From NCBI GenBank assembly GCA_963691655.1, contig OY829328.1:33623890-33687889 (forward strand): a DNA stretch of 64,000 nt. The letters are read 5' to 3'. Below are positions 1-64,000 of this stretch, piece by piece. Numbering within the stretch: position 1 is the stretch's first letter; each line of letters begins with the position of its first letter. The position numbers and the translations under genes were made by a program. This DNA comes from Toxonevra muliebris. Taxonomy: Eukaryota; Arthropoda; Insecta; Diptera; Pallopteridae. The notes beneath the pieces were generated by a model. The model was not told the origin of the DNA. It worked only from the letters and a program-made list of their open reading frames with translations, and did not search any database.

Positions 1-449
1 GGGACTTCTATTAGACTTCTAAATATGTGCACTTAAGGACTCTTCTAATGCACCTAAATGCAGCTTTCATTTTGTTCCCAAATATGTGTGTTTTCGAAGG
101 GCTTTTATAATACTCCTAGTTTGAAAAATTTAGGACATTTAGTAAATACTTGTTTTTGTATTAACTTTAATTAAAGATGTTTTGGATCGGAACTTCAAAA
201 TTTTTCATAGCAATATAAACTGCTATATGCCGTTCGAAACAACTTTCTCTCTTTTTTTACACAAAATTAAAATAAATAAAATCAATTGATAAATTTTGGA
301 GTTTTAACTTGTACCTCCGAAAATCGATTTTTTGACTTAATGTCCAGATTTTTAGGGTTTAATTGAAATTTCTCGTATGCAGTAATTCAAAGTTTTACTT
401 TGCCTACAATCTATTCTAGGTCTCGCTCAAAGTAATTTTTCACTGTAAT

Positions 450-1060
450 AGAATGTTATCAGGCCTAGTAAGTAGTTGAGAGTGCAACGAGACTACTTTC
501 ACCTCAGCTACGTTGTCGTAAATTATGCACAGCTTCCTTGGATTGTTCGAATTACTTACCCTCCGGTGTAGCTAGTACCAACTTTTGTTACCTTTAGTCT
601 TAATTGCATTTGTATTTAACATCCTTGAGTAGCCTTCCAGTTCATGCCGCCAAGTAATGGTAGGGTACTCTTTACGGAATGGCTCGTTCCGTTCAAACTT
701 TTTCTCCAACGACAAGAATCTCTTTATAGCATTCTATTTATTGTTTATCAGCGCTGCATCGTCTTTTAGTCTTTTAGCAACAGTCTTCTAGCACGCAAAA
801 TGTTAGGTGCTTCCCCAATGGGGTTTCTTTTCGCACCTCCAGACTATCATTTGCGGCATACCTTTTGATCAAGCTGTCAAGGTCGTCGCCATCAACATTT
901 CTAATAAAAATGATGATTGAGCTGTACGGAGCTGGAGCTGAACGCCATCCGGAGCGTAAACTGTACAACCCAGTTTTTTTAGTTACCTGCTTTAACACTA
1001 GTGGCTACTCCATGATATGCATTATCTAATTCATTTAACAAATCCGGCTTGACGAAACAT
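450..1060 (-). pseudogene. BEL/Pao-type retrotransposon pol remnant
   Basis: Translated on the minus strand in shifting frames, this stretch carries the run of motifs found between the protease and reverse transcriptase of BEL/Pao elements (the peptidase A17 region). From high to low coordinates I see KPDLLNELDNAYHG, then LGCTVYAPDGVQL, then AIKRFLSLEKKFERNEPF, then PRKLCIIYDNVAEVKGVSLN followed by a LLTRPD-like segment. The last block matches the start of the BEL/Pao RT (R-V-V-F-D-A-A then SLN..LL.GP). Several stops and frame changes lie between the blocks and no LTR is visible, so this is a dead internal fragment. It abuts the 3' side of the LINE at 1.2 kb. Assignment is by motif memory. 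Confidence 0.6.
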
Positions 1061-1259
1061 TGGCGAAACCCTTAATGCAAGCACACTTGTGATGTAGAGC
1101 GTTTATTGTATGTTCACATGATTGGGAGTTTTTGAAGTCGCTGCAACTCTTGTTGAAATATCCTTTATAAATCAATTTTTTATTATTTTCTAAATTATTT
1201 TATTAATCGCAAAGCACTTCTGTTAGATTACGCCACTTGAGCCACGCCGTATTTACTCT

Positions 1260-2240
1260 GTGTGCTACATCATCATCTATAGCACCATCTTCACTCAGGA
1301 CAGATCCAAGGTACTTAAATTTCGAGGTGTACTATATTGGTTGGTTTTCAATCTGAAGTTTGCTGTGTGGGCGAAAGCCAGTTTCGGTAGAAGCAGGTAT
1401 TCTGTCTTTTTTTACGTTTATACGCATGCCGTTGTTGCTCAGAGTCTCGTTCCAGGCATTAAGTTTTCGCTCTAAGGAAGTAAAATCCTTTTCGATCAAA
1501 ATGATATCATCCGCATATAGGAATGTGTGATGTAAGGTGGTCCATAACAGTATGCTTAGTACGGAACTTTGATGAACTCCTACATTTACTGTGAGCAGCT
1601 GTGTTAGGGCGCAAAGAGTACGTATTTGCGTTGTGCTCGAGTGGTACATATCATTAATCAGATTGACGTACTGCTCTGGTATGTTTTTGGTCCTCAAGCA
1701 CTTCCATACTAGTTGTCTCGGTACCCTATCAAAGGTCTATAAAAACCACGTGTAGACTCTTCTTTTTGCTTTGATTTTTTATGGTGAGTATTCGGATGGA
1801 TGGAATTGCATCAGTTGTTGTTTTCCCGGTAACAAATCCACATTTGGTTGGATGTTATTTCGGCCAAATCTCTTATTCGAATATTTACTACCCTCTCCCA
1901 TAACTTTAGACTATGTGTAAGCTTCACCCCTCTGTAGTTTTCGCACATTTGTATGCCTCGTTTATTTTTATATATGGGAATCAGGTAGCTATTCCTCCAT
2001 ACTCTGGGTATGCGGTTTTTTACGGAAATTTTCGAAAACAAATCTTTCAGCCAGCGTACGCCATTTTCCATACCTCAGCTGGTATCTGATCAGGACCGCA
2101 GGCTTTGTTGTTTTCCATTTTGCGGACTGCGCAGATTATTTCATCCACATCGATATCCTCGATTGGCCTCAATACTGGATTACCGGTTTCCATCGGTATG
2201 TGAGGGTACTGTTTGTTTAGTAATTGGATGTAGTACACCG
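1260..2240 (-). pseudogene. LINE reverse transcriptase domain, broken
   Basis: RT blocks are found in three minus-strand frames. Block 1 (2238-2047) includes AVRKMENNKACGPDQIPAE, the KA.GPD.IP.E motif that opens LINE RTs. Block 2 (2071-1811) has the segment WRNSYLIPIYKNKRGIQMCE followed by NYRGVKL, the usual thumb-proximal motif. Block 3 (1697-1332) contains IPEQYVNLINDMY, VGVHQSSVLS (normally V..GV.QGS.LS) and the catalytic FLYADDIILI at about 1510. The YADD box is intact although the surrounding frame is broken. The enzyme would copy the element RNA at the nicked target. It follows the endonuclease fragments at 2891-3490 as expected for one ORF. Confidence 0.85.
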
Positions 2241-2890
2241 CCCACTGAGATTTTTTCTGTTGACATGGTTTCCCATCTTTATCCTTAATATACTTTACGG
2301 TCTTCGGTGTTTTGGTGGCATTGCTTCGCTATTTTGTAAATCAATTTCTCGCCTTCGGGCTCGTCGAGCTTTTCGTAGACATCTTTAAAAGGTTATTTCT
2401 TGGCTATCGTTACCTCTCTTTTTGCTTCTTTGTTGGCTGCTTGATACAGGTTCTTGGCTTCCTCGGTTTGTAGCTTTTGCCATTCTTTAAATGCTTCCTT
2501 TTTCTTCTTGAGAGCGTCTTTTTGAAGTTCTTGTGACCACCACCAGCTGTTTTTGTCGTTATTGTTGTTAAGGGGGCCGTTTGAGACTCCTAGAAGTTGC
2601 TTTGTATTTTCGACGCAGAATTTTTGAAAATTTTCCCACATTTGGTTGACTCGTGCTCTGCCTTTTCCCTCTCAAGTTGCTGTAAAAGGTATCCTTTTAT
2701 TTTTTGGGTCAGTTCCGCTCTAGCTGCGCTATTGATTTTGTACTACTTTATTTTTTCCTCTGCGCGCGATTTTTTCTTGCCGTACAACTCTTCTGGAAGT
2801 TTGAAGTCGGATATTAGCAGCTTGTGCTGGGATATGAGTGGCTCTCCAAGCATCACTTTAAAGTCTTTGAACAACTGCAGTTCCTTTCTA

Positions 2891-3490
2891 TCACACATTA
2901 TATAGCCCACTTGAAATGAATTGTTTGTACGCAATGCGGTGTTCGTTCTTCTTTTTGAAGAAGGTATTTACGACTGCCAGGTTGTGGGCTGCAGCAAAAT
3001 CAAGGATGACCTTCCCCTGCTGATTCACATCTCCATATCCAATTGCACCTTGACATGTTTCGTATGCGAATTTGTTCCGGCCCAGATGTCCATTCATCGC
3101 ATATGATTTTTGATTCTGCTTGCCGGATTTCCCGAACTACCTGGTCCAACCTCGCCCAGAACCCGTGGTTCATAAACGCTGAAAATATTTAGTTGTTGTC
3201 TTTTCTCGAAAGCAATTTTAATGATCATTATTCGATCAGTAATTCTCTCTACAGCTACTACTTGTTCCTGAGTTTTTCCATCCATCGTCAGAGTAACGCC
3301 GTTCCGCGCTGCGTTTATGCCGTTGTAGTAGAGTTTATATCCACAACCTAGCAACTCGCTTTTGCTCCCTTTCAATTTGTCTCTTGAAGAGAGATTATGT
3401 TGACGCAACATTTTTTCATTATTTGAGTGAGTTCTGCGCTACGTCTGGTGAGGGAACCTAGCTTCCACGTTGCGATTTGTAAGCTTTTTG
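2891..3490 (-). pseudogene. LINE AP-like endonuclease domain, broken
   Basis: The minus-strand frames give LQIATWKLGSLTRRSAEL at about 3480-3425, then ISLQET (the catalytic Glu motif of apurinic endonuclease-like LINE nucleases), then GCGYKLYYNGINAARNGV (3340-3290), ERITDRIMIIKI and NIFSVYEPR. After a frame change come MNGHLGRNKFAYE, where the family normally has GDFNGHVG/GDMNGHLG, and AIGYGDVNQQG with ILDFAAAHNLAVVNTFFKK. In a live element this domain nicks target DNA for target-primed reverse transcription. The usual Trp-Asn of the first motif reads Trp-Lys here and a stop replaces the residue before KGAK, so it is inactive. It continues into the RT region downstream on the same strand. Confidence 0.8.
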
Positions 3491-3680
3491 TTTTTATATC
3501 TCTTTTATCGTTTTCTTCGTTCCTCGGCCTGACATGCTTATTTTTTTGCTTTAATTATACTTTCATGATTTTATCAAGGAGGTGTTTGGTTGTTTGGAGT
3601 ATCTTTTATTGCCGGTTGCCACCTGACGCAAAGGTGGTAGCTTCATTCCGAAGTTGTGGGCGCTGCCGTTTACACTGAGG

Positions 3681-4290
3681 TGTGTTTATGCGCCACCATC
3701 CGTATTGCCTGGTCCTGCCACCAGCCAAATCCTCAACAGGCCTCTATTCCGAATGTGTCGAAAAAGTCCCGCTCTCGTTGGCCCCGACCCATGATCCATG
3801 CAGGTTGGTTACTGCTTCTCACAATGAGTTGCTCGGGTTTCCAAGGGCTCCACGTGGATGTAAGAGTCGGAAATTTAGGCCGCACAGTTCATGCTATCAG
3901 CATACGGCACATAACTGTCCTTTGCTCCCCACTACTTCGGAAAATCCCCAGAATAATAAAATAAGAAATTAAATAAATTCGTATGTAATCTTTGTTATTA
4001 TTTTTATTCATATATTTATGAAACAACATCTTTTTAATTTCAGAAAACTTAAGCTTAAATCTTCAAAAGGTGTTTATATAATATCATATTCTATATATTT
4101 TCTCATACATTCGTTATCTTCTAAAATGTACACAGAAATTTTTCAACGCATAGAACAGATAAAAGTAAAGTATGATCCAGCTCCTTTCAAAATCTGTTGA
4201 ATAAACGAAATATTGATCGAAAACGTTATAAAAATATATACCATTAATCAGGACGGTCCAACTCAACACCCACGGCGGATAAATTTAATT
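3681..4290. other. Possible LINE 5' leader and intergenic DNA
   Basis: The first half (to about 3965) is richer in G+C than its surroundings and may be the 5' leader of the minus-strand LINE. The rest is AT-rich and I see no gene in it. Short open frames here (for example 4018-4200 plus) look random. Confidence 0.35.
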
Positions 4291-4294
4291 CAAT

Positions 4295-4526
4295 TCAGTG
4301 ATTTACGAGTCGTAAAAGTTGGACAGCCTTGACCGTTACATATACCACCACAATTGTCTCCAATGAAAGATTGAAGAAATTTAACCCAGTTAAATAGAAT
4401 GGTTTTTGATTAAATGCAATTGTTAAATTGATTAACTTCATCAATCGTACATTTTCTCTTGTATTTGGTGATTTGAGTATGATATCTTCCCAATTGCAAA
4501 AATAATACATGGTGCTTATGTAATCT
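4295..4526 (-). pseudogene. Odorant receptor C-terminal exon, frame damaged at the end
   Basis: The minus strand reads (stop)-T-D-Y-I-S-T-M-Y-Y-F-C-N-W-E-D-I-I-L followed by MKLINLTIAFNQKPFYLTGL and NFFNLSLETI. This is the C-terminal signature of insect odorant receptors (a Y..NW tryptophan motif, then the conserved lead-in to the seventh membrane segment with FYLTG..FF.LSLET). A splice acceptor-like tagacag precedes the ATTAC at about 4526. After SLETIV the frame gives VVYVTVKAVQLLRLVNH and a stop, whereas the family usually ends in a GAFSYFTLL-like segment. A one-base change late in the exon could explain this. It lies about 390 bp downstream of the second exon of the receptor, in the correct orientation. 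Confidence 0.6.
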
Positions 4527-4911
4527 GTCTATTTAAATAAATTTTAAACTTTAGCATAGGATTATCAAACATTTTAAAATGAACAAATTTTCTGTCTAGA
4601 AAAGTTTTCTATTTTAAACTTTAGAAACAAAAATTTTGGTGTATTCAAGCTAAAAATTTTTCGCAAAAATTCTGCATAAATTGAGAGGTGCTTTAAGATT
4701 CAGCTTTACTAAACTAAACTTTTTTTATTTTTTATTTATACTCACAGTACTGAACAAAAGTGAACCCAATCTCCCAAGTACTATTAGCTCCATAATTTTA
4801 GCACAAATCCAAAACACAAATTTTAAATTTCCATTTGCGGAATCAACCTATTGGAATATACTCTCCTTTTACACAATTTCACCAAATTAGGAAACACAAA
4901 TCTTAACTTAC

Positions 4912-5841
4912 TTTCAAAACTTGAAATGCCAAAATACACAACACAACTGCACTCAGCGATAACATAGTGAATATATGAAAAGTATATTGCTTTTCAAACA
5001 GCTTACTAAACTGTTTCAATTCCATATTTTTCTTAATGATTTGTATCAGACGTTCATTGAATCTTGCTGCCAAATGTTCCACATCTGATGATGATTTCAA
5101 TAAATCATCACTCAAACGATTTACTTCATTTTCCAGTAGTAGATATCGTGCATTCAAATGCAGAATAGCCGTTACCAAGAAATATGTTTGGTCAATTAAA
5201 GAAGCGACAATTGAAACTCCAACCCAAATCGATGAGATCAATGTGGGTATATAAATTGGCCAGGGCGTATAATCAAAGACGAAACTCATGAGAAATGGCA
5301 GTAGATGCTCATTATGCATGAAACCCATAATGGGTGTAATAAAATAGATAAACAAAGTACCTATATAGAAATAGGAATACATTACCGATGGTGCCAGATT
5401 TCGCTGAATTTGACCATACATTTTACTATTGCTGGATCTGAAACATTTATGAACATGTAGTTAAATTTTATTGGTTGAATGGTTAGTTACTCACTTTTCT
5501 ATATAGATTTTTAAGTAGAATTCTTTGATAAATTTTTTAAATTGTTGCTTGCGGAATGCAATCCAATATATGCGCGCGGTTAATTCGAAAGCTACAATAG
5601 TTGAAACTAAACTTCCGAGTGCGACTTCGATATCATCTAAATGTTCTAAAAAAAATGTAATTTCTCCAATGTCTACGTAAAGAAATATTAAAAATCCGAA
5701 AATTAAACAGAATTTGTCCAAATTGTGTTGAAGTAATGAAGCATCGTCTTTAAGTGGCCAATTGAAACTTAACAAGAATAATTTGATTTGCCACGGTAGT
5801 TGCACTTCTTTGCCATTCGGCAGTAATGGCCGGTAGTACAT
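4912..5841 (-). CDS. Insect odorant receptor (7TM), exons 1 and 2
   Basis: Olfactory receptors of this family are seven-pass membrane proteins with cytosolic N-termini that form ligand-gated channels with the co-receptor Orco in sensory neuron dendrites. Exon 1 is 5841-5495: the ATG has a caac context, the protein starts MYYRPLLPNGKEVQLPWQ, has hydrophobic segments and ends FIKEFYLKIYIEK. The donor GTGAGT follows two bases of a Lys codon. Exon 2 is 5437-4912: after tgtttcag it completes that codon and continues SSNSKMYGQIQRNLAPS. It includes the long extracellular loop (FVFDYTPWPIYIPTL), the RYLLLENEVNRL and HLAARFNERLIQI segments, and FHIFTMLSLSAVVLCILAFQ, with donor GTAAGT at phase 0. The expected following exon (about 40-50 residues with membrane segment 6) could not be found before the C-terminal piece at 4526. 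The gene is therefore either degenerate or has an exon I missed. I do not assign an Or number. Confidence 0.8.
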
Positions 5842-6576
5842 GTTGATGTTTCAATGTTTAGTTAGTTGTATACTTAGAATTTGCTTCTTGTCACCAATGT
5901 TAAATAGTTTGAAAACTTCACACTTTATATACAAAATAAATGTGGAAAATATATACACGTAGAAAAATTTTAAATCTGGTTTTAGAAGATAAACGAAGCA
6001 AAAAAGAACTATCGTGAATGCTAAAGTTCCAGTGAAATTATGTATTATATCTATAAGCTCTATAATTTTGGGTATTAAATTACACATTACCCAAAACTCA
6101 TATACTTGCTGGTTGCCAAAAATTTCTAGTTCACCAAAGAAGGATTTTGATTAGGCGTTTACATATACATATTAATTATTGTCAACCAAGGATTCAACAC
6201 TGATTTTTGTTTTTCTAAGTGCACCTTCGGTTTTTCCTTTTACAAATATGGATTGATTTAAAATTCAACATATGTATGTATTGTGGAAAACTAATTAATT
6301 TAATGTTAAATTCTATTTCATAAAAGGATTCTCACAATTTAATCTATTACTTATATTTAAAATAAGTTGCTCGTATTTTAAAATTTTTATGAACATGTAT
6401 ATTTTGACATATGCAAATTATTTTAATTGAGTTTGTGCGAAAAAGTTTTTTATATGTGCGTGTGGCTTATAAAAGTTTAGGTATAAATAAAATATAAATT
6501 TAATTAAAAATCTTCTATATATGGTTTTGAAAATTATTCTGTCAAGTGCCATTAATTCCTTTCTTGAATCATTATA
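5842..6576. other. AT-rich upstream region of the odorant receptor
   Basis: About 730 bp upstream of the receptor ATG, presumably holding its promoter. No conserved core element could be identified. A hydrophobic minus-strand frame at 6087-5851 is AT-rich and I do not regard it as a gene. Confidence 0.4.
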
Positions 6577-7259
6577 CACTCGCGCTCAAAAAAAGCAGAC
6601 CTAAAAATTTTTCGTAGATTTTCATTTACTACTATTTACTATTAATTTTCGAATTGGCTTGTTGATTTTCTGACTACGTAACTCAATTTCTAATTTACAT
6701 ATCGCTCATTTACTAAAAGACTGTCATAATTCAAAAAAAGTGATTTTACAGAAAGTTTTCAATTTTTTTTTATATATGCTGGCAAAATAAAGCAAATGAA
6801 ATTTGAAATGTTTATTGTTTAAAACACGATTTTCTAGCCCCTTCAGTTATTGTGATATGAATGTTTAAATGTTTACAAAGTGTATATGTTTGTATAAAGA
6901 TTAACTATATAGGAATAAGAATTTTTATTTGCATCAATGACCAATTAACTAAATAAGCCCAGAACCATTAGATAAGTGAAATATGGCTCTATCATATTTT
7001 GGGATTGTTTTCGGGCAACTACTACTACTTTGTCAACTATTTAGTACTTTCCTACTATTTTTTACTACTATTTCCCATTAATTTTTCTACAGCTATTTTA
7101 AAGGGCTCATATTTTCGCACTTCCTCCAAAGACCATTCCTTCATTAGTGTAACTGCATATGTTAATAATGTAAAAAGTAGTGGAAAACAGTAAACAAAAT
7201 TTGTAATGGTAAATTTTTTGATATTATCCGATTTCAAAAATTCTGATTGCATTATGTTT

Positions 7260-7505
7260 GTACTTGCAAGGATAAATAACAGAGCTGTGGAATTTAAAAA
7301 AATTTCGGAAAAATCAAAATTTGTTATCGAAATTTAGGTACTTTGAACCTGAAGATATTATCTTATTTTAAAAATTTGTTTCCACTTGTGTTCATCTGAA
7401 TGTAAAAAAACTAAGCTGTGTTGATACGTTTTAATTTGACGCCATTTTTGACTATTTTTCATGTCCTTTTATGTGGTCAATTTTGATACATACTGTATAT
7501 GCATG
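7260..7505 (+). repeat. Dispersed repeat, copy 1 (ends near ACATACTGTAT)
   Basis: A segment running from AACAGAGCTGTGGAATTT through TTCATCTGAATGTAA and TTTAATTTGACGCC to ACATACTGTAT. Related copies are at 14813-14945 (opposite strand, partial) and 54225-54490 (same strand). No coding potential. The 14.8-kb copy sits at the end of a Tc1-like remnant, so this may be the terminal region of that element family. Confidence 0.6.
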
Positions 7506-8054
7506 AAGGTAATTCTTCGCTAGGTTATCCATTTTTTTAAGATTACTTAATAGAAATATTAAAGCTTTTCCAAAATAATATTCTTTTCCTTATTTTTATA
7601 ATAAGCACTACTATTTTTTTGACCGTCCAAATGCTGGTTTGTGAGAGTCTTTTATTTTCTGTAGTTTTTAAAAAAATTTTATGATAAAATTTATTAAATC
7701 TATAGATACTCAAGACTTCAAGCTATTACTTAAATTCAAATATTTTATGAATATATAATTAAAAAATATTATTTGCGTAATATGATTTCTTCCTTACATC
7801 ACTACTATTATTTTGACCATAAGATAAAACATAATTATTAGCTATCAAGGCTTGCCCTTTGTAGAGGACGTCATGACTAAAAGGTTTAAGGTCGTATGGA
7901 AGGTGCCACCCCAATCGAACAATCCCACCATAATTATGCCCATGTGTTATATAGATATTGTATCAAATTTCATCTGATTTTGATAACAAATATATGTATT
8001 TATATATAGTAGATTTTGTAGTCTATTAATTTAAAAATTTTTTTCAATCAATCT

Positions 8055-8230
8055 ACTAGCAACGGGTACCCGAAAATGTGCGGGTACCAGAAAATGTGCG
8101 GGTATCCGAAAATTTGAGGGTACCCGAAAATGTGCGAGTACCCGGAGAAAAAGGATACCCGTCATAATAGTTCCCGGGTAATACCCGAAACCTCCGGGTA
8201 CCCGGGTATCCGGGTACAACCCCGGTAAAC
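8055..8230. repeat. 18-bp minisatellite, GC-rich
   Basis: About four to five imperfect tandem copies of GGGTACCCGAAAATGTGC (8064-8150), followed by related GGGTACCCGGGTATCC palindromic pieces to about 8230. It is markedly GC-rich for this locus. Eighteen is a multiple of three, so an accidental repeated peptide appears on the minus strand, but there is no gene context. Confidence 0.8.
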
Positions 8231-8394
8231 GGGTATCAAGAGCACTGACTTATGACAGTCTTTTAGTAAATGAGCGATATGAGTTTTATTTTGATGACTA
8301 CAGTTCGGTCTTAAAATATTTGAAGGTTAAGTGAATATTAAAAAGTAAGTTATGGTTATGGTAACACGATAGAAAAAAATTAAAATTATTGGAT

Positions 8395-9110
8395 ATAAGC
8401 GGCAAAACTTACAAAATGTTTCAATATCGAAAAAAGTGGGCTGTCACGAACCTATCTGCCAGTGGACGTCCAAATCTAAAAAAAACTTCATCAGAAATCT
8501 CTTCAAAGTTGAGAGAGATGCATAAAGTAAAAAAAGTTAAGAAAAAAAATAAAAGAAAATGATCTGGATGCACGAAGAGCTGCGAAAAGGCCACTGTAAC
8601 AGCAAAGATGCGTTTAAACCGTTTAAATTGATGCAGGGAAAAGAAAATTGGTCGTCTAATGTTTAGGCTCCAGTCATATTCTCTGACGAAAGTAAAATAA
8701 ATCTTATTGGTCCAGATTCAGGAGTCATGGTGCGCCGCAGACCGGACGAAAGATACAGTGATGAATGCACCCAAAGTACTGTAAAGCGCAGACCGCACAG
8801 AGGCATATTACTTCCTATGGATAGATTATTTAGATTAGATTATACTTTATTGATCTTACAAATTTTGTGTTATTACTTATTTTTTCTTTTCATAGGTAGC
8901 GGAATATAAAAGCGATTTGGGGATACAGTCATTACCATGGCCCGGAAACAGCCCAGACATGAATCCAATTGAATTGCTTGGACAATTATTAAACGGAAAA
9001 TTTGTCAAAATAAACCCTTAATTATTCCCAAACTGATGGAAACAATTGTATCCACTTAATACAACGAGATTTCCGAATATTCAATAAAAAATCTTTGTGA
9101 TAGCATGTCT
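8395..9110 (+). pseudogene. Tc1-like transposase, heavily mutated
   Basis: Plus-strand frames give LSASGRPNLKKTSSE (the GRPR-type hinge between the HTH and catalytic domains), then VIFSDESKINLIGPDSGVMV, which is the first catalytic Asp block of Tc1 transposases (FSDES.F.L.G.DG...V), and VRRRPDERYSDECTQSTVK. Further on is SLPWPGNSPDMNPIELL, the block carrying the last catalytic acidic residue (WP..SPD.NPIE..W). The DDE enzyme would cut and paste the element at TA sites. Stops and frame changes separate the blocks, and the central Asp block (normally HDNA.-.H) is not recognisable, so it is inactive. A partial open frame survives at 8727-8909. Confidence 0.85.
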
Positions 9111-9512
9111 TCTTTAGTAAAAAGTGCCACCAAGGCGAAAGGGGGCATACTCGTTACTGAAAGCCTTTCCGTTGTTTACAAAATCTACAAATATCGTTAT
9201 TTATACATAGGTAGCATGTAACATATTAAAAAACATAATTTTCAATCATTACAAACTTTTTTTTATTATCAAATTTGTGAATTCGACTTTAACATATAAG
9301 CTTTTTGGTAGCGTATATTGTTCTTGAATGGAATACATGCTATATGTAAGTACAGTCATTTTTTGTTTAAACTTTTTAAAAACCTAACGAAATGTTTTTA
9401 ATAACATAATTTTAATAAACTGAAACAAAAAAAGAGAAATTGGTTTGATAATAAATAAAAAGAATAAGAATATTTTATCAAACCTAAAATCGGCTTTTTT
9501 TTCGCGCGAGTG

Positions 9513-12191
9513 TATCTTTTTCTTTTCTTTTATATATTATTCATATAACTCCACATTATTTGAAACTTTTAAGTTTATGACTAGTACTTGGATTTAAGTG
9601 CTATTTGAAATAAATAAATAATTAAATAAAAGTACAGAAATCTTTTTACGTACATATATTCAAGGTCACATATGACGCCAAGTGTAAAATGTGGGGGTAC
9701 ATTGGTATTGATTAATAACGTCAACGTGAAAAGACTGAAACAGGAAGCAAAAATCTGTGGCCTTCTATTGCTTGCAAGGGATAAAGAGATAGGGCTCTTC
9801 AACATAAATTTTTTACTTATCTCAACCTGAACTACTCAACTGTTTTCAATGTTTTTATATTATAAGAAGCTGCGAACTGGATGGTTTAGAAATTATTTCA
9901 TATTATTTTTTTTTTTTATATATTTTATTTCCCTTCAAATATATTGTATCAGCCCAACAGGAAAGGATACATTTGCTCGGTATTGATTTATCTCCAGAAT
10001 TTCCAACGAGAGTTTGTAAAATAAAATTTGCTAGAATTGTCTTGGTAGACTAGACTGAATTAACCATTTAGGAGGAAGGAAATTTCGAGGTAAAAAAAAA
10101 ACAATTCGCTAAAACTTTCTTCTGGTTACTTTACAGTAATCACATACAAAATATTACAAAATATAAGGTATATATACAGTAGTGCAGTATTTGAGCTCAA
10201 TCGGACAACTGCGAGGTGGCCCTCATCCACCATGAAGTTGTACATTGTCGTCCGGAAAGTAATTTTTCCAGATAAATTAATTTTTTATCCTTAGATTTCT
10301 TGAACAAGACCTTTACATAAAGAAACCACACTGAGATGATTAGCCAGAATTGTTAGAGTTAACGATGACTTATGCATTCAAGATATACCATTCTCAGTAC
10401 CAGTTTCAGTTATCTCATAAGGGGAAGAACTCTCAAAAAGAATTTGAATTTTTCATGCTCGGGTGTACGTTCGAGCCTAGTTTCTGTCATCAGATGGAAT
10501 CAAAACACCTAATCATTACTTTTTTTTATGCGTCAATTGATAAATTATCAGGATATTGATCGAGAAATCAGAAAGGTGCTACGGACAAATTTGTCACCCA
10601 CCACGAGTACTTAGCTCCTCAAACACAAGCAAATGAAATTAAAAAACACAAGCCAATGAAGTAAAAAATTTAGCGATTGAAAAATTAAATTTGCTTGTTA
10701 TTTGCTTGTGTTTCGTTTAGTTCACAAGAAGTTTCACTCCTGCCTTGTGTTCGTTGATACACAACCAATTTTTTATTTAATTTAAATATATTAGTAAATT
10801 AACTTATGTTAAAAATGAAATTTGTTTCTTCATTTACATAGCTTTTTTATTTCAAATTAAATATATTTATATTAAGTTCAAACTTATTTACAATATTACT
10901 TTAATTTCACTCTTGTGATCTTAGGAGTTAGCATAAAACTAAACTTAGATTAACTTTTTTTTCAAGAGAGGCTTCGAATCTTAAGTCCTCTAGAAATAAA
11001 CAAATGTGATTTTAGTCACGTAGTCCACACTTCTTATATAACGCCTATTTTTGTAACTCCAAGACTAGACTGAAACTACGCAGTCGCGTAGTCCAAACTC
11101 CGTTTATATTAGTACCTTAGTAAATCTGAAACAAAGGCGGAGCTTATGCAGAGAGAAGAGTAAACTACGTCAGTGATTTTACACAATAATGTTATTATTT
11201 AGTTACATACAGTACATCCTTCCGGGCCCAAAAGGGTCTTGAAAATACCAAAATTGCGACAATAAATTATGATTTTTCAAAATTTTTTAACAAAAAGTTT
11301 TTTAAAATTTCTCAGCTCTTTTATTCCTTCTTGAATGTACAAATATAATGCTAAAAGAATTTTTGAAATCGGTTAATATTTATTGGTGCAGAATATTCAT
11401 TATGTTTATACATTTTGATTCGATTGGATAAATAGTTTTTTTTCACAATTAAGGAAAATATCAAGAAATTATTATATATATATAATATATATTATAATTT
11501 TCTTTGTAATCCAAAATTTTGTTTAAAAATGTTAAAACAAAAACTGCAAATTTCTTGGCAATTTACTTAATTGTTCCAAAATTATTTATCCATTCGAATC
11601 AAAATCTATAAACGTAAGATGAGAAAAAAATGTATAAAACAAAAACTTCTTAAAATAAATCATAAAATATGTTATATTTTTTAAAAATTAAAAAGGCCGT
11701 TCGAAAATTCTAAAAAAAATTAGAACGTATTTTTTGATGAATTTTAGGAAGTTTTTGTTCTACAGATTTTTTTTTCTAAAGTTCACCCGTCTTATGTAAA
11801 AATTCCTGAAAGTTTTGAAGCGACTTTTCTCGTTCAAGCCGCCATTTTGCATATTTATACGCTTAATTTTGAAACACCAAGTGACACATTTTAAAGTTGA
11901 GGAAGCATGGACACCGGAATTTTATCAAATAGAGGTATTTCTTGATGATTTCATTCCGAAAATAACTTAGGAAGAAATATTTTAATCGAAAAATCAATTT
12001 TTTGGTAAATAAGTGAGCATAACTTTTTGAATTTTAAGTTTTTTTTTTTATTTTGATTGCAGATTTCGAAAGCTCATAAAATTTTGCATAAAAAATGATA
12101 GTAGCTAAAATTTTTTTAAGTTGGTTTTCATAGTTAACGGAGCAATTTAAATAAGCTTTGAAATTGCGGCTGTTCCGTGCTTAATGGGTTA
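9513..12191. other. AT-rich DNA without recognisable genes
   Basis: No gene seen. Minor features are an AT palindrome at about 11472-11500 and a small cluster of inverted ACAAGCAAAT / ATTTGCTTGTG motifs at 10620-10715. Poly-T and poly-A tracts are common. The terminal TTA (12189-12191) belongs to the next element's target duplication. Confidence 0.5.
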
Positions 12192-13802
12192 AGGCTCAAT
12201 TATGCATTAGTAACGGAACGTAACGTTGCCAACTGTCACATGTAATAGACCTCTTCCTTATGACCTTGACCAAGCGGGTGTGCATGCTAGATTTAGCCTG
12301 GCTTTTGCTCGCCGGAGGGTGGGATCTTGCTTGCCAACTATAGAGTGCATAAGACTCGCCTATACAAATTATTCATGCACAAAAAAAAAACTACTGGTGA
12401 GAGATAAAAAAAACAAACAATGTCTAATGTAATGAAAGAAAGAGTGCAAATCAAACATACAGAAATCTACCGGTATTCGAAGCTTAGCTGTTGATCGCTT
12501 CGTCTACTTCCCCGTACCCAACCAATGAAGCAGAGTCATGTTCTCTCCAACCCAACCAAAATACCTCTCAACGGTCAAACATCACAATCGCAAAAATTAT
12601 AGTTTTCTACTCTTTATTTATATTGATGTTAAATCGTATAACACTTAGCGAATACTAAGAATAATAATTGCAACAAAAAAATGCATACTTAAATTTAGAT
12701 AACAGAACTATTGATTTTACATTGCATTTCAAAACTTTAGATTACTCTTTTTCAGTTTATATTTTTAGATATTTATATTTATATATTTTTAAATAATTTT
12801 ACGAATTTTTTTAACATTTTACGAATAAGAAATTATATTTTATTTTATGATAGGTATGAATTCATGATATTGTTTTATTTTTTTAGATTAGATTATTTCA
12901 TTATTTTTACTTAATTTACTTTATTTAATCAATATTAAAATTTATACCAAAACTACATAAATCCTTACTTTAAAATTTTATAAAATAGAAAATGAGTTCA
13001 CTTACCTAAAAAAGGAGTGTCCAACGTTGTTAGCGCTAACATGCTGATCCACGTTGCATCATTAATGTTGATGTGGTTTTTGTTTATTGTTAATTCATTT
13101 TATGTACGTAGTTTAGGTATTAATTTAACAATAAGTTTTAATTTAACAAAAATATAATTTCATAATATTTTCTTTTTTTTCTTTAAGTACTAACAAATTG
13201 ATAAATTGAAATATAAAAACACAGACATAATGTTCTCAACTAATCGTTATGCTCAGGCTTGGTATTGTTGGAATCTCGGTATCTGCTTGCTGAACACCGG
13301 CGATCTTGAGGTGGCGCTTGGTGGAGATGCTTCTACGCCTAGCCCTCCTGGTATTGGTTGCAGAAATTGGACGTAATATGCCATGACCATAAGTATCGCA
13401 AAAATTTTGCAAACAGTTGAGATGAAAAATTCCGAAAAATGTGAATCGTGAACAACGTAATTAAACGTGACAATAGATTATGTGACTTCCCAAAAAGAAA
13501 AAACTTTGGGATTGTTACACTTTATAGCGATTAAAATGATTTCCACCCACGTGGAATTAAACGTTTTAAATGATGATAATTATTCTTGATACTTGTGATG
13601 TTGATCGTACCAGATCTCAACCGGAAAAGAAAAGAATTCTCGAAAACCACCTGCTTAAGCAATCGTTTACTCGAATGGCATTAACATACTCATCAATAAT
13701 ATTAAGTGATAACCAAAATCGTAAAGCAACGTAGAGTTCTATCTTCGATAGATTTTTACGTTCCGTTACGCTACGTTGCGTTACTTATGCATAATTGAGC
13801 CT
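12192..13802. mobile_element. TIR element with TTA duplication (Harbinger-like, non-autonomous)
   Basis: Inverted ends AGGCTCAATTATGCATTAGT (left) and AGGCTCAATTATGCATAAGT (right, reverse complement) are flanked by TTA at 12189-12191 and 13803-13805. A 3-bp TTA/TWA duplication is the hallmark of PIF/Harbinger elements, which is the basis for the tentative class. Subterminal sequence on both sides repeats ACGGAACGTAACG-like words. No transposase is visible. A GC-richer internal block (13230-13376) may be captured sequence. Confidence 0.75.
13230..13376 (+). other. GC-richer open frame inside the TTA-flanked element
   Basis: A 48-codon open frame (starting MFSTNRYAQAWYCWN, ending GIGCRNWT) stands out by composition from the very AT-rich rest of the element. 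The opposite strand is also open over much of the block and reads an Arg-rich stretch (ATNTRRARRRSISTKRH). I do not recognise either. It may be a fragment of host sequence captured by the element. Confidence 0.25.
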
Positions 13803-13805
13803 TTA

Positions 13806-14812
13806 ATCGTTGGAGATATTAAGTGAGTAATTAAAAGCCTTCTTCTCTCACGAAAGGAGAGCTAATGATTATGATTGGTCAATTAAAAGTATAGCGCAAG
13901 ATACTTACTCACTGCATAAGTTTGAGCTGAATTTTTAAATAAATGAATACATATATATGCAAATAAAAAATTTCTCTAAGAAGATTTTGAAAAAAAAAAT
14001 TTCAGATTGAGGCATGCTCATGTATACTGCTAATACATACATCTTTCATTCAATTATCATGACTACACGGTCAGTACTTTTAATCAGAAGAAAAACAACG
14101 CATTTGAAAAACATCAAACATGCATTACAAACTTCTTCTTTCACCATTTCAAAAAATCAGAACAAATTACTACGATCAAAAAAAAAAGAAGAAAGTAAGT
14201 AAATGGAATTGTCATTTATTGAAATATACTCATATGTGTGTATGAGTTTGAACGAAAACTGAAGGACGATAAAATAGTTCATTCCAAATGGCTATCAAAA
14301 ACATTTTCACTTTAATACAGCCACATACACATATGTAAGCATACTCCTATATATACATACATACGTGAAACTTTTAGCATAAAAGTTGTTGTGAAAGTTT
14401 TTGCCGTTTTTTCATATGAGAGAGTGAGATACTGATAGCCAGCGAGTAACGAAAAAGCAAGCTCATTAATTTTACCGCATTTAATAGAAATGGACACATG
14501 AGCTTTTATATTACAACACCGAAAACGAATGACATAGAGGATATTTCTGATATAATTTCCAAGTAATAAAGCAATAAATGCATATTAAAAAAACAAAACA
14601 AAACACAAAAAAACAGAAAAAGAGACCATCGTCAATTTGTTGGTAATGTGTTTGTTTAAGCAAGTCAAAAACTGTGTGTGTGAACGTAAAACGCGTACAA
14701 ACAAACTAAGTATAGCTTGCGTATGTAAGTATAGCTTGTAGGGTACATCCTCCAAATTGTAGTTGGTACCCAGTTATTGTGTGCCTAAATGTAACTTATA
14801 GGAAGCTCAATA
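13806..14812. other. AT-rich DNA, no gene seen
   Basis: Contains ATACATA-type simple sequence (13950, 14345-14365) and poly-A tracts. Open frames here (14014-14202 plus, 14312-14497 minus) have no recognisable features. Confidence 0.4.
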
Positions 14813-15850
14813 ACATACAGTATGTAACAAAATTGAGCAAATGAAGGGACATTTTTGGGGCATGAAAAATAACCAAAAAAGGCGTCAAATTAAAAATTAC
14901 ATTCAGATGAATAAAAGTGAAAACAATTTTTGAGGAAGTAGAGGTCCAGAAATAATATTTTTTATATTAAATATAAATGGACAAAGTTACTTAAAGTATG
15001 TATAATGTAACAACTTCGTATTAAATAACAGTATACAACAGTTCAAAAAATTTTTTGAAAAATGTATTTTTTTATGCACTTCTAAGTGCACATAACTCCT
15101 TAAATAAAAAAAGATTTAGTTCATAGAAAAAAAAGATAATCAATTATTTACTTACTTGCTGCTTAAGATGGAGCCATTAATGTTCTATAATATTCAAATC
15201 AGGAGATTGTGGTGGGTTTTCCAGTTTGTGTTTGACATTGTAGATCAGCCATTCTCTTGCTAAGATAGGCTCAGCAGTCAGATTAAGTTTATCGAAAATA
15301 AGAAGATAACTGTTTCTTTATATGTCAATATACATACGTTTATCCATAATCCCATCGATAAACCATAGAACATGAACACCATTTGCCGCCTCTTACGGTA
15401 ATTGATCCTTCACCATATTTTACGGTGGGAAAACCATGTTTGGGTGGAAGTTCTGTTGTTAGTTTTCTTCAAACTTTGACATAACCATTAGCTCCGCAAA
15501 AACTACGCATTACCAAAAGATAGATGTTATGGTACTTTTGGGTATATGTTGGCCACTCTGCAAGAGTTCCTTTTTTTTAAGCAGCGACAAACTGTTTTTG
15601 CTTTTACGGACACCATCATCCGTACTACATCTTTCCTAAGTTTTACAGCTGTTTGCTGTGAATTTTCGAACACTGATCGAACAATATGCCTTTGTATTTT
15701 TTCATCCAACTTGAAAGTGCGATTTGTAATTGACTTAGTTATCCGGTGGTTTCAATTTTTTTTATGATAGTTTGTGTTGTAGGCTTTGGTAAACTCAAAG
15801 TTTTTTAGTTTAACAGCATTTCTGAGGACTTCTATCGCGATTTCAATTGC
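14813..15850 (-). mobile_element. Tc1-like element remnant
   Basis: The left boundary region (14813-14945) reads ACATACAGTATGTAACAAAA and is related to the dispersed repeats at 7260 and 54225. A broken minus-strand transposase follows at 15160-15840. No matching right terminal repeat was found, so the 5' end (high coordinates) is probably lost. Confidence 0.7.
15160..15840 (-). pseudogene. Tc1-like transposase pseudogene
   Basis: The minus strand begins near 15840 with NAVKLKNFEFTKAYN and IIKKIETTG, which resembles the N-terminal helix-turn-helix of Tc1 transposases. It continues MDEKIQRHIVRSVFENSQQT and AVKLRKDVVRMMVSVKAKTV (15709-15590), the second DNA-binding subdomain. After frame changes it gives ELPPKHGFPTVKYGEGSITV (15450-15390, the VKHGGGSVMVWG block) and ENPPQSPDLNIIEH (15220-15180, the block with the last catalytic residue, Glu in this family). 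Stops and shifts throughout make it inactive. A 60-residue frame survives at 15527-15709. Confidence 0.8.
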
Positions 15851-16187
15851 AGAAACTAGTGTTTCATAAAAAAATACGATTCGATTTCTAAAAGCAGTTT
15901 AAATATATTTATCGCGCGTGTTACACATACGTTCGAATCTTCTAAAATAATTTGATTAATTGAAATAACAGAGTAAGTACAAGCAGGGTTGCATAGTTGT
16001 TCTACCACGGTTGCATTAAGTATACGCCACCTAATGGAGATGGGAGGAGCTGTTGCCTCCATATGATCCGCCACAATTTATCAGTAAACTTCGCAGTTGG
16101 CGAAATTTGTTTGTGTTCACATAATCAAACTTGTCTGCCGACATTAGTTAAAATAGATTTTATTTAATCAGGTGACTAAGTCTACTA

Positions 16188-17392
16188 AGGTTTGCGCACG
16201 ATGAAACTAGTGCATACCTTTTTACTCATAGTGTTTTCCTAGCTGAAATTTAAAACTTTTTTTTCACATCAAAGTAGCTTTGTTAAACATGTCTAAGCTC
16301 TCATGTCAAATGTTGAGATCATTCGACAGTTTTCGGATTCAAAATGAGAAGCGAAATAGAAGTGGGTGAAGTGGTATTAGACTGCGCAATGAAAATCTAA
16401 ATTTAGCTTTTAAAGCAATTGCTCGAAAAGCACGGGTTTCGCGAAATACTTTTTCGTTTCGTGTGTTATTAAAGTACACAAAGAACGCCTGACCATTAAT
16501 AGGAAGCAAAGAAGTGGCAAAAAGAAGGGGTTTAATAACCATGCTATGGTCAAGAAGGTGGTTGCTATTTAGAAAAAAAGGCCAAACACATCAGGCAGGA
16601 AAGTGGCTGAAAAACTAGGATGCTCTGAAACCTTTGTTAGTAAAGTTAAGAGGGAGGAAGAACTGAAGTCATACAAGGTCCGAAAAATTCCATACAGAAA
16701 TTCAAAGAAGAACAGCGAGACAAAGGATCAAGCCAAAATATGGCACAGTGATCTCATAAGGAATTTTGATTGCTGCATTATGGTCGATGAGACCTATATA
16801 CTGGGTGATTTTTCACAGCTTTCAGGTGTGGATTTTTATATTGCAGATTGTAGATTTTTAAATGTGCAGGAGTTGTATAAGATCCAGAAGAAGTCTCAAT
16901 TCCCCAAGAAGTTTTGGGTGTGGCAGGTAAGCTGTAGCTGTGGTAGACGAAACAATTAATTTTCAACAACTGGGACAATCAACACCGATATATATATCCG
17001 GGAGTGTCGGCAAAAAAGACTTTTGCCATTCATAAAGTAGCGCGCAGTTTCTGCTTTCTTTTAGCCTGATTTGGTTGCGTGCCATTACAGTAAAGCAGCA
17101 GTTAAATGGTACGACCTACAGAAAGATATTGGGCTCTGATAAAAAGAACCATGAAGGGCAAAAAACAGGTTGCTGAAACCGTTACCAGTTTTTCCAAAAA
17201 GTGGCTTAATGGGAGGCATTTAGGAAAAAATCAAAATTTGTATTAAAAGTTAATAACAAAAAATATTTTGTTGATGAATAAAAACATTAAAGAAATTTCT
17301 GTTAATAAAACATTTTTTTTCTTTTTAATATGTTGACTAGTTCTGAAAAAATTTGAGTTTATTTATGCACTAGTTTCATCGTGCGCAAACCT
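16188..17392 (+). mobile_element. Tc1/mariner-superfamily element with intact TIRs (maT/rosa-like)
   Basis: Near-perfect inverted repeats of about 30 bp start AGGTTTGCGCACGATGAAAC at both ends. They are flanked by TA at 16186-16187 and 17393-17394. The element is 1205 bp, slightly short for the group, consistent with a deletion inside the transposase. The well-kept ends suggest a fairly recent arrival or mobilisation by a relative. Confidence 0.88.
16290..17235 (+). pseudogene. maT/rosa-like transposase with central deletion
   Basis: The N-terminal part begins near the ATG at 16290 (MSKLSCQM) but soon breaks. A long open frame at 16603-16959 reads MAEKLGCSETFVSKVKREEE (helix-turn-helix), then NFDCCIMVDETYILGDFSQL, which carries the first catalytic Asp (VDETY), then SQFPKKFWVWQVSCSCG. 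After a frame change comes PDLVACHYSKAAVKWYDLQ (about 17065), carrying the second Asp. This jumps directly into TERYWALIKRTMKGKKQV (about 17125). The segment between them, which in the family holds the third catalytic acidic residue (a PNCPELRPIE-like block), is missing or shifted. The DDE/D triad is therefore incomplete. Naming it maT/rosa-like is from memory of those motifs. Confidence 0.8.
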
Positions 17393-17394
17393 TA

Positions 17395-19490
17395 GTATTT
17401 AGGCATTTAAATCATAAAGTATGTGGGTCGACATTGGGTAATTTTACTTTATAATCATAAAAGTACGGTGCAAAAATATCACACGCTAACTCAGTCATTG
17501 ACAAAGTACCATAAAAGTTCATCGGAAAAGATTTCACTTGGATCTCATCGTTAGTACCCTACTAACACACTCGTACATATACTTTTGAGGCTTAGCACAT
17601 ATACATACGCTTACATACATATATAAATCGGTTTGTATGTATATGTGGTTTTATATAGACTGACCTTAGCTGCTGGTGTACATATAAAGTGATGTCAATT
17701 TGAATTATTGCTTGAAAGTGTATGAAAGTTACGAAGTAAGGTTCACAAATTTTTATGTCATCTGATATTTTGTCACCATTGAATTATTATAGCACAGAAG
17801 TTTCATAATTCTTGTTTAAGTGATTTTTTTTTTTTATTACAACTAAAGGGATATCTTTTTTTTTCTTGCATACCTACATATATTTGAAGCTTGAAGTTAT
17901 AACATTAATTTATGAGCATAAAAAAAAGTTTGGAATGTTTTTTTCTATTTGTGTGCCATTTTAAGTAATTAGATTTAGTTTATAGTAAAGTTGTGTGCAG
18001 GCATGTGTATGTAACAAACAAAAAAGAAAAAAAAAGTTCAGTGTCTACTTATATTTATGTAAATAGTAATCAAAACTTTTTCGTAAATTTTATATGCAAG
18101 TATGAAATTTTTTAAAATTTGAGTTCAACTTCATTGTTAATACAATTAAAGATTTTGGTGTTTATAAATTTTCATTTTAAGTTTTTTTTTGTCAATATAT
18201 TTAAAACGTTTCTGACGGTGCTCTTAAATTACAAGATTTTCATTTATTAATATCTTAATTGCTTAAATTCGCTAAATAAAAATTAACATAAATTACAAAT
18301 TGGTCGCTAATCATTTCTAAAAATTCTTTTGCATAATAACTTTTAAAATTTTATTTCTCTTTAAATCTCTTTTAATTCCTTTTTCTTAACAGATTTCTAT
18401 CGGAAGATTTCTAACTTTTTAGTGCATAAAAATGCAAACAAAAGAAAAGTTCATAAAAAAAAATTTAAAAAGTTTGTGCAATAATCTTGATAAAGTGAGC
18501 GGGTTTAATGGTGAACGGACAAATTTACATAGTCACTCATACATACATATTTACATATATATTATATACAGATTATACATTGTATATACATATATTTATG
18601 TACATACAGAACACCCAGCAAGGAAAAAATAATAATTCTGAATTAACTTTTTCAATTTTTCATTCATATTTACATATTTTGAAACGCCGGTTCCCACGCC
18701 AGTCTTCGAAATTTCATTCGTATAAGATGTACCTCGCTTACTTTCCAATTTCAATACTTACTTTCAATACATTTCATTGTTTTTAGTTGTTTTTGGCGAA
18801 TATAGTGTAAAAAAAATGTTCATATTTCACTACTTCTCTTTTCAAACCTAACGGGAATTTTAAAAATAAAAAATAATTTTTTAAATCAAGCATGTTTTTT
18901 CTCTTTATAATTTAAGTTTGAGCAAAAACAGGAGTACAGTTTTTTTTATTTGATTTTGAAAAATAGTCCAAATTACATTTGTGTGAATTTACGAAGTGAA
19001 GGTACAAAGATTAAAATTTTGGCCAAGTATATAAACTTTTTTGTAAATTATAATAGCTTAAAACGAAAGTTAAAAATCCATTTCATAATATAAAATTAAA
19101 CACTTAAAAAAAGTTGTTAAAAAAATTGTTTTACATGCTTAAAAAAATTGTACATTATAGTGTACAAATTCACGCAACTCTAATATAGAATATAATGTAC
19201 AATAAATAATTTGGTTACAATTGTGTACAAAAGACATGAAAGGTTGATGATTTTTGAATTGTATTTTCTGCGGGTGTTAAGAAAATTGTGATAGGGTTGA
19301 TTTTTTTTTTGTACAACAAACGAAAAAATAAGAAGGTTCTGAAATTGGATGCTAATAGAACTCGAAAAAAAAATTATACGGGTCTCGGCGTTTTAAAAAT
19401 ATACGTCTAATTTTTTTTTACGTGGGCCCAAAGTTTGCCCATTTCTAATTGATTAAGTATAATAAACCATAAGACAACTTGTTAGTTTTG
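17395..19490. other. Very AT-rich DNA with simple sequence
   Basis: No gene recognised over about 2.1 kb. Poly-T/poly-A tracts and a TACATA/TATATA-type microsatellite at about 18535-18610. Two small frames around 18432-18786 run through the microsatellite and are not credible genes. Confidence 0.5.
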
Positions 19491-19492
19491 CA

Positions 19493-19712
19493 TCAGAGCT
19501 TGTTGTAGAACACTTTATAGTAAAATTTCCCGTAGAATATTTTCTTCCTACATATTAACCCTTTGGCACTCACCATTATGGGTCTTTTTTGCCTATTTCG
19601 AAAAAATTTTCTTTTTGACCCATTACGAGGGTTGATAGAGGGTTAATATGTTCAAGAAATATGCTGCCCATGAAATTTTACTATAAGTCACTGAACAGCT
19701 CGTTTCTATATA
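19493..19712. repeat. Fold-back (snap-back) repeat with TTAACCCT core
   Basis: The sequence folds on itself. TTATAGTAAAATTTC on the left pairs with GAAATTTTACTATAA on the right, and TTAACCCTTTGG... pairs with ...AGAGGGTTAA nearer the centre, with TATGGGTC / GACCCATTA around the loop. Arms are about 100 bp with mismatches. The inner TTAACCC/GGGTTAA borders at 19555 and 19646 mimic piggyBac ends with TTAA, so this may be a small piggyBac-derived MITE inside a larger hairpin. Confidence 0.65.
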
Positions 19713-20262
19713 CATTGTTGTTGTGATGACTACATTTGTTCATTAACCTGTTTATATATAACTTCAAATAACGAAATTGACATGAACTTAAGTCATGACT
19801 TTGAAAATTAACCCTTAGATTTAATTTCATAGTCTCCTAAAGAATTATTATAAACTGATCGAATGGGGACCGTTCAGAAAAAATGACACCTAGAATCATT
19901 TTCTCACAAACACACACACTCTCCCATGTACTAGACTTTCAAATAACGAACTTTTATGCAGACTAGCTACAATAGGGGAAAAAACAACAACATAAGTGTA
20001 TAGAACGGTAGTGGTAGTTTCTTTCAGTATCTCTATTCAGTGAAGATATCTGGAATCAAGTCCGTAATTCTGGGTTATGATTTCAAATATTAGTAGCTTA
20101 TATAGGATATTGAAATATTAAGAACTATCACTAAGATCACTGATGAGGAATTGTGGCGGATTCCGGAACGACCGTTTGATTTGCCCGTAACTATATACAT
20201 TGTTGTTGTGATGACTACATTTGTTCATTAACCTGTTTATATATAACTTCAAATAACGAAAA
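19705..20262. repeat. Dispersed repeat (about 480 bp) with a duplicated 68-bp end
   Basis: A block of about 68 bp (starting ATATACATTGTTGTTGTGAT, ending AACTTCAAATAACGAA) occurs at 19705-19772 and again at 20189-20262 in the same orientation, 484 bp apart. The interior, containing CATAGTCTCCTAAAGAATTA and a CACACACACTCTCCCATGTA segment, reappears inverted at 55255-55700. That second copy carries only one 68-bp end. No coding potential is evident. Confidence 0.75.
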
Positions 20263-20694
20263 TCTGTATACTTGGCTTTAGTAAAAATAAACCCAAATTC
20301 CAAAAATGTTTCAAATTTTCACCTTTTATACTTAGTGAACTTCTAAAAGTTTATTTTGCATTGCAAAATAAACTTGCAAAAAAATATATGTTTTTTATAC
20401 AAAACAAAAATCTGAAATTAAAATTGTTTTCTCGAATTCTTACTCCTTTCATGCATTTTGGTTATTATAATGTACAAAATTCCAAAAGCTCTACAGCCTT
20501 TCCCAAAAACTTCTTTCATAATTTTTTTGGTTTTTATTCTTAACAAAGACCAAATCTACGAATATAAAACAACAACAAATTTTTTTACTCCCAAATAAAA
20601 AAGTTGAGAAGAAAGGGTTAACCTCTTCCTGATCATAAGAAATGCTTGTACCACGTTTGATTAAGATTACTAAAATATTATCGTGTACACAGTC

Positions 20695-20870
20695 AGACAG
20701 CCGGGCGGACGGACGAGCGCACAGATATTCAGCCATGTTCTAAATTTAATTTCCAGTGAAATTGATATCGAAACAGTGCAATTTATATTTCTGCAATTTA
20801 AATCGAAAATAAAATTCCGAATATGGCTGATATGCTCATACCTTCGAGCCCGAAATATGGGCGTTACAAG
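20695..20870. repeat. Imperfect palindrome of about 150 bp
   Basis: GAGCGCACAGATATTCAGCC near 20715 pairs with GGCTGATATGCTC near 20823, and the AAATTTAATTTCC / AAATAAAATTCC segments pair inside. Both strands are open over the whole palindrome (frames 20670-20873 minus and 20683-20880 plus mirror each other), which is a by-product of the symmetry and not evidence of genes. It could form a hairpin or be a MITE. Confidence 0.6.
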
Positions 20871-20889
20871 CAACCATTAATCGATCAAA

Positions 20890-21900
20890 ATTAATATACC
20901 TGGTACACAAATATATTATTTCTGATTTGATGGTTTTCGATGGTTTCTATTCTACTTTTCTTTTATTGTATTTATATATATTTTCAAGTACTGGTAAAGA
21001 TTCTATATCTTAATGTACCACAATTTTTTTGCTAATAAATTGAATGGTTTTCAATATTTCTTTGAAATGTAAAAAGTAGCCCTAAGCAAATTTGGCCATG
21101 TGACAGCAGGGTATGCCGGCCGCCGATTTCACTTCGTAGTAATTTAAAAAATTCTAGGGAATCTATTTTTTTTGTGTATTAAGTTATAAAAACTACAAAT
21201 TATATTTATTTTCTGTTATTTTATCGCTTTTCGACGAATCCCGGGGATCCGCACTGTTTTTTTTGAAACCTTCGTACAGGATCTGAATAATTCAATATTT
21301 AAAATAAATCTACTTAATTTTTTATTTTAATTGAACTAAACTGGGATAAGAGTGGTTAAAACAAAATAAGATTTTTTCAGAAGTGATTCGGCACAATCGA
21401 TAATTTCAATTCAATTCATAAAATATTTACGCTTTCAGAAAAAATAACAATCGGAAAAATCATATTTTTTGCTTCCGAAAAGTTTATCTGAATCACTTTA
21501 TTTATTAATTGCCAAATATTTTTTGTAAATTTTAATACTAGGTTTTGTGCTTAGTAATTATTGCTCAGAATATAAAAAAGGAGTAAACAATTAAATGAGT
21601 AGTATAATCAAATTTGTGGAATATGAAGGTGAATGCCGCCTGTGTGACAAAATTGCTGAGTAGACGTTGACATTTAATCGGCTTAAGTGTGCAAGTAATT
21701 AAGTAATTAATGAATAGTAAGTAATTCCCCCCGGAAGTTCTCTTAATTTTAAATAACCAAAAGGATCCGTGCCATGGAGGTAAAACAAAACAAAAACATG
21801 AAAATTAAAACATGAAATTAAAAACACTCAGCATTTTTTTTTTTTATTTTTTTAGAAAAAATAGGATATTTATATTTTGGTTTGTACAAAGTTTCTCATT
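20890..21900. other. AT-rich DNA, no clear gene
   Basis: Mostly AT-rich. A 22-codon frame at 21595-21663 contains EGECRLCDKIAE, reminiscent of the start of a ZAD zinc-finger domain, but it ends at once. A GC-rich patch CCCGGGGATCC at 21240-21250 looks like chance. Confidence 0.35.
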
Positions 21901-21904
21901 AAGC

Positions 21905-22455
21905 AAAGTTCGTTCTGGATTTGGCCGTCATTAGGCGCATACTCGGTCAACTATCGTATGTCTAATCAACAAATTCGAACGTTTTTGGCAACTTAGTGAA
22001 GTGAAGACCTCATTTAGCAAGTTCTGCTGAAAACATAGCCGCTGTAACTGCAAATGTGGAAGTAACCTCTGGTTTACCCATTCCAAGACTTTCGCAGGAA
22101 TATATTGCTTTATCCAACAACGTTGACCGACTTTTTTTTAACCTGAAGGTAATGCTCTGGCTGTGAATGGAAATTTATTTTTAACAAGATGGCGCTACAT
22201 GCCACACATGTCGCTTAATCTCACATTTAGGGAATTGTAATTGGTGGCCTAGATCGTGCAATTTAACATCACTTGTTTTTTCCTTTGGGGCTACGTTAAA
22301 TATAAAATCTATGTCGAAGCTATTATATGCGAAATAGAGCCACAGTTGTGGGAAAACTTTTTACAATATTTCCTCAAAAGGGCGACAGTCTCTAAGAAGA
22401 GCCGGGGTGGCTATTTGGAAGATATTGTATTTCATTCCATGGCTAAACGAAATAA
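21905..22455 (+). pseudogene. Mariner-superfamily transposase remnant
   Basis: Plus-strand blocks are SAENIAAVTANVEVTSGLPI (about 22027-22085, the DNA-binding/linker part of DDE_3 transposases annotated as mariner-like in insects), DGATCHTCRLISHLG (22187-22235, normally QQDGATCHTAR, with the second catalytic Asp), then an NWWPRSCNLT-like block (normally WPPRSCDLTPLD, the third Asp) and FFLWGYVKYKIYVEA (22268-22312). It ends FLKRATVSKKSRGGYLEDIV followed by FHS (to about 22440). The catalytic Asp in the DLT block reads Asn here. Parts are missing between 22140 and 22180, and no TIR was identified. An open frame persists at 22256-22504. Confidence 0.8.
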
Positions 22456-22504
22456 TCATCAAAGAGCTTTAGGAGAGACACCGTCAGATTCCAGTTACCT
22501 ATGA

Positions 22505-23440
22505 GATTAAGTTTTGTGAATGCAACTAGATTTTGCTGACACGCAATAGAATGAAACTTACAAGGTTGTTAGAGGAGCGGAGGTGCTAAGAACACATGGA
22601 AAATTTGAAAGCGACGTATAGAAATACATTGATTATATGGTTTATATGCAGTTAATAACATTGCAATAGATAAAGCAATCCCTTTTATTTTCATTAGATT
22701 TGCGTTAAAATTTAACGAAAATTACAGGAAAGAAAATTCATAAAAATTGAAACGTTAAAGAATAGAAACGATGCCCTTTCAAATTCGATTTGACAGCGGG
22801 TGTAAAATAAAACATTTAGCAAAAGCGTAAGAACTGAAAAAAAATTTGTGAAATTTTTTTCACAACAGTGGGTCGATATCATACAAAAACTGGACAAAAC
22901 AAAAATAGAAAGAGTTGTCAGAACTTAAAGAATCTGGTTTCTAAATGAATTATGCAAGTAGATGCCTACAAGTTTCGCAGATATAAATCTGAAATTGAAT
23001 ATATAGCTTTACAGTAAGTCATAGGGGCAAGATTTTACGATTCACAGCCCCCTGAACCCTTTCGCCTCCTCCCTTCTCCATCCCAAATTGGAAACATTTC
23101 AATACTTCATATTAATTCATTATTATAAATATTATCCATAATTCATATAATATTTTATTGTTATTGCAGGCATTTAATTATTTCGTTGCAGTTGGGATAT
23201 ATAATATTTCACAATTCGTTCTCCTTTTCAAGTAAAAAAAGCTAAGGCTTCTTGAGGTGGAAGCCGAACTAACTTACATTGTTGGGAAGAAAGTAGTTTT
23301 CTTATTTAGCTTGACCGTGTTAGAGAGGACGTACTCCCGTATACAACAAACGCAAAATCTTTTCTCTCTGATTTTTCAACCGCAATTGTGGAAGCATTAA
23401 CCGTTGAACCAATATTGTGATTTTGCTCCGCAGAGATTGG
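22505..23440. other. AT-rich DNA, no gene seen
   Basis: No motif recognised. A short G/C-richer stretch with CCCCCTGAACCCTTTCGCCT lies around 23048, without repeat structure. Confidence 0.4.
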
Positions 23441-23448
23441 TTTTTTTT

Positions 23449-23650
23449 TTACCGATTCAACATTCTGTTCCAGCCCAGAAGTTTTTTGTTAACGAAGCCA
23501 AGCAAATTTCGTATTTTTTGCTTAATTTCTTCTTCTTTTCCCAAACTCAGTTCATTGTTATTAATTTGTTTAAGAACCCAATCAAAAACAACAGCACTTT
23601 CACCACCACTGTTTTGCCAAACTTTAAGCATTTCTTCGTATTGAAATTCA
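23449..23650 (-). other. Unidentified coding-like segment
   Basis: The minus strand is open for 60 codons from an internal Met. It is charged and non-repetitive (MLKVWQNSGGESAVVFDWVL, then KQINNNELSLGKEEEIKQKI, then RNLLGFVNKKLLGWNRMLNR). In-frame sequence upstream (EFQYEE) extends it. Amino-acid composition is more protein-like than neighbouring random frames, with alternating hydrophobic and charged residues suggesting helices. I do not recognise the family. It could be an exon or a fragment of a transposon-encoded protein. Confidence 0.3.
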
Positions 23651-23699
23651 AATGTTCCCAGAAATTACGAATATCTTTAAATCGAACCAAAATGGGCTA

Positions 23700-25780
23700 A
23701 AGATTTTAATAACACATTATTCTAAATACTTTTGTTAATAATTTGCCATTTTCAACTTTTTGCAATCGCGTACACTACGAAAGTAATATTTCACAAAACA
23801 CAAATACAATTGTTAGGTTTCATACAAAATTACACATGAACAAAACATTGTACAACTGGACAACAACATACAATTATGAGAAAAGCAATATTAACCAATT
23901 ATTTAGTTAATCCTTAACTAATTTCTCCCATGTTTACATTTTATCTCTGTTTTAAAATTTAAAAAATATTTTTCCCAAATTTTTGTCAAAAATAAATTGT
24001 TGCTCATAAAATTCAATTTAATAATTTTTTTTCTATTTTGGGTATTCAGATTCCGAAAATCAATTCAACCAAAAACCAAAAAAAATCGGTTTTTGGACCA
24101 TAGTAGTTTGGTCAATTTACCTTCATGCAGTTACTTGTTGGCGCACAAAGCTCAATCAAGAATTTGGCTCTTGAATGCCAAGAATTAAAGAGCTGTAGAG
24201 CCCCACAAAAACAATTTGTTTGAAAAACTAGTTTTTCTTAATTTACGATTCATGTTTAAAATAATTGTGTTCTTAGAACAAAGTAGAATTCTTTGATTTT
24301 TGCCCTGTGTAAAATCGTGCATTGAAACTGTACGGTGGCAAGTCATGCCTAAGCTTAGACAACAGCAGTCTAGACAAAATAAATCAATAGGAATGTGTCC
24401 TTTTGCATAAAGTATTACTGGAAATAAAACAAAAAAAATGCGCGTGCTGTTGCATATACGGTTTGCTTTTTTTTTTCCTTTGGTATGAAGTTTTACGCTT
24501 TCTTGAAATTTATGCATTTCAATCAAATGTGCTCTAATTTTTTTGGGGGTTTTCGTGTGTGACAAAAATTTTTTAATTTTATATATTTTTATTCTTTTGG
24601 AATCGAAGTCAAGTCATTCAGTGTTATGCCAAAACATATTGAATATTCAAATAAAAAACCCTACTCTATACATAACTAATATCTGCTTGATACACACATA
24701 TTAGTAATATAACGGATGCGAATGTGGATATAAAAGGAAAATTAAAAATAAAGTTTACATCTTCAATGTATTAACTTTACTCAGAAAAATATACAAAATT
24801 CAGTTTCCTATTAAACTCATTTTGAAATTCTTTAAGTGAAAATATAGATCAACTTGATGTCAGTATTTATTGATGTATGAACATCAATACTGGGAAACTT
24901 TAAACCAAAAATGCGAAAGACCAATTTTCTATCATCTATAAAATCTATAAATAATTTTTTTTATATAAGAATTTTTTTTACTAGTTTTGCTAAAATTTTG
25001 ATTTATATTAAATTAGTTTATGATCTGTTTCCTAAAGTTGTCAGAAGATCTAAAAATTAATTTTTAAATCAGCAAAAAATTTTCGAATCGGAATTATTAA
25101 GAAAATATTTAAATCTTAAGTGATACTACTTTATTATGAAATCAGTACCAAAGTTCGCCAAGAAAGTTTTTTAAATTTGAATAAAACCCAAATAGGCATA
25201 TTACATTTCAAAGCTAGATTTTTTTTCCAAATTTGAATGACTTCCAAGATTGGATCAAAAACATACCTAAAAGCTTTAAAAGGTATATTGCAGTTTATGG
25301 TGAAACTAGTAAAAAAAAATTATAAAAATTGATTTCTAGATTTAATAAACGGTAAAAAAAAAGAAATAAAATTAGCATTTTTACATTTTTCTGATGATTG
25401 AGGATCGGATCGGGCACTGACATGGTATGAGATAAAAAGCTTTGAGTCAAACCAGTAAAAAATTCTTTTGAGACTTTATAGCAGGTTGAAAATGGGCAAT
25501 TACACAGTGTGACAAAAAAAAAAAAAAATTGCAGGCACTTTTATGGAGACCTAGCCAAATTGTCGGGCTAGTAATGCTAAGAAAAATGGTGTGACGGAAA
25601 TTTCCCATACACCCCCAAAATCACCTTTTATGGTCAAAAAACCGTTTTTGGGTAGGTTCATGTAAACAATCGCTCATAACTTTGCTTATTTTTATCCGAT
25701 TTACAATTTTTGTTCTTAGGGGAAAAATACGAAAACTGACGAGACTGCAGTTGAAAATATTTGCGATTTTTCGATTTCTT
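23700..25780. other. AT-rich DNA, no clear gene
   Basis: A minus-strand open frame at 24185-24565 (126 codons) has no recognisable motif and a composition similar to random frames here. A poly-A tract lies at about 25512-25530. Otherwise nothing seen. Confidence 0.4.
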
Positions 25781-25782
25781 AA

Positions 25783-26492
25783 TCATTTTTTCGGCTTGGA
25801 CGATGTTTTTTCGATACTATTACCTATTTTTCGGACTATTACCACGCCTACCTCTCATACAAATAAAACCGTGAAAAGGGTATAACTTGGTATATATTAT
25901 AGATATGATCTTGAAACTTTGTGTACTTATAAACATTATTATTGTCATATATTATTGCAAAAATGGAATAGATTGGATTATTACCACGCCCACCTCTCAT
26001 ATATGCGAAATTTTTAAAACTTTATATCTTGGACCCATTGCATATATAGTGATGAAATTACATATTTTGGTAAATAATGGCATTTCACAATTTTAAACTG
26101 ATTACTGAAACTTTGAATAATGAAGCGGGTCGGGACACAACCTTCTTTTGTTAGTAAAGGTTCAGTAAGAACACCGCCATAAGGTGAATGACCCCACCAG
26201 AAAATAGGAATCATTGAAAAACGTTTAAAAGACAAGAGCTCCATCAACATGCTTGCTGATTACTGCTAGTCGTTGAAATGAATCAAAGAGCACTCTGCAC
26301 TGTGCGCTGTACTGAATGATTATAAATAAAAAAATGTTCTTAAAATCCTAAAATTCACACAACTCCGTCAATTTTCACCCAAAAATGTCATTCAACACGG
26401 CATTAAACTTAATTTGAAAGTGTTTTGTCGCAAAAAATCTCTAAGCTCGAATAGTATCGTAAAAACATCGTCCAAGCCGAAAAAATGCTAAA
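25783..26492. repeat. Inverted repeat pair (about 40-bp arms)
   Basis: TTCGGCTTGGACGATGTTTT followed by TTCGATACTATT at about 25790-25822 recurs as reverse complement at 26450-26490. In between, the phrase ATTACCACGCC(T/C)ACCTCTCAT occurs twice in the same orientation (about 25838 and 25979). The arrangement suggests rearranged copies of one repeat. No coding region. Confidence 0.6.
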
Positions 26493-26899
26493 AAATATCT
26501 CTGTACCCCTTTTTTCAGTAGGTTTTTAGTACAAATGCTCCAAAAATTATTTAGTTTTGTAGATCAGAGACATAATTTTGAGTTTTTCCCGGAGAAAGTA
26601 TCACATTATTCTAAACCATTTACTCTCCATGAGCATTGTTAGAAAAAAATTTTCCAAGAACTCTCGAAAAAAAGAGTCCAGAGAAGAGGTGTAAAAATAT
26701 ATATTTTTTAACTTTTCACAACGAATAACCTTGGCTCAGATGTAAAAAATTTGGATTTCAAAACCGCACTGACCTTTAATTTCCTATGAAAACAAATAGC
26801 AGTCTATATGTGTCTTTTGATAAATTGATTTAATTGATAAAATTGAAGGAGGCTATCGTAACTTATCAACAAAAACTGGGGGGACTGAATGCCCGGCTT

Positions 26900-28491
26900 C
26901 AGTGGCGGTTCTAGGATTTGGGTTTAGGGAACGCTGATTTTACTAAATTAAAAGATAAAAATCAGACTCACTATCGACCAAAACCCAGACCTAAAAAAAT
27001 TTCGACCAAATTTCAAACTCAAATTCAAAAATTTTTTTTCAGATCGAAGTTCAAACAAAGAAAAGAATCAACTTCAGATCAAAAATTTAGATCAAAATGA
27101 GACCAAATTCAGATCAAAATCTTGATTATGACTTTTCTGGTGGAATTATATTGTTAAATGATCTATTTTGAGAAAACATTTTGAAGGAAATTTTAATTTC
27201 CTTTGACAAAAAAATTTAATGAAACAAATTTTTGGGTCATTTGTGGTCGAAACAAAAACACGAGAAAAAATTAAATTAAGATAACAGTTGATTTGAATAG
27301 CACTTTAAACGGATTTTCGATCTCATAACTCCATAACCAAGCACTTCATTTTTATGAAAAATTAAATACGTTCTTTAAGCTTATTGTACATTACTTAAAA
27401 TGTAAGTATATCTTAATTAGACCAAGAAACCAATACATTTTAAATTTCAACGAGATCCGTACACGCTTTCGGATACCGGGCAACAACTGGTTAATAAAAA
27501 ATAATGTTCAGACAACGAATCGGAATCGGAATAAAATTCAGGTCAAAACTCAAACTAAAAACCCAAAATTCAGACCGAATCAAAACCAAAATCAGTTTTA
27601 AAATTCATTCCAAAACTAAAAAAAAAAATTTAGACCACAACTCAGACAAATATTTCGACAAAACTTTAGGCCAAAAGGACACCAAATGCCGAACAAAAGG
27701 AACCCAAAATGCAGACCAAAAACTAGTGGAAATATCATATAAATATTTACATCAAAAAATTTTAACTTGAATTAAATAAAAGCTAAACCAAAATTCCAGA
27801 TGAATTCAGACCAAATTTTAAAACAAAATTCAGACCGATTTCGGACCGAAATCCAGACCAAAATAGTATCAAAATCAAGCCAATTCAGACGAAAATATTA
27901 ACCACAACTTAAACTAAAAGTTAGATTAAACTGAGGCTAAAAACAAATTAAAGCAACCAAAATTTAGACCAGAAATCAGATCAAAATTTTGACCGAAAAT
28001 GGATTAAAACTCAAACCAAATTCAAACTAAAATAAAACAAAATTCTGACTTGAAATCAAACCAGAATTCAGATCAAAAACGGGCAAAACGGAAAAGTTAA
28101 ACCAATATAAGATTAAAATTTAGTACAAAATTCAATCCAAAAACTAGACAATTATCAAGCTTTCTAAAAGTAAGACATTTAATAGCTTGCGTTGAAATTG
28201 TAGATTTAATGTAGTCTGAATGTATTTAGCAACCAGTTGCACTGTAACGTGCATCCTATTGGCACACCCAGAATGGCGGCTAATCAGAGTTGATTCAAAT
28301 ATCCGACCCCATTTTAATATTTATATTAAATTATTATAATTAAAATAAAATATAATGTAAAATAATATTTTAAATCCTAAAGTTTTTCGTTTGTTGAAAG
28401 TATTTACTTTTCTATAAAATTGAAGGATTATGGAGGGGGCTTCGGCCCCTATTACCCCCCATCCCCTTCCCCCCTTCTGGATACGCTACTG
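26900..28491. mobile_element. hAT-like non-autonomous element with perfect 8-bp duplication
   Basis: Ends CAGTGGCGGTTCTAGGATTT (left) and CAGTAGCGTATCCAGAAGGG (right, reverse complement) match the CAGNGGCG-type termini of hAT elements. They are flanked by an identical 8-bp CCCGGCTT at 26892-26899 and 28492-28499. The element is 1592 bp with no transposase. Its interior is largely degenerate CAGACCAAAA/ATTCAGATCAAA repeats (see separate entry), with a unique segment at 27120-27500. Confidence 0.88.
26945..28160. repeat. Degenerate CAGACCAAAATT tandem repeats
   Basis: Dozens of irregular copies of a word like ATTCAGACCAAAA (variants CAGATCAAAA, AGACCGAA, AAACTCAAACT) fill 26945-27110 and 27500-28160, separated by a non-repetitive stretch at 27120-27500. 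The unit length varies around 12-18 bp, so this is an old or diverging minisatellite inside the hAT-like element. The frames 26918-27100 and 27504-27770 are products of this repeat, not genes. Confidence 0.75.
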
Positions 28492-28499
28492 CCCGGCTT

Positions 28500-28700
28500 T
28501 AGTACAAACCAGTGAAAAAATCTCAAGCAAATCACAATTCACCAACCTCGTGATACTATCTAATACATGCATGAACGGTTTAACAAACTTCTTAAACTTA
28601 TCCGGATGGATGTGGTTCTCTCGTAAGCTCCAAAAACCTTACCTACAGCAACAATTAACTGAGGGTATGGTATCAAACAGTGGATAAGCACTGATTGGGC
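28500..28700. other. Flank of the hAT element, coding-like but unidentified
   Basis: Just right of the duplication both strands are open for a while. Plus gives SQFTNLVILSNTCMNGLTNF and minus gives ENHIHPDKFKKFVKPFMHVL. G+C is higher than around it. I cannot identify it. It might be the target gene fragment or repeat into which the hAT element jumped. Confidence 0.25.
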
Positions 28701-29930
28701 TTGTGGCTCACACCATCACTTTAATCAGCTAACCAACCAAGCAAGCTAGTCCCAGGAAATATATGAAAAAATAGAAAAAACATTTATGGTTTTGAATAAT
28801 AAGTTGTAGAAAATTTTCTTTATATTTTATAATTCTTTATTGAAATTATAACCACAAATACCATACAATGTCTTTAAAACACGATTAAGGTGAATACACA
28901 ATAAAACACAAGTGTATGCAAATATGAAAATGTATTTAAAATGTATGTATGTAACTATGTATAGGTTTTATAAACAAATGCATGTACAAAGAAACGAAGT
29001 ACAACTGCATTTATAAATAAACAAATAGAAATGCAAATACAGTTGTGCAGATATATCTATGTATGCATGCACGTTTGTATACTTGTATGTATGTATGTAT
29101 GCAAAGTATCTAATGCAGGAAGGTACCTCATAATAAACGTATCAAAATGAAAAAGACAAAATAAGTTGAGTGCAATGAGAAAGCTAGAAATTGCATGCTA
29201 TGCTATTATCGCATACACACATATGCAACTGCATGTTAACATACATATATACACATACGCAAATATATATGTATGCAAAAACATACATATGCTAGTAGTT
29301 GGTTTTGTTATTCGTTCTGGTAACTATATATATAAATAAATCTATACTTATAAATATGTAAGTACAAAACATGTTATTGCTTTAGTATAATCTTATAAAA
29401 TTTAATGTGACGATTTTGTTAAAATAAAATTCGCAAATACATACAAATGGTATATAACCAGTTGCTGCAGATACTGCAACCGGTATAGTATATAGTCGTA
29501 CAAAAACAACAAATCGTTTTTATATTTTCATCATACAAAAGTAGTTGACTTTGCATTGCAATTCCCTTTTGATATTGGTTTGCGATAATATGGTCGCATA
29601 TGCTTCATTTACTTAATTTAGTTATTTACATACACGTACGTGCACAGTAGGTAATGCGATTATTATTAAATATTATGAGAATTGTTAATATTGGAGAATT
29701 TCATAGTCTTGAAAATTACTTTGTGCATATTTAAAGTTAGAATTTATAAAAGAAATATATTTATATGTTATGAGATGTATAGAAAAAGATATAGTAGTTA
29801 TAAAAAAATATGCATACAAGCACTCACTAGTTGTAGTTTGAAGCTAAGCATAGGTTGGGTGGTTCCTTCAAGTATTGTATTGCGCTATAAGGTTAAACAT
29901 AAAAAATGCATTTAATTCAATACAATTGTT
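28700..29930. other. AT-rich DNA with TATG/CATA microsatellites
   Basis: Tracts such as TGTATGTATGTATGTATGCA at about 29083-29102, and many ATACATA/CATATG words between 28910 and 29310. No gene recognised. Confidence 0.5.
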
Positions 29931-29937
29931 GAATATA

Positions 29938-30250
29938 ATGGCAACACTGAAGGGTTTGAAAGTGCAAGAGTATCTTATAAATATACTTGCAGATTGCATT
30001 GACAATAAATAGACTGATACAATATGATACAAAATAATGTGTCAGAGAGTACTATGGTACAGGAAAAGTGCTAAGTGCAAGCCATTATTTGGACCTCTAC
30101 TCTGGAATGTAATGCACGATGGTGTACCACGCCACATAACTTTCCTGTCTCTACTCTCTTCTACTGGTTCTATCCTTGGGTATAGCACAATGGTCCTCGT
30201 TGACTTTGGTTAAGTCCAGCCCACCCACAACTCTAAACTCTAAGTACCAC
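29938..30250 (+). pseudogene. R1-clade-like LINE reverse transcriptase fragment
   Basis: The plus strand gives GLKVQEYLINILADCIDNK (about 29957-30012) and then, after damage, KPLFGPLLWNVMHDGVPRHI (30078-30138). In R1-type RTs this reads GVPQGSVLGPLLWN..YDGVL, just before the catalytic YADD box. The YADD box itself is not recognisable downstream. The fragment is about 300 bp, truncated on both sides. It resembles the corresponding part of the longer R1-like copy at 42.8-42.9 kb, so both probably derive from related elements. Confidence 0.7.
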
Positions 30251-31506
30251 GCCTTTGGACTTTGGGGACCACATTATAATGAAATTCTTTCCAAACTTCT
30301 CCGAAAATCTTTTATTCAGATAGTGAAAAATTTTTTTCAATTAGTGGATCAAAGTCTGGTTGAACAAAAAATATAGCCACTTTCTTTGAAGCAACATCTT
30401 TAATTCACTTGTATGATTAGCTTAAAATCTGACTCACTGATTTTGCCGTTAGTGTTCTATTTTACATTTTCAATTTTGCTTCTATCGGCTGTGAATTATA
30501 GAAAGTGGAAAATAAAGAATTCCAGCAGTGAATTGTGATTGATGTATAACTATTGAGAAAGATGTGATGAGCATAACTAAAAAGCATCCAAACATCTCCA
30601 AATGTGCTATTCCTTGGTCTTTCATTACAGAAGGGACGATTAACTCAGAAATTTATATAAATAAATTTTTGTAGAAGAGACACTATTGTGTCCGGTGATG
30701 TTTTAGTTTGACAATCTGATGGAAAGAGATTGGTACCTATTAAATTTTCTAGAACTGAAAAACTCTAAAATCAAAGCACAAAGCACAAACTTCACTGCGG
30801 CGAACAAGCTTCAGTTGTGCAATATGAAGCGAATACAAATAAAATCTATCGAAAAGAAGATATCCAAACTTGGTACCAAAAGCCCATATTAAAAGTAGGT
30901 ACCTACTATTATATTGATGTGTAAATTAATTTATTTTATATTAAATATTTTTAACTGATAAGTAAAAAAAGTAAAAGAAATATAAAAAACGGTTAAACAT
31001 TTTTCTCAATGCCTTCTATAGTTTCGGAGATATTCGCATCAAAATTTAAATTTTCATATACATAGAAAAAAACATTTAATTTTATAGAATACCAAAATTG
31101 CATAAGAGGGGGAGGGCGTGCTGTTTAAATGACATATGCTACATACCCGCTGACATTTACCAAGGCGGTATTGTCTCTGTTGGTATTTGGCTTTAGCGTT
31201 AATGTTTTTACTGTTGTGAACAGCTGCCATTTCCTGAATCACATTTATAAAATTCCGAAACGTAATCATATTCTAATCACCGACATCCACCACACACACG
31301 CATACCACCACATGTTGTGTGACCATTAAGGTCAACAACAAAATTATGTTTCTCACACAAATTTCATATCCAGGACGCCTGACATTTGTACATATGTTTC
31401 GAAGTTGCACATCATGGCAGAAGTGCGCCACATCATTACATTGCGCCCATAAGCACTCAAATATTTTATACACAAATATATACATACATACATATATCCA
31501 AGTGCA
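30251..31506. other. No gene recognised
   Basis: AT-rich sequence. A CATACATACATATA tract lies at about 31483-31497. Overlapping frames around 31054-31635 on both strands have no recognisable motif and are likely shadows. Confidence 0.4.
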
Positions 31507-31917
31507 TACCCAACGGGCGCGATTGTCAGCAGCTCGCCTGAGGAGTATAAGGTCAGCACTTGTTGTTTTTGTTTTGTTAACGAACACTTGCTGCCGAAAA
31601 GCAATCGTTTCCGAATCAAACGACGACAAGATCACCGTAATTTAAAATAACAAAACTGCTGACGCAAAGATTTCGTGAGAGGTCTTTTGAAGCATTTCGA
31701 AAAGAAGAAGAAGAATATTGTAGAGCAGGGTAGTGGAAAAAAGCGAACGAACTGCTGATCCAAAGATCTCATGAGAGGTCTTTCGAAGCAATCCATAAGG
31801 AGTGTAAAACGGAGTGCTTTTTTCCAATGAAATGCAATATTAAAAACGTAATGGTGTGTCATACGGAGAAGAAGCACTCCGAAAGGCCTTTTAGAGTGCT
31901 TTTTTCCCCGTTGGGTA
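31507..31917. mobile_element. Small TIR element with TACCCAACGGG ends
   Basis: TACCCAACGGG at 31507 and its complement CCGTTGGGTA ending at 31917 bound a 411-bp unit. The right end continues GAAAAAAGCACTC inward. A 96-bp internal near-duplication is present (31654 and 31750). No target duplication was obvious. Related ends occur at 36844-37471. Confidence 0.6.
31654..31845. repeat. Two imperfect tandem copies, period 96 bp
   Basis: AACTGCTGACGCAAAGATTT at 31654 and AACTGCTGATCCAAAGATCT at 31750 both continue with GAGAGGTCTTT(T/C)GAAGCA. The second halves diverge. The unit lies within the TACCCAACGGG element. Confidence 0.75.
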
Positions 31918-32866
31918 CCTACAAACAAATATTGCCGTCGTATGCGTGTGGGTGTTTTAGTGTGTAATTGTGGCACCATCAGCTGCGCTTTCACTGTCAT
32001 CAGTGCGATGGAGTACTTAAGGTCTTTACCGACATACTATAGCGCTAGAGATACATTCAATTCGCTTTTGGATTGTAAATCTGTATATGTGTGTGTTTGT
32101 GTCTGATTTAAGCCAATGTATGTGTTGAGGCAACTTTGATTTAGCTGATGGTGGTAATAGATAGGTATCCGGTCACACAATCAAATGCTGCTGCGGCTTT
32201 AATCTTATAAATACAATTACATACATTTCTGCTACTTCTATGCACTGCTCCTGTTGCTGCTGCATTGATAGTATCGAATTGTTTATGAAGCGTTAGATCG
32301 TAATGCAGTGAAATTAATATTGGGTAATCTGTGAATGCCCCTTTAGAAGCTCATTTGCAATAAAATAATTCAATGGGCATGTGTACGTGTAGATAATAAA
32401 CTTAAGTCGTCTATTAAAATTTCTGAATTTGCTGTTTATTTGGGAGAAATGCTAATTGTGTGTTGTATCGAATAACATAAATACAGTAAATTTGTAGGTA
32501 TAATTAAGCAATGTAGAAAAATTAAGTATATAATTTAAAGGGTAATGGCATGAATGATTTCTATAATTTAAAATCAATCAGTTTGAAATAGTATGTAGGC
32601 GTTGTCTTTCATCGTAGCTAAGAATACCCAAAAATGGACAGTTTGCTCAAAAATGCCGTAGGAACAACATGACTTTTGCTGGCTCGTTTTACAATTTTAT
32701 AAAAGCTATAAAAAACGTAGAAAATGTTTACGGTGAAACATTTCAGAAATGAAGAGTTTCAAGGATCAGATTGATGGAGTACACCATTTAGCAAATATTT
32801 GCTATTAAAGCGCCGTTGAATGTTTCGAAATTATGAATTCCAATGCAAATGAGTGCCTAAAAAATA
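31918..32866. other. No gene recognised
   Basis: AT-rich with some GTGTGT runs near 32085-32100. Nothing else identified. The final TA (32865-32866) flanks the next element. Confidence 0.4.
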
Positions 32867-33399
32867 GTGACTAAAAAATAAAATTAAAAAAAAAAATTTT
32901 GTAAAATATTATTTTTCTTCTTTGTTATAAACAATTAAGCTGTTCTTTTAAACCGATATTTTTATTGAATGGCTTGATAAAAATTCTTGGCTCAAATTAA
33001 TTATAAATGATGGCTTTAGAAAATATTAAAAGTTATTAACAATTATTTAAATATTTTAATCTCCCCTACTGTCGATGCTTGACTTGTGCGGCTCCACAGT
33101 TCTTGATAAACGTCTGAATACGTAACTTAATTCGGTTAGAACATTTCCACGTCTCAGAACTATAGTATAAAATAGATTTCACATTTGAATTGAAGATTCG
33201 TAACTTCGTTCCCAGTGCAATTTGGTTTGACTTCCAAATATTACTTAGCAAGCCGAAGGCAGATTTAGCCTTATTAACTCTGACACTGACATCTTTATCG
33301 GTACCACTTTTTTGACACAACGCTCCCCAGGTACGTAAAACATTGCACACGCTCGGTATCTTCATCTTCGAGTTTAAGATTAGGAGATGTGATACTGCA

Positions 33400-34200
33400 A
33401 TACCCGCTGTTCATAAACTTGGTTGTCTTAATGCTGATCTCCAAACGGGCTCTCCTGCTCTCCTGTCTTAAGCTGTACTAAATTTGAATGCAAATCACTT
33501 AATTTGTGACTCATTAAACACACATCGTCCGCATATTCAAGATCTTCGAGTTGCGTAAAAGGAGTCCACTGCATGCCACGTTTACCACCTAATGTTGAGC
33601 ACATAACCTCGTCAAGAGCGAGTATAAATAACAAAGGAGATAGAATAAAGCCTTGTCGTACACCCGTATTAACTTCAAAAGGGTCCAATAGCATTCCATT
33701 ATGCAGCACACGACAGCTAAAGCCATTATACATAGCCACCTAACTATGTTTACGATTTTACCCGGTAAGCCTCTTCTAAGTAGAGTTTCCCAGATCTAAG
33801 CTCTGCTGATACTGTCAAACGCCTTTTTAAAATCGATGAATGCGGCATAGGTATATTGATGTGCGAAACTCGTTACATTGATCCAATATAATTCGTACGG
33901 TATTTATCAAATCCACACACGATCGACCCGGTCGAAATCCATATTGATTTTCACGCATGCTCTTCTCTGCCGCTTCTAATATGCGACCCAGAACGATTTT
34001 AGTAAGAATTTTACTAAGGATCGGCGGTAGTGTAATGCCACGGTAGTTATCGCAATCAGAGTAATCCCCCTTCTTTGGGATTTTATCAAGTATTCCTTCA
34101 TTCCAAGAGATAGGAATAACCTTGTCCTTGTTAATATTGGAAGCCATATGTTTGCTATCAGCCCTGGATCGCATTTCAAGAACTCTGCGCAAATGTTATC
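33400..34200 (-). pseudogene. LINE reverse transcriptase domain, frameshifted
   Basis: Frames on the minus strand give SWNEGILDKIPKKGDYSDCD, NYRGITLPPILSKILTKIV and ENQYGFRPGRSCVDLINTVR (34190-33870). After a break come GFSCRVLHNGMLLDPFEVNT, GVRQGFILSPLLFILALDEV, and LEDLEYADDVCLMSHKLSDL (33739-33460), with an intact YADD catalytic box. FRPGRS and GVRQG..LSPLLF are standard LINE RT motifs 2-4. The block between FRTSIYL and GFSCRV, including the D..KAFDSV motif with the first catalytic Asp, is frame-disrupted. Confidence 0.85.
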
Positions 34201-34859
34201 ATTTCCAGGTGCTTTCCCACTTTTTAAACTTTTGATTGCTGAGATGATTTCGGATTAAGATGGAGTTGAGATGTTAATTCCTCGAAGATAATTTGTGGAA
34301 CTTAAGCTATCATTTGAGTCGGTGACGTTCATCAAACCAAGTGGGTTATTTATGACCTCCTTAAAGTGCTCAGACCACCGTAAAAGTTGTTCATTTAAAT
34401 CCGTGATTATTTTGCCACATTTGCTTTTAATAGGGCGCTTACAGCTAATGTTCTTGCCTGATAAGGTTTTAGTGATGTCATAAAGCTTCTTTGTACTAGT
34501 GCGGCCGCATTTTCAGCTTCTAGTGCCAGTTCGTTTAGCCACACTCTCTTATCTCTCTTATCATATATTAGGTATGAAGATAAGCTTTTACATCTTCAGT
34601 GTTATTTTTTTGCAACATTGTTAATTTAGTGATTCGACGTTGCTCTACAATATCCCAAGTTCTTGTGTCATCCATATTTTCCGTGCTTTTTTTCTGTAGC
34701 CTAAGGATTCAGTACCAGTTTCATTATAAAGTTTAACCAAGCTATCCATCGCGTCGTTGATGTTTAAGTTTGTCAAAGTGTATGCTTGTTGTTCATACCG
34801 GATTTTGATTGCATTTTTATACAAGTTACAATATGGCAAACTCTCTAGTTTCCTCACAT

Positions 34860-35650
34860 CGAATATGCGTCTTTGTTCGTGTCTGTTTTGAGCACAGCAA
34901 CTTGTAAACGTAGAGTAGCCAAAACTAAATGATGATCACTCCCGATATCAGCACCTCTTTTTGATCGGACATCCAGTAGTGATGATCGCCATCTGCTATT
35001 TATAACTACATGGTCTATCTGGTTCATCGTACTATCATCTGGAGACAACCAAGTAATCTTATGAGGGAACAGGGTGTTCCCCACCACTAGATTTTTCTCG
35101 CAACAGAACTCAAGGAGGAGAGGATAATGGTAATCTATTATCGTTCCGTGTTACCAGGCCATAAACTCCCATATGACGTTCAACGCCGCGGTTATCTGTC
35201 CCAATTTTAGCGTTGAAATCACCTACCATCATCACTATGTCGCCTTTATTTGTATGGGTGTTGATGCAGCTGTTCAGTTGCTCGTAAAACTCCTCTTTCA
35301 CTTCATCAGTTTGGACTTCGGTGGGAGCGTAGCAATTGATTATAACTAATTTTCGGGCACGAGTCTTCATTTTCATGATAATTATCCGTTCATTGATAGG
35401 ACACCAATGAATCATACTTTTAACTACTTTTTTGAGTCAATAAAAATCCTACGCCCTTACTGCGGTCTTCCTCAACAGGTTTACCAGAGTATATAAAAAT
35501 TGTATCGTTGTCGATGATTTTACCACTTCCATTCCATCTACTCTCCTGGATAGAGAGGATGTCGGTTTTGTATCGCGCCATTTCACGTTGGAGTTGCTCA
35601 AGTTTACCACACTCATTTAGTGTCCGTACGTTCTAAGTTGCAATGCGCAT
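34860..35650 (-). pseudogene. LINE endonuclease domain with nonsense and frameshift
   Basis: Start Met at 35650, nonsense codon at the sixth position (35633-35635), and a frameshift near 35430 in a run of A. The catalytic blocks otherwise survive: IQESRW (Glu), a VKEEFYEQLNSCINT helix, VMMVGDFNAKIGTD (Asp/Asn), and, in another frame, DSTMNQIDHVVINSRWRSSL followed by KRGADIGSDHHLVLATLRLQ at about 35030-34905. The latter holds the IDH.... and GSDHH.V motifs with the catalytic Asp-His. Good motif retention with few lesions suggests moderate age. Confidence 0.85.
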
Positions 35651-35987
35651 TTTCTCTTTCATACCAATTAAATCGTTGTTATTTATTTTGTTACCGTATT
35701 TGTTGGTTATAATGACTTTAAAATAATTTTTTTGCGAGGCGCAGAACATTGTTAAAAATTCAATTGTTTATAAAAATCTGATTTATTTTACTAATATTTA
35801 AAAAGTTTTATGTTAATAACTTTTAACATTTTGTAAAGCCATCATTTTTAATTAATTTGAGCCAAGAATGGTAAATTTCTATCAAGCCATTCAATAAAAA
35901 TGTCAATTTGAAAAAAACAGCTATGTAATAGTTTAAAGAAAAATAATATTTTACAAATTTATTTTTAATTTTGTTTTTTAGTCACTA

Positions 35988-36843
35988 ATACTATCAGTGA
36001 TACAGTGATAGTAACATTGCAAATTTTACGTTTGAGTTTTGGGGTTACATTTCAGAAATTTCTACCCATATACATACTTAGACTACTTCTTCTCCATCTA
36101 TGTAGGACGTGCTCAACAGACTAAAACATACTTTCATATTATTACCGAATTAAATTTTATTTGGTGGAAAATACTTAAAATTCTTAAGTACCAATTACAT
36201 GATTTTATAACAGTAACAGTAACTCATTATTATGTTTGTGTAACATCAAGTACATTTTAATGCCAGAGCAGTGGAATGAGAAAAGATGAAAGAATTGAAG
36301 ATGGTAGAGAACAGTAGGGGTTTAATTGCACTTTCTGCTGCTCACATTAACAATTTTCATTTTATAAATAGGTATTACGCATTACAATATTTCTCTTATA
36401 GCAGCACATTCTCACGCATCATAGATACTATTTATAATTATATATGTAATTAACTTATGTCCACGACGACATTTTCTTCTAAGTGTGTATGCATATACAT
36501 ATGTATTGTAGAACAATACAAACTACAATTATTATTATTATAATAGTTATGGTTTTTATTGTTGTTTTTGTACATGCTACCATAGTATGATAGTATGAGT
36601 TTATATAACCATATTGCTTTCATACATAGGTATGTACCTACAAAGACTTTGTTTTCATGATAATCATTATGTTGCATTTGGTGATTGTGGTCGATATTTA
36701 TGCATCAAACGTGGCCACATGCCCCGTATATATATATTTTACTTGAGGATATAAATGTACACGTACATGTATACTCATGCATGCATGTAAGTATTTGTAT
36801 GTATTTTATATGTGAGATGCGTTACCATATGCTTTCGTATAAC
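35988..36843. other. No gene recognised
   Basis: AT-rich. Short frames at 36039-36260 and 36450-36677 run through AT-rich and ATT-rich sequence and have no motif. Confidence 0.4.
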
Positions 36844-37471
36844 TACCCAGCGGTTTTTCAGACAAGTGCTTAAAAAGTGCTTGCAAGTGCACTATTTCAA
36901 CCGGATATTGCAAAGCAACCATGCGAACAACAAATTTAGTTTTCTATTGAGACGTTACGAAATATTGACTGAGTGAGAAACGAAGCGAGTTAGTTTTCAC
37001 GCAACAGCGAAGTAAAGTGGTTGTGAAATTTCACGAAAAGTGTGTGTGTTTTATTTTATTTCTTTTTTGCAATTGTTTTATAAAAAATAAATAAAAATAT
37101 AATTATATATGTATATATATATATATACATTTTGGTTTAAAACAAACAAAAAAGCAAAAGAAAAAAATAAAATAAAATGACGCAGCAATGAAAAATTATG
37201 AATGCATGAATAGATACTCGATATTTTTTTTCTCCTCTCTTTCTCAACTAAAGTAAGCACAAAGCAGCGAACGAACGAGCCGAAGTGCTTATCTAATGCA
37301 TTCTTCCTTGCGGTTGTTTAGCGCTAAAAGTACTGCACTAAACAAGTGCTTGTCTCATAGGACATGCAATGTTAAAATTTATATGGAACACATGTGCTTG
37401 TAGTGCACTTAAGTGCATGCAATCAAGCACTTGTTTAGCGCTATTCTAGTGCTTCCATTTACCGCTGGGTA
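36844..37471. mobile_element. TIR element with TACCCAGCGG ends and AAGTGCTT arrays
   Basis: TACCCAGCGGTTTTTCAGAC (left) and TACCCAGCGGTAAATGGAAG (right, reverse complement) bound a 628-bp unit. Near both ends the word AAGTGCTT/AAGCACTT (or AGTGCA) is repeated: three times at 36865-36892, and at least six times at 37281-37455. An AT-rich centre with a (TA)n run (37103-37132) separates them. No coding region. Ends resemble those at 31507-31917. Confidence 0.7.
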
Positions 37472-38470
37472 GTACCAGATGACATGCATTTACACTCTGG
37501 CAATGTATTTTACAATAGAAGTGTGTGTGAGTATGTCTGCTTTCTACCGAACACATATGGAAGAGTGCACAATTAGATATAGTGCATGCATTTAGGCGTT
37601 GGTCATTTAGAAAATACACATACGTGCTAATGTACATTAAAGTGCATCAAACTGCCTTAATTTTGCAAAGGCCCTAACATTAAATATTTCAATATCGCGT
37701 TTTTGATGGATTATGATAAAGCGTGTCCACTTTTATCTGTACTGAAAATTTTAGAGATCTACACCGAAAACTTACGATCTTTACTTTTAGTTTAAATTAC
37801 AAATTCTCGAAGCAGAATTTAAAATACCAATCTGTTTTTTGACTCTCCTGTAAAGTTTGAAAAATGGGTGATAATGCTTTAGCAAATTAATGCATCGATA
37901 TGTAGAAAAGGAAAGGTTTTGAAAAACCTTTTAATAATCGAATTTTGTATGAAATAATTTTTCTGTAGGCTAATTTTGGTCTCACAAATAATAACTTACC
38001 CAAAAGTTATTGGGGTCTGCATACACATGTTTAACTTTCTTTAACAGACTCGAGCCAATGCATGCTTTGTAGTAATTTCAGTAAAGTTTTTCATACAATT
38101 TCATTGAAAATTAAAATAATTGTTGAATTTTTTTGTTTAATTTGTTAGCTGTTTTTTTAAATATTCTGAACCTAAGTATTTTTGAGGATCTACTAGTTAT
38201 GAGCTTTTATTTGGCCAAAAGTAATCTAATTTTTTCATACAAAAGTAGATTTTTCGAGGTTTTGTCAAATCGATCCAGATCATGAATGGTAGTTGCTGGA
38301 ACCAAAACATTTTGGAAGATTCATGTTAATATAAACAGAAGTTCATTTTTAGAAAGGGTACAATCATAATTTTTTCGTAAGGCACTTTAATGTATATTGG
38401 GATATGTTCATGCAAGTTAAACGCTGGTTTGCTGCAGAAGTCGATGGTTAAGCAGTTATTGTCCGAACTA
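37472..38470. other. No gene recognised
   Basis: AT-rich DNA without visible motif. Confidence 0.4.
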
Positions 38471-39074
38471 CACCGAGAAAAAAAACTGTAGTCAAGAAAA
38501 TCTGTTGTATTGAACGCAATTTGTTTGATTCAACAGTTTTCTATTTTGTATTGACAATTTTCGTAACATCTCTTCTGTTGAAATTATCTGTAGAATATTT
38601 AGTTCATAACCCTGCAAGACAGGGCTAATGAAAACTCCAATACAGTAACAAAATTGTTGGCTTTCACTAACACAATTTCAAAATTTTATACGGTCTATTT
38701 TTAGAAATAATGATAAACAAAGACAGTCTAAATGAGTATTTAAAATTTGTATATCTTACTCTCTCTTACATAGTTAACTCCTTAAGGTTAGGTAGGGTAA
38801 AAATTGTCCTAACTTTTGCTTAGTTTTTTATGCATAGTGGGATATATTTTTACCCACCTCGAAAAGTTGAAATTACTTATAGTCATATAGTTTAACATTT
38901 TATTTACAGTTTCTTATTCAGTTGTCAATGCTATAAACCAAAAAAAAAATTCTGTGCAACTGTAGTTTTTATTTTCTTTAAAATCGTGTGCCTCAAAAAG
39001 TAAAAAAAAAACAGTAATTAGTGCTCGAAACATTGAAAGAGTAAAACAAACAAAATTCATTGGAAGTAAATTTA

Positions 39075-39160
39075 GTTATGTGGCACAGTTAGTAAGCGCG
39101 TTGTCCGACAGTCATTATACGAATGTTTTTCGGCCACAGGTTCGAGCCTGGGAAAAAGCA
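39075..39160 (+). repeat. tRNA-derived SINE-like head
   Basis: TGGCACAGTTAGTAAGCG resembles a pol III A box (TGGC..AGT.GG...GCG). GGTTCGAGCCTGG 60 bp further on matches the B box (GGTTCGANNCC). An A-rich tail region follows (39166-39300). It does not fold into a standard tRNA by eye, so a SINE or tRNA relic is more likely than a tRNA gene. Confidence 0.5.
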
Positions 39161-39289
39161 ATTCAAGAGAAAAAAATTTAAAATGATAATAGTAAATAAA
39201 AATAAATTGAATAAAAAACAAAAAGAAAAAAATGATTCAAAAATAAAAAGAAATTTTTTGATTTTGAAATTTATTTAAAAAAAAATTGT

Positions 39290-39380
39290 AAAAAGAAATT
39301 TGTGGGATTTTAACTTTAGCCACAAGTGGGTGCGTGCTTGCTTGCGCACTAGACAACTAGGCTATAGCGTGAAGAATTTT
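39290..39380 (-). repeat. Second, opposite-facing tRNA-like relic
   Basis: On the minus strand, TAGCCTAGTTGTCTAGTGCGC resembles an A box, and AGTTAAAATCCCAC about 45 bp later is a decayed B box (GGTTCGAATCCCAC). It faces the SINE-like head at 39075 from the other side of an A-rich stretch. Low confidence because the B box has lost its TTCGA core. Confidence 0.35.
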
Positions 39381-39540
39381 GTTAGTTACTATTTTGAAGT
39401 TTTGTTTTTCAAAGCAACAGCACATTGTCTGTTAATATAACAGAGTTTTGGATGGGATTTAACAGCAAAATCTGTTGGTTTAATATCCTTTCCGTTTGAT
39501 ATAATAGCATTACAGTTAAAAAACAATTTCCAAGAATTTT

Positions 39541-41236
39541 TTTAGATTAAAATTGGGTCGCTGATCAGGGATCTGAGGTCGGGCTTTGTTTAGCTGCTCA
39601 AGCTTGAAAATACTGCTAGTTAGAATTAAATATATTTGACTACGAATTTGCGGGTTTTACAGCTTGGTGAAATTTCAAATAAAATATTTTCTATTCATAT
39701 GTAAGGACTGCATATAAGAAAATTGTCACATTTGTATTACGTACCTGAAAAAAGAAGTTTTGGCCAGCTCGTTTATGTTTCCGACCAGTGTTCGGAGCCA
39801 CTCTTATGAGTGTTATGAGGATCAAGCTATACATTAGAGGAACATAGTCAAAAACAAGATGGAAAGCTTGGAAAGCTAATTCAACTTTAAAAACCTGACA
39901 CAAACCCTTTATTTGTCTTGGTTTTATTGAAACTTCCTTTAACTCTTTTTCAGTTCATTTAGTTTCCTTCTTACTTGATTTTGTATTGAAATTACAATGT
40001 TATATTGCCCAGCACTGCTTGACATAAGTCGGTAAAGAGCTAAAAATCGACAATAGTTTTTACATATTTGTTTAGTTTTTTTCAGAAAGCACGTAATGTT
40101 GTCGTAAATAAAGTCGAATATACTATAAGACATTAAAATAAATTAATGAAATAAATGCAGTTTTATAGTATAAGTATAAAAAGTTCATATGCAGGTGCAA
40201 AACACGAACAAAAAAATAACAAGGGTACAAAATTTAAATAACACAATCGCAATCGCATGAAAAATTAAAAAAATATTTTGAATGCTAATTCAAATTAGTA
40301 AATCTAAATCCACGAAAAATCTACGTCTGTAATTACTAACCAGATGTTTACTTCAAAAATTCGTCTAACATTTAAATTCACTTACATGTAAATAAATTCT
40401 CATACATACTAAGTTTCGGCATAACAAGCTTAAAATTAAACTATTCTATTTTTCGCGCTACTATTTTGCCTGATGCTGTTGCTGGCATAAATCGCTGCAC
40501 GAAATTTAATAAACGCTGAAAACTGATATGTATAACTGATGAACAGCAATAGCAGCAACGACAGCAACAAGTTCAAAATACCCGCGTATCTGTTCGTGCT
40601 AAAATTCCATAATATTAAAAACGCTTCAATTTCATCAGCATCATGCATGAAAATTATGTGCGCATTTAATTTGCACCCAGTCAAAGGTATGCAGTGGTAG
40701 CATGCGCGCGAAAACTTTTCATGCAGCAGTTGAGTTGATGAGATATTCAGCGTGAATAAATAAATGAAGCTAGAAGCAAGCACCAAGTAGCAGCATTATT
40801 CAGCTCTATATAAATAAATTTGCATTTATGCATGAATCTTTTGCTGTAATTTTGAAATTTCTACTTGCGTGAAACTTATCAAATTAAATTCGAACTGATG
40901 AAATATTTATTATGTGTGTGTATGTGAACGATTGGAGTAACGTATATCATTGGTAAATGAAACTTTATTGTTTGTTGGGGCTTTGAGAAGAAAGTTTTTG
41001 CAATATATTGCATAGCTGTGTGTTTCAAATTCATCGAAATATTAGAAAATGTTTTAGTGGAGACGTGTCGCGTGAAGAAAGGCAAAACCTTAGCACATGA
41101 AACTCAGAAACAAAACTAACTAGAAGGGTGTGTGAGCATTTGGTTTCGATCTGCGGTATTAGTACTTTATTTTAAAATTTGCTGGAGAAATATATTTTAT
41201 CATCTCTAGCACACACAATTGCATATTTACATACCT
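39541..41236. other. No gene recognised
   Basis: AT-rich. Open frames at 40436-40786 and 40879-41085 (minus) lack motifs. Confidence 0.4.
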
Positions 41237-42150
41237 ATATATTCTCATACTAGCTGACCCGGCAGACGTTGTTCTTCTGCTCTTTCTACGAAGAAGCGAG
41301 AAAATTGAAGTTTATTTCAATGAAGAAGAATGAAGTTTCTTGAACATTGGTAATGACAATTCAAGCTTAAAGGACGTACATTGAATTTGGTAAAAATTTT
41401 TGATTTAAAAATGAGGTATCAAAATTGTCATTTTTAAAACTATTTAATTTGCAGAAGAATATCAAAGACTGTTCTAGAAGTTATATCTAATTCCAAAAAT
41501 TGTTTAAAAATATGAGCCCATTTGCTATTTATTATAAAAATAGAATTTATAATAGAATTTGTTACTACGCCAATAATAGTAGAAAAATAGTTAAGCATAG
41601 TAGTAAAAAAATAGTAAAAATGGGGAAGAAAGAGTGGTAGAAAAAATAGTAAAAAATAGTTGTAGAAAAAACTGTAAAAAAGTAGTAAAAAATAGCAGTG
41701 AAAAATAGTAGAAAGTAGTAGTAGAAAATAAGTAAAAATGTATTAAAAAAGTAGTAGAAAAAAGTACTAAAAAAGTAGTATAAAGTATTGGTTGAAAAAG
41801 TAGTAGAAAATAACAAAAATTTGCAGAAAAAAGGAGTTTAAAAGTAGTAGAAATAGTAGTAGAATTAGTAGTTGAATTAGTAGTAGAAAATAAAAAAGGG
41901 TCATGGTCCCACTAATTCAACAAACTGAAAGAATCTAAATTTTAGTACCGTACCATAAATGGCTCCTATGATATGTATCTCATAATGGAAATTCAGATTA
42001 TATAGAAGGTGCCACACCCCCTTCATCAATCCCAGCCATATTTTTGTTGTACCATGGCATTGTCAATTCACGTTATTGTACCAAATTTCTGAAGCGTGCT
42101 ATAAATGGTTCTTGAGATATACCCAAAAAACTATTAGGATTGTATGGGAA
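41237..42150. repeat. Interspersed repeat starting ACTAGCTGACCCGGCAGACG
   Basis: The opening words (CTAGCTGACCCGGCAGACGTTGTTCT region at 41249-41275) match a repeat I remember as widespread in insect genomes, though I cannot assign its class. Downstream are a TAGTAGAAAA array (41570-41890) and a segment with GGTGCCACACCCCCTT, GTACCAAATTTC and AGTGCCACGCCCAC. Parts of this also occur at 7015-7990 inside the 31-bp-TIR element, so the two loci share a family. Confidence 0.55.
41570..41890. repeat. Degenerate TAGTAGAAAA tandem array
   Basis: About 320 bp of irregular (A/T)AGTAGAAAA, AAAATAGTAA and TAGTAGAA units of roughly 9-12 bp. The frame 41565-41816 on the minus strand, with runs of Phe and Tyr, is a translation of this array. 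Confidence 0.8.
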
Positions 42151-43856
42151 GTGCCACGCCCACTTTACTAAAAGCCATTATGAATAGCTATAAACCATCC
42201 CCCCCTAAGAAAATGCATTTTGGAAATATGACTTCAATCGGTCCAGTCGTTCAGAAGTTACAAGATGACATACACACAAAACTCTACGATTATACATATA
42301 AAGATATTCCGAATATCGCACTCAAGACTGCGGTTAGAAGCCAAACAAGAGCTTTTGTTGATTTGTTCAACATATGCATTAAGGAAAGAACTTTTCCAAA
42401 CCAGTGGATGCAACAGCGACTGATGCTCTTACGTAAAAACAAAAACACATCAGATCCTTCATCTTACCGTCCACTATGCATGTTGGATTAGGCTGGAAAA
42501 TTATTGGAGCAGATAATTGGAGACCGATTGGAGTAAGCTGTTAAATATCATCTTTCAGATTCGCAGATTGTGTTTTGAAAGCGCAGGTCAACAACTGATG
42601 CAATATGACTAATTAAAAACATTGCAATAAAAGGGACACGCTGCAGAGGTGGCGCTAAGAAATATTGCTTGATTCTCACCCTGGATGTAAAGAATGCCTT
42701 TAACTAGGCAAATTGGCAAAACATTCTAAATATGAGTGATTTCAATGTTCTAGCTTACAAACGCAATATTATTTCTAGCTACCTCAGCAATAGAGATGGC
42801 TGAAATATGATACGATTAGAGGCACAAGGGACTACAAGATAACCGGAGGTGTTCCCCAAAGATTAGTTTTAAGCCCAGCCCTATGGAATTTAATATATGA
42901 CGGCGTATTATAGCTAAGCGAGAATGAAGGTACAAAAATAGTGGGATTTCCTGACGACATTGCGGTGGTAGTGGTAGCAAAACACCTAAATGAAGTTGCT
43001 AGCATTGCAAATGCGACAGTATCAAAAATACAAAACTGCCTTAATACGGTGAGTCTCTGCCTTGCAGAACAGAAGACAGAGGCCGTCTTGATAAGCAGCC
43101 GAAAGAAAGTGGAAGTAGTCAGCGTTAACGTGGGTGGCTGCACAATCACATCAAAATCCGCAATAAAATATTTAGTCATCATGATTGACAATAGAATAAG
43201 CTTTAAGGCGCATCTCGAGTATGTGCAGCAGCATTCTGAGGAATCATGTTGAATGCCAGAGGACCTAAACAACGTAGAAGACAGCTATTCGCTGGTGTAG
43301 TCAAATCAATAATTCTCTATGGAGCACCAATATGGATTGATGCATTTAAAGTGAAGACATATGTTCGAGGAATAAAGTCGACATACCGAATGTGTGCTGC
43401 GCGTTTTGCACTGTCACAGAAGAAGCTGCACTAGTTATAGCTGGATTGTACCCACCAGATTTAATAGCAAGGGACCCTGAAATAAAAAATACACTAGCTT
43501 CGGAGTCTACAACAACTTGTAATCAACGCGCAAATACAAAATTAATTACAATCGCTGAATGGCAGAGTCGCTGGAATCACGGAGAGAAGGGGAGATGAAC
43601 GTATAGACTTATTCCTAATCTGACAAATTGGCTGAACAGAAGACATGGCGAGGTGAACTTTTACCTGACACAGATGTTCAGCGGACACGGTTGCTTTAAG
43701 GGGTATATGCATAGATTCGGCCATGAAAATGAGTCTGCATGCGATTACTGCGGACCAGACTGCATAGAAGATGCAGAAGATGTGTTTTTTGTATGCAGAC
43801 GTTTTACGAATTTGAGAATCGCGGAATCGAGGAATTTTACGGTACCTAATGTCTAG
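42150..43856 (+). mobile_element. R1-clade-like LINE, 5'-truncated, degenerate
   Basis: Only the ORF2 RT and C-terminus remain. The plus strand reads through RT, the region after it and a C-terminal CCHC-type zinc knuckle, with stops and frame changes. It begins abruptly in RT motif 0 (DIPNIALKTAVRSQTRAF) after a GTGCCACGCCCAC repeat, consistent with 5' truncation. It ends at about 43856 without clear A-tail, followed by a (TA)n run before the CACTG element at 43911. Confidence 0.88.
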
Positions 43857-43860
43857 TTTC
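42300..43860 (+). pseudogene. R1-like ORF2 RT and C-terminal domain
   Basis: Recognisable blocks are DPSSYRPLCMLD (42460-42495) and RSTTDAI; LILTLDVKNAFN (about 42668-42705, first catalytic Asp); GGVPQRLVLSPALWNLIYDG (normally GVPQGSVLGP); and GFPDDIAVVVVAKHLNEVAS (42941-43000), where the Ala of the usual FADD box is Pro. Then come KYLVIMIDNRISFKAHLEYV (normally YLGV.ID....F..H), LFAGVVKSIILYGAPIWIDA (43280-43340), LASESTTTCNQRAN, and the C-terminal knuckle HENESACDYCGPDCIEDAED with VFFVCRRF (43722-43810). Stop codons at several points make it inactive. The ORF2 normally nicks and reverse-transcribes. Confidence 0.88.
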
Positions 43861-44956
43861 CACCTTCCAACGCACACAAAAAAAGAAAATATATATATAT
43901 ATATAGTCTACACTGAAAAAAAAAATTACTAAATCTTAGGAAATCTTCCTAATTTTAAGGAAAAAATGGGAATGAAATTGCTCCAAAGTTACGTGATCTT
44001 TGAATGTAGGAAATTTACTTACTTATTATTAGTAAATTGTGTAACCTTAAGCTAAGGAAATTTTCTTTGCCTTAAGTACGGGATTCCCTATACGTTATGA
44101 AAAAAAATACTTGTGATAAAGAACTAAAGCATTTAATAGTAGTAAATTTTTTATTTTTTTTAGGAAAAGTTTTACTTATTTCAAGGACAAATATACCTCA
44201 ATATGAGGACAAAAATAGTTATATTAAAGAAGGTGCTCCTTAATTTAAGGCGATGTTTTCCTTGTACAGGGGAAATATATCATAGATTTAAGGATTTATT
44301 TTCTTTAAACCAAAGTAATTTTTACCTTGGAATAATGGTTGTAAATCCTAGATTTAAGATAACTGATTTGAAATAAAATACAATTTTGACTGAAATTTAA
44401 AACTTTTATTCATGTATTTCATTGCATTTTACGTATGTAGATATATAATTTTAATATTATAATATAAAGTAAATTTAAATTTTTGTAAGTTGAACAATTT
44501 TATACATATGTATATGTGCATATTTATACAGTATATATACACATTTTAGTTTACAAGTTTTTCATTTATAGGTTTATAATAATTTTAATTTAAAAGAATA
44601 CTTTGGGTATTAAGAAAGTTTTATTTTTTACTTGATAAAGATGTGTTGGTGGAAAAAGGAAATTTTTTTAATTTTAAAAGTAAATCCACATTTTTATTAA
44701 GTAAGAAAATTTCTTGAATTTTATATGCAGTAAATTCTGAACTGTAAGTCCAAATAATAAAGTTCTTCTTATACATAGTACTATATCGTTTACAATACAA
44801 ATAACATAAAAATTTTTCAATAATTTCGTCCATGTATATTTTTTTAAAACAATTAAAAATTGTGATATGTTTGCGCAAAAATGATCAATTGCTGATAGAG
44901 AATGAAAGTATTTGAAGTATTCATAATTTTTATGCAAGAACTGCGATTTTCCTTAC

Positions 44957-47189
44957 TTGCTTGAACTTGGTCGACATTTAGTTTTTTGAAGAGATCTACG
45001 CCGCCTGTATCTTTGACTCGCTCTTTAAATAAGGGTGTTACAGTACAGCAAAACTGGCTCCAATTATCTAACAGAAGATCTTCTTTGCCGGGAAATAATT
45101 GTTTGAAGTCGGATTCAATCTTTGAAAATAGAATTGAAATTAAACTAAATATTGCAATATACCAACAAGTAATAACGAAAACACACATGATTGAAAACTT
45201 ACCAAGCGAAACCCGAAACTTTGTTTTAATGATGGCCACGCTTCTAAGATGTTATGCAATGAAGGAGTACTTTTGAAAAATTCCTGTCGATATGTAAAAG
45301 TGAGCTGCCACTTATAAAGAAGTTCATCGTAAGGTTCTGTGCTGAATTTCAACCAATTTTTTGCTGCTTCGTCATCAATACTGGAATTGTAATCTATAAA
45401 CATGTGCAAAAAATTGGAATAATAAATTTACATCAACAAATTTAAAATAAGATACTTTTATGACAGCTACTCTGCAAAACTGATTTTTTTTTTTTAGCAA
45501 TAACACAATTTTTCCTCAGCTTATATAAACAGTTGTGATACTTAGCATACAAACAGCCTCCGGGTTTTTTGTCTTTTCTATTAATGAAATATATCTCCTA
45601 TTCAATATGAAAAACATATGTAATAGTATTAGAACGACATAAAAATATTAAAGTAGGAAAATTACTGGAATTTCAATACTTTTGATTGAATAGAAAAATA
45701 GCTGAACTATATTTTGTAGGTAATTATTGAATCATGTAAACCCAAATTTTGAGACTATAACCCACTTTGTGATTTGCTGCTTCTCCTTTTTAATACTAAT
45801 TTTATATTATAATCATCAAAAACTATTAGCTTTTCTTTATTAAACACAAAACAATGAAACAGAACTTTATTAATTGTATTCCTTAAATTGATCAGTTTTT
45901 CGCTACCGTATGACTGCGAGTTACATTTGTAACATTGGTTCAGTTGAAGTTCTAAGTGGTGGACCCATATGTAGCATATCGGAACTTTGCCATAGCGTAC
46001 TGAGGCCTTTAGACCACGAACTCAACGACCGAATACAGACTACCGAACCTTACAGCCAACTGATGACAATTTTCAAGGTATATACTTGTTATGTGTATAA
46101 TTTGGAAGCTACTTAAATATATATCGGTATCTAAGAGCAAAAGCGCTTTAAGTCACAAAATGTAAAGTTTACAGAACGTAAAATAAAATGTAGTTTAAAG
46201 ATTTCGTGTTAAGTGCCCATATTGTTTCAATATATTTATTAGTATAATTAACAATTGAATTCACGAAAAGTTCTAATATTGTAATTGATTTTGTTCAATG
46301 AAAATAAAACAGATGATGCCACCGAAGTAGAGCAAAACGTTAAGCGATGAAAAAATTTGTTTATTTTTTTAATATGAAGTAATCTAGTCAACGAATAAAT
46401 ATATAAAATAAAATAATTTTTACTTGTTTTGCTCCATAAGCGAAGTGGACTTAAAATTAAAAAGGGAAAGTACCTACAAAATATGGTTGTCCCATCACCC
46501 ATTCCGATATGAATCAGGAAATGTATAATTAACTAATTTATTACACATATTTACCTTACACTCGGTTGGAAAAAATTCCAAAATTTGATTGCTTAAATAA
46601 TTGAATTGTGGTGTTGCGTGAATTTTTTCTTTCAATAAATATTCTGCTATTAGACCAGCAAGATTTTTTCGATAATATGGGTTGAGTTTTTTGTTGTTTT
46701 CGTAAAAATTTAAAATTGTTGCACCTGTATAAGAAGCTCTTAGGAGTCCTAAAATGGAAAACTGCATGGATAATTTTACAAACAACAAAGTTATCAGTTT
46801 ATGTAAATTAATACCTCATTTAGATCATCGATTGCATAGAAAAAACTTGATGAAATGGATGCAGTTGACCCTGTTTGAGATGTTGAAAGCTGACTTTCAA
46901 CTCTTTCGGCTCTTTGCCAATTGAAGAGATTGTGCTCGAAAATAATTCGTTGGCCAAACAAGTTTTTAGGTACTATTTCAGACATTTGGCTGGAAGTCAA
47001 ATATTTTAGGCTTTCTGTGGTAATGCCGTGTTCTGGAAGAAATGAAAATAAAATCAACAAACATTTTATCTAATGCATACGGGCAATATTGTACTCACCC
47101 ATAAATAAATCGTAAAATATTTCACCCTTAAGTTTGCTTAGAACAGCATGGAATTCATCATTTGTGTTTTCCAAAACAATTTCCATGAA
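44957..47189 (-). CDS. Multi-exon gene inside the CACTG element: SAM-like plus uncharacterised domains
   Basis: Exons (minus strand): A 47189-47099 (MEIVLENTNDEFHAVL; Met at 47186), donor G/GTGAGT; B 47032-46815, joining in phase to read FMEHGITTESLKYLTSSQMS and GQRIIFEHNLFNW, a SAM-domain-like core; C 46761-46555 (FSILGLLRASYTGATILNFY, YRKNLAGLIAEYLL, ILEFFPTECK); a doubtful short exon near 46478-46427; E 45393-45203 (NWLKFSTEPYDELLYKWQLT, FTYRQEFF, LEAWPSLKQSFGFRL); F 45119-44957 (IESDFKQLFPGKEDLLLDNW, SQFCCTVTPLFKER). Junctions A/B, B/C and E/F have GT-AG borders and matching phases. The C, E and F segments resemble (from memory) large uncharacterised proteins predicted in aphids, Hydra and fish, with FPTE, EWPILK..GY.LI and NW..F motifs. 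No DDE, RT or helicase motif seen. A further 3' exon could not be fixed. Function unknown. Confidence 0.6.
45910..46116 (+). other. Plus-strand open frame within the CACTG element
   Basis: A GC-richer frame of 68 codons: MTASYICNIGSVEVLSGGPI, CSISELCHSVLRPLDHELND, RIQTTEPYSQLMTIFK, then a possible donor (AAGGTATATAC) at 46078. It lies between exons of the minus-strand gene, so it may be an antisense shadow, an intron-borne fragment or an exon of a second gene. I do not recognise it. Confidence 0.25.
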
Positions 47190-47242
47190 CTGAAAAGAAA
47201 AATAATAAATAACAAAACTTATATAACGTCAGAACATAAAAC

Positions 47243-47383
47243 CTAAACTACAACAGCGCGTCGTGGCGGTGGCAGGGGCAGTAAAACAAAATCAGCTATT
47301 CACTGCCATCAAATTTAGAAATGGACCTAATCGAAGCAGCGCTGCAAACTGCCATGACGCGCTATTGTAGTTTGGGCTTAACA
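47243..47383. repeat. Small palindromic MITE (about 140 bp)
   Basis: CCTAAACTACAACAGCGCGT on the left and CCCAAACTACAATAGCGCGT (reverse complement of the right) form arms of about 30 bp around a GGCGGTGGCAGGGGCAG-containing loop. It lies upstream of exon A of the enclosed gene, in or near its leader. Confidence 0.7.
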
Positions 47384-48554
47384 CATACACAACATAATTT
47401 TCTTTTCAACAAAACATAAATGCATAGCCAATTAAAATATTTGCATAACATCCTATAATTGCAAACTTTCTGAACACAATTGTTTAACAAATGAATCGCA
47501 GTCTGCGACATAGAATCATAATTGTGAAATTCTTTTTATGCATTTGCATACAAACTGAAAATTTTAAAAATTATACAGCACTTATGTTTTGTTGAAATTT
47601 CACTTATTTTTTTTCATTTAACAATAGCCACATTACATTAATAACAGCTTAACTTTCTTTATTTTTTCACAATATTAAACTCACTTTATTTTTCCACCTT
47701 CACTTTTTCACAATATAAAATTCACTTTAATTTCCACTAAAAATATTCCACGCACACGCATCAGAACAAAAATCAACTGCGCTTCTGATCAAGCAATAAC
47801 AACAACAAAAAATGCGAATAACTGACAAAATTAAAGTTTCTCCCGTTATGTTTACAAAAACAAATATTCTTTGCATGCTCTTGTTGGGGTTGCCAACATG
47901 ACAGAAATTCGTTACCTAATGGTAGAAAATCCGATTTAACTGTAAGTTCGTTGTTCAGAATTGTAAAATAAGACTAATATTTTTGGGAATAAATAGTTAA
48001 ATCTTTTTTCGAAAGTATTTGAGTTATTTCTGAATGAAGTAGTCAATCAGACAAAATAAGTAATGAGCTTGAACAAAAAAGTTGGCATCCCATGTTAATG
48101 GAAAGAAAACGAACAATTTGCAACTATATATTTGCTTTCACTGTTGTTGTGCTGGTCTCTTTCTCTCTTTACAAAGAAATGTCGTTCGCAATAAAATTTT
48201 AAGAAAATCTCCTTACACCAAGGAAAAATTTTACTCACGCTAATGAAAAATACGTCCTACGGTTGAGTAAATTTACTAATAATAATTACAAGTTTTCCTA
48301 AAATAAAAATAAGGAAACAATTTCCTATATATTAGGAAACGTGACCTGAAGTGTAGGAATTCGTCTTAAAATTAAAGAAATTTTTACTTATATTTAACAG
48401 TTACAAATTGAGGAAAAATTTTTACTTCGTATAAGGAAACGAAGTCATTACTTTAAAGATATTTTTCATAGAGTATAGGAAAAAATACTTCAGCTTAGGA
48501 AAAAAATTTAAGGAACTCGTTTCCTTAGATTTAGTACAGTCTTTTTTTTCAGTG

Positions 48555-49105
48555 TAACAATGTATCTACAATATATGGTATGTATTTATATGCAATGTAT
48601 TAAATGAAATAAATGAAAGCCAACAACAACAACATTACTCATGACCAACTAAACAATAAATGCTTTTGACAGACAACATGGCGGCTGTGAAGCAACATAC
48701 ATACATACAATTTTATGTATGCACCCAACGGCCGAGAATACATTCTGATGAGCATCTGTGGAAGCTTAGAAGCGCACAGGCTACCACAAACTCTCTAGAT
48801 GCAATAAGAATTTCGATCACTGTTTCCAGATTGAAGGCATTTGCCGTTAGGGCAAAGTTTTTTCAAAAAGCCAGGTTTATACTGGTTATGTTACTAGTTG
48901 AAAGAAAGAAAATACTCCTTAATGTATTTAATCTAATCCTAGTTAGAATTGAACAATGTAACAAAGTACGCAAATCAATAACCAACTGCATTCTTTGCGT
49001 GAAAATAAGACTAGAAACGCAGTTTAAATAAGCGAGTGTTGGGACCAACAAAATTTTGCTGTACGGGAGAAATTTTGGCTCCTCCATCATCCATTAGAGT
49101 TAGAA
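48555..49105. other. No clear gene
   Basis: A 123-codon plus frame at 48660-49031 starts next to AACAACAACAAC and CATACATACATA simple sequence and has no recognisable motif. I treat it as unproven. Confidence 0.35.
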
Positions 49106-49109
49106 AAAT

Positions 49110-49440
49110 GATGATTTTCAAAGGCTCCTTAGTGAAAACAGAATGATGGTCTGCTGCAAAGCTCTACATTAAGGCTTGCACCTTGCTTTGCAAGCTCATC
49201 CGCCATCTCATTTCCCATTATGCTAGAATGTCCTGCGACTCAGCAGAGCTGTAGTTTGTTGTTGATATTGAAGTCTTAAAGGGAGTTGTTTGATTTGGAC
49301 TTCATTGTATGGATTTTCAAAGCCTTCAGTGCGAGATGATTTGACTGTCTGAATAAGAAACACTGTACAATAGTATCTGAGTTGTGGCCCAGCCCAGTTT
49401 TCCTAGAGTATTTTTAACCGCTGATCGCAAATCAGAAACA
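49110..49440 (-). pseudogene. LINE RNase H domain remnant
   Basis: Minus-strand reading gives RQSNHLALKAL, HTMKSKSNNSL, then after a stop LQLC(stop)VAGHSSIMGNEMAD and ELAKQGASLNVEL. The GHSSI.GNEMADELAK motif is the C-terminal active-site region of RNase H domains in LINEs of the I/Jockey group, where RNase H removes template RNA. The Trp before VAGH is a stop codon, so the fragment is dead. Confidence 0.8.
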
Positions 49441-50239
49441 ATTTTTTTTGGATTACGTCAGGTTTTGTATATATTCGTAAATTTTGAAATGTTCAGGGAG
49501 CTTTAAAATACTCCGACTTACACAAAATGTGTCTCTGTCGACAGAAGAAGTTTCTGTCAACATAAGAAATTTTTTTTTTACACATCTTTTTATTATTTAG
49601 TATTTTTAATAATTTTTTGAAATTGAAGAAACAAAAAAAATTGAAGTTGTCCCATAAAAGTCACAATAGTTTCGACCATTATGCTTCGATTGTAACAAAG
49701 CAAATTCCAAACGATACAGGAAAAAACAACAAAGACGTCAATATCAAAATTGTTTGGTTGGCATCAAAGTCAGGAAAAATGTTCAAATTCATGTACACAT
49801 ATGTGTACGAAAATCCTGAGAGGGTTCATTTAAAAAAGAGTTTCATTTGCTCTGAAAAAGGTCTCAATCCGAAAATGCTGTAAACGAAACCGAAAAGCGA
49901 TAAAAAATACTGCAGAAAAACTGGGCAATAACTCATTTACTGTTTTGAAGCTCCAGCAAGCTGGATTCCATATGATATGGTCAAGTCTATATGATGACTT
50001 TATAATTTTTTTTATATATGTAGCTCAAATGTGTGCTCTAAACTGAAATTTTTCTTTGAGTTTCAGTTTGTTTTTAGTGTTTATGGAGTTTATTTACTGC
50101 TAAGAATTTTTTCGAATTTAGACGTGAAGAAGTATTTTACTTCATTGTATTGTGGTGATTAATGGTGAATGAAAGTGACATGGGAACTTTTAAATTCAAT
50201 ATCCCGGATTTGCTGATTTCATCCCATTCTTTACAGATC

Positions 50240-50560
50240 TGTGGTGCTCATCTAGGACTCGAGCAGCCGTATTGTAATTTCGATGACTGCCAAGAATCGC
50301 AGTATCATGTGCAAAGGTAAAGGCTACAACCTGATTGTTTGCGGTATTTTTGATGGACTTAGGGCAACCACGGTTTTGTTGGAAAGACTATACATATCAC
50401 TTATATCATGGAACCAATAAAAATGCATCGATAGACTCCGCCACCTATATCGAATCATTTTGATGTAAAAAGTTTATATTTTGCTCTGAATACTATGACT
50501 TTAGAATCATATGTGGGCTCAGTTTTATAGATTTTATATCAAACCCTATTAAACGCTTGT
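50240..50560 (-). pseudogene. Jockey-type reverse transcriptase remnant
   Basis: The minus strand has LFLDIAQAFNRV (normally LDI..AFD.VWH..L, first catalytic Asp present) and, after several stops, FTFAHDTAILGSHRNYNTAA (normally YADDTAI...). The first Asp of the ADD pair is His here, which would abolish polymerase activity. Lesions are dense, so this is an old copy. It precedes the RNase H fragment on the same strand. Confidence 0.75.
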
Positions 50561-50842
50561 GCGATATCAAGAAACAATGTGAACCAAATGAACAGTTGTT
50601 TGCTTTCAAAAGCGATTCTTCTTTCACTACCGATTTGATGTACTTTTTCAATTTTGCTGCAATTGACTAGAAATTATATTCAATTACAGTTGAATTCTAG
50701 CAACAGTTTTTCAAATAGTTTAGATAAAATGGGTAAGCAACTGATAGGTTTATATGAAGAGACTTGAGTCTATTACAATAACTAACTCACTACTGATTGA
50801 CTTAGTTTCGGCTTTCGGTTTCGTAAACTCAAACTCAAACTG

Positions 50843-50868
50843 CTCTCTCTCTCTCTCTCTCTCTCTCT
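50843..50868. repeat. (CT)n microsatellite
   Basis: About 13 uninterrupted CT units. The open frame on the minus strand here with alternating Arg-Glu is a by-product. Confidence 0.95.
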
Positions 50869-50869
50869 T

Positions 50870-51832
50870 TACTTCGAAAATAATCGAATTAGGTGCGCGT
50901 ATTGTAGAAGCGTATAAAATTTTTCCATAGGGCATATCTATTTTTACATATGTAGTAGTAATAAACAATTCTTATACTCGTATAAAAGACAAATGCATCA
51001 AAAGCAACGATAAATGAAATTGTTATGAGCGTCCATACAGACACATATACACGTACGTACATACCCAATGAAAACATTTTTAATGCCGATTTTGAAATAA
51101 AAACTAAGGCACAAATGGTAGATTTTCTAACTGTTTCATTCGTTTACTTCCGGCTTGTGAACATTTGCGACGACGAAGTGGCCTCTTCAGAATTAACATA
51201 AAAATACAAAACAAAAAAGGAAGAGCAAGGAAAGCTTTACAGACACATACATACATATACACAATACACATATAAACGTATTTAAAAAGACTATAGCACA
51301 ATTTATACTTGTCTCAACTCTCCGTATACAATATATGTATGTATGTATATAAATATGTATGCAAGTTAGACATTTCGAAATTGTAATATATCCGTTGTGT
51401 TGTAAAACTACATACACACACATGTGTATGTGCATAAATGTGTATATATGCTTATAAATTTACACATGCACGCGCGGAAGCTCTCAGCAAAACTAGAACG
51501 GAAACGGAAATGTGTGTTGTCAGCATATCATTTGTTTGTGAGTGTGATTTTTATGTTATAATTTTTTTCATTTTACAATTCTTTTCGTTTTACTTTGCTT
51601 TATTTTACATTTTCCTAGCAAACAAATACATTATACACATAACGATGGTTAATCTCATAGAAGTGTTAAGTGCCAAATATAGAAATTTCCGGGAAAATAA
51701 ATTTTGTGTTATGAATTTAAATTTTCAAGCTTTTAACACTGATTCCTTAAACTGTATCTTTAGGCACTATTATTGGTTATATTAAATGCTTAAAAACGGC
51801 ACTTACCTGATTTTCATTCAAAGCTCCAATTA
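50870..51832. other. No clear gene; TATG/CATA microsatellites
   Basis: ACATACATACATATACACA at about 51245 and ATATGTATGTATGTATAT at about 51331. Several short frames cross these tracts. No motif seen. Confidence 0.45.
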
Positions 51833-51840
51833 GCACATCT

Positions 51841-53268
51841 TTGTGTCCGGCCGAATGTTCGGCTTCGGTTCTCCAGCTATTCGGCCGGAAATTGCATCTT
51901 CGGCTACGGCTTCGGCTTCGGCAGAAAATTACCGAAGTTTTGGCTGAAGTATTTTGCCGAAGCCTACAGATTAGCAGTGAAAACTACAGATTAGCAGTGA
52001 AAAATAAATGTTACCACTTTACATTATAAAATATGTAGATTTATTGCAATTTCTGTGTTATATTTTCTCCGTTTGCTTGTTCCATTTTTTCTTTTTGAAG
52101 TAACTCACAGATTTACAACCTTACAAACTGAAAACAGTGATTTTTTTAGCATACAACCTGCAAGAGCTAATATAATTAGAGTCAACAGAAGCAAGATAAA
52201 CTTGTTTACCTTTTAAGGAAGAACATGAAGTAGACAGTTTTGAACACTGTTGTTGCATTGGTGAGCTTCGGGTTCTCTTTCTTTACACATTACATATATT
52301 GCCTTAACTTTGTATTATTTTAGATTTTAGTAACACACTTGATTCGCTCTAAGCACAAGTACATACATAAGTTTGTTAATTGTACACTGAATTATATTGA
52401 ATATATTTTGTTATTGTAATTGAATAAATCGACACAAATTGAACCCCTGAATTTCTTTAAATTCTTCGTTGCGTTAATTGTTAAAGAAGGCGACATTTTT
52501 CATTACTGGTGCTCTACTTTTTTTTCGGTTTCAAGGGGATCCAATGGTGATGGGTCAAAAAAATTTAAATCGATCGAAATTAACAGATTTAGAACTTGGC
52601 AGGTCCTAATACAGCAATCATGCATATTTGAACGTTCAAGCTAATTTTTTCTCAAAACAGCATTTTTTGAAATGGCAGCCATGATATCTCCAAAGCCCGT
52701 CCGAACCAGGATCAATGTGAGAGCTCCTATAGTTTTTTATTTAAGTTGAAACAGTTAAAAAAATGACAAAATTCAAATATTTATTTTCAAAACTAGATAG
52801 ATAGATGGTTCTTTTGTTTGACATTTTCTGATATAAAAATACAAACTTTTAATGACTTAACTAAAAGAATATACGGTAAAACTATCTCAAAAATTGGATT
52901 TTCAGTATTTTTACTTAATTAATTTTATCGATTAATACGTTGTTTCAATCTTTGATTTTAGATAAGCAGAACCATGGCAACCATCGGCCAACTTTTTCCA
53001 ACGCCAACGCAGATATTGTTGAACGACAGACGTTCTACAGATATACTTGTAAAGTCAATGTAACAGTATATTTTGGCGTAAACAAATTTTTAAATGATTC
53101 TTGAAATAAATAATATTTTTCAGAAAAATATTTGTCAGCTCCTACAATAGTGAACAGTTATTTAGTGCTACAGGTCAGCTTTTTATTTAGGCCCAAAAGT
53201 TAGAGGAATGGCCGAAGTTCGGCTTCGGTTTCGGCTACGGCCAAAAAACCACCTTCGGTCCGACACTA
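51841..53268 (+). mobile_element. hAT element, degenerate, with perfect 8-bp duplication
   Basis: Ends TTGTGTCCGGCCGAA (left) and TAGTGTCGGACCGAA (right, reverse complement) are flanked by identical GCACATCT at 51833-51840 and 53269-53276. Subterminal regions are packed with GGCTTCGGCTTCGG-type hexamers (51855-51962 and 53206-53255), unusual GC-rich islands in this locus. Near the right end a hAT-dimerisation-like peptide is encoded on the plus strand. At 1428 bp it lacks most of a hAT transposase. Confidence 0.85.
53120..53205 (+). pseudogene. hAT transposase C-terminal (dimerisation) remnant
   Basis: The plus strand reads EKYLSAPTIVNS and, after a one-base loss, EQLFSATGQLFI. hAT transposases end with Y L S . 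P . S S . . S E R L F S . . G, so this is the most conserved part of the dimerisation region. The rest of the enzyme was not recognised upstream within the element. Confidence 0.65.
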
Positions 53269-53276
53269 GCACATCT

Positions 53277-54224
53277 ATGAGCTTAACCATCGATATTTAC
53301 TACATGAATATATTTCAAAGAGTACATTTTTCTTTTTGTTTTTTTTTCATTTCTCCCTTATGCACACACACAAATAAAATGTTATTTTTTGGGGAAATTG
53401 TCCTTTTGCAGTCGTAAATGCAAATTTCCTTTAAGGATGTATGTGCTCACATTTATTTATTTGTATGTATGCATATATAAAAAATATTTGTATCTACACA
53501 TTCACATATGTTACACGCTTACACATATACAATCGAATTTTATGGCGCTTCAATGGCGACATTTCCATCGCTTCTTTTCTTCACTCAAAATTTTCTTTAC
53601 AATTGCATGCGTCTTAACGAATTTTTATGTATTATTTGTTAGAAAGTTATTTATTAGAAATTCAATTGATTTTTGTTTCGGTTTTTTTCTCTTTCTTTTT
53701 ACTGTTTCTTCTACTTTTTTTACAGTAGTTTATTGACATTTTCTTTTTATAGTTTATGAGAAATATATTAAGTTTTATGGTAATTGTTCTTGACGATTTT
53801 TTTCAATTCCTCTAAAAGTTAAACATATGTAGGATGTAAAAAAATTTGCTATATAACTTCAATTAAATTAAAGTTTAACTACGTAGTTTTGTTTGCTTGT
53901 GCACTCTCTTCCTCTCTTCATCTTTAATGTAAGTGTGGACATGGATTTAGATTATATAAATCTAGCAGCCCTAAATTTTTGTGTAAAATGTAATTGATTT
54001 TGGCCAAATAAACATAGAAAATAGCACCAGATAATGTGTAATGAAAAAAGGAAACACGTTTGATCAACTCCGCTTGCTTTTTGCAAAGTGATTTGGATTA
54101 GCAACCTACATCTCCGCTTCAAATATATTGCTCTCTAGATATTCAGTATTGAGTGTTTTGATTTATGGGAGTGTTATGCCCAATTAACCACTCTTGCTCT
54201 TATATACCATGCTGAACCAATAAA
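53277..54224. other. No gene recognised
   Basis: AT-rich, CATATAT/TATGTATG simple sequence around 53460-53530, poly-T tracts. Confidence 0.4.
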
Positions 54225-54490
54225 CAGTAATAACAGAGCTGTGTAGTTTGAAAAAATTATTGCCCAATAAATTTAAAAAAATCTTAACATATAATTTCGC
54301 GCCTTTCAAAGCTCTCCTAGAACTTTAAGATATTATCTGATTTTGAAAATTTGTTACCACTTCTGTTCATGTGGATGAGTAGAAATTTAACTATGTTGTT
54401 ACTTTTTAGTGGATGCTTTTTTTTGGCTATTTTTTGTATCCTAAAAATGTATCTTTGTGTGATCAGTTTTGTGAATCACAGTATATGTTA
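54225..54490 (+). repeat. Dispersed repeat, copy 3
   Basis: AACAGAGCTGTGTAGTTTGAAAAA, ATATTATCTGATTTTGAAAA, TTCATGTGGATGAG, and a trailing ATCACAGTATATG parallel the 7260-7505 copy in order. More diverged; the ends are not sharp. Confidence 0.55.
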
Positions 54491-54829
54491 GAGCTTCTAT
54501 TAATGCAGAATTACTACGAATGTCAGCTTATGTGTTTGTTGGGGATAACTTGCTATAATAAAAATAAAAATAGGAAAATGTATCCTTTCAGCAAATGTTC
54601 GAATTTTTCTGTTTCTTCGTTACAAAAAAAAAGTTTAGAAATGGTTGTATATAATTTCTTGGTTAACAGTTTATTTGTTTCCTAACCATATTACAAGGTT
54701 ACTTTCCTAGAGTAAACAATTAAAATGTGTTACTGAAAAAAAGTCTATTTTACGCCCTTTTAGCTTTCCAACTCATATATTAAAAGTTAATTTAACCCTC
54801 ATCCTGTAAGAAATAAAAGCAACGAATTC

Positions 54830-56240
54830 CGTCTTTTGGGCAAATTTTGCCCAATACATTTTTATTGCATATCGTGAATATATATTACAGTTGTCGCAAG
54901 TTATTTCTATATTAGAATGTTGTTTGCTCACAAATAAATTACATGTTTTACATTTTGCATTGTATTTGATAAATTTGGGCAGAAGTGACAATGAGCTTTT
55001 CTGGTATTTCTCTCTTTTGATGCTTAAATCGCAGCAGAGCTATGTGGGAAAGATGTTCTCAGGTTATAATATTGCATAATGTTGGATTTCTTCAGCTAAT
55101 TATGTTGTAGCGCAGCATCGTGGTCTACGGCGACTAGTGTTACTCTAATGTTATGTTCGAAAAAGAACTTAATAAAAGATGGGTTTCTTTCTCATATCCA
55201 AAATATGTGGAGGTAAAAATACTTATTCCTACGATCTGCCCCAACAATAATAATTTTTCGAAGTTATATATAAACAGGTTAATGAACCAATGTAGTCATC
55301 ACAACCACAATGTATATAGTTACGGGCAAATCAGACGGCCGTTTCGGAATCCGCCACAATTCCTCATCAGTGATCTTAGTGGTAGTTCTTAATCTTTCAA
55401 TATCCTACATAAGCTACTAATATTTGAAATCATAATCCAGAATTACAAATTTGATTCCAAATATCTTCACTGAATAGAGATATTGAAAGAAACTACCACT
55501 ACCGTTCTATACACTAATGTTGTTGTTTTTTCCCCATTGTAGCTAGTCTGCATAACAGTTCGTTATTTGAAAGTCTAGTACATGAGAGAGTGTGTGTGTT
55601 TGTGAGAAACTGATTCTAGGTGTCATTTTTTCTGAACGGGCCCCATTCGATCAGTTCACGATAGTTTTTAGGAGACTATGAAAATTAAATCGAGATGTTA
55701 ATTTTTCAATATGAAGCGTGATATAATGAATAATTCTGCATCATTAACTCAAAAACCATGTTTTTTGACTTAAGACAGTCTTTTAGTAAATGAGCGATAT
55801 GACGTAAAAAAATTGTCGCAAGCTATATTCTGAGTATTCTTTGAGTGCTTCTGACAGCTCTAATACTAATTCAGGTGCACAATTACGGTCTCTTTCTGGT
55901 ATACTTGTATACTTGCATAGACCAGGCGTAGTTGTTAGTAGAGTCGCATAGTACCCAAATTTTATACCGTATTTCGCCGGTTTGAAAAGAATGTATTGCT
56001 TGAATCGGAATTTTTCGCGAAAAGGCATTTACCGCTCATCAACTGTCACGCATTCGTTATCCCACAAAACTCTAATAGGAGTCAGCTTGTCGCGAGCACG
56101 TCGATCTGACTTTACAGATTTGTCGTCAAATCACAAAACTCGGTCAATATTTGGAATCTACGCAAAGTCATAATTGCTTTCAACATGGGTCAACCTTTCC
56201 CATCGTCCCATAAACTTCCTAACGCTTTACCACAAGAGCG
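54830..56240 (-). pseudogene. piggyBac transposase pseudogene
   Basis: Minus strand from the high end: RFDDKSVKSDRRARDKLTPI (about 56145-56085, after a frame change), VTVDER(stop)MPFREKF, and FKQYILFKPAKYGIKFGYYA (56005-55950), the conserved R...Y.P.KP.KYGIK.W block with catalytic acidic residues nearby in the family. The frame then runs into the insertion at 55803. Left of the insertion are decayed fragments and the C-terminal cysteine-rich domain YNAKCKTCNLFVSKQHSN followed by ITCDNCN (54960-54890), which binds DNA in piggyBac. Stops and the insertion inactivate it. Confidence 0.85.
55255..55803. repeat. Insertion in the piggyBac copy: inverted copy of the 19.7-kb repeat
   Basis: Reversed relative to 19.7-20.26 kb. 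Its right end is the ATATCGCTCATTTACTAAAA terminus (reverse complement) seen at both ends of the 6699-8279 unit. Its left end is a single 68-bp block (TATATAAACAGGTTAATGAA and onward). It links the two repeat families: the same outer terminus can carry different interiors. Confidence 0.7.
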
Positions 56241-56407
56241 GGGCTTCTCTGATAAAGCTACAAAATCTATTTTCTTCACATCGCTAATTATAAGTAAATA
56301 AGTAATTGTCAAGAAGTTTCGTATTGATATAATAAAAAAAGCATGAGATATTTAGCATTAAACAGGTGCTTGGGCAAGATTTGACCAAGATACAGGATGA
56401 GGGTTAA

Positions 56408-57301
56408 GTGAATAAACACGCAATTAAATATAAGATTTTTGTTATTTGTTGATTGAAAAATATATCACTCATTTATGTAATATGGATACAAAAAAAAATT
56501 GAAAATCAGAAAAATATTATTTCATCCATTGCAAAAACCATAAAATCCTCATAAAAAACACCAACAACCACAACGAATTAAATGGTGTAGATGTGCGCTT
56601 GGGTATTTGGACGTTTCGTGGCTGTACTTGGCCACAATCGCTTCAATAGCAAAGTGGGCAATTTGACAGCAAAAGTGTGAAAAATGCAATTGCATTGAGC
56701 TCGCCCTCGCGCTCACGCCTAGAACTGATACAAAAACACAAAATGGTAGTGGTCAGTGAAGTAAACGTAAACAATAACAAAAAATAAAACAACAATTGAC
56801 TACAATAATAAATAACAAGATGAATGTTGGACTGTTTTGCAGGTAGAATGACTAACAAAAGCAAAAAATAAAAAATAAATAAATAAATAAAACTCAATGA
56901 AAAAAAAAAAAAAATAAGCAACGCGACAATTTATTAAATAATAAATTTTATTTATAAAGAAAAAAAGTTGTATAAACATTGGCATGCCAATGAGGTTAAA
57001 GAACAATAATAGACAGCGGGAAAAAAGTAAAAAAAAAATAAAATAAAGCAAAATCGGTAAAGGTCAGCGGACCACATGTTGTATGAATGTATTTGTGCGG
57101 TAAAACGGTATGGGATTTAAACGCTGTAGTTGCATGTGTATGTGTATGAAGGTGTGATTGGGTATGGTTAAAGTGGCATCAGCGTCAAGTAATTCCCCTC
57201 TGCTTGAGTTAAATTTATTTAATTTTTATGTATCTGTATAATTTTTATGATTTTACATTGCATGAATATGATATACTTACGCATTTTTATATTTATTCAT
57301 A
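56408..57301. other. No gene recognised
   Basis: A-rich and AATAAA-rich sequence (56870-57055). The Phe-rich minus frames at 56643-57051 reflect this composition. Confidence 0.45.
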
Positions 57302-59454
57302 TACAGTTGTGTTCATAATAATAGAAGTAGAATACCCTACAACCGACAAATCACAAAAACGGTATTTTTAGCGAAATACTTTATATCCTTTTATATACAA
57401 ATTGCAAAAAGTTCCAGACCTTGCATAGGCTTCTCCAGCACATCCATTAAATTACCAAGAAATGATTTATCTGCAAAATTACTTATATGTTAAGGACCTC
57501 TATCCAGTTAGGTTGGTCATTTGAAGAGTGAACTTCACTTAGTGTTTTTAATATATCTGTTGCCACTACATTAAGGTAAACTTTAAGATCAATTTTGTCA
57601 TTGGTGCCACATATCAGTTAACATAGAAATAGTTCCGTCTATATAGTAGAATATTTTGTTGGAAGATGACCCCAAAGTGAAAGTTACTGGTACAATTGGT
57701 TTTAGGTATTTAGGATCTGGTGAATATAATCCGAAATTTTTTTTTTACTCTTAATATTTAGTATTCATTATTATTATTGTTGGGAAATGAATTACAACTC
57801 ATAAGATTGTTGTGCCTCTTCATGGACTTACACAATATCTAATAGAAATTTTAGTATTAGTTCCACTTCTACGCAATTCCAATTGATGTCTGGAATTTGA
57901 TTGTATGCATAATTGTGAGACAATGAGCTTCACAGATTCCTTATCTCTCTGCAAGGCCTACATAAGTCGTTAGAAATCATTTTCAGATGATAATTCGACC
58001 TATAGTATCCTGTTAGATTTCCTGTAATGGTTCCTAGATAGTTATTTGCCATGTTCATACATTCCTTAAAGCGTTTTTGGTTATAAGTTCCTATAAGGGA
58101 CTTCGAATGCTCTAGCCTTATCTAGATTTTCATTGTATAACCTTTTGTGAGGTTCTTCCCTTTTTCTAATGAATAATTTGAATGTTCCTTTTTTCATTCC
58201 AAAAAAGGGCTATAGACAGACGAAAAAAGCTGACTCTCCTTGATTGCCTTGATAGGCGCTTCATTATTTAGGATTGCAAATTTTGCTTCTGGCGACCATG
58301 TTTGAGATTAAAGTATGCACAATTTACAATTCCATAAATTTCCACTTTAAATATGCTAGTGTGTCTACCCATAGCATCATATTTAGTATTTCATCCTTGG
58401 CCCAAATACTCCTGCTTCGGTTCCTTCATCAGCTTGAGAGCCGTTTGTGCAACATCCTATTCTATACTGGATATTACAGATATAAATTCCCATTTCTTCT
58501 TGTAATTTTGCTTAGTTTTAAATGGTTTTATGTTGGTACAGCAGTTTCGGGATGCTGTTTCTCTACAATAACCAATTTTTTTCAATTAAAACATCCTTTT
58601 ATCTCAATATCTCCACCAGGGATCCTTATGCCTGGTTTTCACTATGCCAGCATGTTGGCAAATTTCATATGGGAAGTTCTCTCTTTTTCTCTTTTTGACG
58701 GCAAATATTATATAGTGAAAACCAAGCATTAGAATGACCTCTTTGCTTGGGACTGGATGTGAATGTGAAGAGTTGTTAATTCTAATTGAATTTGAATGCA
58801 TGCCGTTGGACCAGTTCTCATGGCTTCTGTTACGCACACACATGCTAATTTCTACAGCTTAACTTGATCATGCCGATTGTTAACTTTTGCCCTGTTCTTC
58901 AGCTCAGACTACTGAACCACAAGTAATCATAGGGCGTACCCCCATCATTTTTAGGCAGCAGCACCAATTTTTTTTTGTCCGATTGATCTATTATGTCATC
59001 AGCGTCACCCAGGTTGCCGTAGAATAGTGGCTAGTGTCCTGGACTGTTATACAGGGTGCCCTGATATAATGCTCGGCACAGTCAGAAATAGAAAATAAAA
59101 ACTTTTCTACTTGTCATCAACTCTTGTCTGGTCGAGAAAAGCCTCCGAGAGTAAATATAACTTACACAACATGAATTGATGCGAGAAGCTCGGTCTAACC
59201 CCTCCATGGGCTGTTGTGCCATAAAAGAAGAAGAACTCTGCAATATTAACCAACTTTTAGCAAATTCTTCAAGTAGTTCATATACTATTATATTCTACAT
59301 CAGTGGTGATAATACTCCCGCTTTTGTTTGTATTTCTAGTTCCTTGATAGTTAGCCTGTTCATCATTCATTACACTAGTGTGTTGCCGACCCTTCTAGGG
59401 ATAATGGCTTTGCTTATAGCTTCGTACGAACTACTTATTTTCAAAAGCAAAGGC

Positions 59455-60355
59455 GGAAAGTGATCAAAAAGTTACCGGAATAACCACCGTGTGGCGCTCC
59501 CATCGTTCCGATTTGAGTTCTGTTTTTTTTGTTAAGTTGATACATCTGTAGTTGATATTCCTCCTAAATCCTAACGTCATAGCTTGATATTTGCAAAAGT
59601 TATGTAAGAGTACATCTATATCTGTGTGTGCTGGCGATTTTTTACAATTTTATTAAATTGAATTGTATTAAATTTTGCGTAAAAAACGAATTTAATGGTG
59701 CGCGAACGTTGGAAATTTGGAAAGGTGTTTCGGCAACGATTCTCTAAAGAAAACGGTCGTTTACCAGTGGCACGAGCGGCTCAAAAGTGGTCGTGAGTCA
59801 ATTGAAGATGATGAACGCAGTGGCACACCATCGACATCGAAAACCGACGAAAACGTTGATAAAGTAAAAGAAATATTGGTCAATAACCGCAAATTAACCA
59901 TCAGAGCGTATTATTTGGGCGTTATGAGGCGTTTGCGTGAAGCAATTCGCCGAAAGAAACTACAATTGTGGACAGAGAACTCGTGGATTTTGCACCATGA
60001 TAACGCACTGTTGCACAGTGCCATCATTATTCGTAATTTTTTGACGAAAAATGCAACAAATACCATCCAACAACCACCGAATTCAACTGATTTAGCTTCC
60101 TGTGACTTCTTTCTGTTCAAACGAGTTAAAAACCATTACGGAGAAAGCGTTTCAGCAGCCGAGAGGAAGTAATGGAAAAATCGCAGGAAGCACCGAAAAC
60201 CGAATATAAAAAATATTTCGAGGATGGATCAAGCGCTGGCATGAGTGTGTTGCAGTCGATGGGAATTACTCTGGAGGGGACAATATAGATTTAGATGAAT
60301 AAACTTGTATTTTAAATTTTCTGAATGAATTCCGGGAAATTTTTGATCAAGGTGC
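59455..60355 (+). mobile_element. mariner element, internally deleted
   Basis: Inverted ends TGATCAAAAAGTTACCGGAA (from 59461) and TGATCAAAAATTTCCCGGAA (reverse complement ending at 60349) are visible. Exact outer borders and TA were not resolved. About 0.9 kb versus about 1.3 kb for full mariner, consistent with a central deletion in the transposase. It is inserted inside RT coding sequence of the R1-like LINE. Confidence 0.85.
59697..60290 (+). pseudogene. mariner transposase with central deletion
   Basis: An open frame of 151 codons spans 59717-60172. Its N-terminal part is CFGNDSLKKTVVYQWHERLK followed by SGRESIEDDERSGTPSTSKT (HTH and linker of mariner transposases) and VKEILVNNRKLTIR. 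It then jumps to YYLGVMRRLREAIRRKKLQL, WILHHDNALLHSA (second catalytic Asp) and PPNSTDLASCDFFLFKRVKN (third catalytic Asp, normally YSPDLAPCDFFLFP). About 100 residues containing the first Asp (ITGDE.W) are missing without breaking the frame. After a frameshift near 60165 the tail DGSSAGMSVLQSMGITLEGT continues to about 60290. The in-frame deletion leaves an HTH domain that could still bind DNA. Confidence 0.9.
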
Positions 60356-61115
60356 TATTTCTTCGTTTCTAATGCTTCTTTGAGCACATCGGTCAGTTGA
60401 TACAGTGTAGTTTCTGTTGACCTTCCCGCTGCTATGAGTGCAGAGGAAAATTCTTTGAGACTTTGGTTCTTACATAATTATCTATTACTTTAATTAGAGC
60501 TTTCCGTATGAAAGAAGTTAGACATGTAGGCCTGATGGATTTTAGGTGAAAGGGATATTTTTTTTCGGCTTTCGGAATGCCAACCACTTTCGTCAACCTA
60601 CATATCCTTAGTATATAACCTAGTATAATACTAGAGGTAAGTGATTTTCAAAAGTGAGCCTAGAAGAATATCAAAATCCTTCTGAACAAGTGCGGGAAAC
60701 ATTTCGTCAACTCCAGGAGATTTCAGTGGTTTAAGGTACCAACCGACTACCTTATCCTGTTTCTGTGCAAATTTCTATCGTAATATGGTATTCCAATTAT
60801 CTCTACTGATTCTACACAATGTTTCCACATGCTCTGTTGCCATAAAGAATCCTACGAAATGAAAATCAATTAAAGAGTGCTGCCTTTTTTTGCATTTGTA
60901 CAGTAACGCTATTATTGTTGTTTATTTCTCTGCTGCTTAATTGTTGCGCATAAATTTTTCAAAAATCAAAAATTTACTCACTCGTTTACTTTGATATCAT
61001 TTGACACAGACTCTAAATAGTCTATACTATATCTATACTATATCATTTAAAATATAATTTTTTTGTGATGTGTCACTTGTACGTTATGTCACTACTATTA
61101 TTATGAACACAGCTG

Positions 61116-61843
61116 TATATTTATATTTTTACGATCTTCTCAACAAAAACAAAATTATGCCGCATCACGCGCTACTCCTGTCTTGGAGCACATTAAAACT
61201 TTTTCCACTCTGAAAATATTTTTGTTTGGAGATTTTGTTTTGGCTTTACTTGTTCTCTCTGGAAAAGTATTTCGATTTGTATTTTTATGGTTTTCAGCTT
61301 GTTGCTTTTATTATTATACACATACATACATATTTATATACAAGTATCTAGTATATAACATTTATGTTGTCTGTTATATTTTCTTGTTGTTATTATTATT
61401 ATTATTATTGTTGTTGCTGGCACTGCGGTCAATATGCCCGCCAAATTCATTTGACGCCCTTAAATTCATACAATTTATTATCATCTCCTTTTTTTTTTGA
61501 GTTTTTTATCATTTTTGGATTTATTTACGCTAAAATTGGTCTTAAAAATAATGATTTATGTAAGCCCTGCTAAATAATACTTAGATGTACTATATACCTA
61601 CATAAGTATACAAATTTTTCTTTAGCGTTCTTTATTTCGAATTCATCTTCAAAATTTCAGTTGTATTCGTGCATAATTTTATTTTTATCACTTTTGGTTA
61701 GGTGGAAATATTTAATAATTATTTTTTTAATACGCCCGAATGGACACAAATATGTGATTTTTGATTAAAACACCCTTCAGCTCTATATAAAATATACCAT
61801 ATCGGTTTACTGGTAGTTACCAGTATCGGTTTAAGAGTATTAA
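61116..61843. other. No gene; (TTA/TTG)n microsatellite
   Basis: TTGTTGTTATTATTATTATTATTATTGTTGTTG at 61384-61417 gives Tyr/Cys or Leu runs in the frames 61183-61500 and 61364-61573, which I do not regard as genes. Confidence 0.5.
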
Positions 61844-62310
61844 CCCTTTGACGGTCAATAGGACACCGATGACCCTTTCACTTTTGAATTTTTCCTGGAA
61901 AAACTATGGAACTGATTTCCTTCAACAAGGTATCATTCAATAGGCAATGAATGTCGCTTTCAGAAAGTATTTGATTTTCATGAGTAGATTCATCCCTTTG
62001 CCCATCAGACCACCCCAAAGTAAAAAATCTTAACTTTTTCTCCCCCTTCTTTTTGCTGCAATATTTTGGAGAAGTTGCGGTCAACCTTCCTCTTTCCACC
62101 AACAAAAAAAAATAAATTAAAAAGATAGTCCACTTCGACCATTCACGCGACCACCAAATCCGACGGAACCCAATCGTTAACGGTAAAAATCAATGTGATA
62201 TTCTAATGACAGGTTGATTTGTTTGGAACAAAAATAAAATTGTTTGCATTTTTGATCAATACATTGAAAGTTCTTCTTTTGTGATGAATTTTGTAGTAAT
62301 TCCGATCATT

Positions 62311-63211
62311 CACGTAAAGAAAAAAAACGTTTATCGCCCGTTTGTGGAGAATATATTACTTTTATGCTGAACAAAACCGTTTCTGAGGAACGTTGCCGTG
62401 TTTGCAGAAACCAAAACCGTTTTCTGCAAAAGATTAACAATTTTATGATGAATGAAAATACGTTCACGATAAAATTAAGGCAATTTTCTTTTCTGGCAAA
62501 TGAAAAAAACGTTTCTGCCAAACGAAAGTCCACAACTCTCTTCTCTTTTTATTTTCGTTTTCCTCTCATCTCGCTCTCGTCGCAAAAAGAAGCAGCAGCG
62601 ACGCTTACATTCAAACTCCACACAACAATAAACCAGCACAACATAACGGAAAGTATCATTTGTCAACGCATTATTGAAGAATTTTGATTGTGCATTGAAA
62701 TTATTTCATCACATTTCTTTTTGTCTATAAAAAAGTGCGTGGTGTTTATAAAAAACAAATAAAAGTGTGTGATTTATAAGTAAAAAATAATACAAAAATT
62801 GTAATAATATAATTTTATGTAAATTTCATACACTTTTTCTAGTTTTTAATCAGAAAATTTTATTTAACCAAACACCACAATAAAATGCCAATGTACATAT
62901 GAAAATTGTTTTTGATTTCTTTTTTATATTTTTCAGGGAAATATTGCATTTTATTGCAAACGTTTTTAGTTCATCGTAAAAGAATTGAACCGTTTATGAT
63001 GAATATGTAAATGTTCGTTCATGGCAACCGAATAGAAACGTCTGTGGAAAACGTTTTTCGGTTATTGTGAAAGAATTGAACCGTTTATGATGAATAAATC
63101 TTCGTTCATGGCAGCCGAATACAGTCGTTTATGATAAATAAATGTTCGTTCATCAGGAAAACATTCCATGAACGAAGTTCGTTTCTAAGAAACGAATTTT
63201 TTCGTTGCGTG
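62311..63211. mobile_element. CACG-ended TIR element with GAAACG/CGTTT subterminal arrays
   Basis: Ends CACGTAAAGAAAAAAAACGT (left) and CACGCAACGAAAAAATTCGT (right, reverse complement) bound 901 bp. CGTTT/AAACG, often as GAAACG or CCGTTT(A/C)TGATGA, recurs many times at 62327-62530 and 62958-63200. Centre AT-rich with no arrays. The frames 62306-62533 and 62364-62687 run through arrays and are unlikely genes. Inserted in the second piggyBac copy. No clear target duplication (ATT left, TTG right). Confidence 0.72.
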
Positions 63212-63224
63212 TTGGTGAAGTAAA

Positions 63225-63420
63225 ATGATTTTTTGCAAAAGACACAAATAACATATGTTCGACGGTCCTTGCCTTCTTTGGAACAGACAATACATCTCTT
63301 GCGTCCGTTTCGTTTTTTCCGCAAAATTCAGTTATCTTTTGACGGTTTAATCCAAAAAAAATTCATTAAAAACTTCCTCACATACTTTTTATACAAAGAA
63401 ATGTTACCACCTAACCGGAA
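63225..63420 (-). pseudogene. piggyBac transposase C-terminal cysteine-rich domain
   Basis: The minus strand reads RKKRNGRKRCIVCSKEGKDR followed by RTYVICVFCK. piggyBac enzymes end with a K-R-C-x2-C-x(8-12)-R-x2-C-x2-C ring-like zinc domain that binds the terminal repeats, and spacing here fits (CIVC and CVFC). Upstream in frame is a decayed NISLYKKYVRKFLMNFF. The N-terminal and catalytic parts were not recognised in 63420-64000. This is the only coding piece of the second piggyBac copy. Confidence 0.65.
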
Positions 63421-63910
63421 AGGGCTAAAAAATTATTTCCAAAAAAAAAAATTGGCATGCAGTGAATTGAATTTGTTAAAAACAAAAACAATTTAGAATT
63501 TTGCTTTTCGATATTCAGTGTAGAAATTTATGTTTTTATATTTGATACGTGCTATTAATATTATTATCAAAACATTTAGAAGCAATTCTGGGTCAAAAGC
63601 AGTAATCGCTTAAGTCTGAAAATCTCATTTCATGAAGTTGATGTGATTAATTGCCACTCTACGTATGCGAATACGTCTCTCTTTTTATAGCTTTTGTTTT
63701 AAAAAACAAAGAATTTTTGCGCTTTTACGAATACGGAATAGGAAGAATGTGATAGCATTTATAACTCAACCTCTTTAAAGTTGACTTAAGCAATTATTGT
63801 TTTTGACCACAGAATTGTTAAGCTTGCATGTCTGCACATCTGTTTTGGCTGCAGTGCTGCGTTCAGAATATTTTCACATGTGTTGCAATCATTATGGAAT
63901 GCGTTCGTGA

Positions 63911-64000
63911 ACTGCAAAGGTGAGAAAATAGTCGCATATATTTTTAACATTGACGACCATTGGGACATATAGTTCCCGCGATTTTTCACACCTTTGCAGT
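63911..64000. repeat. Small inverted repeat at the window edge
   Basis: ACTGCAAAGGTGAGAAAATA at 63911 and ACTGCAAAGGTGTGAAAAAT (reverse complement of the last 20 bases) face each other across about 50 bp. This is either a mini-MITE ending exactly at the window border or the start of a larger TIR structure that continues outside. Confidence 0.7.

What the first reader, a model, noticed from the sequence alone, without database searches (positions are those of the whole stretch)
43911..48554. 4.6-kb TIR element with a spliced non-transposase gene: candidate undescribed mobile system
Seen: CACTGAAAA inverted ends bordered by TA, long subterminal arrays of TAAGGAAA-type words on both sides only, and between them a minus-strand gene whose exons A/B, B/C and E/F join with GT-AG borders and matching phases. 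The product has a SAM-like N-terminus and FPTE-, EWP- and NW-type motifs resembling (from memory) uncharacterised proteins found in scattered copies in aphids, Hydra and fish. No known transposase signature was seen. Inference: this gene could be the mobility or DNA-binding protein of a new transposon group, with the arrays as its binding sites. Alternatively a host gene was captured.
Basis: partly seen in the sequence, partly recalled or inferred. Interest (0 to 1): 0.9.

Follow-up and report, generated by a model that had tools for sequence, protein, structure and literature searches.

The report
Gutted two-gene transposon with SAM-protein partner
A recently spreading transposon, probably of a fly, has lost nearly all of its own moving enzyme, which is predicted to fold like the antibody-gene recombinase RAG1, but keeps much of a second gene whose SAM-like protein likely grips the repeat arrays at the element's ends.

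Summary
Window 43911-48554 is a 4,644-bp element with CACTGAAAA inverted ends. Its genome holds 17 other near-full left ends. All 17 copies with both ends read (window included) have matching 2-bp target duplications (14 TA, 2 TG, 1 CA); eight copies differ by 0-0.20%.

So this is a non-autonomous deletion derivative of a two-gene transposon of the CMC/RAG1 clade. Its eight youngest copies carry a broken partner gene, so they likely move in trans. I found the pairing in none of five papers searches; Repbase was not available. Two intact stand-alone DUF4769 genes hint at domestication.

The parts
43911..48554 (.). whole element, 4,644 bp, one of 18 near-full left ends in the genome
43909..43910 (.). 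target-site duplication TA, left
   Evidence: 17 of 17 copies with both ends read have matching 2-bp flanks
48555..48556 (.). target-site duplication TA, right
43911..43919 (+). left terminal inverted repeat CACTGAAAA
48546..48554 (-). right terminal inverted repeat TTTTCAGTG
43938..44262 (.). left subterminal array, 7 AGGAA-core words; likely binding sites (untested)
48221..48525 (.). right subterminal array, 12 AGGAA-core words; likely binding sites (untested)
47099..47186 (-). exon A of the SAM-like/DUF4769 gene (start codon, first helices)
46815..47032 (-). exon B (rest of SAM-like part; DUF4769 23.7 bits against a cut-off of 23.9 for the ORF that holds it)
46555..46761 (-). exon C, ends in the FPTE motif (DUF4769 24.5 bits for the ORF that holds it)
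45471..45597 (-). exon D (EIYFINR..KPGGCLYAKYHN), found by homology; 3' border uncertain
45203..45393 (-). exon E (EAWPSLKQSFG motif)
44957..45119 (-). exon F (NW motif); later exons of the gene are lost in this copy
44900..44915 (.). approximate place where older copies (L040, L041, L043, L047, L049) hold about 0.5-0.75 kb more, including the last part of the partner gene
44593..44845 (-). broken remnant of the transposase C-terminus (BAH-like region), in two frames (44845-44678 and 44673-44593), one stop
   Evidence: P0027 residues 670-780, E 4.9e-12 for the element
46200..46443 (.). 243-bp intronic stretch present in the window, L027 and L037, absent from L029-L036

Best explanation
This is a recently mobile, likely non-autonomous deletion derivative of a two-gene DNA transposon: it keeps both inverted ends, most of a SAM-like/DUF4769 partner gene and only broken pieces of the last ~110 codons of a transposase whose relatives are predicted to fold like RAG1. 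Shown: the ends, 2-bp target duplications, near-identical copies, the transposase remnant, open reading frames of that transposase's relatives in the same genome, and the DUF4769 gene beside that transposase at many loci. Inferred: a transposase of this clade, supplied in trans, likely cuts the CAC...GTG ends and inserts them by cut and paste at TA-like dinucleotides. The partner protein likely binds the family-specific word arrays at each end and, through its SAM-like domain, would oligomerise along them and help pair the two ends, much as TNPA of maize En/Spm is thought to do (recalled). The transposase's BAH-like tail would contact chromatin. The window copy likely moves on proteins made elsewhere, since the eight youngest copies carry a frameshifted partner gene.
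Against: No copy of the window's own family keeps transposase sequence before residue 645, and the nearest other tail is 39% identical and decayed, so the present mobiliser was not found. 18 of 31 other transposase loci show no partner within 5 kb, though many are short fragments. The sequence profile alone does not reach RAG1 in the 60 of 111 solved-structure matches shown. SAM assignment: Foldseek E 0.2 or worse on a poor model. The binding role is untested.
Confidence: 0.72

Rival explanations
1. The partner protein, and truncated versions made by copies such as the window's, act mainly as regulators or repressors of transposition rather than as end-pairing co-factors.
For: The window copy keeps an open A-F frame without the C-terminal part, the shape of a truncated regulator; TNPA of Spm also regulates the element's promoter (PMC1636069, passages).
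Against: Most copies of the family have broken frames, and the gene is kept beside intact transposases in other families, which does not need a repressor.
Confidence: 0.2
2. A non-autonomous element captured a host SAM/DUF4769 gene, which rides as a passenger.
For: Two intact stand-alone DUF4769 genes exist at C3:3.996 and 3.999 Mb; the window family's recent copies show no constraint on the gene.
Against: Pairing with the transposase at 13 other loci, in two gene orders, and in phylloxera gene models; the transposase remnant lies in the same element.
Confidence: 0.05
3. One reading: the SAM-like protein is itself the mobility enzyme of a new transposon group.
For: No family copy with a transposase body was found, although copies are 0-0.20% apart.
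Against: The transposase remnant, the two-gene relative and the multiplication of copies with a broken SAM gene.
Confidence: 0.03

Closest known systems
CMCT clade (EnSpm/CACTA, Mirage, Chapaev, Transib, Plavaka, ESTA, Lanisha) as set out in PMC12730594 (passages)
   Same: C(2)C and H(3-4)H between second D and last E, CA..TG ends, 2-bp TSD within the stated 2-5 bp
   Different: a SAM-like/DUF4769 partner and a BAH-like tail, neither mentioned in the passages seen (BAH: 0 occurrences)
ESTA, fungal EnSpm-like transposons with TA TSDs (PMC12730594, passages)
   Same: CMCT motifs and mostly TA TSDs
   Different: insects, not fungi; the described families carry a TET/JBP gene, this one a SAM-like gene; relation by tree not tested
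Animal TRC/CACTA elements such as SmTRC1 (PMC1636069, passages)
   Same: animal CACTA-type elements with 2-bp repeats at the ends and a second protein proposed as TNPA analogue
   Different: TRC ends begin CCC and carry Transposase_21; their second protein is not conserved beyond the species, here it is shared with aphids
Maize En/Spm TNPA-TNPD with subterminal motifs (recalled; TNPA/TNPD roles in PMC1636069 passages)
   Same: two proteins, one transposase, one likely array binder; long subterminal arrays; internally deleted derivatives that move in trans
   Different: the partner is SAM-like and not related to TNPA by any search made here
RAG1/RAG2-like transposons (ProtoRAG; recalled) and RAG1 itself
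   Same: RAG1-type fold and a second gene in the same element
   Different: partner is SAM-like, not a RAG2-type kelch protein (recalled); 2-bp instead of 5-bp TSD (recalled)
Pfam PF15992 DUF4769
   Same: L054 partner gene 142 bits, E 4e-41
   Different: Pfam gives no function; here most members found lie in transposons

Membership tests
CMCT clade | C(2)C and H(3-4)H motifs between second D and last E | tested here: met
   in homologues (CxxC 21 of 21, H610 29 of 29, E630 28 of 29 rows with letters) and in the L054 ORF; deleted from the window copy
CMCT clade | 5'-CA..TG-3' termini | tested here: met
   CACTG..CAGTG in the window family, CACGG..CCGTG in the L054 family
CMCT clade | 2- to 5-bp TSD | tested here: met
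   17 of 17 and 3 of 3 (TA, TA, AA) are 2 bp
CMCT clade | RNase H-type core as in RAG1/Transib | tested here: met
Plant-type CACTA | ends CACTA and Pfam Transposase_21 | tested here: not met
   ends CACTG/CACGG; no Transposase_21 match at E 0.05 in any of 29 relatives
TRC (animal CACTA) | ends begin CCC | tested here: not met
   ends begin CAC
Plavaka | Pfam PF18759 | tested here: inconclusive
   1 of 29 relatives, E 1.2e-5, 25.2 bits under the 26.3 cut-off
ESTA | groups with ESTA on a transposase tree | not tested
   no ESTA sequences at hand
Transib | 5-bp TSD (recalled) | tested here: not met
   2 bp in 17 of 17 and 3 of 3
DUF4769 (PF15992) | score over Pfam's gathering cut-off | tested here: met
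   L054 partner 142 bits; window exon C ORF 24.5 against 23.9, exon B ORF 23.7 just below
SAM domain | five-helix SAM fold in the N-terminal part | tested here: inconclusive
   top Foldseek rows are nearly all SAM domains, probability up to 1.00, but E 0.2 or worse; model mean pLDDT 52, about 75 in that part
BAH domain | BAH fold at the transposase C-terminus | tested here: inconclusive

The most novel reading that the evidence does not exclude
Insects carry an undescribed branch of RAG1-fold transposons that works with two proteins: a transposase with zinc fingers in front and a chromatin-reading BAH domain behind, and a SAM-domain partner that polymerises along family-specific repeat arrays to pair the ends. 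The partner was later domesticated into stand-alone host genes of the kind that Pfam calls DUF4769.
Probability: 0.45. Interest if true: 0.75.

Novelty: new variant of a known kind. Interest (0 to 1): 0.6.

Why it matters
RAG-type transposons explain the origin of V(D)J recombination, and a second protein is central to that story. Here is another RAG1-fold lineage with a standing partner, open transposase frames, defined ends and at least two families with different end arrays. That makes the partner's role, a 'DUF' until now, directly testable by swapping arrays and proteins. It also warns that this gene, listed in aphid and phylloxera gene sets as 'uncharacterized protein', is often transposon sequence, while two stand-alone copies in this genome may be real host genes.

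Tried and rejected
Pfam on five single window ORFs gave DUF4769 around its cut-off and otherwise only weak unrelated matches, no transposase. Two right ends without a matching left end (C1:62.33 Mb, C3:63.15 Mb) were read for a longer copy and proved to be end fragments of 443 and 496 bp; three others of that kind listed were not read. L050 (C2:50.31 Mb) is a decayed relative without a readable gene apart from a short transposase-tail match; L046 is a 74% end fragment. A search for a family copy with the transposase body failed. Inverted ends at C3:55.44 Mb were not found. The transposase profile against solved structures gave 111 matches; the 60 shown match through the zinc-finger region (residues 3-94), not a RAG1 core, so the RAG1 link rests on motifs and the predicted fold. 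NCBIfam gave nothing for P0005, P0014, P0027. Selection: window against L047 dN/dS 0.40, L049 0.52, L040 0.85, L041 1.68; against L029 and L043 0 silent and 11 replacement changes each: past constraint at most, none visible now. Papers searches: SAMD3 + transposon (six, unrelated by title), EnSpm + animal + SAM domain + transposase (43, none), DUF4769 (44, one beetle genome paper, listing only), BAH domain + transposase + CACTA (104, none), sterile alpha motif + transposase + terminal inverted repeat (113, none). Absence from print is claimed no wider than that. VIA rows do not list every family; absence there was not used.

Full report
What is there. The element runs from 43911 to 48554 with CACTGAAAA ends and TA on each side. 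Its first 496 bp match 26 places in its own 491-Mb genome, 18 of them near-full, the window included; its last 405 bp match 35 places. I fetched 20 stretches around such places and five more. In all 17 copies with both ends read, the window included, the two flanking bases repeat exactly: 14 TA, two TG (L031, L037), one CA (L042). Eight copies at different sites (L029-L036) differ from one another at 0 to 9 of about 4,400 positions, 0-0.20%. This is a mobile element that moved very recently.

The arrays. AGGAA-core words number 7 in the left 450 bp and 12 in the right 375 bp, against 7 in 3.8 kb of interior. The word was chosen after reading the sequence. The right side exceeds all 2,000 simulations (maximum 6); the left (7) lies within their range (maximum 8, mean 1.9).

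The gene. Six exons on the minus strand join with GT-AG borders and matching phases to 331 codons. A protein search with joined exons (exon D not yet known) found one aphid protein (P0001, 29% identity, 93% coverage). These exposed exon D and showed that older copies (L040, L047, L049) hold a further block of the gene that the window copy lacks at about 44910. Of 15 copies with all six exons, only the window has all six open; L037 differs by one base in exon D's A-run, next to the uncertain border; L029-L036 and L027 share a 2-nt frameshift with a stop in exon B. So copies with a broken gene are those that multiplied.

The missing transposase. P0003, a phylloxera protein, joins a DUF4769 front to a different tail. 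That tail found 31 proteins (P0003 itself included) of 312-830 aa, 11 of them over 800, among them proteins of the flies Eurosta, Haematobia and Eupeodes. They carry a D..D..E set with CxxC and HxxxH and weak DUF4218 (11 of 29) and Plavaka (1 of 29) matches. Back in the window, 44845-44593 on the gene's strand matches pieces of the last ~110 residues of Eurosta P0027 (E 4.9e-12), across two frames and a stop. The window element is therefore gutted: partner gene, deletion, transposase tail. In the genome search, family copies match P0027 only from residue 645 on. Copies that keep the block lost from the window have no more transposase than that. The nearest tail outside the family is at C2:50.31 Mb (66%, a decayed relative with similar ends), then C1:65.41 Mb (39%, with stops).

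The living relatives. A search of the genome with P0027 gave 68 matches, with open frames of 825 and, three times, 829 aa; a search with aphid P0005 gave 79 DUF4769 matches. Both are lower bounds, as only the best candidates are scored. Clustered, 31 transposase loci lie outside the window's family; 13 have a DUF4769 hit within 5 kb, all on the same strand, where 0.03 is expected; 18 have none. Three of the 13 belong to one family, 97% alike at the left end. Of 15 loci spanning at least 1.9 kb, 11 have the partner (counted). Partner first at 9, transposase first at 4. One locus read end to end (L054/L055) is a 6,817-bp element, TA-CACGGAA...TTCCGTG-TA, with an open 829-aa transposase frame and a partner gene with DUF4769 E 4e-41; whether that partner gene is intact to its end was not settled. 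Two more copies have matching TSDs, TA and AA. Its end arrays use another word: CATTAA/TTAATG 13 and 18 times in the terminal 700 and 1,000 bp, 3 times in the 5.1 kb between (word chosen after reading). The two families thus carry different arrays, as expected if each partner reads its own.

Stand-alone genes. DUF4769 also occurs as two neighbouring open frames at C3:3.996 and 3.999 Mb (331 and 313 aa from the first ATG), 34% identical to each other, 42% (central part) and 30% to the L054 partner. No TA-flanked CACNGAA end lies in the 5 kb read, and one search lists no transposase near. They may be domesticated; direction and function were not tested. The same family search was negative in 14 control genomes, whose names I was not shown.

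Placement. PMC12730594 (passages) describes the CMCT clade by these motifs, CA..TG ends in most cases and 2-5 bp TSDs; all are met. Plant-type Transposase_21 and TRC-type CCC ends are not. PMC1636069 (passages) describes animal CACTA elements whose second protein is proposed as a TNPA analogue but found no relatives. Here the second protein is shared between aphids and this genome. I found no paper on a SAM or DUF4769 partner or a BAH tail in such transposases, but Repbase was not available.

Verdict. Real, recent and misread in one respect: the transposase is not absent by nature but deleted. What looks new is the two-gene lineage behind it.

Noticed in passing
L063 523-1575 and 3806-4837 (G000:C3:3.996-4.000 Mb): Two neighbouring open single-exon frames with full-length DUF4769 matches, 34% identical, without transposase hits or TA-flanked CACNGAA ends nearby: candidate domesticated host genes.
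   Followed up: partly
P0003, P0004, P0012 (Daktulosphaira vitifoliae gene models): Annotated isoforms run from the DUF4769 part into transposase parts, with inner transposase stretches skipped: alternative splicing like En/Spm, or gene-model fusion.
   Followed up: no
G000:C5:19.797-19.831 Mb: Four tandem units about 10.26 kb apart, each with a 90% right end of this element and a decayed DUF4769 match: a relative caught in a long tandem duplication.
   Followed up: no
47239-47379: Inverted repeat with 32-nt arms (84%) upstream of exon A; both 20-nt arm probes found in 11 of 18 copies tested, some of which are deleted there: perhaps an older nested element.
   Followed up: partly
43599-43856: Open frame ending just left of the element that looks by eye like the end of a non-LTR retrotransposon reverse transcriptase; not searched.
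   Followed up: no
L053 from 208 to 702 (G000:C3:63.15 Mb): A 496-bp right-end fragment of the element a few kb from long frames that look by eye like a Rel/ankyrin immune gene.
   Followed up: no
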